This document shows positions 1 to 58,524 of a stretch of 58,524 nucleotides of DNA, in pieces. Where the stretch lies: the NCBI GenBank assembly GCA_919901565.1, contig CAKKPE010000113.1:1-58524 (forward strand). Direction: 5' to 3'. Origin of the DNA: a bacterium (lineage in GTDB: Bacteria; CG2-30-53-67). The notes below the pieces were generated by a model that was not told where the DNA came from, made no database searches, and saw nothing but the letters and a program-made list of their open reading frames with translations. The position numbers were made by a program, and so were the translations under genes. Positions within the stretch are counted from its first letter, which is position 1. The number at the start of each line of letters is the position of its first letter.

Positions 1-98
1 GAAAATACGAAATCCTAAAATCTAAATCCTAAACAAATCCTAAACTCAAAATTCAAATGTTTAAAACCTCGCATATATCTGCATGTGGATTGTTCTCT
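1..98. repeat. AT-rich low-complexity repeat
   Basis: The first 60 bases contain three near copies of the unit AAATCCTAAA. No gene is visible before the stop codon of the HEAT-repeat protein at position 99. The unit looks like the edge of a dispersed intergenic repeat that continues outside the window. Confidence 0.4.
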
Positions 99-572
99 TC
101 AGGATTTTTTTACGAGTTTTTTCAGTGCATCACCGGATTCCCGCTGAACCAAATAGCTCCTGTCCTTCAGCATCTTTTCCAGATACTGAACGGCACGGGT
201 GTCCCCGATCTGACCAAGAGCCCGGACCACGCTCTTGCGGACAATATCAGACGGATCATCGAGCGCCGTGATCAACGGACTCACAGCCGTTCTCGCTTCG
301 ATCATTCCCAGTGCCTTGGCCGCGCTCTTTCTCACCCGTTCGTCCTCATCCTTCAGGAGCTTGACCAGATGATTGACGCTTTCTTTATACTTCAATTCCC
401 CGAGGGCATAAGCCGCTTCGCTCCTTACGACAGGCACTGCATCCCTGAGGGCAGCGGTCAGGTGCGGTCCGGCCTCCTGGTTGCCAGTCTTTCCGAGTTC
501 TGCAGCGGCATGCGTCCTCTTGACCAGGTTATCGGATGCCAGGTCCTGCACCCATTCGTTGATATCTTTCAT
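99..572 (-). CDS. HEAT-repeat protein
   Basis: A 157-residue protein made almost entirely of five HEAT/PBS-lyase-type repeats of about 31 residues. The repeated helix signatures are HAAAELGKTG, SEAAYALGELK, KSAAKALGMIE, KSVVRALGQIG and RESGDALKKLV. There is no signal peptide or membrane segment, so it should be cytoplasmic. Such short alpha-solenoids bind proteins or act as accessory factors, and the sequence shows no catalytic residues. A strong Shine-Dalgarno AAGGAG lies 7 nt before the ATG, which supports this start. The next gene upstream on the same strand, the MFS transporter, ends 130 bp away. The family is clear from the repeats; the partner and role are unknown. Confidence 0.9.
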   Translation of the reverse strand: MKDINEWVQDLASDNLVKRTHAAAELGKTGNQEAGPHLTAALRDAVPVVRSEAAYALGELKYKESVNHLVKLLKDEDERVRKSAAKALGMIEARTAVSPLITALDDPSDIVRKSVVRALGQIGDTRAVQYLEKMLKDRSYLVQRESGDALKKLVKKS

Positions 573-702
573 TTTTCGTCTCCTTCCCGGAAGATGTACA
601 CTGCCTCATTCCATCATGAAGTTCTTTGCATGGAATCATAAACGATCCTAACTTTGAAAATCAAGATATCTTCGTCTTTTTTCTCAGAAAAGCGTTTTAT
701 GT

Positions 703-2043
703 CTATTCCTGTTTGTCCTTCTGGCCCTTCCTGAATGGGATCAGTTGATAGATCGTCCCCATGGTCGGCATAGTGCTGATGATCTTCAGGAACAGCCTGG
801 GATAACCGATCTCCTCCACGGTCCTGACTTCCCTCAGCTTTGGGATGAACACAAATGATGCGGTATATCGCAAGACACAGCTTAAGAAGAAGACAAGAAG
901 ATATTTTGACCAAAGGAGCGAGTTATGGCCCGCAATAAAGCTTCCCAGCATGGCGCCTGAAAATATCGAAAAACCGTTGAGCACATTATAATAGGCCACG
1001 CACGTGGCACGCTTGGACGGGCTTGTGGTGTCGAAGATGAAGTTGAAAGACGAGATCTCAAATCCGGCCCATATGAAACCCGAAAACATCTGAATGACGA
1101 TCAGGTAGTAAACGTCCCTGGAAAAGAGCCAGAAGAGCGGTATGATGGGCATCATGAATCCTGACATGCTCAGGATTTTTTTTGTCCCGAACTGGTCTGA
1201 CACCCTGCCCCATACGCTGACCGAAAGGAGCTTGACGACCATGGCGGCCGCGTTGACGATGGTGTAGGTCTTGTAGTCGAATTTCAAGTCCTCGAGCATA
1301 TACGGCGTAAAAAAAGGTGCGGACAGATAAACGGAAAAATTCATGAGGCAGAGATAAAGAACGAACAGGCCGTAGTTTCTGGATTTTGCCTCTCTGATGA
1401 AATCGAAAAGCGTGAATGCCTCTTCCTGGATGGCCTGATATTCGGGTTCATACTTTTTTGTCAGGAAGATGAAGGAGATCACCCTGAAGATCAACGCTAA
1501 AATAAAGATGGTCACAAATCCCGCATATTGCGTGATCGTCCCGAGGGTGAAGGCCTGGAGAATGTAGCCGCCTGCCATGAAGGAGACAAAAGAAGCAAAG
1601 CCCGTGACCACGCTCCTTTTCCCGAAGTAAGCGCCCCGTTCATTCTCGTCGACCAGGTCCCCCATCCAGCTGTTCCATGCCGGGCCCAGGATCATCCCGA
1701 AGAACCAGTAAAGACAGATGAAGAAGATGAGATGGTATACCCTGAATGTCCCGAGGAAAAAGACAATCGCTATGGGGATGTACATGAGCGCCTGAATCAG
1801 GACCGCGGTGCAGACCAGCCTCTTTCTCGACTTGAAGAGACTGATGAGACGGTTGGAGAAAAGCTGAGACACGGAACCCAGGGCCTGGGGCAATGAGTTC
1901 AAAACACCGAACTGGACGGCATTCGCTTTGAGAAACACAGCAAACACCGCGAAGAAAGACTCTCCGATACCGACCATGGACGCGGCGAATCCACCGTCCA
2001 GAATCGAATACCTTAAACTCTTTTTTATTCTGTCATCTGTCAT
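703..2043 (-). CDS. Major facilitator superfamily transporter
   Basis: A polytopic inner-membrane protein of 446 residues with about twelve hydrophobic segments, the usual size and layout of an MFS permease. The loop between the second and third segments carries FSNRLISLFKSRKRLV, a basic stretch where the family has its cytoplasmic MFS motif. Two ATG codons lie at the start. The one at 2043 is preferred because GAGG sits 7 nt upstream of it but directly abuts the ATG at 2049. Substrate cannot be read from the sequence. It is followed on the same strand by the HEAT-repeat gene and preceded by mscL, with no overlap, so it may be transcribed alone. Drug or metabolite efflux are both possible. 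Confidence 0.85.
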   Translation of the reverse strand: MTDDRIKKSLRYSILDGGFAASMVGIGESFFAVFAVFLKANAVQFGVLNSLPQALGSVSQLFSNRLISLFKSRKRLVCTAVLIQALMYIPIAIVFFLGTFRVYHLIFFICLYWFFGMILGPAWNSWMGDLVDENERGAYFGKRSVVTGFASFVSFMAGGYILQAFTLGTITQYAGFVTIFILALIFRVISFIFLTKKYEPEYQAIQEEAFTLFDFIREAKSRNYGLFVLYLCLMNFSVYLSAPFFTPYMLEDLKFDYKTYTIVNAAAMVVKLLSVSVWGRVSDQFGTKKILSMSGFMMPIIPLFWLFSRDVYYLIVIQMFSGFIWAGFEISSFNFIFDTTSPSKRATCVAYYNVLNGFSIFSGAMLGSFIAGHNSLLWSKYLLVFFLSCVLRYTASFVFIPKLREVRTVEEIGYPRLFLKIISTMPTMGTIYQLIPFRKGQKDKQE

Positions 2044-2241
2044 TTTCATACCTCAGCTGATCATGGCCATCCAGGTTATTCCCCAGGCCAGGGTGAGAAT
2101 GGTGATGGGTATGCCGGCTTTTGTATATTCCTTAAACGATCTGTAATAAATATAATTATTACATTTCCCGATGAGGAACACCATAGATATAATGGATCAT
2201 CCCTGGAAAGTCAAGACGGAGTCGGCTGATCATTAAATGGA

Positions 2242-2267
2242 TTGCCCCCCTCGGGAAAGGGGGGCAA
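2242..2267 (-). terminator. GC-rich hairpin downstream of mscL
   Basis: A perfect 9-bp stem (TTGCCCCCC pairing with GGGGGGCAA) with an 8-nt loop lies 15 bp past the mscL stop codon. No strong U-run follows, so it may be a Rho-independent terminator of modest strength or an mRNA-stabilising hairpin. Confidence 0.5.
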
Positions 2268-2282
2268 GGATGTCTCTTCAGA

Positions 2283-2729
2283 TTAAAGGGAAGAAGTGCA
2301 ATTCGGGCATTTTGTCGCCTTGATCGGGATAACGGACAGGCAATATAAACACTCCTTGGTGGTCGGGACCGCAGGAGCGGCCTCCTCCTGCCGCTTCATT
2401 TTATTGAGACCGCGGATGAGCATGAATACGGCAAAGGCGACAATGATGAAGCTGATCACGGTATTGGCGAAAAGGCCATAGTTGATGGTGACCGCACCGG
2501 CAGCCTGGGCATCGGCGATGGCGGCATAGGGGCCGGGGACCGTACCCTCTTTCAATGTAATAAACAGGTTTGAGAAGTCCACATTTCCCATGAGAAGGCC
2601 GATCGGAGGCATGATGACATCGGAGACAAGGGACTTGACGATGGTTCCGAAAGCTGAACCGATGATGATACCGACGGCCATATCAACGACATTGCCCTTC
2701 ATGGCGAATTCCTTGAACTCTTTCAACAT
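2283..2729 (-). CDS. mscL: Large-conductance mechanosensitive channel with C-terminal Cys4 tail
   Basis: A 148-residue MscL. The N-terminal amphipathic helix and first pore helix read [20 protein letters not shown] followed by [17 protein letters not shown], typical of the family. A second transmembrane helix ([15 protein letters not shown]) leads into a charged segment. The channel opens under membrane tension to release solutes during osmotic downshock. The start at 2729 is fixed by AAAGGAGG 7-8 nt upstream; an upstream in-frame extension to 2831 lacks family similarity. The last 25 residues contain CLYC and CPNC, two CxxC pairs resembling a zinc ribbon, which standard MscL proteins such as that of E. 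coli lack. Zinc binding there is inference. Confidence 0.95.
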
Positions 2730-2850
2730 ATCTGATCCTCCTTTGTAATGGTTTATCCATGCCGTCTGACATGGTCCCAAGAACCCCTCATATTCGTGTT
2801 TAAGTTGAACCGCTCTGAAATTGGAAATCAAAGGTTTTCTTGCACGCCCT

Positions 2851-2965
2851 ATGCATCAAGGATCAAAGATAAAAAATCAAAATGACAAATCAAAATATAA
2901 AAATTGATACATTCATTTTTTATTTTTCCTCTGTCATTTTGATCTTTGATGATTGATTTTTTATC
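2851..2965. repeat. AT-rich inverted repeat
   Basis: Between mscL and the Slp-like gene, AAAGATAAAAAATCAAAATG is mirrored about 65 bp later by CATTTTGATCTTTGATGATT. Related fragments (ATCAAAGATCAAAATGACA) recur near 29700 and, inverted, near 29915, so this is a dispersed intergenic repeat family. No coding capacity is visible. Confidence 0.55.
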
Positions 2966-3057
2966 TTTAACTTCTATGGCCGTTCAACTTTCTAATAAAT
3001 CACACCCAATGCGGCACTTTTTTAGAATGGGGATTCGTTGCTCATCTCAACCGGGTG

Positions 3058-3711
3058 TTACGGCCAGTATGGGCGATACGGATAAGGATAATATGGATAA
3101 GGGTAGCCCGGTCCGTAAGGCCCCCATGGGTCATAATAGAACGGGTCATACCAGTACGGTGAATAACGGTATGGATCTTCTTTGATTTCGGGCCAGAGAT
3201 GGATCTTGCGTGCTCTGATCACGGGATAACCATAGATGACCTCTCCTATGGGCCGTTCCACCTTGCCGTTCACCTCCCCAACGACCGTGACCTTGCGTCC
3301 TTTTTCATAAACAGCGGTTTCCAGATAACCGGGATAAAAACCGATGAAACGTCCCCCGGTTTCATCCGCATCTACCGGTTCATCCGTACGCAGCAGGGGT
3401 TTCTGCAGGATCTCGACTTCGGTCCCCTCCTGTCGATTCGTCGCCGAAATAATGACTCCGCCCAGAACAACGAGTTCCCCATTATAGCGGCCTGGGTCCC
3501 TGACTATGTCTCCAAATAAAACAGCCCTGTTTACTTTGGAACGGAGTTCGGGCGGGACCACCATGGATACACATGCGGAGGCTGTTATAAGAAGAAAAAG
3601 GAGACCGGCGAAACAGGTGGTCTGCCTGAAGGTCATTACACGTTTCAAGGGATCCATTTCCTTGCGGGTTTTTCTCTTGATAAAGCCGGTTGATATCACC
3701 TTGTCTTCCAT
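3058..3711 (-). CDS. Slp-family outer membrane lipoprotein
   Basis: A 217-residue lipoprotein. A hydrophobic segment ends in the lipobox LITASAC, so residue 47 should be the lipidated cysteine. The body contains VPPELRSKVN, FGDIVRDPGRYNGELVVLGGVI and ETAVYEKGRKVTVVGEV, the pattern of the Slp family (starvation-inducible outer membrane lipoprotein). The last 40 residues are very rich in Tyr, Pro, Trp and Gly (SPYWYDPFYYDPWGPYGPGY), which is unusual and may be an extended surface or wall-associated tail. The start is uncertain: internal ATG codons at residues 19 and 26 would give more typical signal-peptide lengths. Function in this family is poorly defined. Confidence 0.82.
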   Translation of the reverse strand: MEDKVISTGFIKRKTRKEMDPLKRVMTFRQTTCFAGLLFLLITASACVSMVVPPELRSKVNRAVLFGDIVRDPGRYNGELVVLGGVIISATNRQEGTEVEILQKPLLRTDEPVDADETGGRFIGFYPGYLETAVYEKGRKVTVVGEVNGKVERPIGEVIYGYPVIRARKIHLWPEIKEDPYRYSPYWYDPFYYDPWGPYGPGYPYPYYPYPYRPYWP

Positions 3712-3760
3712 GGTCCCTTATGTCAGCCGGTTTTTAAACCGGCGCAACGAAAGATCCTGA

Positions 3761-4171
3761 TCACTGGGGAAGAAGCGCCCGGAATTCATCCAGGTCTTTG
3801 ACCTCGGAAAGCAGGATGTTGTAAATGGTATCATGCATATATTCATTTTCCTCAACCATAGGAAGAAGTTTCCTGTAAACCTCAATGGCCTGCTCTTCCC
3901 GCTTGATGTTGTTATGGATCATCTGCTTGGGGTCTTTACCCACATTCACCGGTTCGATATGGTCCGACGGCTCTCCGCCGAGATTGACAACCATTTCGGC
4001 CAGGAGTTTAGCGTGTCCGAGTTCCACGTCGGCCTCGGCAGCAAGAAATTGGCTGAAGGCCATGGTGTTGAACCCCTTCAACTGCAAAGACTGATAAAAA
4101 TACTGGATAAAAGCCTGGTATTCCACTTCAATGGCCTTATTCATCAACGGGATAACCGTATCCGTATTCAT
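3761..4171 (-). CDS. Ferritin-like / bacterioferritin-type diiron protein
   Basis: A 136-residue four-helix protein. Carboxylate and histidine ligands fit a ferritin-like diiron site: E in NKAIEVEYQAF, EADVELGHAKLL (ExxxxxGH), IKREEQAIEVY and LSEVKDLDEF. It should oxidise and store iron or act as a related diiron enzyme in the cytoplasm. It is shorter than classical bacterioferritin (about 157 residues). The ATG at 4171 is chosen because AAAGGAG lies 9 nt upstream; a start six codons earlier has no such site. It is divergent from the radical SAM gene at 4345. The exact subfamily (bacterioferritin, DUF2202 or rubrerythrin-like without rubredoxin) is not resolved. Confidence 0.82.
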   Translation of the reverse strand: MNTDTVIPLMNKAIEVEYQAFIQYFYQSLQLKGFNTMAFSQFLAAEADVELGHAKLLAEMVVNLGGEPSDHIEPVNVGKDPKQMIHNNIKREEQAIEVYRKLLPMVEENEYMHDTIYNILLSEVKDLDEFRALLPQ

Positions 4172-4290
4172 AGACCCGCTCCTTTCCAAAAAGCATAAAT
4201 TCCTTAATCATGCCGTTCCTAATCCATCCGCTTAATAAATATACCTGCATGGATAACGTTTGTCCAGCGGTTCAGCAAGATTGTCCGTAA

Positions 4291-4318
4291 TTGACATTTA
4301 CATCTGTTTTTGTATAAC
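4291..4318 (+). promoter_or_regulatory. Sigma70-type promoter of radical SAM gene
   Basis: TTGACA at 4291-4296 and TATAAC at 4313-4318 are separated by 16 bp. They precede the radical SAM start at 4345 by about 27 bp and lie in the divergent gap after the ferritin-like gene. Confidence 0.6.
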
Positions 4319-4344
4319 ATCTTTATTTTTAAACGGGGCACATA

Positions 4345-5646
4345 ATGGCTTTTGCAGTTTTTGCTGATCAGAACGGAAAAATTTATGACCATCCGGAACT
4401 GGAACTGTCCGGTCAATCCGGGCGGAACTGGATCCGGATCCCTGAAGCAGAATTGATCCCGCTGCCAGAGGGGAGCAAGCTCTTTACCATGCCCGGAAGC
4501 GCGGCCGTGGGATGGGATCCCAAGGAGGCGGCGTTTTCCGTATTCACCGGCTGGGACGGCATCCAGGATGACCAGGGCATGCCTGTCAGTAAATCTCAAA
4601 AAGAATCCTTTACGGCCGTGGCTGCTTTTCTCCCTGCCGGTTATACCCGCCTTTATCTTCCGGCTGTCTCGGTCGAAAAGCCAAAGCCTTACCTCCCCCT
4701 CTGGACCTATACGGCCCTGGGGTGGACGGAACAAGGGTTCTGTACGTCTGCGGTGCGGATCGATCCCATGACCCACTCGGAACCCTGTCATTATGACGAC
4801 CGTGAGATCGTAAAACGTGTGGAGCAACGGATCGCAATGGACCCGGGTAACCGCCTTCTCCGTCATCTGCGGCACTGTGCCCTTTCTTACCATTGCTTTG
4901 CCGCAAAAAATCTTTTCATGGGACGATGGGAGGCCCCGCTCCCCACCTCACCGTCATGCAATGCCTTTTGTGCAGGGTGCCTCTCCCTGCAGCCCGGAGA
5001 TGGATGCGCCGCCTCTCATGAGCGTATCGATTTCATACCGACAGCGGATGAGGTGGTGCGTGTGGCCCTTCCACACCTCAAAAATGTAAAACAGGGGATC
5101 GTGAGTTTCGGACAGGGCTGTGAGGGAGAACCGCTGCTTCAGACCGATCTTCTGGAAGAATCCATCCGCAGGATGCGCCACGGGACCGATCAGGGAACAA
5201 TCCATCTCAACACCAACGGTTTCAGTTCCCAATCCATACAGCGGCTCAGAAATGCGGGCCTGGACAGCATTCGGATCAGCCTGAACTCGCCCCGTGAAGA
5301 GACCTACAAGGCCTATTACCGCCCCAATGGATATGAATTCAGGGACGTGGTCCATTCTGTCCGGACGGCCGTGGACACAGGGCTGTATACCATCATCAAT
5401 CTTCTGGTCTTCCCGGGAATCACGGATCTGGAACCCGAGGTCTCAGCCCTTTTTGAACTGGTCAGGAAATATCGTATACAAATGATTCAAATGAGAAACC
5501 TGTCCATAGACCCGGAGCTCTATCTTGGTCTTTTTGAGCAACGGAACAACCCGGGCATGGGGATCCTTAACCTCATCCGGCTGATGAGAAAGGAGTTTCC
5601 TCAGATGGAGATCGGCTATTTCAACCGCCCCAGGGAGCTATTCTAA
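4345..5646 (+). CDS. Radical SAM domain protein
   Basis: A 433-residue protein. The cluster-binding motif CxxxCxxC is present as CNAFCAGC (Cys205, Cys209, Cys212), placing the TIM-barrel core at about 200-430. GQGCEGEPLL follows as a glycine-rich SAM-contact segment, then HLNTNG and SIRISLNSPREETY. Radical SAM enzymes cleave S-adenosylmethionine with a [4Fe-4S] cluster. The N-terminal 190 residues form a separate domain with no recognised motif (begins MAFAVFADQNGKIYDHPEL). This arrangement, a long N-terminal domain before a late Cys motif, occurs in uncharacterised proteins of anaerobes. No substrate can be assigned. It has its own promoter and is followed 130 bp later by a HAD hydrolase, possibly cotranscribed. 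Confidence 0.88.
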   Translation: MAFAVFADQNGKIYDHPELELSGQSGRNWIRIPEAELIPLPEGSKLFTMPGSAAVGWDPKEAAFSVFTGWDGIQDDQGMPVSKSQKESFTAVAAFLPAGYTRLYLPAVSVEKPKPYLPLWTYTALGWTEQGFCTSAVRIDPMTHSEPCHYDDREIVKRVEQRIAMDPGNRLLRHLRHCALSYHCFAAKNLFMGRWEAPLPTSPSCNAFCAGCLSLQPGDGCAASHERIDFIPTADEVVRVALPHLKNVKQGIVSFGQGCEGEPLLQTDLLEESIRRMRHGTDQGTIHLNTNGFSSQSIQRLRNAGLDSIRISLNSPREETYKAYYRPNGYEFRDVVHSVRTAVDTGLYTIINLLVFPGITDLEPEVSALFELVRKYRIQMIQMRNLSIDPELYLGLFEQRNNPGMGILNLIRLMRKEFPQMEIGYFNRPRELF

Positions 5647-5776
5647 AAACAGATGGTACAGGAGTTGCCGATCTGACTTTGGGGCAGCAAGGTTCTTCTG
5701 TCCTGAGGCAGGATGCATAAAGAGTTCCAGACGATAATCAAATGTACCATGATGTTCAGAGGACGAATATATAAAA

Positions 5777-6439
5777 ATGAAACAGAATCCCATTGAAGCG
5801 ATCTTCTTTGATCTCGGCCGGGTGCTGATCGATTTCGACCTTACCCGGATTGCTGAAAATCTGGTTTCAGCATCCCGGACCCGGAGAGATTTAGATCCCA
5901 AAGCGGTTTTTGACTGGATCTTTGATCCCGGACAAGGAGTTGGCCATGCCTTTAGTGAAGGCAAAATGTCGCCTGAAACGTTTTATTCCAGGATCACCCG
6001 GAAATTCGGCCTTTCACTCTCCTTCGATTCCTTTGTTAAGATCTGGTCTGAGATCTTTACCGAAAACCGGGAAGTCACCCGGATGATTAAAGAGCTGTCA
6101 GGACATTTCCGGCTCATTCTGATCTCGAATACCGACCGCATCCATTTCAAGTATATTGTGGAGACATTTCCCGTATTGCGGTTCCTTGAATTATGGGTCC
6201 TCTCTTATGAAGTGGGCGTGTGTAAACCGGATGAAAGAATTTATCAAACGGCTTTATCTCAGTCCGGGGTCCGTGCCGACCGCTCCGTTTATATTGATGA
6301 CATAGAAGAATATGTCCAGGCTGCGGAAAAACTCGGCATCCGGGGGATCCATTTTACATCCGCTGAATGCTTGAAAAAAGATCTGACGGATCTGCTCGGA
6401 TTGGCTTTACAACTCAATAATGGATGCTTGACAACTTAA
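5777..6439 (+). CDS. HAD-superfamily hydrolase
   Basis: A 220-residue haloacid dehalogenase-like protein. Motif I is FFDLGRVLIDFD with the nucleophile Asp12. The second acid position is Gly, as in YihX-type HAD proteins whose motif reads DLGNVIV. Motif II is LILISNTD, the motif III lysine lies in YEVGVCKPDERIY, and motif IV is VYIDDIEEY. Phosphatase activity on a small phosphorylated metabolite is expected, with the substrate unknown. Length and motif order are complete. It follows the radical SAM gene by 130 bp and may share its transcript; no strong ribosome-binding site is seen. Confidence in the family is high and in any specific substrate nil. Confidence 0.88.
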   Translation: MKQNPIEAIFFDLGRVLIDFDLTRIAENLVSASRTRRDLDPKAVFDWIFDPGQGVGHAFSEGKMSPETFYSRITRKFGLSLSFDSFVKIWSEIFTENREVTRMIKELSGHFRLILISNTDRIHFKYIVETFPVLRFLELWVLSYEVGVCKPDERIYQTALSQSGVRADRSVYIDDIEEYVQAAEKLGIRGIHFTSAECLKKDLTDLLGLALQLNNGCLTT

Positions 6440-6644
6440 ACCAATTGATAATATATTAACTCTAATTATACGTTATTTAAACGTTATTATAACATTTTAT
6501 GGATATGGCCCAAACTTTATCCCTGTTATGTGCAATCTCCTTAAGTGCCTATTTCTTCCAACTTACTGGTTGTAATGTTCAAGAAAAAGTGCTACATTGA
6601 AAAATTAAAAATGGATCTGAATTTAAAATGATTGAATCACGTAT

Positions 6645-7427
6645 ATGATTTCATTAACCAAAAAGCATACAGAAGCAGAGCCGAAATCCATGGGCGCCGG
6701 CTGCAAGAAAAGGGAGAAATCAGTTTCTTCGCTTTTAAATTTTATTCCGGATACTAATGCGATTGTTTCAGAGTTGTCCCATGATTTCCGGTCCCCCCTG
6801 AACAGCATGATCGGTTTTTCCGAAATCCTTTTGAGTGAACGCATTGGGAAACTGATTCCCGAGCAGAAGAAACAGTTGGGCATTATTTTAAAAAGAAGTT
6901 CTGAGCTCTTGAATACGCTTGATCATCTGGTGGAATACTGCAGAGTCATTCAATCTGAGACTGAACTTCGCCGGAATCCCATTGCCATCCATCCCTTCCT
7001 GTGCTCGGAGATCGATAATATCCAGAGGTCCATGCATGAAAAGGAGATCCATATACTTTATACTCCAGCTAAAATTTCTTACCGGGTTCTGGGGGATGAG
7101 CAGAAGCTGCAACTGGTCTTGGAACAGATCTTTGAAGGAGTGCTCTCGCTCTTCAAGCCCAGCAAGATTCATATCAACGTAAAAGAGATCCCGGAAGAGA
7201 AAGCCTTTGCTTCCCGGGCCCATCTCAGAATTGGACTGATTTTCTCCGGAGCATGGATCATGGATCCGGAAGAGCTCTTCATGTGGAACGTAAAAAGCAA
7301 CATCCCGGGGAGAGTTCGATTTGGCATGCTCTTGTCACGGTTCTACATGGCCATGATGGGAGGGGAAATGTCCGTAAACCGGACAAAAGGACGTTTGGAG
7401 GTAAACTTAATCTTATGCAAGGAATAA
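6645..7427 (+). CDS. Reduced sensor histidine kinase (HisKA with degenerate ATPase)
   Basis: A 260-residue cytoplasmic protein. The phospho-acceptor H-box SELSHDFRSPLNSMIGFSEI starts near residue 43, a clear HisKA dimerisation domain. The following region should be the ATPase: DEQKLQLVLEQIFEGVL occupies the N-box position but lacks the catalytic Asn. No clear G1 DxGxG motif is present; IFSGAWIMDPEELF stands there instead. The C-terminus MMGGEMSVNRTKGRLEVNLIL resembles the G2/end of HATPase. It therefore looks like a kinase that has lost ATP binding, perhaps a phosphotransfer or phosphatase partner. It has no sensor or membrane domain. The response regulator gene begins 2 bp after its stop, so they form a pair. 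The start codon has no strong Shine-Dalgarno site. Confidence 0.75.
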   Translation: MISLTKKHTEAEPKSMGAGCKKREKSVSSLLNFIPDTNAIVSELSHDFRSPLNSMIGFSEILLSERIGKLIPEQKKQLGIILKRSSELLNTLDHLVEYCRVIQSETELRRNPIAIHPFLCSEIDNIQRSMHEKEIHILYTPAKISYRVLGDEQKLQLVLEQIFEGVLSLFKPSKIHINVKEIPEEKAFASRAHLRIGLIFSGAWIMDPEELFMWNVKSNIPGRVRFGMLLSRFYMAMMGGEMSVNRTKGRLEVNLILCKE

Positions 7428-7429
7428 CT

Positions 7430-8440
7430 ATGAAAACTACAGCATTGAACAACATGATGAATGACATTCTGATCGTCGACGACATCCAGGACAATCTTCT
7501 TTTGTTGAAGACCATACTGGAATTGAACGGGTATCACGTTCACGCCACTCAGAACCCCAAGGATACCAGCAAGATTCTTAAAAAGAACAACATCGATCTG
7601 GTGATCCTGGATGTGAATATGCCTGAATTGAACGGCATGGAACTCTGCAAGAGGATCAAAAAGAATCCGGACACGGCACACATCCCCGTTATCCTCTTTA
7701 CGGCTGAGCGGACATCCACCGAGGACATCGTTTCAGGTCTCAACGGCGGTGCAGACAAGTATCTGACCAAACCGATTCAGGAGCCGGAACTCCTGGCCTG
7801 GATACGCGCCTCGGTCCGTGACAAGATCGTCTTTGACAGCACCTTCAGGCAGATCTCCGAAGAAAGACGGGTTTTCGAACAGGCCTGCAACGAGGCTCCG
7901 ATTGCCATGATTCTTTATGATTCCATGGGGACGCCGGCCTATATGAACCCCGGAGCCCAGGCCGTCTTCAGCAAGTTCAGTTCGGGATCAAGGACACGCA
8001 TCAAACCTCCTTATGGCCTGCATCCTTCCGTGATCAAGCTGTTAAGAAGCCTCTATGCCAAATCACTGACCGCCCGCAGGAGAAAGCGGTCCAACCGGGC
8101 CGAGACTGAATGGACCCTTCCGGACGGTCAGGTTCTAATCGTTCTGATGATGATCCTTGAAAAAGATGAAAAGGATCCTTTGGGGAACGATTATATCCTG
8201 GTGCTGACCCATACACCTCAAAAGGATCTACCCTTTGACACCGATACGTTTGCCATCCGGTATGGTCTGTCCCGGAGGGAAAAAGAGCTGATCAACCTGA
8301 TCTTCCAGGGGCTGAGCAACATGGAGATCGGGGAACAGATGTTCATCAGCGAACATACGGTCAAGGTCCATCTGAAACATATCTTCGACAAGGTGGGAGT
8401 AAAAAACAGGACGTCCCTGATCAGAAAGCTTTTCGGCTGA
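7430..8440 (+). CDS. LuxR-family response regulator
   Basis: A 336-residue transcription regulator in three parts. The receiver domain (about 12-130) contains ILIVDDIQDN, the phospho-acceptor in LVILDVNMPE, and YLTKPIQ. A central PAS-like segment (about 145-255) includes FEQACNEAPIAMILYDSMGTP. A C-terminal LuxR/GerE helix-turn-helix includes LSRREKELINLIFQGLSNME and ISEHTVKVHLKHIFDKVGVKN. Phosphorylation by a kinase should control DNA binding. The ATG at 7430 lies 2 bp after the kinase stop and has AAGGA 6 nt upstream inside the kinase gene, indicating translational coupling. The neighbouring kinase appears to lack ATP binding, so phosphate may come from another source. Confidence 0.9.
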   Translation: MKTTALNNMMNDILIVDDIQDNLLLLKTILELNGYHVHATQNPKDTSKILKKNNIDLVILDVNMPELNGMELCKRIKKNPDTAHIPVILFTAERTSTEDIVSGLNGGADKYLTKPIQEPELLAWIRASVRDKIVFDSTFRQISEERRVFEQACNEAPIAMILYDSMGTPAYMNPGAQAVFSKFSSGSRTRIKPPYGLHPSVIKLLRSLYAKSLTARRRKRSNRAETEWTLPDGQVLIVLMMILEKDEKDPLGNDYILVLTHTPQKDLPFDTDTFAIRYGLSRREKELINLIFQGLSNMEIGEQMFISEHTVKVHLKHIFDKVGVKNRTSLIRKLFG

Positions 8441-8485
8441 TTCCAAATCCGTGGTGGATTTCCAGGCGGTTTTTGTCCTCAGTTC

Positions 8486-9565
8486 CTATTGAGGTTTAAG
8501 ACCCGGGTGGATCCGGATCTTCTCCAGATCCGCACCCGGGTCTTTCATTTTATGGATGTCACCAGGGTAGAAGGCCCCCTTTTCCGTGATGATGGCGGTA
8601 ATATAACGTGCAGGGGTGACATCAAAGGCCGGATTGGCGACCTTCACACCTTCCGGGGCAATCTGTGTCTTGTTGAATATATGGGTCACCTCTCGAGAAT
8701 CCCTCTCTTCAATCGGGATATGTTCACCTGACGGCATGGACAGGTCAATGGTGGATGTCGGGGCAGCCACATAAAAAGGGATACCATGCTCTTTGGCAAG
8801 CACAGCCACGGAATAGGTCCCGATTTTATTGGCCACATCACCATTGGCAACAGTCCTGTCCGTGCCCACGATCACAAGATCAATCATCCCCTGTTTCATG
8901 AAATGGCCAGCCATGTTGTCGGTGATCAGGGTTACATCAATTCCCTCCTGCATCAGCTCCCAGGCTGTGAGCCTTGCTCCCTGGAGTACCGGCCTGGTTT
9001 CATCTGCAAAGACCCGGATCTTTTTCCCCTGTTCATGGGCGGTGTAGATCACTCCGAGGGCGGTACCGAAACAGGCTGTGGCCAGAGAACCTGCGTTGCA
9101 GTGTGTCAGGATGGTATGGTTGTCATGGATGAACTCTGCTCCATAACGTCCCATGGCGCGGTTGACCGCTATATCCTCTTCTCCTATGCGCACGGATTCA
9201 CGGATCAGGGCCTCTTTGATCTCCCTGACAGAAAGATCCCTGTTCCGCTCTGCAAAGGATTTCATTCTCTGAATGGCCCAGAAGAGATTCACCGCCGTGG
9301 GCCTTGCCGAAGCGATTTCATCACAGACCGGCTCTAATCTTCGAAGAAAATCCCCGGTAGATTCGACCTTGATCTCCTGTGCCCCGAGGGCCACGGCCAT
9401 GGCAGCCGTAACCCCGATGGCCGGCGCTCCCCGGACCACCAGATTCTTAATCGCAGAAACGACTTCACGATAATCAGAATACTCCCGGTAGATGACTTCG
9501 ATTGGCAAAAGCGTCTGATCGATCATCCGGACCTTCATGTCTTTCCATTCTACCGTGGGGATCAT
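8486..9565 (-). CDS. mtnA: S-methyl-5-thioribose-1-phosphate isomerase
   Basis: A 359-residue protein of the MtnA/eIF2B-alpha family. It converts methylthioribose 1-phosphate to methylthioribulose 1-phosphate in the methionine salvage pathway. Characteristic segments are [38 protein letters not shown] with the conserved Cys, [48 protein letters not shown] with the catalytic Asp, and [12 protein letters not shown]. The length matches the bacterial enzyme. Some bacteria use MtnA in a methylthio-alkane or dihydroxyacetone-phosphate shunt instead, and no salvage partner lies nearby to decide. It sits downstream of pheT, separated by a 300-bp repeat region, so cotranscription with the translation operon is doubtful. 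Confidence 0.96.
8498..8544. terminator. Long GC-rich hairpin at convergent gene ends
   Basis: AAGACCCGGGT at 8498 pairs with ACCCGGGTCTT at 8534, and inner bases also pair partly. It overlaps the last codons of mtnA (minus strand) and follows the regulator stop at 8440 on the plus strand, where TTTCATTTT trails the stem. It may stop the plus-strand transcript. Confidence 0.45.
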
Positions 9566-9622
9566 ATTATCTATCCTTAGAAGTTATGTGATTTGATATG
9601 CATTTTTACTTTTTTGGATTTC

Positions 9623-9867
9623 TCACATCTACTGGGTAAAAAGGGTTCGAGGATTCCAGGGGTCCAGGGGTCAAGTGAAATACTTAACTGCAAGAAAAAT
9701 CTCCAGAAAAAAAACTGGATCCCAAGATGCCTTAGTATAGTAGCCGTCGAAGACGGCAAGGATATAGAAAAGCGGGACACGCTTAGGAACCTCGGCCCCT
9801 TATGTTTTGAGCACTTCACTTGACCCCTTGACCCCTTGACCCCTTGAACCCTTGAACCCTTGTCTTC
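9623..9867. repeat. GGGGTCAA-type palindromic repeat, copy 1
   Basis: The 303-bp gap between mtnA and pheT holds a dispersed repeat. It begins GGGTAAAAAGGGTTCGAGG, passes through GTCAAGTGAAATACTTAA, and ends in a mirrored run of TTGACCCC and TTGAACCC units. The left GGGGTCAA units and right TTGACCCC units are inverted, so the element could fold into a long hairpin. Related copies lie at 12351-12525 and 46145-46365. No gene is visible. Confidence 0.75.
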
Positions 9868-9868
9868 T

Positions 9869-12274
9869 TTATTCCCTTAACGTTGCATGAAATACTCTAC
9901 ACATCTCTCTCACAATCCGGTCCCGGATCTCGTTGATCTCCAGGTCCGTCAAGGTCCGGTCCTCGGCCTGAAAACGCATGGAGAAGGCAAGGCTTTTTTT
10001 ACCGGCAGGGATAGGCTTCCCACGGTAGAGATCGAAAACAAGGACCTCACGGATCAGTTCGGGTTCAAGACCGCGTATCTGTTTCTCCACCTCGGCCGCA
10101 GAGATCTCTTCCGGAAGGATCAGGGCAATGTCCCTGTCCACAGAAGGAAAACGGGGCACCGCCGCATAGGTGGTCTCTTCCGAGGCATTCTGAAGACAGA
10201 GGTCAAGGTCGATCTCAAAACACTGGACAGGGTCCTGCAGTTCGAATTTTTTTAAGAGACCGGGATGAAATTCACCCATGAAACCAAAACGGGCCTTGCC
10301 GCATTCTATCCACGCACTCTTTCCAGGATGCAGAAAGCGGATCTGATCCTGGGGCACAAAGTTGACATCACGTATTCCTGCTCTTTCAAACAGTTCCTCA
10401 AGGTCCCCTTTAAGATCAAAAAAATCCAGGTTCTTCCGAGTCACATCCCAGCCCACAGGCCTGTCCTTGCCGGCGATCATCCCGGCAAGATAGTTCTTTT
10501 CAAGGGGAAGGCCCGAGTCCCTGGGTTCAAAAACACGTCCGATTTCAAATATCCTGATGTCTGACAGAGACCGTTTCAGGTTGTACTGGAGGGTATGGAT
10601 CAATCCTGGAATCATGGTGGTCCGTAATGCGCTCTGGTCCTCGCTTAGGGGATTGCGTATCCGGATCTGTGAGCGTAAAGGGTCTTCTTTCCCAATACCA
10701 AGGTCGTCGAGATCTTTGGGATTGTGGAAGCTGTAGTGAATGGTCTCATAATATCCCAGGCCGACAAGAATCCTGCTTACACGGTCTCTCCATTTCTGTT
10801 CAAAGGTCATGTCCGCTGACGTCATTATGGATTGGGGAAGCGTGGTTGGAATCCGGTTGTACCCGTAGATTCTTGCGACCTCCTCAATGAGATCGATCTC
10901 ACGGGTAAGATCGGCCCTGAAACTCGGGATCATGACCACGGCCTTGTCTTCGCTTTTTTCCGCAATTTCAAAGCAGAGGGAACTGAATATGCGATTGATC
11001 TCATCAGAAGGCACATCTACGCCGAGCATGGAGCGGACATGGTCCGAATGGACCGGGATCTCCAGGGATGGGCGTTTTGACGGATAGAGATCGATCCGGC
11101 CTTTTGCGATGGTTCCGCCGGCCAGTTCCCGGACCAGGTAAGCCGCCCGGTCTAATGCAGAGATCATCCCCTGGATGTCGGTCCCCCGCTCAAAACGGTG
11201 GGAGGATTCTGAATGGAGTCCAAGCTTTTTGGATGTCCTGCGGATGGAGGTGGGATCGAAACAGGCTGCTTCCAGGAAGATCCGCTGGGTTTCCCCGCTG
11301 ACCTGCGTTCCTTGTCCGCCCATGATGCCGGCAACAGCTACGGGTTTGTCGGCGTCACAAATAGCGAGCATGGAGGGGTCCAGTTTCCTCTCAACGCCAT
11401 CCAGGGTCAGGATTTTCTCCTTGTCTCGTGCCGTTCGAACCACGATCCGGTATCCGCCGAGCAGGCCGAAATCAAAGGCATGCAGTGGGTGCCCCATCTC
11501 TGCAAGGACGTAGTTGGTCACATCGACCACATTGTTGATCGGTCGATATCCTACAGCCCGAAGACGCTGCTGCATCCAGACGGGGGAAGGCCGGACCGTG
11601 ACGTCCATGACCATCCTGCCGGCATAACGCGGGCAGAGGGACGGATCCTGGATCTCAACAGAACTCAATGAGGAAATTCCCTGGCCGGCCTCGCTGACCT
11701 GATGGATCGGCATTTTCAAAGGGGAACCGGTCAGGGCCGAAACCTCCCTGGCCACACCCAGATGGCTCAAGGCATCCGGACGATTCGGCGTAACATTCAA
11801 TTCCAGTATCGTATCCTTCAGCCCCAGGGCTTCGGCCGCCGGTGTCCCGGGAACGGTCCCCTCTTCCAGGATCATCACGCCGGAGGCTTGATCCGATATG
11901 CCCAGCTCTTTTTCTGAACAGATCATTCCGTTCGATTCGACGCCGTATATTTTGGCCTTTCGGATCTCTTTTCCGCCGGGGAGTCTTGAACCCGGCAGGG
12001 CCAGCACGACCTTGTCTCCAACCCGGTGATTCGGGGCGCCGCACACCACATCGAGATGCTCCCTGCCCACATCAACCCTGCAGAGTGTGAGATGATCGGT
12101 TTTAGGGATGAGTTCTCTCGTCAAGATCTGAGCGACGACAAGGTTATCGAACCCTTTGTCGAGAGAGGTCATGGACTCCACTTCCAGCCCCGCCATGGTC
12201 AACCGTTCAGTGATTTCCGAAGGCGAATCATCGAACTCTACAAATTCCCTTAGCCAGTTGTAACTGATCAGCAT
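9869..12274 (-). CDS. pheT: Phenylalanyl-tRNA synthetase beta subunit
   Basis: An 801-residue PheT. It begins MLISYNWLREFVEF, the canonical N-terminus. Next comes a tRNA-binding EMAP/OB fold (about 40-150, containing HLTLCRVDVGREHLDVVCGA). B3/B4 editing follows (LELNVTPNRPDALSHLGVAR, HPLHAFDFGLLGGYRIVVR), then B5 and the catalytic-like core (IEEVARIYGYNRIPTTLPQ). The last part is the FDX-ACB anticodon-binding domain (PRFPSVDRDIALILPEE). With PheS it forms the alpha2-beta2 enzyme charging tRNA-Phe. The ATG at 12274 matches the family N-terminus; a TTG five codons upstream is less likely. Unusually, about 285 bp including a repeat separates it from pheS. Confidence 0.98.
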   Translation of the reverse strand: MLISYNWLREFVEFDDSPSEITERLTMAGLEVESMTSLDKGFDNLVVAQILTRELIPKTDHLTLCRVDVGREHLDVVCGAPNHRVGDKVVLALPGSRLPGGKEIRKAKIYGVESNGMICSEKELGISDQASGVMILEEGTVPGTPAAEALGLKDTILELNVTPNRPDALSHLGVAREVSALTGSPLKMPIHQVSEAGQGISSLSSVEIQDPSLCPRYAGRMVMDVTVRPSPVWMQQRLRAVGYRPINNVVDVTNYVLAEMGHPLHAFDFGLLGGYRIVVRTARDKEKILTLDGVERKLDPSMLAICDADKPVAVAGIMGGQGTQVSGETQRIFLEAACFDPTSIRRTSKKLGLHSESSHRFERGTDIQGMISALDRAAYLVRELAGGTIAKGRIDLYPSKRPSLEIPVHSDHVRSMLGVDVPSDEINRIFSSLCFEIAEKSEDKAVVMIPSFRADLTREIDLIEEVARIYGYNRIPTTLPQSIMTSADMTFEQKWRDRVSRILVGLGYYETIHYSFHNPKDLDDLGIGKEDPLRSQIRIRNPLSEDQSALRTTMIPGLIHTLQYNLKRSLSDIRIFEIGRVFEPRDSGLPLEKNYLAGMIAGKDRPVGWDVTRKNLDFFDLKGDLEELFERAGIRDVNFVPQDQIRFLHPGKSAWIECGKARFGFMGEFHPGLLKKFELQDPVQCFEIDLDLCLQNASEETTYAAVPRFPSVDRDIALILPEEISAAEVEKQIRGLEPELIREVLVFDLYRGKPIPAGKKSLAFSMRFQAEDRTLTDLEINEIRDRIVREMCRVFHATLRE

Positions 12275-12350
12275 CTGTTTATCTTCCAAGTAATTTTAGA
12301 TACGTCGTCACGCAGTCATCAGGACAAAATTGTTAAAAATTCTGGTTTTT

Positions 12351-12525
12351 CTCCCATATAGTGGGTAAAAGGGTTCGAGGATTCCAGGGTCCAAGGGGTC
12401 AAGTGAAATACTTAAATGCAAGCAAAATCTCCAAAGAAAAACCCTGGGACCCTCGGCCCCTTATGTTTTTAGCACTTCACTCGACCCCTCGAATCCTTGA
12501 CCCCTTGACCCCTGATGTTTTCACC
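12351..12525. repeat. GGGGTCAA-type palindromic repeat, copy 2
   Basis: This lies in the 286-bp gap between pheT and pheS. It begins CTCCCATATAGTGGGTAAAA, continues AAGGGTTCGAGG and GTCAAGTGAAATACTTAA, and closes with CACTTCACTCGACCCC and TTGACCCC units. It is closely similar to the copies at 9623 and 46145. It interrupts what is normally a tightly spaced operon junction. Confidence 0.75.
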
Positions 12526-12560
12526 CATGCTTTTGGAGATGATCTTAAATATTAAAATGC

Positions 12561-13598
12561 TCAAAACTGTGATAGAAATCGCAGATCGTTTTCAAAGAAG
12601 AGCCTGATATCGTCGATCCGATACCTGAGCATGGCGATCCGCTCCACACCCATGCCAAAGGCAAAACCGGTGACTTCATGCGGATCGTAGCCGACCATAC
12701 GGAAGACCTCCGGGTCAACCATACCGGCGCCCATAATCTCCAGCCATCCTGTCTGTTTACAGACACGGCACCCCTTGCCTTTGCACATCACACAGGCTAT
12801 ATCCACTTCGGCCGAAGGTTCAGTGAATGGGAAGAAACTGGGCCGGAAACGGATTCCGATGTTCTTGCCGAATATCTGATGGAGAAAGAACCCGAGGACC
12901 CCTTTCAGGTCGCCGAAAGTAACCCGCCGGTCCACCATCAGGCCCTCAACCTGGTGGAACATGGGGGTGTGCGAAATATCGGCATCACAGCGGTAGACCT
13001 TGCCGGGAGCAATAATCCGTATAGGAGGGGGTTGACTTTTCATGGTCCGTATCTGGACCGGAGACGTATGCGTACGAAGAAGGATATCGTCTGTGATATA
13101 AAAGGTATCCTGCATATCCCGCGCAGGGTGGTCCCTGGGGATATTCAGGGCTTCGAAATTATAATAGTCCTCTTCGACCTCAGGCCCTTCGGCGATACGG
13201 AAGCCGAGGCCGATAAAGATCTCCTGAATCCGCTGAAAGGTTTGTGTGATCGGGTGCAACCGGCCGGCATGCCTTCTTCGTCCCGGAAGGGTGATATCAA
13301 CCTTCTCATCCTGAAGGCGCCGCGCCTCTTCGCGAAGCGAGATCTCCTCTGTCCGCTGATCGATCCATTTCTGAAGTTTCGCTTTCAGCTCATTGACCGC
13401 CTTGCCGGCCAAGGGACGGTCATCGGCAGTCAGGTCCTTCATGCCGCTTAACAGAGCGGTCAGGGTCCCTTTCTTGCCAAGCAGACGTACACGGCAGGAG
13501 TCAACTTCGGGAATGGTCGAAGCCGCAGTCACTTCACGCATGCCTTGCTCTTCGATCTTGTCCAGGGCGTCTGACATTTCAGACATGGTCATCGACAT
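12561..13598 (-). CDS. pheS: Phenylalanyl-tRNA synthetase alpha subunit
   Basis: A 345-residue PheS, the catalytic class II subunit. The N-terminal coiled coil covers about 1-90. Motif 1 lies around RLHPITQTFQRIQEIFIGLGF. Motif 2 contains KVYRCDADISHTPMFHQVEG. Motif 3 is GFAFGMGVERIAMLRYRIDD. The segment DIACVMCKGKGCRVCKQTGW adds four cysteines, a zinc-like insertion seen in many bacterial PheS proteins. It charges tRNA-Phe together with PheT. It lies downstream of rplT in the conserved order thrS-infC-rpmI-rplT-pheS-pheT. A fragment of a palindromic repeat sits just upstream of its start. Confidence 0.98.
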   Translation of the reverse strand: MSMTMSEMSDALDKIEEQGMREVTAASTIPEVDSCRVRLLGKKGTLTALLSGMKDLTADDRPLAGKAVNELKAKLQKWIDQRTEEISLREEARRLQDEKVDITLPGRRRHAGRLHPITQTFQRIQEIFIGLGFRIAEGPEVEEDYYNFEALNIPRDHPARDMQDTFYITDDILLRTHTSPVQIRTMKSQPPPIRIIAPGKVYRCDADISHTPMFHQVEGLMVDRRVTFGDLKGVLGFFLHQIFGKNIGIRFRPSFFPFTEPSAEVDIACVMCKGKGCRVCKQTGWLEIMGAGMVDPEVFRMVGYDPHEVTGFAFGMGVERIAMLRYRIDDIRLFFENDLRFLSQF

Positions 13599-13621
13599 CG
13601 GGCCTCACTCGTCTAAGGCGT

Positions 13622-13659
13622 GACGGCAATGTAAAAAGTCCGTCTGCTGCGTTGAGCTT
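13622..13659. repeat. Fragment of the GACGGC palindromic element
   Basis: GACGGCAATGTAAAAAGTCC at 13622 matches the inverted end of the 126-bp element at 33699-33824, and the similarity continues through CGTCTGCTGCGTTGAGCTT. It lies in the short gap between rplT and pheS and appears to be a truncated copy. Confidence 0.7.
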
Positions 13660-13678
13660 TCCGCTAATGAAGAGGATA

Positions 13679-14041
13679 TCAAGCAGATGGCAGGTGGTTC
13701 TTGGCAACCTCGGTGAGACTGGCAAAATCCTGGGGGTTGTTCACTGCCAGTTCCGCCATCATCTTCCGGTTGACCCCGACACTTGCATTCTTAAGTCCCT
13801 GGATCAATCTGCTGTAAGTAATGCCGCTCGCCCTGGCTGCTGCATTAATCCTGGTGATCCAGAGCTGCCGGAAATCCCTCTTCCTGAGCTTTCTCCCGAT
13901 ATAGGCGTTCAGCAACGCCTCGTCAACGGCTTCTATGGCTGTACGGAAAAGATTTTTCCTGGCCCCGTAGAACCCCTTGGCCATCTTTAATATCTTTTTT
14001 CTCCGGTGAAGCCGCTTGTTGCCCCCTTTTACTCTTGACAT
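13679..14041 (-). CDS. rplT: 50S ribosomal protein L20
   Basis: A 120-residue L20, full length. It begins MSRVKGGNKRLHRRKKILKM and contains KGFYGARKNLFRTAIEAVDE and YIGRKLRKRDFRQLWITRIN, standard L20 segments. It binds 23S rRNA early in large-subunit assembly and in E. coli also represses its own operon. It follows rpmI by 56 bp in the usual order. No autoregulatory pseudoknot was identified by eye. Confidence 0.99.
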   Translation of the reverse strand: MSRVKGGNKRLHRRKKILKMAKGFYGARKNLFRTAIEAVDEALLNAYIGRKLRKRDFRQLWITRINAAARASGITYSRLIQGLKNASVGVNRKMMAELAVNNPQDFASLTEVAKNHLPSA

Positions 14042-14097
14042 GGGTCATTCCTCCTTTTTTTCTTCCACCCCGGAAGGGGTCTTTCTTTGTTGACCGA

Positions 14098-14289
14098 TCA
14101 GGGCAGAAGTTTTTTTATACTTTTTAAATTGGCGCTGCTGACGAGTGTCGACTGACGAAGCTTTCGTTTCCTTTTGGTGGTCTTTGAAGTCAGGATATGA
14201 CTTGTATTGGCCTTGCTTCGCTTTATCTTGCCCGTCCCTGTCTTCTTGAAGCGTTTTGACGCCCCTCTATGACTCTTGATCTTTGGCAT
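14098..14289 (-). CDS. rpmI: 50S ribosomal protein L35
   Basis: A 63-residue L35, near the usual 65. It begins [20 protein letters not shown], the conserved N-terminus, and ends in a basic segment with [14 protein letters not shown]. It is a structural protein of the large ribosomal subunit. It lies 13 bp after infC and before rplT, as in most bacteria. Confidence 0.98.
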
Positions 14290-14302
14290 ATCGACTCACC
14301 TC

Positions 14303-14860
14303 TTAAGAATTCTGTGTTTTCTTCCGTGAAGCAGCCCCTCCAGGTTTTGGCGCGAGGATCATGATCATGTTCCTTCCTTCCAATCTTGGCGTCTGCTCCA
14401 CCGTGCAGATCTCCAAAAGTTTTTCTGCAAACTCAGAGAGCATCTTTCTCCCTCTCTCGGAATACATCATCTCCCTGCCCCTGAACATGATGGAGATCTT
14501 GGCCTTGTTGCCGTCCTTTAAAAAACGTTCTGCATGGCCCACTTTGAACATCATGTCATGTTCTTCCGTATTCGGCCTGAGCTTGACCTCCTTGACCAGG
14601 ATAACCTGCTGCTTCTTCCTTGCAATGTTGGCCTTCTTGTTCTTCTGGTAAAGAAATTTCCCGTAATCCATGATGCGGCACACGGGAGGTTTGGCTGTAG
14701 GTGAAATCTCCACGAGATCCAGCCCTTTTTCTTCGCAGATCCGCAAGGCTTCCGAGATGGAAAGAACTCCCAGCTGGCTCCCATCGTCGTCTACGACCCG
14801 GACCTCGGGCACCCTGATATCCTGATTCACCCTCTCTTTCTGGTTATCTCTTTTTTTTAT
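14303..14860 (-). CDS. infC: Translation initiation factor IF-3, apparent AUA start
   Basis: A 185-residue IF-3. The N-terminal domain contains NQDIRVPEVRVVDDDGSQLG and VEISPTAKPPVCRIMDYGKF. The C-terminal domain contains VKLRPNTEEHDMMFKVGHAE and ISIMFRGREMMYSERG. IF-3 binds the 30S subunit and polices start codons. No ATG, GTG or TTG begins the frame at a normal place: the first GTG (14830) lies inside the conserved region with only GAGAGG abutting it. A perfect Shine-Dalgarno AGGAGGTGAT lies 7 nt before an in-frame ATA at 14860-14858, giving an N-terminus of (M)KKRDNQKERVNQDIRVPE. E. coli infC uses AUU for autoregulation through IF-3 proofreading; AUA would serve the same purpose here. Confidence 0.95.
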   Translation of the reverse strand: MKKRDNQKERVNQDIRVPEVRVVDDDGSQLGVLSISEALRICEEKGLDLVEISPTAKPPVCRIMDYGKFLYQKNKKANIARKKQQVILVKEVKLRPNTEEHDMMFKVGHAERFLKDGNKAKISIMFRGREMMYSERGRKMLSEFAEKLLEICTVEQTPRLEGRNMIMILAPKPGGAASRKKTQNS

Positions 14861-14873
14861 ACAATCACCTCCT
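14861..14873 (-). promoter_or_regulatory. Shine-Dalgarno that fixes the infC start
   Basis: Minus-strand AGGAGGTGAT exactly complements the 3' end of 16S rRNA and lies 7 nt before the ATA at 14860. It lies in the 22-bp gap after the thrS stop. No conventional start codon is available within its range. Confidence 0.85.
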
Positions 14874-14882
14874 ATGAATAAA

Positions 14883-16709
14883 TTAGCCTATTTTTTGTTT
14901 TTTGATCTTTGTTCCTTGGTCCTTGATTTCCATGGTATCTTCCGGGATGCGCTTCTCTTCAATTTCTTTCAGGATGTCCTGGATCGATGATTCAATGTTT
15001 AGCGTCCCCAGATCTCCCCGATCCCTTGATCGAAGTGATATCTTCAAGGACTCCATCTCCCTGTCACCTACGATGATCATATAGGGAATTTTCTGGATCT
15101 GCGCCTCCCGGATCTTGTAGCCCATTTTCTCATTCCTCGCGTCCAGGTCGGTTCGGATGCCGGCCTTCACGAATTTCTCCTTGACTTCGGCAGCGTAGGA
15201 GAGCTGTTTGTCTGTAATATTAATCACCACGGCCTGTACCGGCGCCAGCCAGACAGGAAACTTTCCTGCAAAATGTTCGATGAGCACGGCCATGAAACGT
15301 TCCAGTGACCCGAGAATAACCCGGTGGAGCATGATCGGCCTGTGTTCGGATCCGTCCTGTCCCGCATAACGGAGCTTGAATCGCTCGGGAAGGGTAAAAT
15401 CGCACTGGATTGTGGCACACTGCCAGCTCCGTCCAAGGGCATCCTTGATCTTCACATCGACCTTGGGACCATAAAATGCACCGTCTCCCTCGTTGATCGT
15501 GTAGGCGAGCCTGTGTTCTTCCAGCGCACTCGTCAGTGCCAGGGTGGCCCGGTCCCAGTCTTCATCGGATCCGATGGATTTTTCAGGCCGGGTGCTGAGC
15601 TCCAGGGTATACTCGAAGCCAAAGACCTTCATGACATCCCGGACGAAATCGATGACCCCGATGATCTCGCCGGTGAGTTGTTCGGGCAGGCAGAAGATAT
15701 GGGCATCGTCCTGGGTGAACCCTCTGACCCTGAGCAGACCATGCAGGACACCGGTCTTCTCATGACGGTGGACCGTCCCGAGTTCAAAGAACCGGAGAGG
15801 GAGGTCGCGGTAACTCCGGGTCTTGGACTGAAAAATCATCATATGGGCGGGGCAGTTCATGGGTTTGATCCCATACTCCTTCCCCTCGATCTCGGTGAAA
15901 TACATGTTTTCCTTGTAATAGTCATAGTGGCCTGAGATCCGCCATACATCGCTCTTCAGAATCTGGGGCCCGATGACCGGCAAATAACCTCTTTTAAGGT
16001 GTTCGGCCTTCTCAAAATCCTCCAGGATCCAGCGGAGCATGGCCCCTTTGGGATGATACAGGATCAGGCCTCCCCCTACGGTCTCGTTGATCTCGAAGAG
16101 ATCGAGTTCCCGGCCCAGTTTCCGATGATCTCTCTTTTTTGCCTCTTCGAGCATTTTCAAGTGGTTCTGAAGCCCTTCTTTGCGTGCAAAAGAAGTCCCA
16201 TAAATCCTTTGCAGCATGGGGTTCCTCTCGTCCCCCCTCCAATAAGCCCCGGCCACATTCAGGAGCTTGAAGTGCTTGAGCATGGAAGTATTGGGAAGAT
16301 GCGGGCCCCGGCAGAGGTCTACGAAATCTCCCTGGGCGTAGAGCGAGACCATGGATTCTTCCATCAGATCCCGGATAAGCTCCACTTTGTACGGTTCATG
16401 CCTTTGCTCAAAAAACACAATGGCCTCATCCGGGCTCATCTCTGTCCTGACTACCGGATAGGCTCTCCGGACGATCTCCTGCATCCGCTCCGTGATCTTG
16501 TCCAGGTCTTCCGGGGTGAAAGGCCTTGCGGTGTCAAAGTCATAATAGAACCCATTTTCAATCGTGGGACCGATCGCTAACCGGGTTTCCGGGAAAAGCT
16601 CTTTGACGGCCTGGGCCATAACATGGGCCGACGTATGCCTCAATATCTCTTCACCTTCCGGAGATTCCAGGAGAATACGGATCTTCTCTTTTTCAGTTGT
16701 ATTTTCCAC
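14883..16709 (-). CDS. thrS: Threonyl-tRNA synthetase lacking the TGS domain
   Basis: A class II synthetase of 608 residues. The N2 editing domain starts at [17 protein letters not shown] and includes [11 protein letters not shown]. The catalytic core includes [29 protein letters not shown] and [11 protein letters not shown]. The anticodon-binding domain contains [12 protein letters not shown]. The usual N-terminal TGS domain (about 60 residues) is absent: the frame closes with TAA two codons before the GTG start. The GTG has no Shine-Dalgarno. An in-frame TTG immediately before RHTSAHV has GGAAGGTG at usable distance and could be the true start. It is the first gene of the thrS-infC-rpmI-rplT-pheS-pheT operon and is preceded by a terminator-like hairpin. 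Confidence 0.95.
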
Positions 16710-16715
16710 AGCTTA

Positions 16716-16762
16716 AAATAGAAAAAGGGCATCACATTCCATTAGGATCTGCTGTGATGCCC
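16716..16762 (-). terminator. Intrinsic terminator/attenuator before thrS
   Basis: On the minus strand GGGCATCACA pairs perfectly with TGTGATGCCC around a 16-nt loop, followed by TTTTTCTATTTT. It lies between the tRNA-Val gene and the thrS start, 7 bp before the GTG. It could end the tRNA transcript, attenuate thrS expression, or both. Confidence 0.75.
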
Positions 16763-16812
16763 CAAATTAATAATTATTTCACAAATTTTCCCCGAATCTG
16801 ATCATTTTCTTA

Positions 16813-16889
16813 TGGTAGGCGGTACTGGAGTTGAACCAGCGACCTCCACGATGTCAACGTGGCGCTCTAACCAACTGAGCTAACCGCCT
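16813..16889 (-). tRNA. tRNA-Val (anticodon GAC)
   Basis: A complete 77-nt tRNA on the minus strand. The acceptor stem AGGCGGT pairs with ACCGCCT. The D-arm GCTCAGTTGGTTAGAGC follows, then the anticodon stem CCACG/CGTGG around loop TTGACAT, giving anticodon GAC. The T-arm is GCTGG/CCAGT with loop TTCAACT. Discriminator A and an encoded CCA end follow. It reads GUC/GUU valine codons. Confidence 0.97.
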
Positions 16890-16911
16890 TTACAAGGTCT
16901 TTATCCGGAAT

Positions 16912-16941
16912 AATTTAATTGATTTTACAATATTTTGTCAA
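16912..16941 (-). promoter_or_regulatory. Promoter of tRNA-Val
   Basis: Minus-strand TTGACA (16941-16936) is followed after 17-18 bp by TTAAAT/TAAATT around 16913-16918. The tRNA begins about 24 bp further on, consistent with a processed 5' leader. Confidence 0.6.
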
Positions 16942-17029
16942 GATAAAAATGAGGCAATATCTATCTTACGCCTAACGGCAAGAGGCTGAATACGACCCTT
17001 CTCCATTTGAAAGCATCAAATCCCATGTA

Positions 17030-17214
17030 TTTTACGAACAGGGCCGCTCAGTGGTCCTGTTCGTAAATATGGTAACGTACCGAGAGGGTCGTAAGGCGGT
17101 CTCATCAAGGCACGCGACTGAGGTGTGCCCCCTGTGGCACGCCGCAAGGAGCGAAACGCCGATGAGGCTGCCTTACGGCATTCGAATACCACCGTATTTA
17201 CGAATAGGGCCGCT
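17030..17214. mobile_element. 165-bp palindromic MITE-like element, copy 1, with adjoining remnant
   Basis: The element spans 17050-17214. Its ends are imperfect terminal inverted repeats: left AGTGGTCCTGTTCGTAAATA, right end reverse-complemented AGCGGCCCTATTCGTAAATA. The interior is also imperfectly palindromic (GTAAGGCGGTCTCATC against GATGAGGCTGCCTTAC). A second copy of exactly the same length lies inverted at 43260-43424. At 17031-17048 an extra right-end remnant (TTTACGAACAGGGCCGCT) abuts it and forms a hairpin with the left end. The last base supplies the A of the HU gene's TGA stop codon. No transposase is encoded, so any mobility would need one in trans. Confidence 0.85.
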
Positions 17215-17483
17215 CAGATGGATTCCCGGAGCTCTTTACCTGCTGAGAATTTAGCGACTTTCTTGGCCTTGATCTTGATCGTCTCACCAGTTCTCGGGTT
17301 CCTCCCTTCACGTGCCTTTCTCTTGGCCACTGAAAAGGTCCCGAAGCCCATCAGTGTCACCTTTTCACCCTTTTTAAGGGCTTTGGATATATTCGTGATC
17401 ATGGAATCAAGACTCTTCCCGGCTGAGGTCTTACTGACATTTGCGTCGGAAGCCATGGCCTCAATCAATTCTGCTTTGGTCAT
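17214..17483 (-). CDS. HU-family nucleoid DNA-binding protein
   Basis: An 89-residue HU-type protein beginning MTKAELIEAMASDANVSKTS. It contains GFGTFSVAKRKAREGRNPRT, the beta-arm with the DNA-intercalating proline, and ends AKFSAGKELRESI. It bends and compacts DNA as a dimer. Length and ends match the family, so the palindromic element at its stop codon has not truncated it. It has its own promoter at 17564-17592. A second HU/IHF-type gene lies at 26356-26649. Confidence 0.95.
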   Translation of the reverse strand: MTKAELIEAMASDANVSKTSAGKSLDSMITNISKALKKGEKVTLMGFGTFSVAKRKAREGRNPRTGETIKIKAKKVAKFSAGKELRESI

Positions 17484-17563
17484 CTGTTACCCTCCCCCTT
17501 GAAGTTTAGAGCCCTATATTTTTAAAATGAGAATAATTTACAAGGCAACGGAAAATGGATCTT

Positions 17564-17592
17564 AACATAACAACCAGCTATAAACTTGTCAA
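17564..17592 (-). promoter_or_regulatory. Promoter of the HU gene
   Basis: Minus-strand TTGACA (17592-17587) and TATGTT (17569-17564) are separated by 17 bp, about 80 bp before the HU start. Three direct 11-bp repeats lie just upstream of the -35 element. Confidence 0.7.
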
Positions 17593-17594
17593 GT

Positions 17595-17627
17595 GAAAAA
17601 CAGATGAAAAACAGATGAAAAACAGAT
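17595..17627. repeat. Three tandem 11-bp repeats
   Basis: GAAAAACAGAT is repeated three times without gaps at 17595, 17606 and 17617, directly upstream of the HU -35 box. It could be a slippage repeat or a set of phased binding sites; 11 bp is about one helical turn. Confidence 0.85.
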
Positions 17628-17705
17628 GAACTCCCATGACGCCTTACTCCATCACACCAGAGTGCCTCAGCCTCGCTGTACAGGCCGGATGGAATGTACC
17701 AGGGG

Positions 17706-19157
17706 TTATCTTTTATCGCCTTTGTTGTTCTTCAACCGGATATCATATTCCTTGATCTTCTTGCGCAATGTATTCCTGTTGATACCAAGGATCTGTGAAG
17801 CCCTGATCTGATTCCCACCGACCTCTTTCAATACCATCTCAAGGAGCGGCGACTCAATTCGTTCCATGACGTGTTTGAGTATTCCTTGTGCATTGGCCTG
17901 GATCATTCGATGGACAAACTCATAGAGGTTGTTACGGATACACAGATCAAAGTTTTTCTTCATGACCTGCTCCGCACCCGGTCTATCCTTTGCAAGGGAA
18001 GGGAATGAGTCCGGGGTCAGGTTTTTACCGCTGGTCATCACCAGTGCCCGTTTCACCATGTTTTCAAGTTCCCGGACGTTGCCGGGCCAATCGTAGTCGA
18101 GCAGGAGGTTCAAGATATCTTCTGTATATCCGGAAACCTGAGACCCCAGTTCCTTCCCGCCTCTTTCTATAAAAAATTTCAGCATCAGCGGGATATCCTC
18201 CCTGCGCTCCCTGAGAGGAGGAATATGTATGGGAACCACGTTCAGACGGAAGAAAAGGTCGTCCCTGAAAAGCCCTTCCTGGACTTTTTGCTCAAGATTG
18301 CTGTTCGTGGCAGCCAGTATCCTGACGTCCATGGGGATCGGCCCGCTCCCTCCGACACGCTCGATCTCCTTCTCCTGGAGCACACGCAGGAGTTTGGTCT
18401 GCAGATTTTTCTCGAGATCGCCAATCTCATCGAGAAATATAGTTCCTCCATTCGCCTGCTCAAACTTGCCGATTTTCTGCGAAGCGGCGCCGGTAAAAGA
18501 CCCTTTTTCATGTCCGAAAAGTTCAGACTCCAGTAGATCTCCGGGAATGGCCGCAAGATTGACGGTGATGAAGGGCTTTCCGAACCGGTGACTGTTGTAG
18601 TGGATGGCCCTTGCAATGACCTCCTTGCCTGTGCCGCTCTCTCCGGTCAGCAGCACCGTGACGTCCCGTTCTGCAATCCGTCCGATGGTCTTGAAGATCT
18701 CCTGCATCTTCGCGCTCTCACCCACCACGGTCACGGACTCGAATTTCTCACGGATCTCTTCCTTCAGAACTTCCACTTCATCATTCAACTCAAGAATCCG
18801 CCAGGCTTTTGCTGCAATGAGGGTTAAGGCATCCATATCAAAGGGTTTGGTCAGGTAATCAAAAGCACCTTTCTTCATGGCCTCGATGGCATTCTGCATG
18901 GTCGCCTGGGCTGTCATGACGATGGCGAGTGATTTCGCATCCCTTCGGCGGATCTCTTCAAGACATTCCAGCCCGCTCATGCCGGGCATCAGGATGTCCA
19001 GGATCACGAGGGGAAAGGTCTCTTTGTCCAGATGTTTCAGCCCTTCCTCTGCATTCGATGAAACAGCAACCTGGTACCCTTCCTTTTCCAGTGCTTTTTT
19101 AATCACCCAACGCATGCTTTCATCATCATCGATCACCAGAATCTTCTTTTCAAACAT
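17706..19157 (-). CDS. NtrC-family sigma54-dependent response regulator
   Basis: A 483-residue enhancer-binding protein. The receiver domain (1-120) includes KILVIDDDESMRW with the phospho-acceptor in VILDILMPGM. The AAA+ domain (about 145-385) has Walker A GESGTGKEV, GSFTGA in place of the canonical GAFTGA sigma54-contact loop, and Walker B GTIFLDEIG. A Fis-type helix-turn-helix ends the protein (ASQILGINRNTLRKKIKEYD). When phosphorylated it should activate sigma54 promoters. The start at 19157 gives the family N-terminus MFEKKILVIDD. It follows the NtrB-type kinase by 47 bp and is probably its partner. Control of nitrogen genes is possible but not shown by the neighbours. Confidence 0.92.
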   Translation of the reverse strand: MFEKKILVIDDDESMRWVIKKALEKEGYQVAVSSNAEEGLKHLDKETFPLVILDILMPGMSGLECLEEIRRRDAKSLAIVMTAQATMQNAIEAMKKGAFDYLTKPFDMDALTLIAAKAWRILELNDEVEVLKEEIREKFESVTVVGESAKMQEIFKTIGRIAERDVTVLLTGESGTGKEVIARAIHYNSHRFGKPFITVNLAAIPGDLLESELFGHEKGSFTGAASQKIGKFEQANGGTIFLDEIGDLEKNLQTKLLRVLQEKEIERVGGSGPIPMDVRILAATNSNLEQKVQEGLFRDDLFFRLNVVPIHIPPLRERREDIPLMLKFFIERGGKELGSQVSGYTEDILNLLLDYDWPGNVRELENMVKRALVMTSGKNLTPDSFPSLAKDRPGAEQVMKKNFDLCIRNNLYEFVHRMIQANAQGILKHVMERIESPLLEMVLKEVGGNQIRASQILGINRNTLRKKIKEYDIRLKNNKGDKR

Positions 19158-19204
19158 AAATGCCCTTGCCGCATCTTTTGCAGATGCTGAAAGATTTTGT
19201 CCGG

Positions 19205-20344
19205 TTACACGTCCTTCCCCGGTATGGCAACCGGCAGACAAACGTGGAAACAGGTCCCTTTACCGGAAGTACTCGTTACCTCAATCTTTCCTCCATGCTC
19301 CTCGATGATCCGGTGGCTGATTGAAAGCCCAAGGCCCACACCACCGGCCTTATGGGTGTAAAAAGGATCGAATATCTTACCGATTTCCCCTGGATCGATT
19401 CCGCATCCGGTATCCTCGACATCCACGGCAATCATCCCCTTTTTATCGTGCTCCCCATCCTGCATCCGGTATCCTGGGAGCATCCGCGTGGTCAGGGACA
19501 GGACACCTTCACCGCCCATGGCATCGATCCCGTTCTTGAACAGGTTCAGAAAGACCTGGCTCAACTGATCAGGGTCGGCAGGCACCTCGGGAAGGCTCGG
19601 ATCAAAGTTTCTGATAAACCGGACCTTCTCTGATGGGGATTCCATCCGCACAAGAGATGCAACACGTTCCAGTACCTGATGGAGATTCGTGGGACGAAGC
19701 TTCAACTCGGGGGGCCTTGAAAAGTCGAGCAGTCACTGTATGATCATGTTCAATCGGTCCGCCTCACGGATGATCACATCCGTGTATTCCTGAAGAAGAT
19801 GCCCTTCGCCCATTTCCTTGCTAAGCAGCTGGCTGGCACCACGGATACCGCCTAAAGGGTTCTTGATCTCATGCGCCATCCCGGCAGCGAGGATACCGAG
19901 AGAGGCAAGCCGTTCACCTTTGCGCAGCCGCTCTTCAAGGGATTTGACCTGGGAGAGATCCCTGAAAACAATCACCACGCCGATCGACATACCCTGGAAA
20001 TCGATAAGCGGAGACGTGGCCAATCCGATGTCATGGCGATCACCGAAATATCCGTAGATGGAAAAATTGGAGTCTGAATAGCTCCTCCCCGTCTGGATGG
20101 TTTTCATGACCAGGGTATGAATCCCCGACTTCTCGTCGAAGATTTCTGAAAGCTTCTTCCCCTGGACGGAATCGGCCTTGATCTCCGTCATCTGTTCAGC
20201 GGTCGCGCTGAATGTGGTGATCCGAAACTCATTATCCACAACAACGATCCCGTCGATCAGGCTTGACAGGATGTTGTCATAATACTCCTGGACCCTCTGT
20301 GCGGGATCACTGATCCGGTTTTGTCTCTTTTCACTCTTATTCAT
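19205..20344 (-). pseudogene. NtrB-type sensor histidine kinase interrupted by an in-frame TGA
   Basis: One continuous frame of 380 codons is broken only by TGA at 19735-19733. The first part (203 residues) has a PAS domain (DGIVVVDNEFRITTFSATAE) and the H-box ASLGILAAGMAHEIKNPLGG. After the TGA the frame continues LLDFSRPPELKLRPTNL, exactly the HisKA-to-ATPase linker of NtrB/AtoS kinases. It then gives a full HATPase with N-box LFKNGIDAMGG, G1 DVEDTGCGI and G2 GGVGLGLSIS. Without the stop it would be a normal 379-residue cytoplasmic kinase for the adjacent NtrC. It overlaps dusB by 4 bp (ATGA). A nonsense mutation or assembly error is most likely; readthrough or selenocysteine is possible because selB is encoded nearby. 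Confidence 0.85.
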
Positions 20345-21336
20345 GAGGCGGCCCGATCAGCGGTCATGATATTCTTCACAGAACTGAAATAATCTTCGAC
20401 AACGCTGCAAAATTCCTCATAACGGATCTGCCGGTTGATCCGGTTCCTGAATTCGGCCGAACCCGGAAGACCTCTCGAATACCAGGCCGCAAATTTTCTC
20501 ATATGGGGAATGCCATGCCTCTCCCCTTTGAGTCCCACTTCGGTTTTCAGGTGGATGAGCAGGGTCTGTTTGATCACATCCGTATCAGGACGCTGGGTTT
20601 CCTTTCCGTGCAGAAGGTATGAACGTATCCTGCTGAAGATCCAGGGATTCCCCAGTGCCGCACGTCCGATCATAATCCCGTCGCATTGGGTCTCTCTGAA
20701 CATCCTCTCCGCATCTTCGGGGACCCTGATATCCCCGTTGCCGATAACAGGGATCTTCAGGGATGCTTTGACCTTTCGGATCATCTCCCAGTCCGAATGA
20801 CCGCCGAATGCCTGGGATTTGGTCCGGGGATGGATGGTCAATGCCGCTGCACCTGCATCCTCGACGGCAAGGGCAAGATCCACAGCACACAGGCTGTCAT
20901 GGTCCCAGCCGGAACGGGTCTTTACCGTCACCGGCAGATGCGTTGCCTGAACCACGGCGCGGACCAGATCCCCGGCCTTGCGGATGTCACGAAGCAGGGC
21001 CGATCCCGCACCTGATCGGATCACTTTCCTTACCGGACAACCCATATTGATATCGATGAGATCAACACCTTTTTCAGAAAGCATCGCGGCGGCCCGGGCC
21101 ATCTCTCCGGGATTTGCCCCGAAGATCTGTGCGGCAACGGGCCTCTCCTCGTCGCAGGTCATAATATGCTGAGCATTTCTTTCAGGATTACGGGTAAGGG
21201 ATGCCGATGAAATCATCTCCGTAAAGACCAGGTCCGCGCCGTTCCGCCTTGCAAGAAGGCGAAAGGCAAGGTCACTCACCCCGGCTATAGGAGCCGATAC
21301 CAATCCCAAACCCAGATCTATATTTTTAATTTTCAT
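20341..21336 (-). CDS. dusB: tRNA-dihydrouridine synthase
   Basis: A 331-residue FMN-dependent enzyme that reduces uridine to dihydrouridine in tRNA D-loops. It carries GLVSAPIAGVSDLAFRLLAR, the catalytic segment DINMGCPVRKVIRSGAGSAL with the active Cys, PVTVKTRSGWD, LTIHPRTKSQAF, PVIGNGDI and GIMIGRAALGNPWIF. The start MKIKNIDLG at 21336 is chosen from the family N-terminus, although no strong Shine-Dalgarno precedes it. The stop overlaps the start of the NtrB-type kinase by 4 bp. A dusB-ntrB-ntrC order is common in Proteobacteria. tsaD ends 34 bp upstream, so these tRNA-modification genes may share a transcript. Confidence 0.94.
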   Translation of the reverse strand: MKIKNIDLGLGLVSAPIAGVSDLAFRLLARRNGADLVFTEMISSASLTRNPERNAQHIMTCDEERPVAAQIFGANPGEMARAAAMLSEKGVDLIDINMGCPVRKVIRSGAGSALLRDIRKAGDLVRAVVQATHLPVTVKTRSGWDHDSLCAVDLALAVEDAGAAALTIHPRTKSQAFGGHSDWEMIRKVKASLKIPVIGNGDIRVPEDAERMFRETQCDGIMIGRAALGNPWIFSRIRSYLLHGKETQRPDTDVIKQTLLIHLKTEVGLKGERHGIPHMRKFAAWYSRGLPGSAEFRNRINRQIRYEEFCSVVEDYFSSVKNIMTADRAAS

Positions 21337-21370
21337 TTGCGGATAGTGTACGTTGAAAATGCGCCTCCTG

Positions 21371-22423
21371 TCAACCCATGGCATCATCTTTGTCCGGAGG
21401 GTGCCCCAGCGGAAGACAGGCCGCGGCATTCAAATCCAGACGGTCCTGACGGCCCATCCGGAAGGCGCTGGTGGCAACCGCAGCAATCATCGCGCCGTTA
21501 TCCGTGCAGAGAATCGGAGATGGAGCAAAGAAGCCTATGCCCCTCTTATCAGATTCCTCCTTCAACCGTTTCCTCAAACGGCGGTTTGACGCCACACCGC
21601 CTGAAAGGACCATGCGCTCGAATCCGTACGTCTCAAGGGCCATCATAGCCTTGTCCACAAGAACCTGGACCGCTGCTTCCTGGAAAGATGCTGCTATGTC
21701 CGCCAGGTGCTCCCGCAACCCTGCAGTTCCCTCTCCTCCCGGACCCCACCCGTTTTTTAAAAGGAAGTTGAGAACCGCTGTTTTCAATCCGCTGAAACTG
21801 AAGTCCAGGGACCCTGCCGATAGCATGGACCTTGGAAATTCTGCAAAATGGGGGTCTCCCTCCTCTGCCAGGACATCCAGTACCGGACCTCCGGGATAAC
21901 CCAGCCCCATGATTTTGGCGACCTTGTCAAATGCCTCGCCTACGGCATCGTCCCTTGTTTTTCCCAGTATGGTATAATCACCGAATTGACGGACATGGAT
22001 CAGCTCGGTATGGCCGCCCGATACCACGAGGCTGAGAAAAGGATAGGGGACTTCCTGCTCGAGCGATATGGCATGGATATGGCCCTGCAGGTGGTGCACA
22101 CCCACAAAGGGGATCCCGCAGGAAAAAGCCACGGCCTTTGCAAAAGAGAGTCCGACCAGTAAGGCTCCCACCAGCCCCGGGGCATAGGTCACCCCGATCA
22201 GATCGATATTCTGCAGCGACACACCGGCTTCTTCAAAAGCAAGGTCCACCACCTGCGAGATCTGCTCCACATGCCGCCTGGACGCCAGTTCCGGAACCAC
22301 ACCGCCGTATTTCCTGTGTATATCCACCTGGGATGCGATGATGTTGGAGCGGATCTTCCGTCCGTCCTCCACCACGGCTGCCGAGGTCTCGTCGCAGGAG
22401 GTCTCTATTCCGAGGCAAAGCAT
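21371..22423 (-). CDS. tsaD: tRNA N6-threonylcarbamoyladenosine transferase
   Basis: A 350-residue TsaD (Gcp/Kae1 family). It transfers threonylcarbamoyl to A37 of ANN-decoding tRNAs with TsaB and TsaE. It begins MLCLGIETSCDETSAAVVE. The metal-binding HxxxH motif is in GVHHLQGHIHAI. SFSGLKTAVLNFLLKNG, VLSGGVASNRRLRKRL and CTDNGAMIAAVA mark the ASKHA nucleotide-binding fold. Length and motifs are complete. It starts 10 bp after the stop of the polysaccharide-deacetylase gene, so the two are probably cotranscribed. Confidence 0.97.
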   Translation of the reverse strand: MLCLGIETSCDETSAAVVEDGRKIRSNIIASQVDIHRKYGGVVPELASRRHVEQISQVVDLAFEEAGVSLQNIDLIGVTYAPGLVGALLVGLSFAKAVAFSCGIPFVGVHHLQGHIHAISLEQEVPYPFLSLVVSGGHTELIHVRQFGDYTILGKTRDDAVGEAFDKVAKIMGLGYPGGPVLDVLAEEGDPHFAEFPRSMLSAGSLDFSFSGLKTAVLNFLLKNGWGPGGEGTAGLREHLADIAASFQEAAVQVLVDKAMMALETYGFERMVLSGGVASNRRLRKRLKEESDKRGIGFFAPSPILCTDNGAMIAAVATSAFRMGRQDRLDLNAAACLPLGHPPDKDDAMG

Positions 22424-22433
22424 CGTAACCCTT

Positions 22434-23660
22434 TCATGAAACGCCGATCAGTTCAGACACCGGGACGATTTCGATCCCCTGGGATTGTAATTTCTCAATG
22501 GAATCCCGGAGCGCACGGATGGTATTCTCCCTGGGGTGACAAATGGCAATGGCATAGCCCCTGCGCTTTGCCAATCGGATCAGCTTATCAATCTGCTCAA
22601 TGATCGATTCTTCCTCGTCAAGATTGTCGAGAAAGATGTCCCGTTTGCCGGATTTGATCCCAAGATGCAAAGCTTCATCATAGGCTACGGAATTCTTTGC
22701 AGTCAGGCTGTCGATAAAAAAGAGATCCTTTTCCCTGATCTCTTTTAGAAACACGGAGATGCGTTCACGATCCTGGGTGAATCGGGACCCCATATGGTTG
22801 TTGACCCCGGCAAGATAGGGGACCTGTTTGAGCAGTTCATCCACGCGTGTCCTGATTTCATCGGGGTTCATGCTGACCATGAGAGCGAGTCCTCCAGGGT
22901 CCTTCTGAGGATAATTTATAGGCTCCATGGGGATATGAAGCATGATCTCTCTCTGCTTTTCATGGATCATGCCGGCAGCATCCAGGGAATGCTCCAAACC
23001 CGGTATAATCGAGAAGGTAAACGGCTGGTCCATGGATAAAAGCATCTTGACCGGGAGAAGGCTGAGTCCGACATCATCGATGATAATGGCCACCCTAACC
23101 CGTTCCAGGGATGGTGTTCTTTGTACAAGAGCCTCACCGAAAGGGATAAGGACCACCTGTCTGGCAACCCGTTCCATCATCCGGAAGCTCAGGGTTGTGC
23201 GTTCCTCCTCTCCGGCAATCTCTTTCCGGACCAGCATGGTCGTTCCTGTCATGGTTCCGGCTGCAAGGCTCAACTCTTTTTCAAGTTCGGATATCTTCCT
23301 GAATGGGATCCTGACCTCGATCCGTTTAAAAACAAACGTGCCGCCATCAAGGTTTTCAGGATTAGACTGGGTCGTGATGAGTTTGGGATCAATCTCCAAT
23401 CTCCCGAAAACAGCCTGCAAATGCCCGTCTATTAGCCGGCCGGCCTTATCCAGTTCTGCTGCAGCCATCCCTTTCTGTTCCCTTGCAGGGACAGGGTGGA
23501 TCCATTGCTGAAGTTTTTCCCGGTAAACTTCAATATAAAGAAGAATCGATATGGCACAGACCAGCAGGCCAAGAAAAACCACCCAGGAGATCCAGAATCG
23601 TCCATGCCTCTTTTGCGATCTTCCGGCAGTTCTTTTTGAACTTTTTTTTCTTTTCATCAC
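22434..23660 (-). CDS. Divergent polysaccharide deacetylase family protein (YibQ-like)
   Basis: A 408-residue protein. A basic N-terminus and one membrane anchor (about 23-43, FWISWVVFLGLLVCAISILL) precede a periplasmic part. The C-terminal half (about 190-405) contains RVAIIIDDVGLSLLPVKMLL, FTFSIIPGLEHSLDAAGMIH, EIMLHIPMEPINYPQKDPG, GVNNHMGSRFTQ and AIAICHPRENTI. These are the motifs of the divergent deacetylase (DUF610) family found next to envelope genes. The family adopts the NodB-like barrel but its substrate is unknown. A role in peptidoglycan or envelope carbohydrate processing is inferred. Confidence 0.88.
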   Translation of the reverse strand: MMKRKKSSKRTAGRSQKRHGRFWISWVVFLGLLVCAISILLYIEVYREKLQQWIHPVPAREQKGMAAAELDKAGRLIDGHLQAVFGRLEIDPKLITTQSNPENLDGGTFVFKRIEVRIPFRKISELEKELSLAAGTMTGTTMLVRKEIAGEEERTTLSFRMMERVARQVVLIPFGEALVQRTPSLERVRVAIIIDDVGLSLLPVKMLLSMDQPFTFSIIPGLEHSLDAAGMIHEKQREIMLHIPMEPINYPQKDPGGLALMVSMNPDEIRTRVDELLKQVPYLAGVNNHMGSRFTQDRERISVFLKEIREKDLFFIDSLTAKNSVAYDEALHLGIKSGKRDIFLDNLDEEESIIEQIDKLIRLAKRRGYAIAICHPRENTIRALRDSIEKLQSQGIEIVPVSELIGVS

Positions 23661-23744
23661 AGAGTCCTGCTGTCAGCCTATACGGATCAAACAAGATGAA
23701 AACGGTTTTCACCCGCTGATCTTCAGTATTATTTTATGCAAGTA

Positions 23745-25340
23745 TCACAAAACCTTGCCGTTGCTTGAGGCCGTGCGCTTGAATATCCATTTCCACGTGG
23801 ATTGGAACTCTTCGACCCTGAATGTAATACACATCATGGCATAGGAACCTGCACCCATCAGGATTCCTCTCCCAAGGTAGAATATTTTTCTGGCGGTATG
23901 TCCGGAAGACAACCACAGCGCACTCTCCACGCCATGGTAGGCGCCGTAGTAAGCAAATAGGCCCATAGCCAGCGAGGCCGAGAATATTTTTATAACGGAA
24001 CTGAGAATCTTTCTTCCCTGAAGAGGCCCGATCCGCCTCCTTAGTATCCAGATCAGTACCGATATATTGAGCATCGATGAGAGGGAATTGGCCAGGGCAA
24101 GTCCTGCATGCTGCAGATACCTCATTAAAATAATACTTAACAGAAGGTTGACCAGCAGCGAAAGTGCTGCCACCTTCATCGGTGTCCAGGTATCCTGAGT
24201 GGCGTAGAAGGTCTGTGCGACAATACGAACCTCTGCAAACGCCCAGAGCCCTAATGAATAAAACATCAAGGCGGCTGACGTCCCCTGTGTGGCAGCCGCC
24301 CCGAAACTCCCCCTTTGAAAGAGGGTATTCACGATCGGCGTGCTCAGTACCAGAAGACCGACCATGGAGGGAATCATCAAGAAGAGGACCATCCGTATGG
24401 CTTTTGACAGGGTTTCCACCATCTCCGGGATATTCTTGTTGGAAGCATGGACAGAAAGCGTTGGAAGCATGGCCGTAGCCGCAGAAAATCCGAATACAGC
24501 GAGTGGAAACTGTACAAGCCGGTCTGCAAAAAAAAGATAGGTGATGCTCCCTGTGGGAAGCAGGGAAGCCAGCAGATTTCCGACGAACAGATTGATCTGC
24601 AGGACGCTTTGTCCGATGACCCCGGGGACCATTAATCCAAATATCTTCCGCAGCCCCTGATGTGCAAGATTGAGCCGGTACCTGAATTTGAACCCCTTGC
24701 TTATCAGAAACGGAACCTGGACCGATATTTGCAGAAGTCCTCCCAGCAGAACCCCAATGGCGAGGCTCATGATCGGTATCGATAGATGCGGGCTCAGGAA
24801 AATTGCGCACAAGATAATCATGAGGTTAAAAAAAGATGGGGCGATGGCCGGCGATCCGAAGTGATTCAACGAGTTCAGTATTCCCATGGAGGCGGCGGAA
24901 AGTCCCACAAAGATCGCAACCGGGAAGATGATCCTGGTCAGAAGGACCGTGAGATTGAACTGCAACGGATCTTTGGTAAAACCGGGTGTAATGACTCTCA
25001 CCACACCCGGAGTGAAGATCATCCCGAGGACCACAAACAATGCCAGGATCGTGAAGATCGCAGTGATCACCACATTCGCCAACTCCCATGCCTTTTCCCG
25101 GCCCTTCTGGTTCAGGGTTTCGGTAAAAACAGGTACAAAAGAAGCGTTCAGGGTCCCTTCACCGAAGAGTCTGATCAGATAATTTGGTATCCGGAAGGCC
25201 GCTATATAGGCATCCGTAACCATGCCGGCGCCAAAAAGGCTGCTCATGACCATATCACGGATGTATCCCATCAGACGGCTCACCAGAGTAGAGGTGCCGA
25301 TGACCCCGGCCGCTCTGGCAATTTCCTTATGTCTTCTCAT
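23745..25340 (-). CDS. murJ: Lipid II flippase MurJ (MviN family)
   Basis: A 531-residue polytopic membrane protein with about fourteen hydrophobic segments. It begins MRRHKEIARAAGVIGTSTLV and contains SRLMGYIRDMVMSSLFGAG, PNYLIRLFGEGTLNASFVPV, PVGLSAASMGILNSL-like loop residues and QFPLAVFGFSAATAMLPTLS, all characteristic of MurJ/MviN. It flips lipid II across the inner membrane for peptidoglycan synthesis. The ATG at 25340 matches the family start; further in-frame codons upstream are not conserved. It is followed by the deacetylase gene, another envelope gene, 85 bp downstream. Confidence 0.95.
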   Translation of the reverse strand: MRRHKEIARAAGVIGTSTLVSRLMGYIRDMVMSSLFGAGMVTDAYIAAFRIPNYLIRLFGEGTLNASFVPVFTETLNQKGREKAWELANVVITAIFTILALFVVLGMIFTPGVVRVITPGFTKDPLQFNLTVLLTRIIFPVAIFVGLSAASMGILNSLNHFGSPAIAPSFFNLMIILCAIFLSPHLSIPIMSLAIGVLLGGLLQISVQVPFLISKGFKFRYRLNLAHQGLRKIFGLMVPGVIGQSVLQINLFVGNLLASLLPTGSITYLFFADRLVQFPLAVFGFSAATAMLPTLSVHASNKNIPEMVETLSKAIRMVLFLMIPSMVGLLVLSTPIVNTLFQRGSFGAAATQGTSAALMFYSLGLWAFAEVRIVAQTFYATQDTWTPMKVAALSLLVNLLLSIILMRYLQHAGLALANSLSSMLNISVLIWILRRRIGPLQGRKILSSVIKIFSASLAMGLFAYYGAYHGVESALWLSSGHTARKIFYLGRGILMGAGSYAMMCITFRVEEFQSTWKWIFKRTASSNGKVL

Positions 25341-25545
25341 GTTCTCTCTTCTCTGCCGCCTTGACCAGGAAAGCGATTGTTTGAAACGGATATTCCTAAA
25401 AAAGATATGTGGGAAAGACACACGTCTTCATTCTTTTTATACTGAAAAATAAGTCAACATACCATATGCGACAGGACAGAACAATAGAATTTGGAATGTG
25501 ATGTTTTATAAGGGGAGAAAATGTTCAGGCAGGCCTTTAAGGAGC

Positions 25546-25818
25546 CTAACTGTGACCGTTATTCTCAAGATATTTAAGGATGTTCATCACACTGTCGTTG
25601 CTCAGGAAGTAACAGATCTGGGAACCCTTTCTCTCAGAATCAAGGATGCCCTTGTTTTTCATCAGGATGAGATGCTGGGAAACATTGGCTTGCGGAAGTG
25701 ATAGGCTTTCCCATATATTCTTCACGCACTTGTTTTCATTTTTTAAGTGCATCAGAATTCTTAACCTGGTTGGATGACCCATGATCTTGAGTAACTCAGC
25801 CGCATTTTCATAATCCAT
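25546..25818 (-). CDS. ArsR-family winged-helix transcriptional regulator
   Basis: A 90-residue single-domain repressor-type protein. It contains AAELLKIMGHPTRLRILMHL, the recognition region SLSLPQANVSQHLILMKNKG, and GILDSERKGSQICYFLSNDS. The metal site typical of ArsR (CVC in helix 3) is reduced to one Cys in NKCVKNIWESL, so arsenic sensing is unlikely and thiol or redox sensing is possible. The ATG at 25818 has GAGGAG 7 nt upstream. It starts 28 bp after the thioredoxin stop, and cotranscription suggests it regulates a redox-related operon, possibly its own. Confidence 0.9.
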   Translation of the reverse strand: MDYENAAELLKIMGHPTRLRILMHLKNENKCVKNIWESLSLPQANVSQHLILMKNKGILDSERKGSQICYFLSNDSVMNILKYLENNGHS

Positions 25819-25846
25819 CGGAGATCTCCTCACTTGGGAATAGGAC

Positions 25847-26176
25847 TTAAATCACGGACTTAAGAATCTTGAGCAGATTTTCTTTGGGTTGGGCACCGAT
25901 CATTTGCTCCACCATCTCACCATCTTTGAAAATGATCAGCGTGGGTATGGACATGACCCCATATTGAGCTGCGATGGATCGGTTCTGATCGACATTGAGT
26001 TTTGCAATCTTCAGTTTTCCTGCATGCTCTTCGGCAATCTCATCCAGGATGGGAGCGATCATCCGGCATGGAGCACACCACTCAGCCCAAAAATCAACCA
26101 ACACTGGCACTTGAGATGCCTTGATTTCATCCTGAAAATTCTGATCATTTAAAACGATAACTTTATCTGACCCCAC
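25847..26176 (-). CDS. trxA: Thioredoxin
   Basis: A thioredoxin of about 109 residues. The active site is WAEWCAPCRMIAPILDEIA, the cis-proline loop is YGVMSIPTLIIFKDGE, and VDFWAEW and LNVDQN segments match the family. It reduces protein disulfides in the cytoplasm. Start choice: an ATG at 26182 directly abuts GGGGGAGG, whereas the GTG at 26176 lies 6 nt after it, so GTG is preferred. It precedes an ArsR-type regulator by 28 bp. A bidirectional terminator lies upstream at 26296. Confidence 0.94.
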   Translation of the reverse strand: MGSDKVIVLNDQNFQDEIKASQVPVLVDFWAEWCAPCRMIAPILDEIAEEHAGKLKIAKLNVDQNRSIAAQYGVMSIPTLIIFKDGEMVEQMIGAQPKENLLKILKSVI

Positions 26177-26295
26177 AATCATCCTCCCCCGGAATGCATT
26201 TTTTAGCTTCAAAAAATTTATAAATTATTAACATTATTAATTCAAGGAGTCAAGAAAAAAAACATTCAATATAGAATATTATAATACCATAAATT

Positions 26296-26322
26296 AAAAA
26301 CCCGGTCAAAGACCGGGTTTTT
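26296..26322. terminator. Bidirectional intrinsic terminator
   Basis: AAAAACCCGGTC and GACCGGGTTTTT form a perfect 12-bp stem around an AAA loop, with A/T runs on both sides. It follows the HU/IHF-family gene on the minus strand and precedes the thioredoxin transcript. Confidence 0.9.
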
Positions 26323-26355
26323 ATGATCCTCTTTATTTTAGATCTTATTAAACCG

Positions 26356-26649
26356 CTAAGCGCTTGTAGAATCGCTGTCTACACGGACTTTAAGTTCTTT
26401 CCCAGCCTTGAAAAAGGGAACTCTTTTGGAAGGGACCTGTACCAGGTTGCCGGTCTTGGGGTTGCGGCCATCCCTGGAGCGCCTTTCCCGGATCTTGAAA
26501 CTTCCGAAACCCCTCAGTTCGACCTTGTCGCCTCGTGCCAGAGCGTCTTTAATACTGTCGAATATGGTGTTCACAATAACTTCGGTCTGCTTCTTTGTTA
26601 AACCGTTTATATTCTCAACGACAGTCTCCACAAGTTCTGCCTTTGTCAT
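26356..26649 (-). CDS. IHF/HU-family DNA-binding protein
   Basis: A 97-residue DNA-bending protein. It begins MTKAELVETVVENINGLTKK and carries VELRGFGSFKIRERRSRDGR with NPKTG, followed by VPFFKAGKELKVRV. These are closer to IHF subunits (IhfB-like GFGSF and FxPGKEL patterns) than to the other HU-type protein at 17214. It may bend DNA at specific sites such as sigma54 promoters, which would fit the NtrC-type regulator in this window. Whether it is an IHF or a second HU cannot be settled by eye. The Shine-Dalgarno GGGAGG lies a few bases upstream of the ATG. Confidence 0.92.
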   Translation of the reverse strand: MTKAELVETVVENINGLTKKQTEVIVNTIFDSIKDALARGDKVELRGFGSFKIRERRSRDGRNPKTGNLVQVPSKRVPFFKAGKELKVRVDSDSTSA

Positions 26650-26846
26650 TTTCCCCTCCCAGCAGTTTTTTGTATTTATCTTGCCGATCTGGAAATCAAG
26701 ATTTCAAGCATATAACAAATAATCACTTATTTAATAATAACTTAGCATATGCCCATTTCTTATGTCAAGGGGAAAATGATATGTTTTCTTAAATAAATCG
26801 GAAGGTTGCGAGATGTGATGTGATGAAGCCGTACGGTTTTACCCCG

Positions 26847-27395
26847 TTACGGCCGTTCCATATCCATTTTAGCCAGCAACTGCTCAAAGATTTGGGTCAT
26901 TTGTGTATCCGTCCAGTCCCGCGGCCCGATCACCTTATAAAGAATTGTTCCATCCTGACCGATGAGGAATGTCTCAGGGACCCCCGTAGTCCTGTAAATG
27001 GTCGCCGCTCTTTGGTTATCGTCCATAAACATGGGGAAGGTATACCCGGCAAACTGCCTTAAGCCTTGCACCTGTTTCGGATCATCATCAACGCTCACCG
27101 CCAGAATTTGAAACGGACGGCCCTGCATGGAACGGTAAAGGTCCTCTATGGAAGACATCTCTTCCCTGCATGGAGGGCACCATGTGGCCCAGAAATTCAG
27201 GAAGACCAGCTTTCCCCGAAAATCCGAGAGCCGCACTTCATGCCCCTGCAGATCCTTGAGAGTGAAATCCGGAGCGGACACCCCCTGTTCAATACGGCTC
27301 ATATCGTTTTCAGGATATTTCTGCATCATGAAGATGAGCAGCAGTCCGGACAGAAGTACGAGAGAGAAAACAATTTTATTGCGTAAGGGCATCAT
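26847..27395 (-). CDS. TlpA/ResA-like thioredoxin
   Basis: A 182-residue protein with an N-terminal membrane anchor (about 9-24, VFSLVLLSGLLLIFMM) and a periplasmic thioredoxin fold. APDFTLKDLQGHEVRLSDFR, the active site FLNFWATWCPPCREEM, and TGVPETFLIGQDG are typical of TlpA/ResA. Such proteins reduce periplasmic disulfides, including apocytochrome c CxxCH thiols before haem attachment. That would suit a genome encoding multihaem cytochromes, but the link is inference. It is not in an obvious operon with maturation genes. The ATG has no clear Shine-Dalgarno, so the start may lie at the second Met. Confidence 0.92.
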   Translation of the reverse strand: MMPLRNKIVFSLVLLSGLLLIFMMQKYPENDMSRIEQGVSAPDFTLKDLQGHEVRLSDFRGKLVFLNFWATWCPPCREEMSSIEDLYRSMQGRPFQILAVSVDDDPKQVQGLRQFAGYTFPMFMDDNQRAATIYRTTGVPETFLIGQDGTILYKVIGPRDWTDTQMTQIFEQLLAKMDMERP

Positions 27396-27513
27396 AATGT
27401 GGCCGTAGAAATCCTGTCAAGGGACCGCATATTCATTTGCTGTTTTTAAATAACGTCATGTTGATTGTGGGGTGTACTATACGCTTGAACACGGTGAAAA
27501 GCAAGTTGGAATT

Positions 27514-29421
27514 CTATTCTTTCCCGATGATCTCCTGCCAAATCTGTTTGACACTCTTTTTCTTGCGCATGTTGATCAGTCGGATCTCCCTCATTGCATC
27601 AATATATTTCGGGTTTCTCTCCAGTGCCCGACAGAACATCTGCTCTGACCGATCGAAGTCGTTTCTGACCTTGTACACGCACCCCAGATAGAAATACGGA
27701 CGGGCATCCCGGGCCGAGAGGTTCATGGCATAGCTGAACGCACTCTCCGCCAGGTCCAGCTGATTAGGTTCCGCATCCGATCCTTCCATGAATATCAGGC
27801 CCAGCTGGATATGATATTCAGTCTCTTTGGGACTGACCTGGATGGCAGAGACAAGGGCTCTCTGTGCCCCTTCAAGGTCCCCCTGCCGGTAAAGGGTCAT
27901 CCCTTTCTCGAAGAAATGTTCTGATCGGGCAACCCGTTCATTCTCCTGCTCCTCTTTGGAGCAGGACGCTGCCAGCGGCGCTTTGACCGTGTCCTTCTCG
28001 GTTTCAGAGATATTATTAAGGAGTTCATGGTAGACCTGGTTTAGCTTCTGGAAAATCTCCTTGACATAATCGTTGTATTTTTCATCCAACTTGTGAAAGT
28101 AACGGTCCGGATGGTAGACTTTGGCCATCTTCATGAAGGCCTGCTTGATCTCTTTCTTGTCTTTGGTCTTCGGAATCTCAAGGATCTCGAAATAGTTGTG
28201 TGAGCGGACCTGAATATATTTTTTAAGGATGGACTTCCTGAGGTCCTCATCAATCAGATCGTCAGATCCACGCCCTTTCAAAAGGTCCGAATCGTCCTCT
28301 GCGGTTTCATTTGCATCTTTCATCCGGATCATCCGGCAGAGAAAGAGCGCATAGAGGAATTTCCGCACCTCCACGGACGGGAGCTGCACATCATGGACGA
28401 TCTCCGCCACGGAACGGGTCCCGTCCACCAGAGAGAGAATCTTTTGTTCTTTTCCATCCATCTGAATGTTCTGGAACCGGAAACGGGGGTTATCAGACAA
28501 AACAAATACGGTGCCGGTTTCTAAAAAATGGCGATCCAGGATCTCAGCGGTAAATGTCTTCTGGACCCCGCTGAGAATGATCTGGGCCGGAGTGGTTTTC
28601 AGTGTGATATATTCATCTTGACCTGTGGACGGGATGAAATCGTAATATCCTGCATTCCAGGTGAATACACTATGAAGAATGTTGGTCAGCTGCCGTTGTA
28701 AATACGTTTCAAGCGTGCCGGCGTCTATGTATCCCGCTTCCAGCAGGAGCAAACCAAAGCGCTTCCCTGATTCCTTCATGTCCTGGGAAATATCACTGTA
28801 TTGTTTCGGAGATATTTTTTTGTCGGCAAGAAGGAGTTCGCCGAGCCTCTCCTGTTTCTGGTTTGAAACCGCAAAAGAGATATAACCATCCTTGAAATGT
28901 ACCGATTTCCGGATATTCCCTTTTTCCAGGTAAAGAATCCCGGTCTTGTTCTCTCCATAGAGAGTGTGCAGGAGACGGAGAAAGGTACCTTCTTTCAGCT
29001 TCCTGAAATGAAGGCGCCCCATATTGAATCCTTGGCCCGCGTCGTTACTGTTCCCTGTCAGATCTTCGATCCGGACAAAAAGATTATGAATGTCCAGAGG
29101 TTTCTCAAAATAACCGTCTGCAAGATACTCTTTGGCAGACTGCATGCGGTACTTGTGCCCTTTGTAGACACCGGAGATGAGCAGAATCGGGGTTTCTTTT
29201 CCCTGGGGCATTCCCTTGATCTGCCTGCACAGGTCAAAGCCGTGAAGTTTCGGCAGGAGCCCGTCCAGGAGAAGGATGTCCGGTTTTTCCTGCATGAACA
29301 GATCGAGCCCCTCCTCCCCGTCCCGGGCGGAGACCACCTCATAGCCCAGGGTCACGGCATATTCAGTGAGGGCTTGAAGACTTCCCTGATCATCGTCGAC
29401 GATACCGATCTTGATGGGCAT
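27514..29421 (-). CDS. Receiver-PATAN(DUF4388)-DnaJ-TPR multidomain protein
   Basis: A 635-residue cytoplasmic protein with four recognisable parts. The receiver domain (1-125) includes KIGIVDDDQGSLQAL and LLLDGLLPKL. The PATAN/DUF4388 region (about 135-290) includes KTGILYLEKGNIRKSVHFKD and RLGELLLADKKISPKQYSDI. A J domain (about 408-475) includes NYFEILEIPKTKDKKEIKQA with the HPD motif in VYHPDRY near residue 436. TPR-like helices end the protein (about 500-625). The J domain implies recruitment of DnaK, controlled by phosphorylation at the receiver. Similar modular proteins occur in Deltaproteobacteria, with no defined role. It is monocistronic as far as visible, with a promoter at 29536-29565. 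Confidence 0.9.
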   Translation of the reverse strand: MPIKIGIVDDDQGSLQALTEYAVTLGYEVVSARDGEEGLDLFMQEKPDILLLDGLLPKLHGFDLCRQIKGMPQGKETPILLISGVYKGHKYRMQSAKEYLADGYFEKPLDIHNLFVRIEDLTGNSNDAGQGFNMGRLHFRKLKEGTFLRLLHTLYGENKTGILYLEKGNIRKSVHFKDGYISFAVSNQKQERLGELLLADKKISPKQYSDISQDMKESGKRFGLLLLEAGYIDAGTLETYLQRQLTNILHSVFTWNAGYYDFIPSTGQDEYITLKTTPAQIILSGVQKTFTAEILDRHFLETGTVFVLSDNPRFRFQNIQMDGKEQKILSLVDGTRSVAEIVHDVQLPSVEVRKFLYALFLCRMIRMKDANETAEDDSDLLKGRGSDDLIDEDLRKSILKKYIQVRSHNYFEILEIPKTKDKKEIKQAFMKMAKVYHPDRYFHKLDEKYNDYVKEIFQKLNQVYHELLNNISETEKDTVKAPLAASCSKEEQENERVARSEHFFEKGMTLYRQGDLEGAQRALVSAIQVSPKETEYHIQLGLIFMEGSDAEPNQLDLAESAFSYAMNLSARDARPYFYLGCVYKVRNDFDRSEQMFCRALERNPKYIDAMREIRLINMRKKKSVKQIWQEIIGKE

Positions 29422-30020
29422 ACCTTTTTCTGCACCCCACGTTCAGATGGACATCTCCGGACAACAGCGTTTCAAAAGACCAGCAATGTCTGAGAATATA
29501 AAATGACGGCTGTAGTGATTGTTCTCCTAATATTAATGATACTTTAGCAACAATAAACCTGTCAAGAATATGTTTTATGTTTCTTGACTCCATTTTTAAA
29601 AAGCGCTTTATTATGGTCATGAAACATGATAGTGTTTAAAAAACTTTAGGTTCTTTCGTGAGAAAGTTGAATGGCTATATAAATTAAAAATAAAGAATCA
29701 AAGATCAAAATGACAGCGCAAAAATCAAATATGCATTTTCAAGACGGGTTCTGATAATGATTCATTTTAACTCAAGTTTATTGAAGTACAATAGAAAGGG
29801 GAGATCTCCCGAGTTATTCGTCATCATGTGCTTCGGCGTCCTGCCTGATTGGGAACTTATATTTTGAATCCAGGGCTGGCTTTCCAAAAGAGGCTGCACC
29901 ATTTTTACATTTTGATTTGTCAATTTGATTTTTTTAATTTCTGCGTGGTTCAACTTAAACAGGGTTCATCGGAATATCCTGATATCGGGCTGTTGACCAT
30001 ATTGCGAGGGGCCTTGAATC
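29422..30020. other. 599-bp intergenic region
   Basis: No gene is visible. It holds the promoter of the receiver-DnaJ gene. Around 29690-29720 it has a dispersed AT-rich repeat (AATCAAAGATCAAAATGACA) whose inverted form (CATTTTGATTTGTCAATTTG) appears near 29909. The remainder is AT-rich and unremarkable. Confidence 0.5.
29536..29565 (-). promoter_or_regulatory. Promoter of the receiver-PATAN-DnaJ gene
   Basis: Minus-strand TTGACA (29565-29560) and TATCAT (29541-29536) are 18 bp apart, about 115 bp before the start codon at 29421. Confidence 0.6.
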
Positions 30021-30590
30021 ATGTTACGCGAATGGAAGCCGATCCGAAGTGAATGCATCCAGCACTTTCGTATCTTTGACCTCATGCGGGAAACCTATAT
30101 CTCTCCCAGGACCGGGGACCAGTACCCGTTTTATGTTCTTCAGACCATGGACTGGGCCAACATCATCCCCGTGACCTCTGATAACCAAGTGGTGATGATC
30201 CGTCAGTTCCGGGCCGGTATCCGATCCTTCACCCTTGAGATCCCCGGAGGACTGGTGGACCCGTCGGATGACTCCCCGATTCAGGCAGCAAGACGTGAAA
30301 TGTGTGAAGAGACCGGTTATGACAGTGAAGAGATAAGCTCCCTGGGTGTGGCCCACCCCAACCCCGCCTTTATGAACAACCGGTGCCATATGTTCCTTGC
30401 CAAAAATGTCCGCCGGATAGGGGAACAAAAACTGGATATCGGAGAAGATATTGATGTCTGCCTCATCCCATTGAACCAGATTTATGAACTCATTCGGGAC
30501 GGCGAGATCACGCACAGTCTGGTCTTAAACGCCTTTCAATGGTTCCTGAATCCCCAATGCAGGAAAACAAAACAGGCGACTGGTGAATAA
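30021..30590 (+). CDS. Nudix hydrolase (ADP-ribose pyrophosphatase type)
   Basis: A 189-residue Nudix protein resembling NudF/ADP-ribose pyrophosphatases. The Nudix box reads GGLVDPSDDSPIQAARREMC followed by EETGY. The REMCEETGY half is canonical, but the upstream conserved Glu is replaced by Asp. YPFYVLQTMDWANIIPVTSD and VVMIRQFRAGIRSFTLEIPG form the N-terminal strands, and PNPAFMNNRCHMFLAKN follows the box. It should hydrolyse nucleoside diphosphate-linked substrates with metal ions. GAGGGG lies 11 nt before the ATG. It is the first of two plus-strand genes here; the next encodes a small exported protein. Confidence 0.9.
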   Translation: MLREWKPIRSECIQHFRIFDLMRETYISPRTGDQYPFYVLQTMDWANIIPVTSDNQVVMIRQFRAGIRSFTLEIPGGLVDPSDDSPIQAARREMCEETGYDSEEISSLGVAHPNPAFMNNRCHMFLAKNVRRIGEQKLDIGEDIDVCLIPLNQIYELIRDGEITHSLVLNAFQWFLNPQCRKTKQATGE

Positions 30591-30671
30591 AAAGTTTTTT
30601 TGATCGTCTTATAAGACAGAAACAGTAACAGTAAAAAGGTTATCGAGAAAAAGAATTGAAAGGAGAATTGT

Positions 30672-31067
30672 ATGAAAAAATGGATTATTCCCGCTATCCT
30701 GATCAGCTTTCTGGGCCTTTCGGTCATATCCCCTGCCGAAGCAGGCGAAAAGAGCCGCCACAGATGGCAGGGAGCCGCCATCGGGGTTGCTTCCTATCTG
30801 CTTCTGGATCAGCTGTTTAGCCATCCATCAGGACCGGTTTATGCGCAGCCGGCCTATGTTTACCCTCCGCCAACGGTCGTTTATGAATACCGTTATGTGC
30901 AACCCGTGTCTTCGCCCTGCTCTCCTCCCGGACATTACAGAAGACCATACGATCAGGAACGCCATATGGAAAGCGGTTACTGGGAATCTGTCTGGATCCC
31001 GGAACATTACAGCCGATCCGGCAGATACATCGATGGCCATTATGAAAGGTACTATGTAGAGGATTGA
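30672..31067 (+). CDS. Small exported Tyr/Pro-rich protein
   Basis: A 131-residue protein with a clear signal peptide (MKKWIIPAILISFLGLSVIS, cleavage after PAEA near residue 24). The mature part has a short hydrophobic stretch (AAIGVASYLLLDQLF) and then Tyr/Pro-rich sequence (VYPPPTVVYEYRYVQP). It ends SGYWESVWIPEHY and YIDGHYERYYVED, similar to YXWGXW-like envelope proteins. AAAGGAG 6 nt before the ATG supports the start. It lies 81 bp after the Nudix gene. Function is unknown; a periplasmic or outer-membrane location is inferred. Confidence 0.75.
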   Translation: MKKWIIPAILISFLGLSVISPAEAGEKSRHRWQGAAIGVASYLLLDQLFSHPSGPVYAQPAYVYPPPTVVYEYRYVQPVSSPCSPPGHYRRPYDQERHMESGYWESVWIPEHYSRSGRYIDGHYERYYVED

Positions 31068-31370
31068 CGGCTTTGCCTCCCCCTCATAATCCATATGATC
31101 GAGGACATGGTCTTCCACCACGATGGCCACCCGCCAAGAGTACAGAAAGTGCTTGTCTATCGAAGCGATTCGATTTTCTGGTCCTTATTGGAAAGTCCGG
31201 CTTCTTCTTGAGACTACGCCTGGGCAGTATTCAATTTCCACCTCACCTCAATCCCCAAGGGGAGAGGAAGTTCAAACATCCCTTCTCCCCATAGGGGAGA
31301 AGGTCAGGATGAGGGGGTGACACCAAAAGACACTACAAGGTTGACACGACACTGCGCTTCAAATGAAAAT
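31068..31370. other. Intergenic region with a perfect palindrome
   Basis: About 300 bp without a convincing gene lie between the small exported protein and the 3' end of ssrA. At 31281-31303 CCTTCTCCCC and GGGGAGAAGG form a perfect 10-bp inverted repeat around ATA. Similar palindromes occur at 32758-32783 and 37930-37961. It may end the ssrA transcript, since no U-rich terminator follows the CCA. Confidence 0.55.
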
Positions 31371-31387
31371 TGGTGGAGGCGGCGGGA

Positions 31388-31670
31388 CAGCCGATCCGTA
31401 TCTTTCGATACGGGCTGGACTATACCTTCATCCTGTGGTATCAGGATGCGGGGCGTCTTATTCACCACATGGAATCTTGCCCCTTGGTGAATCCTAGTAC
31501 CGGCTCGGTCCTGTCTGACTCAGCCGGCCTATGAGTCTCTACAGGGCAGGCCTGAGGTTGGCCCTCTTCCTACCCCTCGGTATTGCCTTAGCAGGCCTTC
31601 CTGCCGTAGGTTTCACCGATGTGAGCCCCGTTATCACTTTACCCTCACGGGTAAAGGCGACCCTTTGTTG
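31388..31670 (-). ncRNA. Group I intron in the tmRNA T-loop
   Basis: A 283-nt intron without an open reading frame. It follows an exon U and ends in G, as group I introns do. The exon CGAT can pair with intron GTCG (P1, with the U-G wobble at the splice site). P2 is CTTTACCC-GTGA-GGGTAAAG. P4 is CCTAC/GTAGG enclosing P5 GGCAGG/CCTGCT. TAAGGCAATACCGAG matches the conserved J4/5-P5-P6 region. P7 pairs GACT of GTAGAGACTC with AGTC of GGTATAGTCC. P9 is CCGTATC-GAAA-GATACGG, with a terminal G at 31388. The core resembles subgroup IC3. No homing endonuclease is encoded, so it is a minimal ribozyme. Group I introns at the tmRNA T-loop have been described in other bacteria. Confidence 0.92.
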
Positions 31671-31886
31671 ATCGAACCCGCGTCCGGAAATGGTCCGCCA
31701 CGACATCTACATGCTTACCCTTGGATTTAGGATTCGCCCGGAGGCACGCCCCAGGGGCGGGCTTAGCCTCTTCGCTATCTCCTAATGTTTCGCCTTTGGG
31801 GCCGGAGCCCTCCCCGCTTGGCTATCCTGTGAATATTGCGCCCTGACTCCCCCCCACAGGCAGGAGAAAGAGGACGGGTTGCTTAA

Positions 31887-31928
31887 TTAAGCAGCCAGTG
31901 CCAGTTCGTTGTTGGCAGTTGTGTTTTC
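31887..31928 (-). other. tmRNA proteolysis-tag reading frame
   Basis: Thirteen codons plus TAA, minus strand, reading ENTTANNELALAA when started at GAA. The ending ALAA is the degradation signal recognised by ClpXP-type proteases. The exact resume codon is inferred. A second TAA (TTAATTAA) backs up the stop. Confidence 0.8.
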
Positions 31929-32027
31929 CCGATTGTTTAACGAGCCACCGGGACCTCGGCATGCAGCCGGGGCTTTCTCACCCCCGTCGAGACCAATCGC
32001 CCCCCTTTTTTTAGATTACGTAATATA

Positions 32028-32055
32028 ACTATACACCTTTTCCAGAATTTTTCAA
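32028..32055 (-). promoter_or_regulatory. Promoter of ssrA
   Basis: Minus-strand TTGAAA (32055-32050) and TATAGT (32033-32028) are 16 bp apart, about 24 bp before the mature tmRNA 5' end and just past the moaC stop at 32073. Confidence 0.65.
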
Positions 32056-32072
32056 CCTTTACGGCTAACTTT

Positions 32073-32552
32073 TTACGCCTTGCGCTCAAAGGCGCCGCTT
32101 TTCCCGCCGCTCTTTTTCATAAGCCGGATATCCGAAATCACCATCTCCCGGTCCACGGCCTTGGCCATGTCGTAGATGGTGAGGGCAGCGGCAGAGACCG
32201 CAGTCAGCGCCTCCATCTCGACCCCGGTTTTGCCTGTAACCCTGGCCCGGGCCTCGATCTCTATGCTGCTCTTCTCCTGATCCGGGTAGAAGTGGATCTC
32301 AATTCCCGTAATATTGAGCGGGTGGCACATGGGGATCAGCTCGGCCGTGCGTTTCGCCGCCATGATCCCGGCCACACGGGCCACGCCCAGGACGTCCCCT
32401 TTGCTGATCTTCCTGTCCTGAATCAGATCGAAGGTCCGGGGCTGCATGGATATGGCGCCGCGCGCCACGGCCTCCCGAAGGGTTTCTTCCTTGTCCGAGA
32501 CATCCACCATACGGGAACGCCCCTCTTCATCGAAGTGGCTGAGATCCGCCAA
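32073..32552 (-). CDS. moaC: Cyclic pyranopterin monophosphate synthase (MoaC)
   Basis: A 159-residue MoaC, which converts the MoaA product to cyclic pyranopterin monophosphate in molybdenum cofactor synthesis. Conserved segments are [57 protein letters not shown] and [20 protein letters not shown] with KAVDREM. The TTG at 32552 is chosen because AGGAGG lies 7 nt before it and the family N-terminus aligns there; the ATG nine codons upstream has no Shine-Dalgarno. No other moa gene lies in the window. It precedes ssrA on the same strand but ssrA has its own promoter. Confidence 0.96.
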
Positions 32553-32579
32553 GGTCTCTCCTCCTGAATGAGTTTTCAA

Positions 32580-32899
32580 AAATCCTATATCATCCCATAA
32601 GAAAAATCAAGCTTTCAAAAAGGGTCCAGTCCCTTATTATTTCAACAACAGCGATAGAAAATTGTTCTCCCGGCAAATCCCCCTCCCCTTGTAGACTGTG
32701 TCACAATTATGGAGATTCAGCTCATTTGGGGACAAGGTTTAGGGCAATCAATAAATTCCTTCTCCCCATGAATGGGGAGAGGGCAATTTTAGTATTTCTA
32801 TATCGGGATTCGGGTATGATCAAACATATTGCCCATGGTTTTGCGTTTATGTTACTGTACGGGTGTCCTGAACACGGCTCTGCATTTTCAGGGGAACCC
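32580..32899. other. moaC-smpB divergent intergenic region
   Basis: About 320 bp between the divergent moaC and smpB genes. It contains an imperfect palindrome at 32758-32783 (CCTTCTCCCCAT against ATGGGGAGAGGG). An open frame extends upstream of smpB from 32726, but it has no similarity to SmpB and crosses this palindrome. No other gene is visible. Confidence 0.45.
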
Positions 32900-33361
32900 A
32901 TGGAAGACAAAAAGATCGTCTGCACCAACCGCAAGGCCCACAGGGATTACTTCCTGGTGGAAAAATACGAGGCGGGCATGATCCTGACCGGAACCGAAGT
33001 CAAATCCCTGCGGAATGGACAGGCCAATCTCAAAGACAGTTATGCAGGATTAAAGGGGGAAGAGCTCTACCTCTATCAGATGCATATCAGCCCCTACACA
33101 CACGGGAATATCTCCAACCACGATCCCATCCGGACCCGCAAGCTTCTCATGCACAAGAAGGAGATCCGCCGTATGATCGGCAAGATTAAGGAGAAAGGGT
33201 TCTCCCTGATCCCGGTAAGCGTCTATTTTTCCCGGGGCCGGGCCAAGGTGGAACTCGCCCTGGCCAAGGGGAAACGCGAGTACGACAAGCGAGAGGACAT
33301 CAAGAAGCGGGAAGAGACACGGGAGATCGAAAAGGCAATGAAATCAAGACGTCATAGGTAA
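32900..33361 (+). CDS. smpB: SsrA-binding protein SmpB
   Basis: A 153-residue SmpB beginning MEDKKIVCTNRKAHRDYFLV. It contains YEAGMILTGTEVKSLRNGQA, LKDSYAGLKGEELYLYQMHI, NHDPIRTRKLLMHKKEI and GRAKVELALAKGKREYDKRE. It ends with the basic tail EKAMKSRRHR that occupies the mRNA channel during trans-translation. It binds the tRNA-like domain of tmRNA and is essential for ribosome rescue. The ATG at 32900 matches the family N-terminus and has AGGGG 5 nt upstream. Its proximity to ssrA (about 0.9 kb, opposite strand) makes this a compact rescue locus. Confidence 0.97.
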   Translation: MEDKKIVCTNRKAHRDYFLVEKYEAGMILTGTEVKSLRNGQANLKDSYAGLKGEELYLYQMHISPYTHGNISNHDPIRTRKLLMHKKEIRRMIGKIKEKGFSLIPVSVYFSRGRAKVELALAKGKREYDKREDIKKREETREIEKAMKSRRHR

Positions 33362-33403
33362 AAAAAATAACTCGACTTTTTTTATCTGCTGTTTTTTATC
33401 TGC

Positions 33404-33432
33404 TTGACATGCTGCAACAGAGCTATTATAAT
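33404..33432 (+). promoter_or_regulatory. Consensus promoter of the toxin-antitoxin operon
   Basis: TTGACA (33404-33409) and TATAAT (33427-33432), both perfect consensus hexamers, are exactly 17 bp apart. They are followed by AGGAGG and the antitoxin start at 33456. Confidence 0.92.
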
Positions 33433-33440
33433 AGCTCTGT
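33417..33440 (+). promoter_or_regulatory. Palindromic operator over the -10 box
   Basis: A perfect 24-bp palindrome whose half-site is ACAGAGCTATTA is centred on the -10 hexamer. Antitoxins of this type repress their own operon by binding such sites, so it is the likely autoregulatory operator. Confidence 0.85.
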
Positions 33441-33455
33441 TAGGAGGCGCCTTTT

Positions 33456-33698
33456 ATGAGAGTGGCAAATACGGTTGAATTAAAGAACAAAACGAATGAA
33501 CTGCTGCGTGAGGTGGTTAAGGGCGAACCCGTCATCATCACCTATAGAGGTAAACCGGCGGCATCTCTTACCCGGCTTACGGAAGACGATCTTGAAGATT
33601 TTATCATTGAGAACAGCCCGGCTATACGGAAGAAGATAGCAAAAGCCGAAGCGGATATAAAAGCCGGCAGAGTTATTTCTCTGGATGACTACCTATGA
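33456..33698 (+). CDS. Type II antitoxin, Phd/YefM family
   Basis: An 80-residue antitoxin. The N-terminal DNA-binding part reads MRVANTVELKNKTNELLREV followed by VKGEPVIITYRGKPAASLTR, the Phd/YefM fold. The C-terminus (IRKKIAKAEADIKAGRVISL) should bind and neutralise the toxin. It has a consensus promoter, an operator palindrome and AGGAGG 8 nt upstream. The stop codon TGA is immediately followed by a 126-bp palindromic element that separates it from the toxin gene; such pairs normally overlap or abut. Confidence 0.9.
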   Translation: MRVANTVELKNKTNELLREVVKGEPVIITYRGKPAASLTRLTEDDLEDFIIENSPAIRKKIAKAEADIKAGRVISLDDYL

Positions 33699-33824
33699 GA
33701 CGGCAAAGTAAAAAGCTCCGGATGCAAGGAGCGCAAGTCCTGAGGAATGAGGCGTACTTACAGCTACGCTGCAATGACGAAGGATGAAGCGCAACGCCGC
33801 AGACGGACTTTTTACGAAGCCGTC
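33699..33824. mobile_element. 126-bp palindromic element between antitoxin and toxin
   Basis: The ends are terminal inverted repeats: GACGGCAAAGTAAAAAGCTC at the left and, reverse-complemented, GACGGCTTCGTAAAAAGTCC at the right. A truncated copy lies at 13622-13659. It begins at the base after the antitoxin stop codon and ends 7 bp before the toxin ATG. It encodes no protein, so it is a MITE-like or extragenic palindromic repeat. Confidence 0.82.
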
Positions 33825-33831
33825 AAGATTA

Positions 33832-34116
33832 ATGGATGAATTCATAGTCCGATTGGCCCGCGCAGCAATAGATGACCTAAATGACATTCCAAAAGCCTTC
33901 CGCGATCAGGTCATCTCAGAGATAAAATCTCTTTCCATAAATCCATTGCCCACCGGAAGCCGAATCAAGAAACTGAAAGGATTCAAACCGCCTCTCTACA
34001 GGCTTCGTTCCGGAGATTACAGGGTTCTATACAGATTGCAAAGCCATAATATAACCATTATGAGAATTATTAACAGAAAAGAGCTCGAAAAGATCATCAA
34101 GCGGGCGAACCTGTAG
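33832..34116 (+). CDS. Type II toxin, RelE/ParE family
   Basis: A 94-residue RelE/ParE-fold toxin beginning MDEFIVRLARAAIDDLNDIP. It contains KKLKGFKPPLYRLRSGDYRV, LYRLQSHNITIMRIINRKE and a basic C-terminus. Related toxins cleave mRNA on the ribosome or inhibit gyrase; this sequence is closer to RelE than ParE by its LYRLRSGDYRVLY core. No Shine-Dalgarno precedes the ATG at 33832 because the palindromic element lies there. An alternative ATG at 33784, inside the element, would add 16 residues. Expression may therefore be altered relative to the ancestral pair. Confidence 0.88.
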   Translation: MDEFIVRLARAAIDDLNDIPKAFRDQVISEIKSLSINPLPTGSRIKKLKGFKPPLYRLRSGDYRVLYRLQSHNITIMRIINRKELEKIIKRANL

Positions 34117-34205
34117 TATTGTTCCCTCAATAAGTTAATGGGAACTATCATTCGCAAGGAATCAATACACGCCGCTAACTGTTGCACACACACATAAACA
34201 CAACC

Positions 34206-34234
34206 TTGACATGTCACGGGACCTGGTGTATTTT
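34206..34234 (+). promoter_or_regulatory. Promoter of the B12-radical SAM operon
   Basis: TTGACA (34206-34211) and TATTTT (34229-34234) are 17 bp apart, about 88 bp before the start at 34322. Confidence 0.7.
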
Positions 34235-34269
34235 TAGACAACTTTTTATTCAAGTGCTCCCTGAAGCAA

Positions 34270-34301
34270 GAGGCAGGATGAATGGCTTTTTATTCTGCCT
34301 C
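34270..34301 (+). promoter_or_regulatory. Leader hairpin before the radical SAM gene
   Basis: GAGGCAG (34270-34276) pairs with CTGCCTC (34295-34301) around an 18-nt loop, just before the ribosome-binding site AGGAGAAGGAG. It could modulate translation; no known riboswitch was recognised. Confidence 0.45.
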
Positions 34302-34321
34302 AGGAGAAGGAGTTTTCAGAG

Positions 34322-36067
34322 ATGAAAATCAAACTGATCGATCCGGCCCTCAAAGATTCTCACATGAGGCATACCGGAAAGGAGGTCCGCTCCCTCTGGT
34401 TCCCGAGGCTCAGCCTCCCTTTGGTCGCCGCCCTCACACCGGCAAGGCATGAGGTCACGATCACAGACGAAACCGTAGAAGCCCTGGATATGAACGAGCC
34501 CGTGGACCTTGTGGGGATCGGGGCCATGAGCACCTATATCCCCCGTGCCTATGAGATCGCTGACGCCTACCGCTCCAAAGGGGTCCCTGTGGTCATGGGA
34601 GGGATCCATTCTTCCTTCATGCCCGAAGAGGCGCTACAGCATGCTGACGCCGTGGTGGTGGGCGAGGCTGAAAATGTATGGAAGAAAGTGATCGGAGACG
34701 CCGAAAAAGGACGGATGAATGGGATCTATAAGTCCGAAAAACCCGCCGATATGGGAAGGATCCCCATGCCGCGCCTGGACCTTTTGAAACGGGACCGGTA
34801 CATGACCGCCAATTCGCTCCAGACCACGCGGGGGTGCCCGTTCTCCTGCGACTTCTGCTCCGTGACTGAATTCTTCGGCAATACCTATCGTTTCCGTCCT
34901 GTTGAGGACGTGGTGGCCGAGGTGCGAGAGCTCAAGGAGCGGTTCCAGGCCAGGTTCGTGGCCTTTGTGGACGACAACATCGTGGGCAACCGGAAATATG
35001 CCAGGGAGCTCTTTACCGCCCTGATCCCGCTCCATATCAAATGGGGGAGCCAGGGCTCGCTCACCATGGCCGGAGATGTTGAACTACTGAAGCTTGCGCA
35101 GAAGAGCGGGTGTGTCTCCATGTTCGTGGGGATCGAGTCTCTGTCGGACGAGACCCTGAAGGCCGCAAATAAAAAAATGAATAAGGTTTCGGAATATGAA
35201 GAATCCATCAGAAAGATCCATGACCACGGGATCATGATCAATGCGGGGTTCATCTTCGGGTTCGATACCGACGATGAGGGGGTTTTTGAGCGTACGGTCC
35301 GCTTTGTGGAGAAGAACCGGATCACGCTCCCCACTTACCATATCCTGACGCCGCTCCCGGGGACCAGGCTGTTTCATAAACTGCAGGACCAGGGGAGGAT
35401 ATTCGATTATAACTGGGGGAAGTATAATTCCGGAAACGCGGTCTTTTATCCTAAACTCATGACGCCGGAGACGCTTCAGGAGGGATACTTCTGGGCATTC
35501 CATGAAACCTACAAATTCAGCTCTATCGCCAGGCGTGTCCTGCATCCTCAGCCGAGGCTCTTACCCAGGATTGCCCTGAACTACGGTTATCGGCGGATCG
35601 TGGAAAGGAGCCCGGATGGGAAGATCCCCAGGTTCTCCAAGATCTTCAACAGGATCCCGGAGATCATCCCTTCCAGGGAGAAGATCACGGCAGCGCTCGA
35701 TCATACGGCCAAAGGCGCCGTGGAGACCTCGGCAAAAATCATGGACTTCCTCAGGATTCGGATCCGAAAGATCGGGTCCGAGCCGGTATTCCAGTTGGAC
35801 CTGCAAGGCGTGCTGGACAGGGTATCGGCCCGCAAGCTCTGGAGCAAGAGCCGTCAGGCGGTCCGGCAGGGTGCCAAGATCGTGATTATCAATTTTCAGG
35901 AGGTCCGCGCAATTACCCCGAGTGCTTTCAAGATCCTTCTCTTTAAAAAGCGCATGATCAAACGGTACAAGGAACGGATCAAGTTTATTAACATCGATCC
36001 CCGTTACGCGGAGACCATCCGGGGGATCACTGGATTTCAGATCTATCACGGAAAGGAGACCCATTAG
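34322..36067 (+). CDS. B12-binding radical SAM protein with STAS-like C-terminal domain
   Basis: A 581-residue enzyme. An N-terminal cobalamin-binding-like Rossmann domain (about 1-140) contains LVGIGAMSTYIPRAYEIADA and VVMGGIHSSFMPEEAL. The radical SAM core has CPFSCDFC (Cys172, Cys176, Cys179) and continues with FVAFVDDNIVGNRKYARELF and GVFERTVRFVEKN. A middle region (about 370-470) is typical of B12-radical SAM proteins of the DUF4070 type. Residues 485-581 (FQLDLQGVLDR, KIVIINFQEVRAITPSAFKI, IKFINIDPRYAETIRGITGF) resemble a STAS/anti-anti-sigma fold. Substrate unknown; the family includes methyltransferases. The next gene starts at the base after its stop, so they are cotranscribed. Confidence 0.88.
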   Translation: MKIKLIDPALKDSHMRHTGKEVRSLWFPRLSLPLVAALTPARHEVTITDETVEALDMNEPVDLVGIGAMSTYIPRAYEIADAYRSKGVPVVMGGIHSSFMPEEALQHADAVVVGEAENVWKKVIGDAEKGRMNGIYKSEKPADMGRIPMPRLDLLKRDRYMTANSLQTTRGCPFSCDFCSVTEFFGNTYRFRPVEDVVAEVRELKERFQARFVAFVDDNIVGNRKYARELFTALIPLHIKWGSQGSLTMAGDVELLKLAQKSGCVSMFVGIESLSDETLKAANKKMNKVSEYEESIRKIHDHGIMINAGFIFGFDTDDEGVFERTVRFVEKNRITLPTYHILTPLPGTRLFHKLQDQGRIFDYNWGKYNSGNAVFYPKLMTPETLQEGYFWAFHETYKFSSIARRVLHPQPRLLPRIALNYGYRRIVERSPDGKIPRFSKIFNRIPEIIPSREKITAALDHTAKGAVETSAKIMDFLRIRIRKIGSEPVFQLDLQGVLDRVSARKLWSKSRQAVRQGAKIVIINFQEVRAITPSAFKILLFKKRMIKRYKERIKFINIDPRYAETIRGITGFQIYHGKETH

Positions 36068-37846
36068 ATGCCCGTTATTTCACCGCTTTGCGGCCGCGCC
36101 CTCAGGGGCCTTGTTCTTTTCATGTTCATCACCGCCATGCTCATCTCCGGAACAACCATCACCGCCAATGCAAAGACAAACGCCTATCAGGAGATCACCT
36201 CACGGATACTGAACCTCTTCCCTGCCTTCGCCGGCAAGGTGCAGGATGTGCAGGGGTCAACGGTTGTGATCCAGGCGGCGCCGGGTTCCCCGGTCGCATC
36301 CGGCTCCTACCTCATGATTAAAAAAGAGACCGCAAAAGGGGCCACACAGTCGGTTATTGTCCGCGTAACCGGGGTTTCCGGCCAGGAAATCCGAGCGGAA
36401 AGAATCGGGAAACAGGAGATCAAAAAAGGAGATCCGGTCACGGGATGGCCGAGGCCCCTTCCTGTCGCTCTCGTCCCCATGTCCAGGGAAGCGCTCGGTG
36501 TTCTCATGGAATATTCTCCGGCCAATGGTGACCTCGCCCCGATACGGAATGAAGACGTGCTCGCAACCATGATTGAGAACCATTATGCGGATTTTTCAAC
36601 CGCCGAAAAGATGGACCTTTCGGTCCTGGGGTCCGCCTTGAAGACCCCGCTCATCCTTGAAGTCAAGATCCTCTCGGGTTTCGGGGAGAATATTCTGCAA
36701 ATGGCGCCTTATGCCGTTGAAACAGGAGCCGGGCTCGACACCTTTTCAGTCCTGCTTTCGTCCCGGAGTACTGCCATGGCTGAGGCACGGCCCCTGCCTG
36801 CTCCAGTCCCGGCTGAAACCACGGCCGCCGCTCCCCATCAGCAGGGCGTAGATATTCTTTCCGCTGACAGACCGGAAACCGAGGAGGCCGCCGCGCCTTT
36901 GGCGCTCCCCATGACCGCAGCCGGCAGCGCTGTCCAACCCGCCATGCCCAAACTCCCCCCATTGCAAGGATTTAATGATCCGGCACACTGGGTACGGATC
37001 CTCAAACTGGACCAACGGATCATGTCCATGGCCGCAGGAAACTTTACGGGAGATAGCAATCGGGCGTTGGCTATCGGGGTGCCGGGGAAGATTCAGATTT
37101 ATACGCTCCGTCAGGAAATGCTGAGGGTGAGCCAGAGACTCGAAGATCAGGATCTCAGCACACTTTTCTGGCTGGAGGCATATGATTTGAACGGAGATGG
37201 CGTAGACGAGATCATCGTCAACACGGATGAAGGAGTGCTTGTTATCACACACCAGCAAGGATCGCTCCGGATCGTACATCGCCGGAAAGGGCTTTTTATC
37301 CGCAGAACCGGGAGCGAACTCTATGCCCAGACCCTTTCCGGCCTGCAACTCGGAGGAGGTCCCGTGCATGCCGTCCGGTGGAATAACAATGACTGGCAGG
37401 AGGGAGAAGAACTCAAAGGTCCAGGCTCCGAGAATCTCTTTGCCCTCGTTGAGGCCTCTTCGGAGTCTGGGCTTTATCTGAGCGCAGACCATCATCTCAT
37501 GAAGGCTGAGACACCAGTCTCCTCTGAGACATGCGGCCAGACCGATGCCCCTGCGCTGATCGCGGTGGATTATCCATTGTTTGCGCGCGGCATCGCAGTG
37601 TCCGGCGGCGCCCTCTGCCTCAAGAACCGCGATACGGGTTGGCCGCAGGTCGGGAAGATGAAATATACCGGGGGCGGAAGCGCCCTCTTTCTGCCGATCG
37701 AAGGAGAAGCGAGTCTCTCTCCTTCCTTCCGGGGCTACCTTGCTGATATCGCGCTTGACGATCTGGACGGGGACGGCGAAGGGGAGATTCTCGTCTTACA
37801 GATCATCAAAGGCATCTCAGGAGGGGCCTACGTATTGATGTACTAA
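36068..37846 (+). CDS. Exported FG-GAP/VCBS-like protein of unknown function
   Basis: A 592-residue protein with a signal peptide (LFMFITAMLISGTTITANAK, cleavage near residue 36). Residues 40-215 form a domain with no recognised motif (NLFPAFAGKVQDVQGSTVVI). A Pro/Ala-rich linker (about 240-300) follows. The C-terminal half has beta-propeller-like repeats with Asp-rich calcium-loop motifs, DLNGDGVDEIIV near 374 and DLDGDGEGEILV near 565. It should be periplasmic or outer-membrane associated. The ATG directly abuts the stop of the B12-radical SAM gene, so translation is probably coupled and the functions may be linked, for example in envelope or lipid modification (inference). Confidence 0.8.
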   Translation: MPVISPLCGRALRGLVLFMFITAMLISGTTITANAKTNAYQEITSRILNLFPAFAGKVQDVQGSTVVIQAAPGSPVASGSYLMIKKETAKGATQSVIVRVTGVSGQEIRAERIGKQEIKKGDPVTGWPRPLPVALVPMSREALGVLMEYSPANGDLAPIRNEDVLATMIENHYADFSTAEKMDLSVLGSALKTPLILEVKILSGFGENILQMAPYAVETGAGLDTFSVLLSSRSTAMAEARPLPAPVPAETTAAAPHQQGVDILSADRPETEEAAAPLALPMTAAGSAVQPAMPKLPPLQGFNDPAHWVRILKLDQRIMSMAAGNFTGDSNRALAIGVPGKIQIYTLRQEMLRVSQRLEDQDLSTLFWLEAYDLNGDGVDEIIVNTDEGVLVITHQQGSLRIVHRRKGLFIRRTGSELYAQTLSGLQLGGGPVHAVRWNNNDWQEGEELKGPGSENLFALVEASSESGLYLSADHHLMKAETPVSSETCGQTDAPALIAVDYPLFARGIAVSGGALCLKNRDTGWPQVGKMKYTGGGSALFLPIEGEASLSPSFRGYLADIALDDLDGDGEGEILVLQIIKGISGGAYVLMY

Positions 37847-37927
37847 TAGCGCCTGATATCGGCTCTCGGGCTGTTATACACCCTATCCCACACTCTCTCC
37901 GAACTGTTGATAACAGATCCATAAACG

Positions 37928-37962
37928 AAAAACCCCTCTTCCCGAACGGGGAGAGGGGTTTC
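37928..37962. terminator. Bidirectional terminator
   Basis: AAACCCCTCT pairs with AGAGGGGTTT, with further CCG/GGG pairing inside, between convergent genes ending at 37846 (plus) and 37985 (minus). On the minus strand the stem is followed by TTTTTCG. Confidence 0.8.
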
Positions 37963-37984
37963 CGGTTTCCAATAAACTCCAGAA

Positions 37985-39250
37985 TTAGAACATGAACTGT
38001 AACTCCACATCCCAGATGTTGCTCTGTTCCCCGTACTCGCTACTTGACGTTGTACCAATCTTGGTATCGTCAGAGGTGTCAAGCGTGTAGGAAGCCGTGA
38101 TCTTCAGGTTTTCCCTAGGGGCAAAGACGATGGCCGGCGTCCAGTAGCTGTCCTTGGAATCGCCGGATGTGACCGAGCCATCGTCATAGATATCGTAGCG
38201 CAGGATGCCCATGAGATTGTTCGTAATCTTGTAGTCCGCCTCAATGGAATAGGCCTTGTCATCGTCCTCCCCGCTGCCGGTGTTGACATCCTTATCCCAT
38301 ACGTAGGCGGCCAGCAGGTCCAGGGGACCCATCCGGAGATTGGCCGAGAGATCATAGATCCTGAACTTGCTGTTCTCCAGGATGGGATTCGCCACCGCAG
38401 AATCAAACTTCTCCGATCCCATATTGGCCTGGTAGGCCAGGAATGAGATGGAGCTTCCCTCGATCGGGCCTTCGGGCATCTCCCCTCTCAGGACGATGTA
38501 GACATCCTTGTTGCTCTCAATCCCCCCTGTGCTCGTTGTAAGCTTGGCATTGAAGTTCCCCCCCTTCTTGTCCGCAACACCCACGGCCCAGAACGCGGGA
38601 CCGGTATAACCGTAGTACTCAATCCCGGTCGTGGTCCCCAGATCTGAGAGGGCTAACGGATGAGATTTGGGAGCGTCCAATGCCCGTTTCTGGTCCGAAA
38701 ATGAGGTCCATTCCGTGGGAGTGAAGCCCCCGACTCTTACGTTGGCTAGGGAAGTTCCGCCGATGTTGGTCCACCCAACGAAATAATTCGCCAGTTCAGT
38801 TTCAGCCTCACCAGCCGGCATTTCAAACTCCATCCAGACCGGGATGTTCTCAGCAATGGTGCCCGATGCAAAGATAGCACCGAAGAGCGTGCTCCCCACG
38901 GTCGAGGAGATGCTGTCACCAGATGCATCCTGTTCCTGTTTCTCGAAGATCCGGATCTTGCCCCGAACACCCATCAGGTTCCCGAGACGCTCGTCCAGGG
39001 TCAGGTCGTCCGTGATAGCGGTCTTACCCTTGGTGGATCCATCCTGCTCCCCGGGGATCTGGAAACCGTTCCGCATGAATTTCTCGCCGTAGTAGTTGAG
39101 GCGTGGGAAGGTGAGGGTATGGCAGGTATTGCAGGCAAGTCCGTACTTTCTGGCAAAAGCGGATGTGGCCCATGCATTTGGGGAGAGCATGACCATGCTC
39201 ATTGCAAACACAAACAGGCCGATAATTGAACCCTTCAAAATTCCTCTCAT
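37985..39250 (-). CDS. Monoheme cytochrome-porin fusion, Cyc2-like
   Basis: A 421-residue outer-membrane protein. A signal peptide (cleavage near residue 29, NAWA) is followed at once by a single c-type haem site in FARKYGLACNTCHTLTFPRL and NYYGEKFMRNGFQIPG. The rest is predicted beta-barrel: alternating strands such as SKFRIYDLSANLRMGPLDLL and a terminal aromatic in WDVELQFMF. This layout (one N-terminal CxxCH, then a porin of about 16 strands) matches Cyc2-type fused cytochrome-porins, which move electrons across the outer membrane in iron oxidisers. Sequence identity to Cyc2 was not computed. It has its own promoter with a leader shared with the decaheme gene at 42857. AAAAGGAGG precedes the ATG. 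Confidence 0.82.
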   Translation of the reverse strand: MRGILKGSIIGLFVFAMSMVMLSPNAWATSAFARKYGLACNTCHTLTFPRLNYYGEKFMRNGFQIPGEQDGSTKGKTAITDDLTLDERLGNLMGVRGKIRIFEKQEQDASGDSISSTVGSTLFGAIFASGTIAENIPVWMEFEMPAGEAETELANYFVGWTNIGGTSLANVRVGGFTPTEWTSFSDQKRALDAPKSHPLALSDLGTTTGIEYYGYTGPAFWAVGVADKKGGNFNAKLTTSTGGIESNKDVYIVLRGEMPEGPIEGSSISFLAYQANMGSEKFDSAVANPILENSKFRIYDLSANLRMGPLDLLAAYVWDKDVNTGSGEDDDKAYSIEADYKITNNLMGILRYDIYDDGSVTSGDSKDSYWTPAIVFAPRENLKITASYTLDTSDDTKIGTTSSSEYGEQSNIWDVELQFMF

Positions 39251-39336
39251 AACTGTCCTCCTTTTCTTCTTGATTAGTTTAGAATCAGGTACAATCTTTT
39301 ACCCCATCTCACCTCCTTTCAACCTCATTCAGCTGA

Positions 39337-39511
39337 GAGAATACGCTCTCCGCTTTTGTCCGCCCTTGAATTTAAGATGGGCGTTTTTAAAATAGGAATA
39401 TCCAAATTATACAAATGTTTATAATGTAAATTATAAAAAACGGATAAACTATACCAAGGTCATTTTCATCTGTCAAGAAAAAAAGTCAATCTATTATTAA
39501 CAATAATTTGT
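39337..39511 (-). promoter_or_regulatory. Conserved cytochrome leader, copy 2 (upstream of Cyc2-like gene)
   Basis: A 175-bp segment nearly duplicated at 42965-43141, both upstream of cytochrome genes. It includes the promoter TTGACA (39476-39471), a 17-bp spacer and TATAGT (39453-39448). The transcribed leader carries a hairpin CGCCC/GGGCG (39383-39361) and a second hairpin GAGAGCGTATTCTC (39350-39337). Both hairpins are conserved in the other copy, with G-C here versus G-U there in the first stem. Confidence 0.8.
39448..39476 (-). promoter_or_regulatory. Promoter of the Cyc2-like gene
   Basis: TTGACA (39476-39471) and TATAGT (39453-39448) with 17-bp spacing on the minus strand predict a leader of about 190 nt. 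Confidence 0.85.
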
Positions 39512-39544
39512 AAAAAAAGGGGAGCGGATTGACCGCTCCCCTTT
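39512..39544 (-). terminator. Terminator of the MtrB/PioB-like gene
   Basis: On the minus strand GGGGAGCGG pairs with CCGCTCCCC around TCAAT, followed by a run of seven T. It lies 27 bp after the porin stop codon at 39571. Confidence 0.92.
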
Positions 39545-39570
39545 GCATGCATCTTCCTGTTCAGTACCGC

Positions 39571-41868
39571 TTAGAACGAATAGGTAGCGGTCACATAGAC
39601 GGTGTTCACCTTGTAGGGCTTGTAGTACGTGTCCATGCTGAGAAGGCCATTGTAAACATCGCTGGTATTGGTCTTGATCGGGCTATAACCGTCATACAAG
39701 TAGTCATCGATGGTCCATCTCTCGTACTTGTAGCCCAGGGTCGTGGTCCAGGCCTTGCTGAGCTTGTAGTTCAACCTGGCACAGACTGTGGCCAGCCTGG
39801 TGTCGTCCATATTCCCGAAGTCCATGGGTTTGAAGGCATTGTTGTCCATATTCGAGTTGCTATACGGACTGGCAGGAGCAATACCCACAGCACTGGCAAA
39901 GTCAACCTTGCCGTTGGACTTGGAATATGTGCCGTTGAGGTCCAGGTCCAGCAGGCCCTCGATGATCCCGACTTCAGCGCCCAGACCGATGGTGTTCACG
40001 ATGTCCGTAATCTCAGCAGTCCAGTTGCTTGGATCCGACACATCGGAGTATGTCGCGGAAAACGGATCACCGGCTTGAGAGGGCGTCCACTGGCGGCTGC
40101 GCTGCATGGATTTCTGGTTTTCGTAGGTGTAGAAGGCATTCAGGGTCAGCCTCTTGTTCACCTCGTAGTCAGCGTCCACGGTCCCGGTGTAATTCCTGTC
40201 ATCCTGGAGCCCGAATTCGGAATCCTTGTAGTCGTCCTTGCCGTAGGAGAGTTCCAGGTTCAGATTCAGCTTGTCATTGGGCATGAGGGTCGCTGCAGCC
40301 GAGGCCTTGAGACCATCTTTGGACGCGGCATAGAACTTGCGCATCCAGGGGAGTTCGCCAGATGTGTAGTCCGGATAATCCGAATCCTTCTTGAAATACT
40401 CCAGAGAGAGCCGTCCGGTGGCCCAGTCCAGTACCCGGCTGTCGAGGGATATCTTGTAGATATCCTCATCCTCGCTGTCGGCGGATCCATTGGAAAAGGA
40501 GTTGGTCTCTTTTTCGTAGCCCACGGTCAGTGTCGTCCGGTCCATAAGCTCATAGGCGAGTTCCAGCTCTGCGATCCGCTTGATGTAGCTTACGTAATTC
40601 GGGGTTGAGGACCCCTCGATGGTCGCATCGGACCGCACATAGTTGGCGATGGTCAGCTCATCGGTCTTGTTCCTGCGCTGATCGTATTTGTACCGCACCT
40701 TGACGTCGAGCTTCTCAGCAGGACGCGAGGTCAGAATCAGGTCATAGAGCCGCGTATCCACCTGGGCATTCACGGAGTTTGCAGGCAGAGCAAGCGGATA
40801 ACCTGCGATCGCTGTATTCGTGGTCACCGGCATTAGATCATCATCCTGTTTGGCATAGCCGTAGGCGATGTTCGCGGTCGCCCGGGTATCGTACACGGGA
40901 AGAAGCGTCGAGAGTGTGGTATTGATACTGTCAAAAGTGTTATCCGGGGGAAGCGATGTCCTTCCTGTGCTCGAGCCGGTGAGATAGCTCGATGAGTAAG
41001 CCGCGATAGAACTTGTTGCACTAACGTTTCGGGGGTCTCCCACGGGAATATCCGTATCATCGTCGATACGGAATGGGTTGTCATAAAGTACCGACAGGTT
41101 ATGGTTGTTAAATGTCGAATGCCCGTAGCTCAGATTGGCATAGTAGGGCTTGGTGGCGTATTCACCCTTGAGCCCGTATTTGGTGGTCGTATAATCAATG
41201 GGCTCGGGGATTTCCACGGCATTACTGAACCCGAAGGTCCCGCCGAAGGGCCTGGAGCCGTCCCGCCTTTCCTGGGAAAAATCGAAACCGAATGTGAAGG
41301 GATCAAAACCCATCCATTCGAGTCCGGCTGCAAAGGTGTCCCGTTTCAGGGAGAGATCGATCTCATTGGCCGCATTGACGTAGGGGCTCAGCCGGGTCGC
41401 CAGATCGTTCGTGGTCGAACTATTGTTCTGTGGTAAGGTATTGTTCTGGAGATCGGTCTGCATGGCATCGGGCAAAGACAGGACACCGGAGCCATTCCCG
41501 GAGTACAAGGTCGGGGCATCATAAGCGAAATTATGTCCCATCCGGTTGAACTTCAGATTGAACCGGTAGACACCGAAACTCCCTTCCTGCAGGCTCAGCC
41601 CCAGATCTTCCTGAGACCTGGCATTCAGCAGGAACTTCCGGTAGAGGTTGGCACCCTCTGGCGCCGAATAGAGATTCATCTTCACCGAAGCCCCGTAGTT
41701 GGAGTTGGTCTGATACCGGTATTCATTGAACTTGGCATTGTCTTCGTCCCCGCCGAAATACTCAATACCGGCGGAAACTTTTCCAGAAACATCATCGGCA
41801 GCCATCCCCCGTACGGCAGGGAGGAGTACCAGGACACAGGTGCAAAATATATAAGTCCATAGTTTCAT
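39571..41868 (-). CDS. MtrB/PioB-family decaheme-associated outer membrane porin
   Basis: A 765-residue protein with a signal peptide (MKLWTYIFCTCVLVLLPAVR, cleavage after GMA). A large beta-barrel of about 26-28 strands follows, ending in the outer-membrane signature VYVTATYSF. N-terminal KVSAGIEYFGGDEDNAKFNE and strands such as FGVYRFNLKFNRMGHNFAYD are typical of MtrB/PioB. In the family the barrel sheathes a decaheme cytochrome to carry electrons across the outer membrane. The gene for such a cytochrome ends 29 bp upstream, and AAAGGAGG precedes this ATG. The pair forms an MtrAB-type porin-cytochrome complex. No extracellular MtrC-type cytochrome is encoded in the window. Confidence 0.92.
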   Translation of the reverse strand: MKLWTYIFCTCVLVLLPAVRGMAADDVSGKVSAGIEYFGGDEDNAKFNEYRYQTNSNYGASVKMNLYSAPEGANLYRKFLLNARSQEDLGLSLQEGSFGVYRFNLKFNRMGHNFAYDAPTLYSGNGSGVLSLPDAMQTDLQNNTLPQNNSSTTNDLATRLSPYVNAANEIDLSLKRDTFAAGLEWMGFDPFTFGFDFSQERRDGSRPFGGTFGFSNAVEIPEPIDYTTTKYGLKGEYATKPYYANLSYGHSTFNNHNLSVLYDNPFRIDDDTDIPVGDPRNVSATSSIAAYSSSYLTGSSTGRTSLPPDNTFDSINTTLSTLLPVYDTRATANIAYGYAKQDDDLMPVTTNTAIAGYPLALPANSVNAQVDTRLYDLILTSRPAEKLDVKVRYKYDQRRNKTDELTIANYVRSDATIEGSSTPNYVSYIKRIAELELAYELMDRTTLTVGYEKETNSFSNGSADSEDEDIYKISLDSRVLDWATGRLSLEYFKKDSDYPDYTSGELPWMRKFYAASKDGLKASAAATLMPNDKLNLNLELSYGKDDYKDSEFGLQDDRNYTGTVDADYEVNKRLTLNAFYTYENQKSMQRSRQWTPSQAGDPFSATYSDVSDPSNWTAEITDIVNTIGLGAEVGIIEGLLDLDLNGTYSKSNGKVDFASAVGIAPASPYSNSNMDNNAFKPMDFGNMDDTRLATVCARLNYKLSKAWTTTLGYKYERWTIDDYLYDGYSPIKTNTSDVYNGLLSMDTYYKPYKVNTVYVTATYSF

Positions 41869-41897
41869 AAATTATTCCTCCTTTCCATGAAAGTCAG

Positions 41898-42857
41898 TTA
41901 TCTCATAAAGGTCTTGCCCGACGGATGGTTACTGCCGTGAATATTGTTATGGCAATTCAGACAATTCCGGTACGCTCCCTGGACTGCAAGCTGCTGAAAG
42001 GTCGTATCCCCTTTACCCGCATCTGCCGGATTTAGTGCACGTATCTGACCCGGATGGCGCGAGTTGGAATGACACGACTGGCAAAGGTACGGGGTCTTCC
42101 TGACCAGGAGCTTGCCGTAACTCGAACCGTGGGGCGTGTGGCAGATCGTGCAATCCTCTGACGCGGGACGGTGCTCAAACAGGAAGGGGCCCCTCTTTTC
42201 AGCGTGGCACTCAAAACATTTTTCATTGACGGTATTGGCCGATATCTGGTGCGGTGCGACCGTACCGTGGGGATTGTGGCAGTCGGTGCAGGTGATCTTG
42301 CCTTCACGGATCGGATGATGGCTGGTGCGCTGGAGTTGGGCCCTGATGGTCCCGTGACACTGGAAGCAGACATCCTTGATATCGGACTTCACCAGGAATT
42401 TCTCATTCCCGCCGTGGACCGAGTGGCAGTTGGTACAGGTCAGCCCTTTGGCTGCATGGGTGCTGCTGTCCCAGAGGGCCTGTTTGCCTTTCTGATGGCA
42501 TTCGAGACAGGTGGCATTGATCTCATGTGCCGAAAGGCTGGTGTCTTTGCCCAGTCTCCGGGCCGTCTCCTTGCCTCCGCCGGCGTCCACATGGACAGCC
42601 ATGGGACCGTGGCAGGTTTCACAGGCATGCCCGGCCGCGGGGGTGCGGCTGTCGCCTTTCTGCCCGTGAACGGTCTTTGCAAAATTGTTCGCCAGTTCTT
42701 CATGGCATCCGGCGCAGGCTTCGGCGCCGGCATACCCTTCCTCAGCGGCTTGCACCGCTCCGCCCTGCCAAAGACTGAAGATGATCACGGCCGCAAACAG
42801 GCTCGCGGGCTTCAGCCATCGGACAGAACATTTCCACCAAACTTGTCTTTTCTCCAT
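41898..42857 (-). CDS. Decaheme c-type cytochrome, MtrA/DmsE family
   Basis: A 319-residue periplasmic protein with a signal peptide (cleavage near AVQA, residue 38). Ten CxxCH haem sites are present: CAGCH, CETCH, CLECH, CTNCH, CFQCH, CTDCH, CFECH, CTICH, CQSCH and CLNCH. Spaced distal histidines (for example HGGNEKF, HHPIREG, HNPHGTV) fit bis-His ligation. Size, haem count and pairing with an MtrB-like porin match MtrA/PioA/DmsE, the periplasmic-to-outer-membrane electron conduit used in metal reduction or iron oxidation. The ATG has AAAGGAGG 6 nt upstream. It is the first gene of the operon and follows a conserved 175-bp promoter-leader shared with the Cyc2-like gene. Confidence 0.95.
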   Translation of the reverse strand: MEKRQVWWKCSVRWLKPASLFAAVIIFSLWQGGAVQAAEEGYAGAEACAGCHEELANNFAKTVHGQKGDSRTPAAGHACETCHGPMAVHVDAGGGKETARRLGKDTSLSAHEINATCLECHQKGKQALWDSSTHAAKGLTCTNCHSVHGGNEKFLVKSDIKDVCFQCHGTIRAQLQRTSHHPIREGKITCTDCHNPHGTVAPHQISANTVNEKCFECHAEKRGPFLFEHRPASEDCTICHTPHGSSYGKLLVRKTPYLCQSCHSNSRHPGQIRALNPADAGKGDTTFQQLAVQGAYRNCLNCHNNIHGSNHPSGKTFMR

Positions 42858-42964
42858 AAAGTCCTCCTTTCTTATTGGGACGTTCTGAATGGGAATTGAA
42901 CAGAATTTTTATTTTAACTACACGATGCTTTTTATTAGACTACCACCTTCCTTTATTTAGTTAA

Positions 42965-43141
42965 GAGAATACGCTCTCCGGTTCAGCATGCCGCACACCC
43001 TTGAATGAGATGGGCGTTCTCGAATAGCAATATCCTAAATAATACAGATGGTTCTAAAATGGGAATGATAGAAAAAATATATCAAGGCTATTTTTACCTG
43101 TCAAGAAAAAAAGCTAAACTATTATTAACAAGGATTTGTAA
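42965..43141 (-). promoter_or_regulatory. Conserved cytochrome leader, copy 1 (upstream of decaheme gene)
   Basis: Nearly duplicated at 39337-39511. Long identical blocks include GAGAATACGCTCTCCG, CCCTTGAAT, GATGGGCGTT and CTGTCAAGAAAAAAAG (plus-strand orientation). The transcribed part has hairpin CGCCC/GGGTG (43016-42996) and hairpin GAGAGCGTATTCTC (42978-42965). The first stem differs from the other copy by a pair-preserving C-to-U change. It does not match the c-di-GMP GEMM or cobalamin riboswitch consensus. Confidence 0.8.
43076..43104 (-). promoter_or_regulatory. Promoter of the decaheme cytochrome operon
   Basis: Minus-strand TTGACA (43104-43099) and TATATT (43081-43076) with a 17-bp spacer predict a leader of about 210 nt before the start at 42857. 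Confidence 0.88.
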
Positions 43142-43259
43142 TAAAGAGATTTTTTAGATAGAACCCAAACATGAGTGTTAAGCAGCGTTAATCGTAGTTT
43201 TAAATTCAAAAGGGCTGTAGAAAATCGTCAAAACCCCTCATGCACCTGATCCAAGCTTA

Positions 43260-43424
43260 AGTGGCCCTATTCGTAAATACGGTCGTATTCGAGTGCCGTA
43301 GGGCGGTATCCTCTGCGTTCCGATCCTTGCGGCGTACCACAGTGGGCACGCCTCAGTCGCGCGCCTTGATGAAACCGCCCTACGACCCTCTCGGTACGTT
43401 ACCATATTCACGAATAGTACCACT
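43260..43424. mobile_element. 165-bp palindromic MITE-like element, copy 2
   Basis: An inverted copy of the element at 17050-17214 with exactly the same length. The ends are AGTGGCCCTATTCGTAAATA and, reverse-complemented, AGTGGTACTATTCGTGAATA. Its edge supplies the AG of the TAG stop codon of the TPR gene. It encodes no transposase. Confidence 0.87.
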
Positions 43425-43953
43425 AAATCCGTGCGTAGCCTGAAAATAATCGTTTGACGGCCACGGACATTTTCCCGAGAAGGATGTTGAGAAGGTTTTC
43501 ACGCGCAAGAAAGGGGAGTTTGGAACGCTGACGGAACCCCAGCAGGCCCCTGGCCTCACGGACCGCCGGGTCTTCGGGCGCAAGATCCATGGCCCGGTCC
43601 AGGTATTTTAGCGCATTGACCCTGAGGCCGTGATAAAGATAGACCTTGCCGAGGTTGACCAGGAGATACGGGTCATCCGGCTTCTGCTGGAGGGCCTCAG
43701 AGCACCTTTTGAGCCCGAGGTAAAACCCGTAAAAGCTCCGGTCCGAACGGGCTGCGGCAAGGCCGAACAGGGAGCGGACCTGAGGACCGGCGCCGGGCCT
43801 CAACGCCTCGGGCTTGAGGAGGGTGACCGCCTGCCTGAAGGCCCCCTCTTTCAGATATGCTTCAGCCTGCTCACAAAGTTTCCTGACATCCACTATCCGG
43901 TTCTTCTCCTTTTTGGTCAGATAAAACAAGGGTTCAAGGGGTCGAGGGTTCAA
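43423..43953 (-). CDS. TPR-repeat protein
   Basis: A 176-residue protein with tetratricopeptide-like helices. AEAYLKEGAFRQAVTLLKPE, RCSEALQQKPDDPYLLVNLG and KVYLYHGLRVNALKYLDRAM with DLAPEDPAVREARG are clear repeats (about 25-140). The C-terminus (SKLPFLARENLLNILLGKMS) is not TPR. There is no signal peptide. TPR scaffolds bind partner proteins, and no partner is evident. The stop codon is partly formed by the adjoining palindromic element, so the ancestral 3' end may have been altered. Upstream the 5' end runs into a block of GGGTTCAAG tandem repeats. Confidence 0.8.
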   Translation of the reverse strand: MNPRPLEPLFYLTKKEKNRIVDVRKLCEQAEAYLKEGAFRQAVTLLKPEALRPGAGPQVRSLFGLAAARSDRSFYGFYLGLKRCSEALQQKPDDPYLLVNLGKVYLYHGLRVNALKYLDRAMDLAPEDPAVREARGLLGFRQRSKLPFLARENLLNILLGKMSVAVKRLFSGYARI

Positions 43954-44218
43954 GAGTTCAAGGGTTCAAAAGTTCAAGGGTTCAAACGGTTCAACGGTTC
44001 AACGGTTCAACGGTTCAAGGGGTTCAAGGGGTTCAAGGGTTCAAGGGGTTCAAGGGGTTCAAGGGGTTCAAGGGGTTCAAGGGGTTCAAAAGTTCAAAGG
44101 TTCATGGGGTGAAGTGCAGCGCTTGAACCCTGGACCCTTGAACTCTTTAAACTCTTTGAACCCTTTAAACCCTTGAACTTTTGAACTCTTGCCCCCTTGA
44201 ACCCTGACTTCATCAACG
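43929..44218. repeat. GGTTCAAGG tandem-repeat block
   Basis: About 290 bp made of dozens of short units such as GGTTCAACGGTTCAA and GGGGTTCAAGGGGTTCAA. After a junction near 44110 the inverted forms follow (CCCTTGAACTCTTTAAAC). The two halves are complementary, so the block can fold into a long hairpin. It belongs to the same sequence family as the repeats at 9623, 12351 and 46145. Confidence 0.88.
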
Positions 44219-44224
44219 ATCCAC

Positions 44225-46129
44225 TTATCTCAGTATCCTCTTGTCCCCTTTGCGGGCCGTGAATCCGGCGGCATCAAAATATTCAAGCAGCGGGATCAGG
44301 TATTTACGGGTGCTGTCCAGCAGGTCCCTCATCTCTGACACGCTGATCTCGCCCTTCTGATCGAGAAAGACCCGCACTTTGTCTCTGGCCTCCTGAAGCG
44401 ACGCCGGGTCCATGAAGAGATCCCCCTGGATATGGACAAGCCTCCCGGTCTCCATCAGGTGGCGCATCAGGTCGGCCACATGATCAACGTCCAGTCCCAG
44501 TGTTTCGGGAAGGGCCTTGGAAGACGGGGGCTTGAGCCCGGTACGTCGGTAGAGTTCCCGGATCTTTGCTATGGCGGCCTCTTCCTCCTGATTCAGGCTC
44601 ACCTTGTGTTCGGAGAGCCTGACCAGATTCTCCTCGATATGGACCTTCCCTTCCCGTTCCAGCCGGCCCAAAATGACCTGGAAGACCTTCTCCTGAATGG
44701 TCACGGAGAACCTGGAGAAGAGTTCGGCCTTGGGCATGCCGGGTTCCAGCGGCTTGTTTTCATGGAACGCCTTGAGAATATTTATCACCTTCTCCTTGGA
44801 TAGTCCATCATAATCCTCGTGGAGGAGATGAAGGGTCTCTGGAATGATGGTCACGGCCCTCCCCTTTTCTCTCAATGTCTGCAGGATCTTTTTCGCGGGC
44901 CCCTGTGCAATAGGGAGGCGGCAGCGAAATCCGGCAAGATCCATACCCCTGTACCCTGCGTGACGGAGAAAGACCTCGGCCTTTTCTTCGGGTTTCCCTT
45001 TTTCCAGGATCTCGAGAGCGGGGACCAGATCCCTGTCCGAGGTCTTGTGCCTGACCGGCATGGGATCCAGGACACTCCCTCCGCCGATGGTCCTGTTTTC
45101 AGATGCGGAGCGGAGGATAAAACGGTCTCCGCCCATAACCACCACCGGCCTGCTAAGCCTGATCTGGGCATAGCACTCGCCCCCGGGAGGGAGCTCTTCC
45201 CGGCCCAGAAGGACCGCAACGCCGCTGCACCTGGCGGCCCCGTTATAAAACCGGATCATCCTGCGGTTCTTCATGGGCTTCTCCACATCCGGCAGGAGGG
45301 TGATCCGGGCGTCCAGCATAAAGGTCGGGGTCAGGAGACCCGGGGTGGTCACGGTATCCCCGCGTTCGATCCGGTCTTTTTCGACCCCCTGAAGGTTCAG
45401 GGCCGTTCGCTGGCCGGCCAGGGCCTCGTTCACGGGCTTATCGTGGACCTGAACCCCCCTGACCCTGGCCGTCAGGCCTCCGGGGAGGATCTCCACGGTC
45501 TCTCCGTTTCCGACCCTGCCGGATACGAGCGTGCCGGTCACCACGGTCCCGAATCCTTTCATGGTAAAGACGCGGTCCACGGGGAGGCGGAAGACCCCAC
45601 CGCTCCCTCTGGACTCCACACCCTCGCAGATCCGTCTGAGCCCCTCAAGAAGTTCGGGGATCCCCTGCCCGGTCTTTGAGGAGACGGGATAGATCCCCCC
45701 GCCCTCCAAAAAAGTATCTTTGGTCAGCGCCTCTATCTCCTGGGTGACCAGATGCAGCCAATCCCCGTCCACCAGATCTGTTTTGGTGATGACGGTCAGG
45801 CCTCTCGGGATGCTGAGAAGACGGCAGATGTCAAAATGCTCCCGGGTCTGAGGCATGATCCCTTCATCTGCTGCGATGACCAGCATCACCAGATCCATGC
45901 CGCCGACGCCGGAGAGCATATTATTGATGAACCGCTCGTGGCCCGGCACATCCACAATCCCGATCTGAATCTCCCCCGGGAGGGTCAGCTCGGCAAAACC
46001 AAGATCAATGGTGATCCCTCTCCTCTTCTCTTCTTCAAGGCGGTCGGTGTCCACTCCGGTCAATGCCTTGACCAGGGCAGTCTTCCCATGGTCCACATGA
46101 CCGGCAGTCCCGAGGATAAGGTGTTTCAT
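44225..46129 (-). CDS. selB: Selenocysteine-specific elongation factor SelB
   Basis: A 634-residue SelB. The GTPase domain begins [20 protein letters not shown] and includes [30 protein letters not shown] and [11 protein letters not shown]-Tu-like domains 2 and 3 follow ([20 protein letters not shown]). The C-terminal third (about 385-634) consists of winged-helix modules that bind the SECIS mRNA hairpin, ending [17 protein letters not shown]. It delivers Sec-tRNA to UGA codons, so the organism should make selenoproteins. selA, selC and selD are not in the window. The ATG at 46129 matches the family start. Repeat blocks flank the gene on both sides, so it is probably transcribed alone. Confidence 0.95.
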
Positions 46130-46144
46130 ACTTTGGTTCTTCTC

Positions 46145-46365
46145 CCATATAGTGGGTAAAAAGGGGTCGAGGATCCCAGGGGTCAAGGGGTCAAGGGGTC
46201 AAGGGGTCAAGGGGTCAAGGGGTCAAGTGAAATACCGATACCGGTAAACCGAGTACAAGAACGCAAACAAAATCTCCGTAGAAAAACCCTTGAACCCTTT
46301 GAACCCTTGAACCCCTTGAACCTTTGAACCCTTGAACCCTTGAACCCTTGAACCCGATGAACTTT
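46145..46365. repeat. GGGGTCAA-type palindromic repeat, copy 3
   Basis: It begins CTCCCATATAGTGGGTAAAA like the copy at 12351. It contains six or more tandem GGGGTCAA units, a core with AAGTGAAATACC and CAAAATCTCC, and then inverted TTGAACCC units. It lies directly upstream of selB. Confidence 0.85.
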
Positions 46366-46579
46366 CTCCCTATATATCATTCCCACGATAAAATGACAAA
46401 AAAAATATGCACCCGTCTTTGATTCCTGGTGGAGGGTCTGATTCCATCTGTCAATAAATTAATAAGAAATAATTGACTTTACTTCCAGAAGATAAAATGA
46501 TATAAGTATTATATAATACAAGGTATTACAAACTATCCGGAACGTTCGAATTTACTGAAAAACGGGCTAAAAAAGATAT

Positions 46580-46612
46580 ACCCAGACAGGAAACCTGTCC
46601 GGGCTTTTTATA
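46580..46612 (+). terminator. Intrinsic terminator upstream of the chemosensory operon
   Basis: CCCAGACAGG and CCTGTCCGGG form a stem with one mismatch around AAA, followed by CTTTTTATAAA on the plus strand. It lies about 157 bp before the first gene of the operon and no gene ends nearby on that strand. It may end a short leader or small RNA starting near 46510. Confidence 0.75.
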
Positions 46613-46768
46613 AATACCTGATTCGGCAGGCCTGAGAGATCAAAAAACTTAATATACCGATTCAAATAGAAGAAAGCCTTTACCACCCTTGGGGGAAATG
46701 AGAAAATCTCCGAAATTTCCGGTCATCCCGAGCCAACCTGATGTCCGGCAGAAGTGGATTGTCTATAA

Positions 46769-48082
46769 ATGAGTCTTGTCGGTAATTTAGCAGATCTGCC
46801 TCTTACAGACATCTTTCAGATCGTCAGCCTGAGCAAGAGGACTGGCGTTCTGAATATCGCTACGTCAGAGGATAAGGCTTCGATCACCTTTTTGAACGGA
46901 AATGTCATCAAGGCCTCCTCGACCCGGAACAAGATGACGCTTGGGTCCGTGCTCAAGGCAAAGGGGCTGATTACCGATAGGGATGAGATGATGGTCATGG
47001 AGACTCAAAAAGTAACCAGGGCGCCTTTCGGCTCGATCCTGGTCCACAAAAATGTCATTACCCGCGATCAGATGGAGTTGATCCTCAGGGAATATATACA
47101 GACCATCATCCTTGAACTCCTGGGCTGGGAGGAAGGGCACTTTCAATTCGAGCTCCTCTCCTCACCCGGCGATGTGCTTCCGGCCAATGGGGCTGAACTG
47201 ATCCTGCAGCAGGGGATCGAAACCCAGCACCTGATCATCGAGGGGGTCAGGCTCCTGGATGAAGAGAGGCACCGGAAACAGCAAAAGGATAAGAAGATGA
47301 AGGCCATTGGATTTTCTTCCCTGATGGAGCAGGCACCGATTTCCCTGTCCGAATCCAATCCAGCAGATCCGCCCCAGGATAATACCGGCCACCCTGATGG
47401 CCTCTGGGAATCCATCCATGACGAGATGGATCTGGAGAAGGCCGAGACCTCTCCCGCCCCGGCCGCTGCAAAAAAAGACGAAGAACTCGACTTCCTGGAG
47501 CAGTTGATGTCTGAGGTGGGCGAAGACTTCGAAATGGAACAGACAGCCGGGGAACAATCGGACGGGCTCTCGTCTCTGAAATCGATGGTGGAGGAACTCA
47601 AAGGCCCCAGCAGCCTTTCAGAGGTCTTACTCCTCATCCTGCGGTATGCAGGCGATTTCGTAAACCGGGCAGCGCTCTTTGTGGTCCGTGAAGAGGAGAT
47701 CCGGGGGTTCGGCCAGTTCGGTCTGCCCGGAGAAGACAATACGGCCAATGAGCGGGTCCGCAATATCATGGTCCCGAGCAAGAGCGATTCGCTCCTCACA
47801 TCGGCAATCCGCGTCCGCTACAAGGTTCGGGGGAGTCTCGATGGGAACAAGTCCTGGGACCGGTATCTCCTGGAAAACCTGGGCGGGAACGCCCCGGAAG
47901 AGTCCGTGGTCCTCCCGGTGATCAGCAACAATCGGGTCATCGCCCTGCTTTATGGAGACAACGGTTCCCGAGGGGGTCCTATCGGGGATATAGGGGCATT
48001 GGAGATTTTTATCATCCAGGCCGGTTTCGTGCTGGACCGGTCTCTGTTGGAGAGCAGGCTCCAGGATATGCAAGGACACTAA
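46769..48082 (+). CDS. PATAN (DUF4388) protein with C-terminal GAF-like domain
   Basis: A 437-residue cytoplasmic protein. The N-terminal PATAN/DUF4388 domain (about 1-160) contains GNLADLPLTDIFQIVSLSKR, TGVLNIATSEDKASITFLNG and LGSVLKAKGLITDRDEMMVM. A charged linker (about 170-270) follows. The C-terminal part (about 275-430) looks GAF-like: LSEVLLLILRYAGDFVNRAA, LFVVREEEIRGFGQFGLPGE and VVLPVISNNRVIALLYGDNG. PATAN domains occur in regulators of motility and EPS systems in Myxococcus and Geobacter relatives. It is the first gene of the chemosensory operon and is followed 72 bp later by cheY, so it probably acts as an accessory or output protein. Confidence 0.88.
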   Translation: MSLVGNLADLPLTDIFQIVSLSKRTGVLNIATSEDKASITFLNGNVIKASSTRNKMTLGSVLKAKGLITDRDEMMVMETQKVTRAPFGSILVHKNVITRDQMELILREYIQTIILELLGWEEGHFQFELLSSPGDVLPANGAELILQQGIETQHLIIEGVRLLDEERHRKQQKDKKMKAIGFSSLMEQAPISLSESNPADPPQDNTGHPDGLWESIHDEMDLEKAETSPAPAAAKKDEELDFLEQLMSEVGEDFEMEQTAGEQSDGLSSLKSMVEELKGPSSLSEVLLLILRYAGDFVNRAALFVVREEEIRGFGQFGLPGEDNTANERVRNIMVPSKSDSLLTSAIRVRYKVRGSLDGNKSWDRYLLENLGGNAPEESVVLPVISNNRVIALLYGDNGSRGGPIGDIGALEIFIIQAGFVLDRSLLESRLQDMQGH

Positions 48083-48154
48083 AATGATCGTTCTTCCCTG
48101 TATCAGCCTTTACGGCCGCAGGAAAAAAGAAAGACAACATAGGAGGGGAATCCT

Positions 48155-48529
48155 GTGAAACGATCGATTCTGGTTGTAGAAGATTCCGCCACCATGCGGT
48201 CCCTCATCGCGTCCACACTCGAGGATATGGGGGATTATGACATCACGGAGGCCTCAAACGGTTTTGAGGCGCTGAAGATCCTGCCGGGACGATCCTTCGA
48301 CCTGATCATCACCGACATCAACATGCCGGACATCAACGGCCTCGAACTGGTCAACTTCGTGAAGAAACACCCGACATATAAGGATACCCCGCTGATCATT
48401 GTCACGACCGAAAAAGCCGAAGAAGACAGGAAAAAGGGGATGGCCCTGGGGGCAGACGATTACATCACCAAACCTTTCTCCCCTGATGCATTGCAGAACG
48501 CAGCCAGGAGGCTGCTCAAAGAGGAATGA
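48155..48529 (+). CDS. cheY: CheY-like response regulator
   Basis: A 124-residue stand-alone receiver. SILVVEDSATMRSLI carries the acidic pocket, Asp54 in LIITDINMPDI is the phospho-acceptor, ITVTTEKAEE-like residues provide Thr, and ITKPFSPDAL gives the conserved Lys. It should be phosphorylated by the CheA encoded next. The start is GTG at 48155 with AGGAGGGG 6 nt upstream. No flagellar switch gene lies in the window, so its target need not be a flagellum. Confidence 0.93.
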   Translation: MKRSILVVEDSATMRSLIASTLEDMGDYDITEASNGFEALKILPGRSFDLIITDINMPDINGLELVNFVKKHPTYKDTPLIIVTTEKAEEDRKKGMALGADDYITKPFSPDALQNAARRLLKEE

Positions 48530-48625
48530 AACAACGGACGTCGGCGCCGTAAATAAGGATTGCACGCCATCGGGCCGGTTATATAAAAATAAAGGGTTGC
48601 AAACTCATCCATATAGAGAGAAGAG

Positions 48626-50665
48626 ATGACTGAAAAAGGACAGGACAAAGCCATTGCCGAATTTCTTGCCGAGAGTGAAGATATTCTCGAAAGCATCGGG
48701 AACAATCTTGTCAAACTCGAAGAAGGCTTGAAAAAATCCAACATCAACCCCGATGTGGTGAACACCATCTTCCGGGGCGCCCATTCCCTGAAAGGGCTCT
48801 CGGGCATGCTCGGATTCTCCACGGTGTCCGAACTCAGCCACAATCTGGAGAACCTGCTCGACAGCCTGCGTCTGGGCAAACTGGATCTGACCAGTTCTGT
48901 TCTGGACGGGCTCTTCTCAAGCCTGGAGACCCTCAATAACCTGATCACCAGGATCGGGAGCGAGGGGAACGACCAGATGGATATCAGCAAGGCCTTGTCC
49001 ACAATCAACAAGATCCTGCACGGAGACAGTGAGGAAGCTGCCGGGAAGAAACTGGAGATGAGTGATATCAATCTCTCGTCATCAATCCTGGAGGTTCTCA
49101 CGGAATACGAAGAACACCGCCTGCTGGAAAATGTCCGCAAGGGATCGCGGCTCTTTGAGATCAGGGCAAACTTTGACCTGACCACATTCGATCAGGACCT
49201 GCAGCGGCTTACCAAAGACCTCTCCGAAAAAGGAGAGATCATTACCACCCTTCCCAGCACCGGATCAAGCCCGGATGCAGGCATCCAGTTCAACATCATC
49301 CTGGGCACAATGTCCGGTGAAAAAGAGATCAAGGAGATCATCTCCATTGAAACCACGACGGTCAACGAGATCCAGTATGCCGCTGAAACCGATATAAGCG
49401 AAATCAATCCCGAGCCCTTGCCCCGGATGGAGAATGCCGCCGGAGAGGACAGCTTCATCAATGACATCAAAGGTCTCACTAAGACCGTACGGGTGGACAT
49501 CAACAAGCTGGATAACCTCATGAACCTTGTGGGGGAGCTGATTCTCAACAAGAACATGCTTCAGAAGATCGTAAAGGATATGAGGCAGCACCATGGTTTC
49601 TCCACGATTGCCGGTGACCTGCACAAGACCACCGATCTGCTTGAAAGGAAGCTCGCTGAACTCCAGGATGGCGTCCTGGAGGTCCGCATGATCCCCATCG
49701 GCCAGATCTTCAACCGGATGGCCAGAATCATCCGCAAGTTGTCCAAAGCCTCCGGCAAGAAGATCAACTTCAAGACCTCAGGGGAGGATACGGAACTGGA
49801 CAAGCTGGTCATCGAGGATATCGCCGATCCCCTGATGCATATCATCCGCAACGCCATAGACCATGGTATTGAATCCCCCGAGGAACGCAAACGCCTGAAA
49901 AAACCCGCCGAAGGGGTGATCAGACTGGAAGCGTACCAGAAAGGCAACCATGTGGTTGTGGAAGTGGAAGACGATGGCGCCGGAATCGATCCGGAAAAGA
50001 TCTTTAAGAAAGCCGTGGCGATCGGGCTGGCACAGAAGGATGAAATCCTCGACAAGGAACAGATCCTGGATTTTATCTTCTTCCCGGGTTTCAGCACGGC
50101 GGAAAAGGTGAGCGAGATCTCAGGACGCGGCGTGGGCATGGATGTTGTTAAAAAGAACATAACCGCATTGGGCGGAATGGTCGGGATCGCAAGTGAAACC
50201 GGCAAAGGATCGCTGTTTACGATCACCCTGCCCATCACCCTGGCGATCATCCCGGCCCTGATCATCCGGTGTTCGGAACAAACCTTCGCCATTCCCCTGA
50301 ATGCGGTGTCCGAGAACCTGATCGTGCCGAAGGATTCGATTCAGACCGTGGAAAAGCGGGAGGTCATCAAGCTCAGGGACCGGACGCTGTCGCTGCTGCG
50401 CCTTCAGAAGGTCTTTGGATTGAATGCCGTGAACGGCCATTCCAAAAAAGCCCTGATCGTGGTCGCCGGCCTCGCTGAAAAAAAGATCGGCATCATTGTT
50501 GACGAATTCGTCGACAAGCATGAGATCGTCATCAAGCCGATCGGCAAGACCCTGAAAAAGATACCCGGTATCGCCGGCGCAACGGAACTCGGCGACAAAA
50601 GGGCGGTTCTGGTCCTTGACGTCGGATCCCTGATTGAAGAGTCCACGCGGGGAGGGAAATCCTGA
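48626..50665 (+). CDS. cheA: Chemotaxis histidine kinase CheA
   Basis: A 679-residue CheA. The Hpt (P1) domain has His53 in IFRGAHSLKGLSGMLGF. Residues about 150-275 form an atypical linker/P2 region (LFEIRANFDLTTFDQDLQRL). Dimerisation P3 starts at TVRVDINKLDNLMNLVGELI (about 287). The ATPase P4 contains HIIRNAIDHGIESPEERKR, VEVEDDGAGIDPEKI and GRGVGMDVVKKNI. The CheW-like P5 ends the protein. It phosphorylates CheY-type partners under receptor control. It overlaps the next gene by 1 bp (TGATG). All catalytic boxes are intact. Confidence 0.95.
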   Translation: MTEKGQDKAIAEFLAESEDILESIGNNLVKLEEGLKKSNINPDVVNTIFRGAHSLKGLSGMLGFSTVSELSHNLENLLDSLRLGKLDLTSSVLDGLFSSLETLNNLITRIGSEGNDQMDISKALSTINKILHGDSEEAAGKKLEMSDINLSSSILEVLTEYEEHRLLENVRKGSRLFEIRANFDLTTFDQDLQRLTKDLSEKGEIITTLPSTGSSPDAGIQFNIILGTMSGEKEIKEIISIETTTVNEIQYAAETDISEINPEPLPRMENAAGEDSFINDIKGLTKTVRVDINKLDNLMNLVGELILNKNMLQKIVKDMRQHHGFSTIAGDLHKTTDLLERKLAELQDGVLEVRMIPIGQIFNRMARIIRKLSKASGKKINFKTSGEDTELDKLVIEDIADPLMHIIRNAIDHGIESPEERKRLKKPAEGVIRLEAYQKGNHVVVEVEDDGAGIDPEKIFKKAVAIGLAQKDEILDKEQILDFIFFPGFSTAEKVSEISGRGVGMDVVKKNITALGGMVGIASETGKGSLFTITLPITLAIIPALIIRCSEQTFAIPLNAVSENLIVPKDSIQTVEKREVIKLRDRTLSLLRLQKVFGLNAVNGHSKKALIVVAGLAEKKIGIIVDEFVDKHEIVIKPIGKTLKKIPGIAGATELGDKRAVLVLDVGSLIEESTRGGKS

Positions 50666-51645
50666 TGAATGAAGCCAAAAAATCCGCTTCCATTCTGATT
50701 GTGGATGACTCGGAGGCCATCCGCGTGAAGATCAGAAAGGTACTCAGTTCCGAGAAAGGCCTATTTGAGTCTTTCTACGAGGCTGAAAACGGAATTGACG
50801 GCTACAAGAAACTGCTGGAGCACAAGATCGATCTGATCCTCTGTGATGTGGTCATGCCGCAAATCGACGGGTTCAAGCTTCTGCTGATGGTTAAAGGCCA
50901 TCCGGAACTCAGGGATATCCCGATCATCATGCTGACCGCAGAAGAAGAGCAGGAAAAGAAAAACCTCGGCCTGCAGAAAGGGGCGAGCGACTACCTGACC
51001 AAGCCATTCGATGATTTTGAGCTTCTTGCCAGGGTTCGTCTCCACCTGAAACTCAAACTTCTTCAGGACGAACTCATGGAAGCGAACAAGCAGTTGACGC
51101 ATCTGTCCATTACCGATGCCTTGACCCAGGTCTACAATCGAAGGTACCTGATGAAGATGATGCTGAACGAAATCAGCCGGTCCAAGCGTTATCGGTCCGA
51201 TCTCTCTTTCCTGCTGCTGGACATCGACAACTTCAAGGCCCTGAATGATACCTATGGACATCAGGCCGGGGACCAGATCCTGATAGATATCTGCATCCGG
51301 ATCGGCAAGACCATCCGAAGCACGGACATCCTGTCCAGGTACGGAGGTGAGGAGTTTGCCGTTCTCCTGCCCCAGGTCCCGCTGACCGGCGCCGAGAAGG
51401 TGGCTGAAAAAATCCGCAAGGAAGTGGCCGAAAACCCATTCCAGATCAATGAAGATAAGATCAACGTCTCACTGAGCTGCGGCATATCCTGCTTCCTGGA
51501 AGAAAAGGTCGATACCATCGATACGGTCATCATGGAGGCAGACCGTGCCCTTTATGAGTCCAAGAAGAACGGCAAGAACAGAGTGACCATATCCAAAGAC
51601 TGCCTGGAATCCATCAGCGTCCACGAGGATGAGGATAAAAAATGA
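50665..51645 (+). CDS. Receiver-GGDEF diguanylate cyclase (PleD-like)
   Basis: A 326-residue protein with a receiver (1-130, phospho-acceptor Asp61 in LILCDVVMPQ) and a GGDEF domain (about 155-315). The active-site loop is RYGGEEF (Gly227-Phe231), and the inhibitory I-site RSTD (218-221) lies five residues before it. It should therefore make cyclic di-GMP, with product inhibition, when phosphorylated. Placement between cheA and cheW, overlapping both (1 bp and 4 bp), makes CheA the likely phosphodonor. That layout resembles Wsp-type surface-sensing systems, where a CheA controls a diguanylate cyclase. Confidence 0.95.
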   Translation: MNEAKKSASILIVDDSEAIRVKIRKVLSSEKGLFESFYEAENGIDGYKKLLEHKIDLILCDVVMPQIDGFKLLLMVKGHPELRDIPIIMLTAEEEQEKKNLGLQKGASDYLTKPFDDFELLARVRLHLKLKLLQDELMEANKQLTHLSITDALTQVYNRRYLMKMMLNEISRSKRYRSDLSFLLLDIDNFKALNDTYGHQAGDQILIDICIRIGKTIRSTDILSRYGGEEFAVLLPQVPLTGAEKVAEKIRKEVAENPFQINEDKINVSLSCGISCFLEEKVDTIDTVIMEADRALYESKKNGKNRVTISKDCLESISVHEDEDKK

Positions 51646-52181
51646 CAGATAAAAAAAGGAAAGCGCAGGAAGTAACGCCTACGGTCGTCATGGAATCTGT
51701 GGAAAACACAGAGCAGAAAGACTTGCCCGAAGGCGCTGATTTAGAAACTGCCAACGACAAGATGGCGGAAGTCATGGGATTCAAGCTCGGCGAAGAGGAA
51801 TACGCCATTGATATCATGAGGATCAAGGAAATTACTCCCATCCTCGATCTGACTCCCATACCCAGGGCGCCTTCATATATACTGGGCATTCTGTCCCTGA
51901 GGGGCAACATCCTTCCGATCTTCGATGCAAAAAAGAAGATGGGGCTCCCGGATACGGTACTCACGGAGAAGGCCAGGATTATCGTATTAAAGAATGAAGA
52001 CGAGCAAGTCGGCCTCCTGGTGGATTCGATAACCAGCGCGGCACAGATCCCTGAAAAGTCCATTGAGCCGCCGCCTTCCATTATCCGCGGTGTGGAGGCG
52101 GAATATGTCAAAGGCATAGGTCGGTACAAGGGCCGGATGATGATCATCATGAACATCGACGAGATCATCAGGATGGAGTAG
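51642..52181 (+). CDS. cheW: CheW-like coupling protein
   Basis: A 179-residue CheW. After a charged N-terminal extension (about 1-45) the CheW fold begins with VMGFKLGEEEYAIDIMRIKE and continues TPIPRAPSYILGILSLRGNI, LPIFDAKKKMGLPD and VGLLVDSITSAAQIPEKSIE. It links receptors to CheA in the signalling array. Its ATG overlaps the stop of the cyclase gene by 4 bp (ATGA). The first chemoreceptor gene starts 81 bp downstream. Confidence 0.95.
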   Translation: MTDKKRKAQEVTPTVVMESVENTEQKDLPEGADLETANDKMAEVMGFKLGEEEYAIDIMRIKEITPILDLTPIPRAPSYILGILSLRGNILPIFDAKKKMGLPDTVLTEKARIIVLKNEDEQVGLLVDSITSAAQIPEKSIEPPPSIIRGVEAEYVKGIGRYKGRMMIIMNIDEIIRME

Positions 52182-52262
52182 TCCCAACCATGGACTTTGT
52201 GAACCCGGTCCTGGTCGTTTGAATCATAAAACTCTTTTCATCTTGCAGGAAGACAGAAGATT

Positions 52263-54743
52263 ATGAACAAGAAAATAATTTCCATGAAAATCCGCCATAA
52301 GATCCTGGCCTTGAACCTCTCTCTGGCCTTTATCCCTCTGATTATCGCGGGAATTCTATCCTTCAGGGTGGGCGTCGACGCACTGACCCAGGTCATCGGC
52401 AGGAACCTTCAGAATACAGCGTCTTATATTATCGATTCCATGGACAGGGACCTGTATGAACAGGCCCTGGTCCTGCGCTCGTGGACCGGGCTGGCCCTGA
52501 TGCAGGATGTTTCAAAAGGGGATCCGGACGGCAGGATCGCCTCGCACCTTTCAGACATATCCGGGAGGAATCCCGGCATCTACCGGGACCTTCTCTGCGT
52601 GAATAACCGGGGCGTGGTCATCGCTTCGGCAAACAAGCACCGGACCGGCATGAATGTCTCAAACGAAGCCTGGTTCCAGAAAGGTGTGGTCGGGGGGACC
52701 GCTTATACAGGCCCTGTCGCTGACCTTGACAATACGAAGGAAAACCTGATCGTCATGGCCCAGCCGATCCATGACGCCTCGAACCATTCATCAGTTATCG
52801 GCGTCATGGTCTCCATGCTGAACTGGGAAAGCTTCTCCGGCCCGGCCAGGCTCATGAACGGTGGTGATACAGGAGAATTGAGAGATGGATATTTGAGTCT
52901 TGTCGATGACAGCGGCACCGTTCTCTTTCAATTCGACAACGCTGGAAATCCGGACAAAAATATCGTCCGGAAATCGCTTCCGGCCGGTGCCCATTTTCTG
53001 CAGAAGATCCTGCAGAACGGAACGGGCTTTGTGACTGAGCAGGAGGAAAACGGAAAGATCTATCTTTCCGGGTTTGCACACGCTTCAGGTTACAAGGACT
53101 TCAAGAAACTGGGCTGGTCCGCCATCCTCTCCGTACCCCGTACCTCGGCCTTTGCACCGGTCTATAAGCTTGGCAAACAACTCGGTATCGTGGGGGTTTT
53201 GTGCCTGATCCTGATCCCCGCCATTGCCATGCTCTTTGCCAAAGGGATCACCCGTCCTATCACGAATATGGTGTATATTCTCAAGGACCTTGCAGGCGGA
53301 GAAGGTGATCTTACGCGGCGCATCGAAGTGCAGACCGATGACGAGATCAAGGAACTCGCCGACTGGATGAATATCTTCATCACGAACATTCAGAATATCG
53401 TCCGGCAGATCAAAGAAACCATGAAAAATGTCTCCGACTCGTCAAGAAAAATTTCCAAGGGCACTGATGAACTGAATGCCGGGGCCGAGGAGCAAGGCAG
53501 CGCCATACAGGGGATCTCGGTCTCCATGGCATCCATGGACCAGATGAACCGGCAAGTCGCTGACAACACAAAAAACCTGGCATCACATACCGAGGAGGCC
53601 TCATCCTCCATCATACAGATGAGCGCTTCCATTGATGAGGTCGCGGAAAACGCCAAACATGCATCCAATGCCGTGGAAGAGACCTCCACCTCGATTTCCG
53701 AGATGGCCAATTCCATCAACGAGATTTCAAGCAACATAGATACCGTCTCTTCCAATTCCGACCAGACGGCCTCATTCACCGAAGAGATCAATCGTTCCAT
53801 CCAGGAAGTCGAAAAGAACGCGAAGAACTCACTGAAGATTTCTGAACAAAGCGTTTCCAAGGCGGAAGGAGGCATGACCGCCGTGATCCAGAGCCAGGAA
53901 GGAATGGTTAAAATCAAAGAAACCTTTGAAGAATCAGCCATGGTCATAAAACGGCTCGGGGAAAAATCCGTGCAGATCGGTAAGATTCTCAAGGTCATCG
54001 ATGAGGTGGCCGATCAGACCAATCTGCTGGCCCTGAACGCCGCTATTATAGCGGCACAGGCCGGGGAGCACGGCAAGGGTTTTGCGGTTGTGGCTGACGA
54101 GATCAGAGCCCTGGCGGAGCGGGCCGCAACCTCCACGAGTGATATTTCAGGGGTCATCCGGAACGTCCAGAGAGAGGCGGAGGATGCCGTCAAGTCCATG
54201 GAGGTCAGTTCAGGCAGCATTACCCGGGGGATGGATCTCTCGGTCCAGGCCAAAGAGGCACTGCTTCAGATCATGGACAGCGTAAACCATTCCAGGAGCA
54301 TGGTGGAACAGATCGCCCAGGCAACGGTCGAGCAGAGCAAAGGGAGCCAGATGGTGAAGAAGGCCGTGGAAAAGATGACCGAATCACTGCGCCAGATCGC
54401 CAAGGGGACCCAGGAACAGAAAACCGGATCCAAACAAATCATTGAAAATACGGAGAAGCTCCGTGAAATGATCAATCATGTCAGCCGGGCCATGCAGGAG
54501 CAGGCAAAAGGAAGCGGACAGATCGCCAAGGCCATTGAAGAGACGAACTACAAGACCCAGGAGATATCCAAGTCCACGGTAAGCCAGACTGAAAAGACCC
54601 AGGAAGTCCTGTCCAACAGCAAGACCATCGAACATATCGCCGAACGGAATACCCTGCAGATACATGAGATGACCAAAGCAATCAACGGTATGGCAGAAGA
54701 GGTCGACCATCTACAGGCTGAAATCGATAAATTCAAGGTATGA
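52263..54743 (+). CDS. Methyl-accepting chemotaxis protein (Cache-type)
   Basis: An 826-residue receptor. TM1 (about 13-33) and TM2 (about 302-322) flank a periplasmic sensor with Cache features (RDLLCVNNRGVVIASANKHR, NEAWFQKGVVGGTAYTGPVA, ENLIVMAQPIHDASNHSSVI). A HAMP domain follows (KGITRPITNMVYILKDLAGG). The long signalling coiled coil has its tip near residue 585 ([20 protein letters not shown]). In the tip, Ile and Gln replace the Glu and Arg found in the canonical NAAVEAARAGE sequence. It should sense small molecules and control CheA. It lies between cheW and the second receptor gene, 18 bp before the latter. Confidence 0.94.
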   Translation: MNKKIISMKIRHKILALNLSLAFIPLIIAGILSFRVGVDALTQVIGRNLQNTASYIIDSMDRDLYEQALVLRSWTGLALMQDVSKGDPDGRIASHLSDISGRNPGIYRDLLCVNNRGVVIASANKHRTGMNVSNEAWFQKGVVGGTAYTGPVADLDNTKENLIVMAQPIHDASNHSSVIGVMVSMLNWESFSGPARLMNGGDTGELRDGYLSLVDDSGTVLFQFDNAGNPDKNIVRKSLPAGAHFLQKILQNGTGFVTEQEENGKIYLSGFAHASGYKDFKKLGWSAILSVPRTSAFAPVYKLGKQLGIVGVLCLILIPAIAMLFAKGITRPITNMVYILKDLAGGEGDLTRRIEVQTDDEIKELADWMNIFITNIQNIVRQIKETMKNVSDSSRKISKGTDELNAGAEEQGSAIQGISVSMASMDQMNRQVADNTKNLASHTEEASSSIIQMSASIDEVAENAKHASNAVEETSTSISEMANSINEISSNIDTVSSNSDQTASFTEEINRSIQEVEKNAKNSLKISEQSVSKAEGGMTAVIQSQEGMVKIKETFEESAMVIKRLGEKSVQIGKILKVIDEVADQTNLLALNAAIIAAQAGEHGKGFAVVADEIRALAERAATSTSDISGVIRNVQREAEDAVKSMEVSSGSITRGMDLSVQAKEALLQIMDSVNHSRSMVEQIAQATVEQSKGSQMVKKAVEKMTESLRQIAKGTQEQKTGSKQIIENTEKLREMINHVSRAMQEQAKGSGQIAKAIEETNYKTQEISKSTVSQTEKTQEVLSNSKTIEHIAERNTLQIHEMTKAINGMAEEVDHLQAEIDKFKV

Positions 54744-54761
54744 AGCGGAGGATACCATTCA

Positions 54762-57641
54762 ATGTCAAACCTGAATGAACGATTGAAAGCATCTACACCC
54801 TTCCTGATCGTCTGTGTGCTCATCGCATGGATCGGGTATCAACTCATGGAGTCCTCGAGTACCGTGGAGAACCGAATCCTGGCACTGGAGCAGAATAAAA
54901 CCCTTGCATCCGGGTTATCTGATCTTCATCAGACCTGGGAAACCCTGGGAGCGAAGCTTGGCGTATCCCCGGACCCGTCATTGATCACGGATCTGAGAAA
55001 AACCCTCAGCCAGGCCTCTTCACTGATCGACGCATCCCGGAAAAAGGATCTTCTGAAAGACGTCAACAAATCCGTTATGGCCCGGTGGGACGATCAAATC
55101 TCAAAAACGGAAACATTTCTTGAACAGGACGTCTCCAATATCCGTCCTGATCATCTCACCGCAATCCATAATGATTTTCTTCATGAACTCGGCAATATGG
55201 AAGCGGAGGCTTTCAAGGCTCAGGACGGGGCCTTTTCGGCCCTTGTGGGATACCACCCTCTCTCCCCTGTGCTGGCCTTCTTCATGACGGCAGCGACCCT
55301 GCTGCTGGTCCTCTTATTCGAGAATTTTGTCGCGGGACAGATCAGGGAACACCTTCTGACCCTGCGGGAAAACCTGATCCGCCTCAACCAGAGCCGCCTT
55401 GACCTGGACAGCAGGCTCGTTCTCGACATAAGGGGCTGGATGGGCTCGATCTATCCCTTCCCCAAGATTGCATACCTCTTTAACTGCTTTCTTGAAAAAC
55501 ACAAGGATGTTCTTAAAAAGATACAGGGCTCTGCTGACAATTGTGAGAGCACCACGCGCCTGATCCGAAACTGCCACATGGAGATCTACGAAGGGACCCG
55601 GGTCCAGGCAAATGCCACGGATGAGACCTCTTCATCAACCTTCCAGATGAACGCCACACTGAATGAAATCGGATCCAATGTGCAAAGTCTTACCCGGTCG
55701 GCAGAAGAGTCCTCGAGCTCCATCCAGGAAATGGACAGCTCCATTCATCAGATCTCGGGGCAGGTCGAAGAACTTCTGGCACTGGTGGACAATTCATCAT
55801 CCTCCGTCAATGAGATGGTCGCATCCATCGGACAGATCCAGGACAATCTGAATTCCCTCAGCAATTCGGTTGATGCATCAACCTCTTCGGTTTCCGAGAT
55901 CAACGCATCCATCAAGGAAGTGGAACAGATGGCCAAGGAGTCCGCTCTCCTCTCACAAAAGCATACCACGGAAACCTCCGAAAAGGGAATCAAGGCCGTG
56001 CAGAAAACAATCGAGGGAATGAACCGTATCCGGAATACGGTCGAGGATACGGACCGGATGATCCAGTCCCTGGATCAAAGGTCGGAAGAGATCGGTGAGA
56101 TCCTGACCGTCATCGACGAAGTGGCCGAACAGACCAACCTTCTGGCATTGAATGCCTCCATCATCGCGGCCCAGGCCGGGGAGCACGGGAAAGGATTCTC
56201 GGTCGTGGCTGACGAGATCAAGGCCCTGGCCGAAAGAACCGCCGCCTCCATTGAACAGATCGAGAAGGTCATCTCCAATGTTCAGGAGGAAACCAAAAAC
56301 GTCTCTCAGGCCATACATCAAAGTGTACAGCAGGTCAAGGAGGGGGTCGCCCTTTCCCAAGAGACAAAACAGGCGCTGGAACTGGTCCTTGAGCAATCCA
56401 AGAAGGCAAGCGAGATGTCATGGAAAATAGAGAGCGCCGCCATTGAACAGGTAAAATCCATTTCCCACGTAGACGCCGAGGTCCAGAATATCAACCAGAT
56501 GGTGCACCAGATCACTTCAGCCGTCAACGAGCAGAACAAGGGAGGAGGGATCATCCGGGAGATGGTGGAAAGGCTCAGGGCATTCACCTATGAGCTCAAA
56601 AGATCTCTGAATGAGGAATCCAAAGGGAGCCGGATTATCACCTCGGAAATAGAAAATTTCTTCAACAAGATCCAGGAGATCAACCGGGCCATCCAGGAAC
56701 ACAGAAAAGGGAGCGAACAGATATCACGATCCATCGAAAGGATACGGATCATCACAGAAGAGAACATGAACCTGACCGACGACCTGAGCACGGCTATAGG
56801 CTCCCTGTCCGTTCACAATGAGGAACTTCAGAAGGAAGTACAAAACTTCCATTTCACATCCGAGGAAAAACCTCTTGTCCTGGGAATCATCCCCCTGGAG
56901 TCCGAGGTCAAGATGCAGATTAAATTCACCCCCCTGGCCCGGTACCTGCAGATGAACCTGGGGAAGAAAGTGGAGATCCTCGTAGCCAAAGATTTCGAAA
57001 CCGCCGTCCGGGACCTGGGGACCGGTAAATCCGACTTCGCCTATATGTCGCCGTCCACCTACGTCGAGGCCAAGAAACTCTACGGGAGCCGGGTCATTAT
57101 CAAGGCCGTACGGAACAACAGTCCGTTTTACCGTGCCGTGATCGCCGTTAAAGAGGCATCTCAGATGAGATCGGTCTCTGAAATCAAAGGTAAGAGGTTC
57201 GGGTTCGGAGATATAAAATCCACGTCTAGCTATCTCATCCCCAAGGCCATGCTCCTCAAAGAAAACCTATCCCTGTCGGATCTAAGGGACTACACGTTCA
57301 TCGGCAGGCATGATGCCGTGGCCTGGGCGATTGTAAACGGAGACGTCGATGCCGGCGGTCTGCTCGAACCTGTGGCAAACAAGTTCATCTCCAAGGGGCT
57401 GAAGATCCTGAAGGTCTCTGATGACATCCCGGAATTCAACTTCTGCGTCCGGCGAGACCTTGACCCGGAAATAACCGAGGCCATCACCAAGGCGCTGCTC
57501 GCGCTGGACGAGGAAAAGAGCGATGATCGGAATATTATCAAAGCCGTCGAATACGAATATAACCGTTTTATCCCGGCTGAAGACAAGGACTATACGGGCA
57601 TAGAAGAGATGATGAGCCTTTCGGAGCAAGGAGCGGCCTGA
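54762..57641 (+). CDS. Chemoreceptor with C-terminal PhnD-like substrate-binding domain
   Basis: A 959-residue protein. TM1 (about 13-30) and TM2 (about 168-190) flank a small helical periplasmic region. The cytoplasmic signalling domain (about 280-690) has its hairpin tip near residue 459 ([20 protein letters not shown]), the same non-canonical IIAAQAGE as the first receptor. Residues about 704-950 form a PhnD/phosphonate-binding-like domain: [58 protein letters not shown] and [20 protein letters not shown]. Such domains normally lie in the periplasm, but two membrane segments put this one in the cytoplasm. It may sense an internal ligand. GGAGG lies 10 nt before the ATG. Confidence 0.9.
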
Positions 57642-57658
57642 CCGGCGGGTGTTTAACT

Positions 57659-57701
57659 CCGGGTTCCTGTATCGGCCTTCCGGCCGATCTTCGGAACCCG
57701 G
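57659..57701 (+). promoter_or_regulatory. Intergenic two-part hairpin
   Basis: CCGGGTTCC pairs with GGAACCCGG, and inside it ATCGGCC pairs with GGCCGAT around a 4-nt loop. It lies between the receptor stop and the next start codon with no U-run after it. An mRNA-processing or stability element is more likely than a terminator. Confidence 0.55.
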
Positions 57702-57720
57702 GATGATTACGGAGTTTTTC

Positions 57721-58524
57721 ATGATCATACAATGTGAACAATGCAAAGCCCGCTACAAGATCGATCCCTCAAAGTTCAGCAAACCGGAGATCCGTCTTCG
57801 CTGCGCTCGATGCAAACATGTCTTTACTGTCTCATCAAAGAGGCCCTGTATCCTTGTCGCCAAGGAAGACATGAATTTTCGCTCCTTTATCCGGGAGCTT
57901 CTGGAGAAGGAACCTTTTGATCTTGTCTTTTCAGGAGACGGGGCAGATGCCCTGGAAAAAATCCGTCAACTTCATCCCAGTCTGGCTATATTGGATGTGG
58001 CCCTGCCGAAGATCTTCGGCTTCGAGTTGGCGGAAATCCTGAAGTCGGACCCCATGACCCGTGACATCCGCATCATCCTTCTGACGGCCATCTACGACAA
58101 GACACGCTACAAGAGGTTGCCCGAATCCCTGTACGGAGCGGACGACTATATCGAAGCCCATCATATCAAGGACAAGCTGCTCATCAAGATAAGAAATCTT
58201 CTGCCCGGATTGTCCCAGCAGCAGATCGCTACGAAAGAAACCGTGCGAAAACCCGATGCTGAGAAACGTTCATTTGAGGATACCTTATCTGAAGAGATCA
58301 GGAACAAGAGCAGGCGGCTGGCAAGGATCATCATTTCCGACATCGCCCTTTATAACCAGAAAAAGGTCGAAGAAGGGATAAAGAACGGCAACCTGGAACA
58401 GAGATTGGCCCAGGAACTTCAGGAAGGCGAGGTCATGATGAAACAGCGGTTTTCTGAGCTGCCCCTGAATCACTGCAGAAAACTGTTACGCAATGAGATT
58501 GAAGCCCTGACGAACAAGAACAGG
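57721..58524 (+). CDS. Zinc-ribbon plus receiver-domain protein (partial)
   Basis: Open from the ATG at 57721 to the window end (268 codons, no stop). The N-terminus MIIQCEQCKARYKID with RLRCARCKHVF is an MJ0042-type zinc ribbon (Cys5, Cys8, Cys28, Cys31). A receiver-like domain follows (about 43-165): ILVAKEDMNFRSFIRELLEK, LAILDVALPKIFGFELAEIL and IRIILLTAIYD. The expected second acidic residue of the pocket and the usual KP are altered (VAKED; IEAHHIKDK), so phosphorylation is uncertain. A charged helical region comes next. Similar zinc-ribbon/receiver proteins occur next to chemosensory clusters of Deltaproteobacteria. It is probably the eighth gene of the operon. Confidence 0.85.
   Translation, partial: MIIQCEQCKARYKIDPSKFSKPEIRLRCARCKHVFTVSSKRPCILVAKEDMNFRSFIRELLEKEPFDLVFSGDGADALEKIRQLHPSLAILDVALPKIFGFELAEILKSDPMTRDIRIILLTAIYDKTRYKRLPESLYGADDYIEAHHIKDKLLIKIRNLLPGLSQQQIATKETVRKPDAEKRSFEDTLSEEIRNKSRRLARIIISDIALYNQKKVEEGIKNGNLEQRLAQELQEGEVMMKQRFSELPLNHCRKLLRNEIEALTNKNR

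Follow-up and report, generated by a model that had tools for sequence, protein, structure and literature searches.

A group I intron in the tmRNA T-loop of a bacterium, with Nitrospirota relatives that adjoin a free-standing LAGLIDADG gene

Introduction

What interrupts the tmRNA gene of this bacterium, how did it come to be there, and what does it mean for ribosome rescue? The locus lies on a contig of 58,524 nucleotides (CAKKPE010000113.1 of assembly GCA_919901565.1; GTDB lineage Bacteria; CG2-30-53-67), the whole of which was analysed and is called the window below. A sequence-only reading had proposed that a compact group I intron splits the T-arm of ssrA at this locus. Intron-form tmRNAs are a recognised class, with 883 sequences from 21 phyla, mostly interrupted at the position seen here (PMC11915505).

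Results

The ssrA (tmRNA) gene occupies 32004 to 31371 on the minus strand, CCA end included, and is the sole ssrA found in the genome, the assembly of which is 97% complete. The Rfam tmRNA model matches the gene at 131.7 bits, with an alignment that breaks off within the T-loop, and ARAGORN finds no tmRNA when given the window with the gene unspliced. When the insert at 31388-31670 is excised, ARAGORN calls a complete 351-nt tmRNA with the tag ANNELALAA and an encoded CCA; acceptor stem, tag frame and CCA are all present, and the restored T-arm and acceptor are those that the sequence-only reading had predicted. The 5' exon terminates in GCGGGTTCGAT, and TCCCGCCGCCTCCACCA resumes 283 bases on. 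The split point therefore falls between TTCGAT and the final T of the loop, and the insert is exactly 283 nt long with G as its last base, bounds that agree with those first proposed. We read this split as T-loop position 7. It is one of the four published T-loop subsites, and the earlier remark that the site is not new is borne out by its match to published tmRNA introns (PMC11915505). The features of the locus are as follows.

31671-32004, minus: ssrA 5' exon, with the acceptor 5' strand, tag frame (ANNELALAA), pseudoknots, T-stem 5' strand and loop TTCGAT (Rfam, ARAGORN)
31388-31670, minus: group I intron, 283 nt, with no endonuclease frame (Rfam, covariance model, alignment)
31371-31387, minus: ssrA 3' exon TCCCGCCGCCTCCACCA, with the final loop T, T-stem, acceptor and CCA (sequence, ARAGORN)
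32900-33358, plus: smpB, encoding the tmRNA partner protein

The intron had been described as lying beside smpB, a description that needs correcting: the two genes are about 0.9 kb apart on opposite strands, with moaC between them. Directly behind smpB is a pair resembling a Phd/YefM antitoxin and a ParE toxin (33456-34116, plus). Dispersed repeats with many copies in the genome occur at 31229-31371 (about 125 bp) and 29640-29935 (about 290 bp); the former abuts the end of ssrA and is present in related genomes too. We considered an assembly artefact and rejected it, as the insert is a complete ribozyme that stops exactly at the exon and the upstream DNA is collinear with that of G001, a genome of the same genus.

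The insert is almost certainly a group I intron. Rfam RF00028 (Intron_gpI) matches 31396-31680 on the minus strand at 38.7 bits (E 2.9e-8), which is under the gathering score of 50, a database threshold and no defining trait. With the window copy left out, ten relatives were used to build a dedicated covariance model (model R1), which matches 31382-31676 at 212.9 bits (E 4.9e-71). The group I core that a covariance search had been expected to reveal was thus found. The fold has a z-score of -6.7, and none of 200 shuffles was equally stable (the folded stretch, 31392-31674, lies 4 nt off the intron). The insert has a P3-P9 core that includes P7, its secondary structure covaries, U at position -1 pairs with G in P1, and the intron has its terminal G. 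The proposed structure, which runs from P1 to P9.0 and includes the P3/P7 and P3/P8 crossings, comprises these elements, all on the minus strand.

31658-31674: P1, exon CGAU plus intron C pairing with GGUCG (31662-31658); all 11 introns have the U-1.G wobble
31637-31656: P2 hairpin, 8 bp, GTGA loop; all pairs covary in relatives
31449-31630: P3, 31630-31625 with 31454-31449 (CGGGGC/GCCCCG), invariant
31577-31619: P4 (31619-31614 with 31582-31577) around P5 (31610-31608 with 31588-31586)
31544-31575: P6 (31575-31569 with 31550-31544) and P6a
31418-31537: P7, the guanosine-site helix, GACU 31537-31534 with AGUC 31421-31418, invariant
31460-31527: P7.1 (31527-31522 with 31505-31500) and P7.2 (31492-31486 with 31466-31460), covarying
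31430-31447: P8 hairpin
31389-31416: P9 (GAAA loop) within a P9.0-like helix (AGC/GCU) that covaries, followed at 31388 by the terminal G

The P2 hairpin with its GTGA loop, the P9 hairpin with its GAAA loop and the GACT/AGTC pairing of P7 had all been noticed in the sequence-only reading and have their places in this structure. The segment TAAGGCAATACCGAG, which had been taken for J4/5-like, spans P5'-J5/4-P4' instead. To assess the structure we aligned 11 introns, namely the window copy and ten fully delimited introns from Nitrospirota. Two-sided changes occur at 33 of the 77 proposed pairs. The covariation score is 0.321; sliding the partners by 1-3 columns gives 0.05-0.11. Of the cells, 93.2% are paired versus at most 47.5% with partners slid, a measure that is favoured by the structure having been drawn on the window copy. 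The covariation is carried by P2, P7.1, P7.2, P8, P9 and the P9.0-like helix; the core helices P3 and P7 are invariant and contribute no support of this kind. The presence of P7.1 and P7.2 suggests a subgroup IA-like intron. Repeat-like hairpins were seen in the peripheral loops (P5, P8) of two of the Nitrospirota tmRNA introns (CCCTCTCCCC..GGGGAGAGGG and TACCCCC..GGGGGATA; L148 1482-1818 and L151 1373-1733).

The first such relative, at locus L006 in a Nitrospirota metagenome-assembled genome (G060), has an ssrA split at the identical point. With the window intron as query, matches were found in 12 of 396 Nitrospirota genomes, G060 included. Fully delimited introns are present in ten of these, each of which follows TTCGAT and has G as its last base, ahead of TCCC; the eleventh genome (G119, L150) has an ssrA intron with masked stretches, and the twelfth (G453, L158) gives a weak match with no ssrA seen. 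In all relatives read, the insertion site is the same. The description of the window copy as minimal does not hold, its size being ordinary among relatives of 256-349 nt and published founding tmRNA introns that average 293 bp (PMC11915505). A search of the seven other genomes in the window's class with model R1 found no intron of this kind, and phage and plasmid records gave no similar DNA. Ten exact matches to the core motif GTAGAGACTCATAGG in viral contigs were all read and discarded, none being in an intron context.

We asked whether the intron is a recent arrival or an old resident. The ssrA gene of G001 is uninterrupted and shares 346 of 351 exon bases with that of the window (98.6%; 5 differences), and the SmpB proteins of the two genomes are 96% identical. 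A scan of named genomes gave SmpB relatives no closer than about 63% identity. In two further genomes of the family, G003 and G005, ssrA is uninterrupted as well. A tree of the introns groups the window copy with those of L006 and L148 from Nitrospirota (98/98), whereas in a tree of the exons the window ssrA pairs with that of G001 (100/100) and the Nitrospirota copies stand separate. Identity to the nearer relatives is 68-76% across the intron and 65-68% across the exons. Because a same-genus genome lacks the intron and the intron itself groups with those of Nitrospirota, it was probably gained recently by horizontal transfer from the Nitrospirota-intron lineage, with the donor unsampled. The date and donor of such a transfer are loose, since no close donor emerged and the branch of the window intron is long (0.5).

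Alternatively, the family could have had the intron ancestrally, with precise losses in G001 and in the genus of G003 and G005. Precise loss does seem possible, given that in one Nitrospirota genome (G124, described below) a broken endonuclease gene follows an ssrA that is intact and intronless, and the long intron branch would also fit. Downstream of ssrA the window and G001 are not collinear, so that an exchange at the ssrA 3' end is conceivable, and G001 might once have had an intron-bearing end that was replaced by a rearrangement there. We nonetheless think ancestry unlikely: it requires at least two losses in place of one gain, the class includes two more distantly related genomes, neither with the intron, and the intron tree unites the window copy with Nitrospirota introns. 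Gain is the simplest reading, with ancestral presence and at least two losses a possible one. An integrative element at the G001 ssrA was also considered as the cause of the intron's absence and dismissed, as the 2.8 kb downstream contain ordinary-looking genes and no integrase that we recognised.

The intron has no endonuclease frame, as the sequence-only reading had stated, and a LAGLIDADG_3 search of the whole window genome (G000) gave no match, nor is there any trace of an endonuclease in the window, within the intron or beside it. In seven Nitrospirota relatives the picture differs. At L006, a 145-aa open reading frame matching Pfam LAGLIDADG_3 and LAGLIDADG_1 begins 58 nt past the ssrA CCA; it shares the strand of ssrA and lies outside the intron. 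Across the six loci measured, the start lies 58-88 nt beyond the CCA. When 13 genomes were searched with LAGLIDADG_3, the sole match in each of five Nitrospirota genomes was directly behind ssrA. A profile built from six of the Nitrospirota proteins matches 9 of the 396 genomes, and in all nine the gene is beside ssrA or its remnant. An intron-split ssrA precedes it in seven, one of which (G363) has a shortened frame. The other two are fossil stages: G124 (L189) has an intact intronless ssrA and then a truncated endonuclease copy with stops, and in G313 (L190) the 3' half of the intron, the 3' exon and the endonuclease survive as a decayed remnant. The co-occurrence of intron and endonuclease in seven genomes gives a Fisher p of about 1e-10, a value that overstates independence because the genomes are related.

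The endonuclease has one LAGLIDADG motif and about 145-153 aa, and its profile resembles I-MsoI; its viral relatives are distant only. I-MsoI is homodimeric. The T-arm sequence GCGGG-TTCGATT-CCCGC forms an inverted repeat, which, to judge from its symmetry, is a plausible target for a dimeric endonuclease.

It could be argued that these LAGLIDADG genes are mere passengers of the ssrA 3' flank, unrelated to the intron. The flank is a common integration site to which mobile DNA is drawn (general knowledge; PMC11915505), the gene sits outside the intron, and it was not seen in 5 of the 12 intron-matching genomes, some of these being short contigs or weak matches. We find this account doubtful, though worth keeping in mind, in view of the family likeness to the homing endonuclease I-MsoI and of the association itself: every endonuclease genome has the gene beside ssrA or a remnant, and the intron is in seven of those nine compared to 12 of 396 overall. 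We lean slightly towards a different interpretation of these sequences, namely that the tmRNA T-loop introns of this clade cross phyla as a split homing unit, consisting of an endonuclease-free ssrA intron and a separate homodimeric LAGLIDADG gene behind ssrA that would cut the palindromic T-arm of an uninterrupted ssrA. On this interpretation the window would record the intron's recent arrival, unaccompanied by the enzyme, in a phylum new to it, and G124 would be a fossil stage that has shed the intron and keeps a broken enzyme gene.

Does ribosome rescue in this organism depend on splicing, as had been claimed? For trans-translation the claim stands: because the only ssrA found is intron-split and smpB is intact, trans-translation should need splicing. 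No candidate reached the cut-off in an ArfB search of the genome. For rescue in general the claim is weakened by a stand-alone 144-aa GGQ protein, encoded near 30014 of G000:C14 (L194 1246-1680, minus), which resembles release-factor catalytic domains and, on that resemblance, might act as a back-up rescue factor. Furthermore, G002 and G004, of the same family and another genus (93% and 89% complete), yielded neither an ssrA nor an smpB match, which suggests that their genus has lost trans-translation. One might go further and suppose that the intron is degenerate and non-splicing, that ssrA is a pseudogene and that the cell rescues its ribosomes otherwise; besides the GGQ protein and the two genomes with no ssrA or smpB found, the RF00028 score under the gathering score could be cited in favour. 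This is very improbable. The exons and smpB are as well preserved as the comparison with G001 indicates, relatives' model R1 scores the intron at over 200 bits, and all proposed helices are intact with zero unpaired positions in the window copy, on which the structure was drawn. We infer from the structure that the intron is a functional ribozyme and that it splices.

The same genome contains a second group I intron. The only tRNA-Asn(GUU) gene found in it carries a group I intron of 255 nt (92.7 bits to RF00028; L001 1452-1781, minus, G000:C142) in the anticodon loop, between CTGT and TAA, and ARAGORN reads a tRNA-Asn once this is removed. The same gene is split in G002, from a different genus (L119 1452-1781, G002:C64), and intact in G003.

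Discussion

The data can be accommodated in the following model. The ribozyme separates nucleotides 6 and 7 of the T-loop in the sole ssrA, and its core would fold within the precursor RNA. P1, formed by exon CGAU and intron GUCG with U.G at the cut, would set the 5' site, which exogenous GTP bound in P7 would attack; the freed 5' exon would then attack after the terminal G, so that the joined exons restore GCGGG-TTCGATT-CCCGC, and end processing would give a normal tmRNA. In Nitrospirota the intron appears to travel with the free-standing I-MsoI-like LAGLIDADG gene just behind ssrA. The enzyme, probably a homodimer, may cut the intronless T-arm at its inverted repeat, after which repair of the break would copy the intron plus the adjacent endonuclease gene. 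The window copy would have lost the endonuclease or never received it.

In 2002 Williams reportedly described tmRNA genes with a group I intron at T-loop position 7. The window element is of a known kind at a known site, because its insertion point, boundary rules and length match published T-loop introns. It shares with them the insertion point, the preceding U, the terminal G, a similar length and, for the most part, freedom from endonuclease, and no structural difference from them is established. The apparent novelty lies in its relatives from another phylum, which adjoin a separate homing-endonuclease gene just behind ssrA. The published survey reports endonuclease genes inside introns only, after P9 or in P7.1 (PMC11915505), and the free-standing downstream gene is absent from it; our literature search, which took in few subscription papers, found no report of an endonuclease gene downstream of an intron-split ssrA. 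Also new are an intronless same-genus sister with near-identical exons, set against an intron of Nitrospirota affiliation, and the split tRNA-Asn gene. The window is unusually well placed: it has that sister gene, its relatives support the structure through covariation, and relatives also connect the intron with an endonuclease gene outside it. The downstream gene suggests a route by which such introns spread, and offers a testable answer to how introns of which only about 4% carry an endonuclease (PMC11915505) have yet reached 21 phyla, in that the enzyme may be encoded next door, beyond the view of intron-confined surveys.

Several known systems resemble parts of this arrangement. Bacterial tRNA anticodon-loop introns are ribozymes of the same class and also interrupt a structured RNA gene, but their host RNA differs and their similarity is distant (61-66 bits to model R1). 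The homodimers I-MsoI and I-CreI likewise have one LAGLIDADG motif, and the Nitrospirota protein combines this with its length and I-MsoI profile match; unlike theirs, its gene lies outside any intron, behind ssrA. The arrangement also fits collaborative homing, described for phages, in which a free-standing endonuclease cuts the insertion site of an endonuclease-free intron, as in cyanophage psbA (PMC3984707). The likeness consists of an endonuclease-free intron and a separate homing endonuclease gene nearby; the differences are that here the setting is bacterial chromosomes and a tmRNA gene, that the enzyme is of the LAGLIDADG family with a putative target, and that the window genome has the intron without the partner gene.
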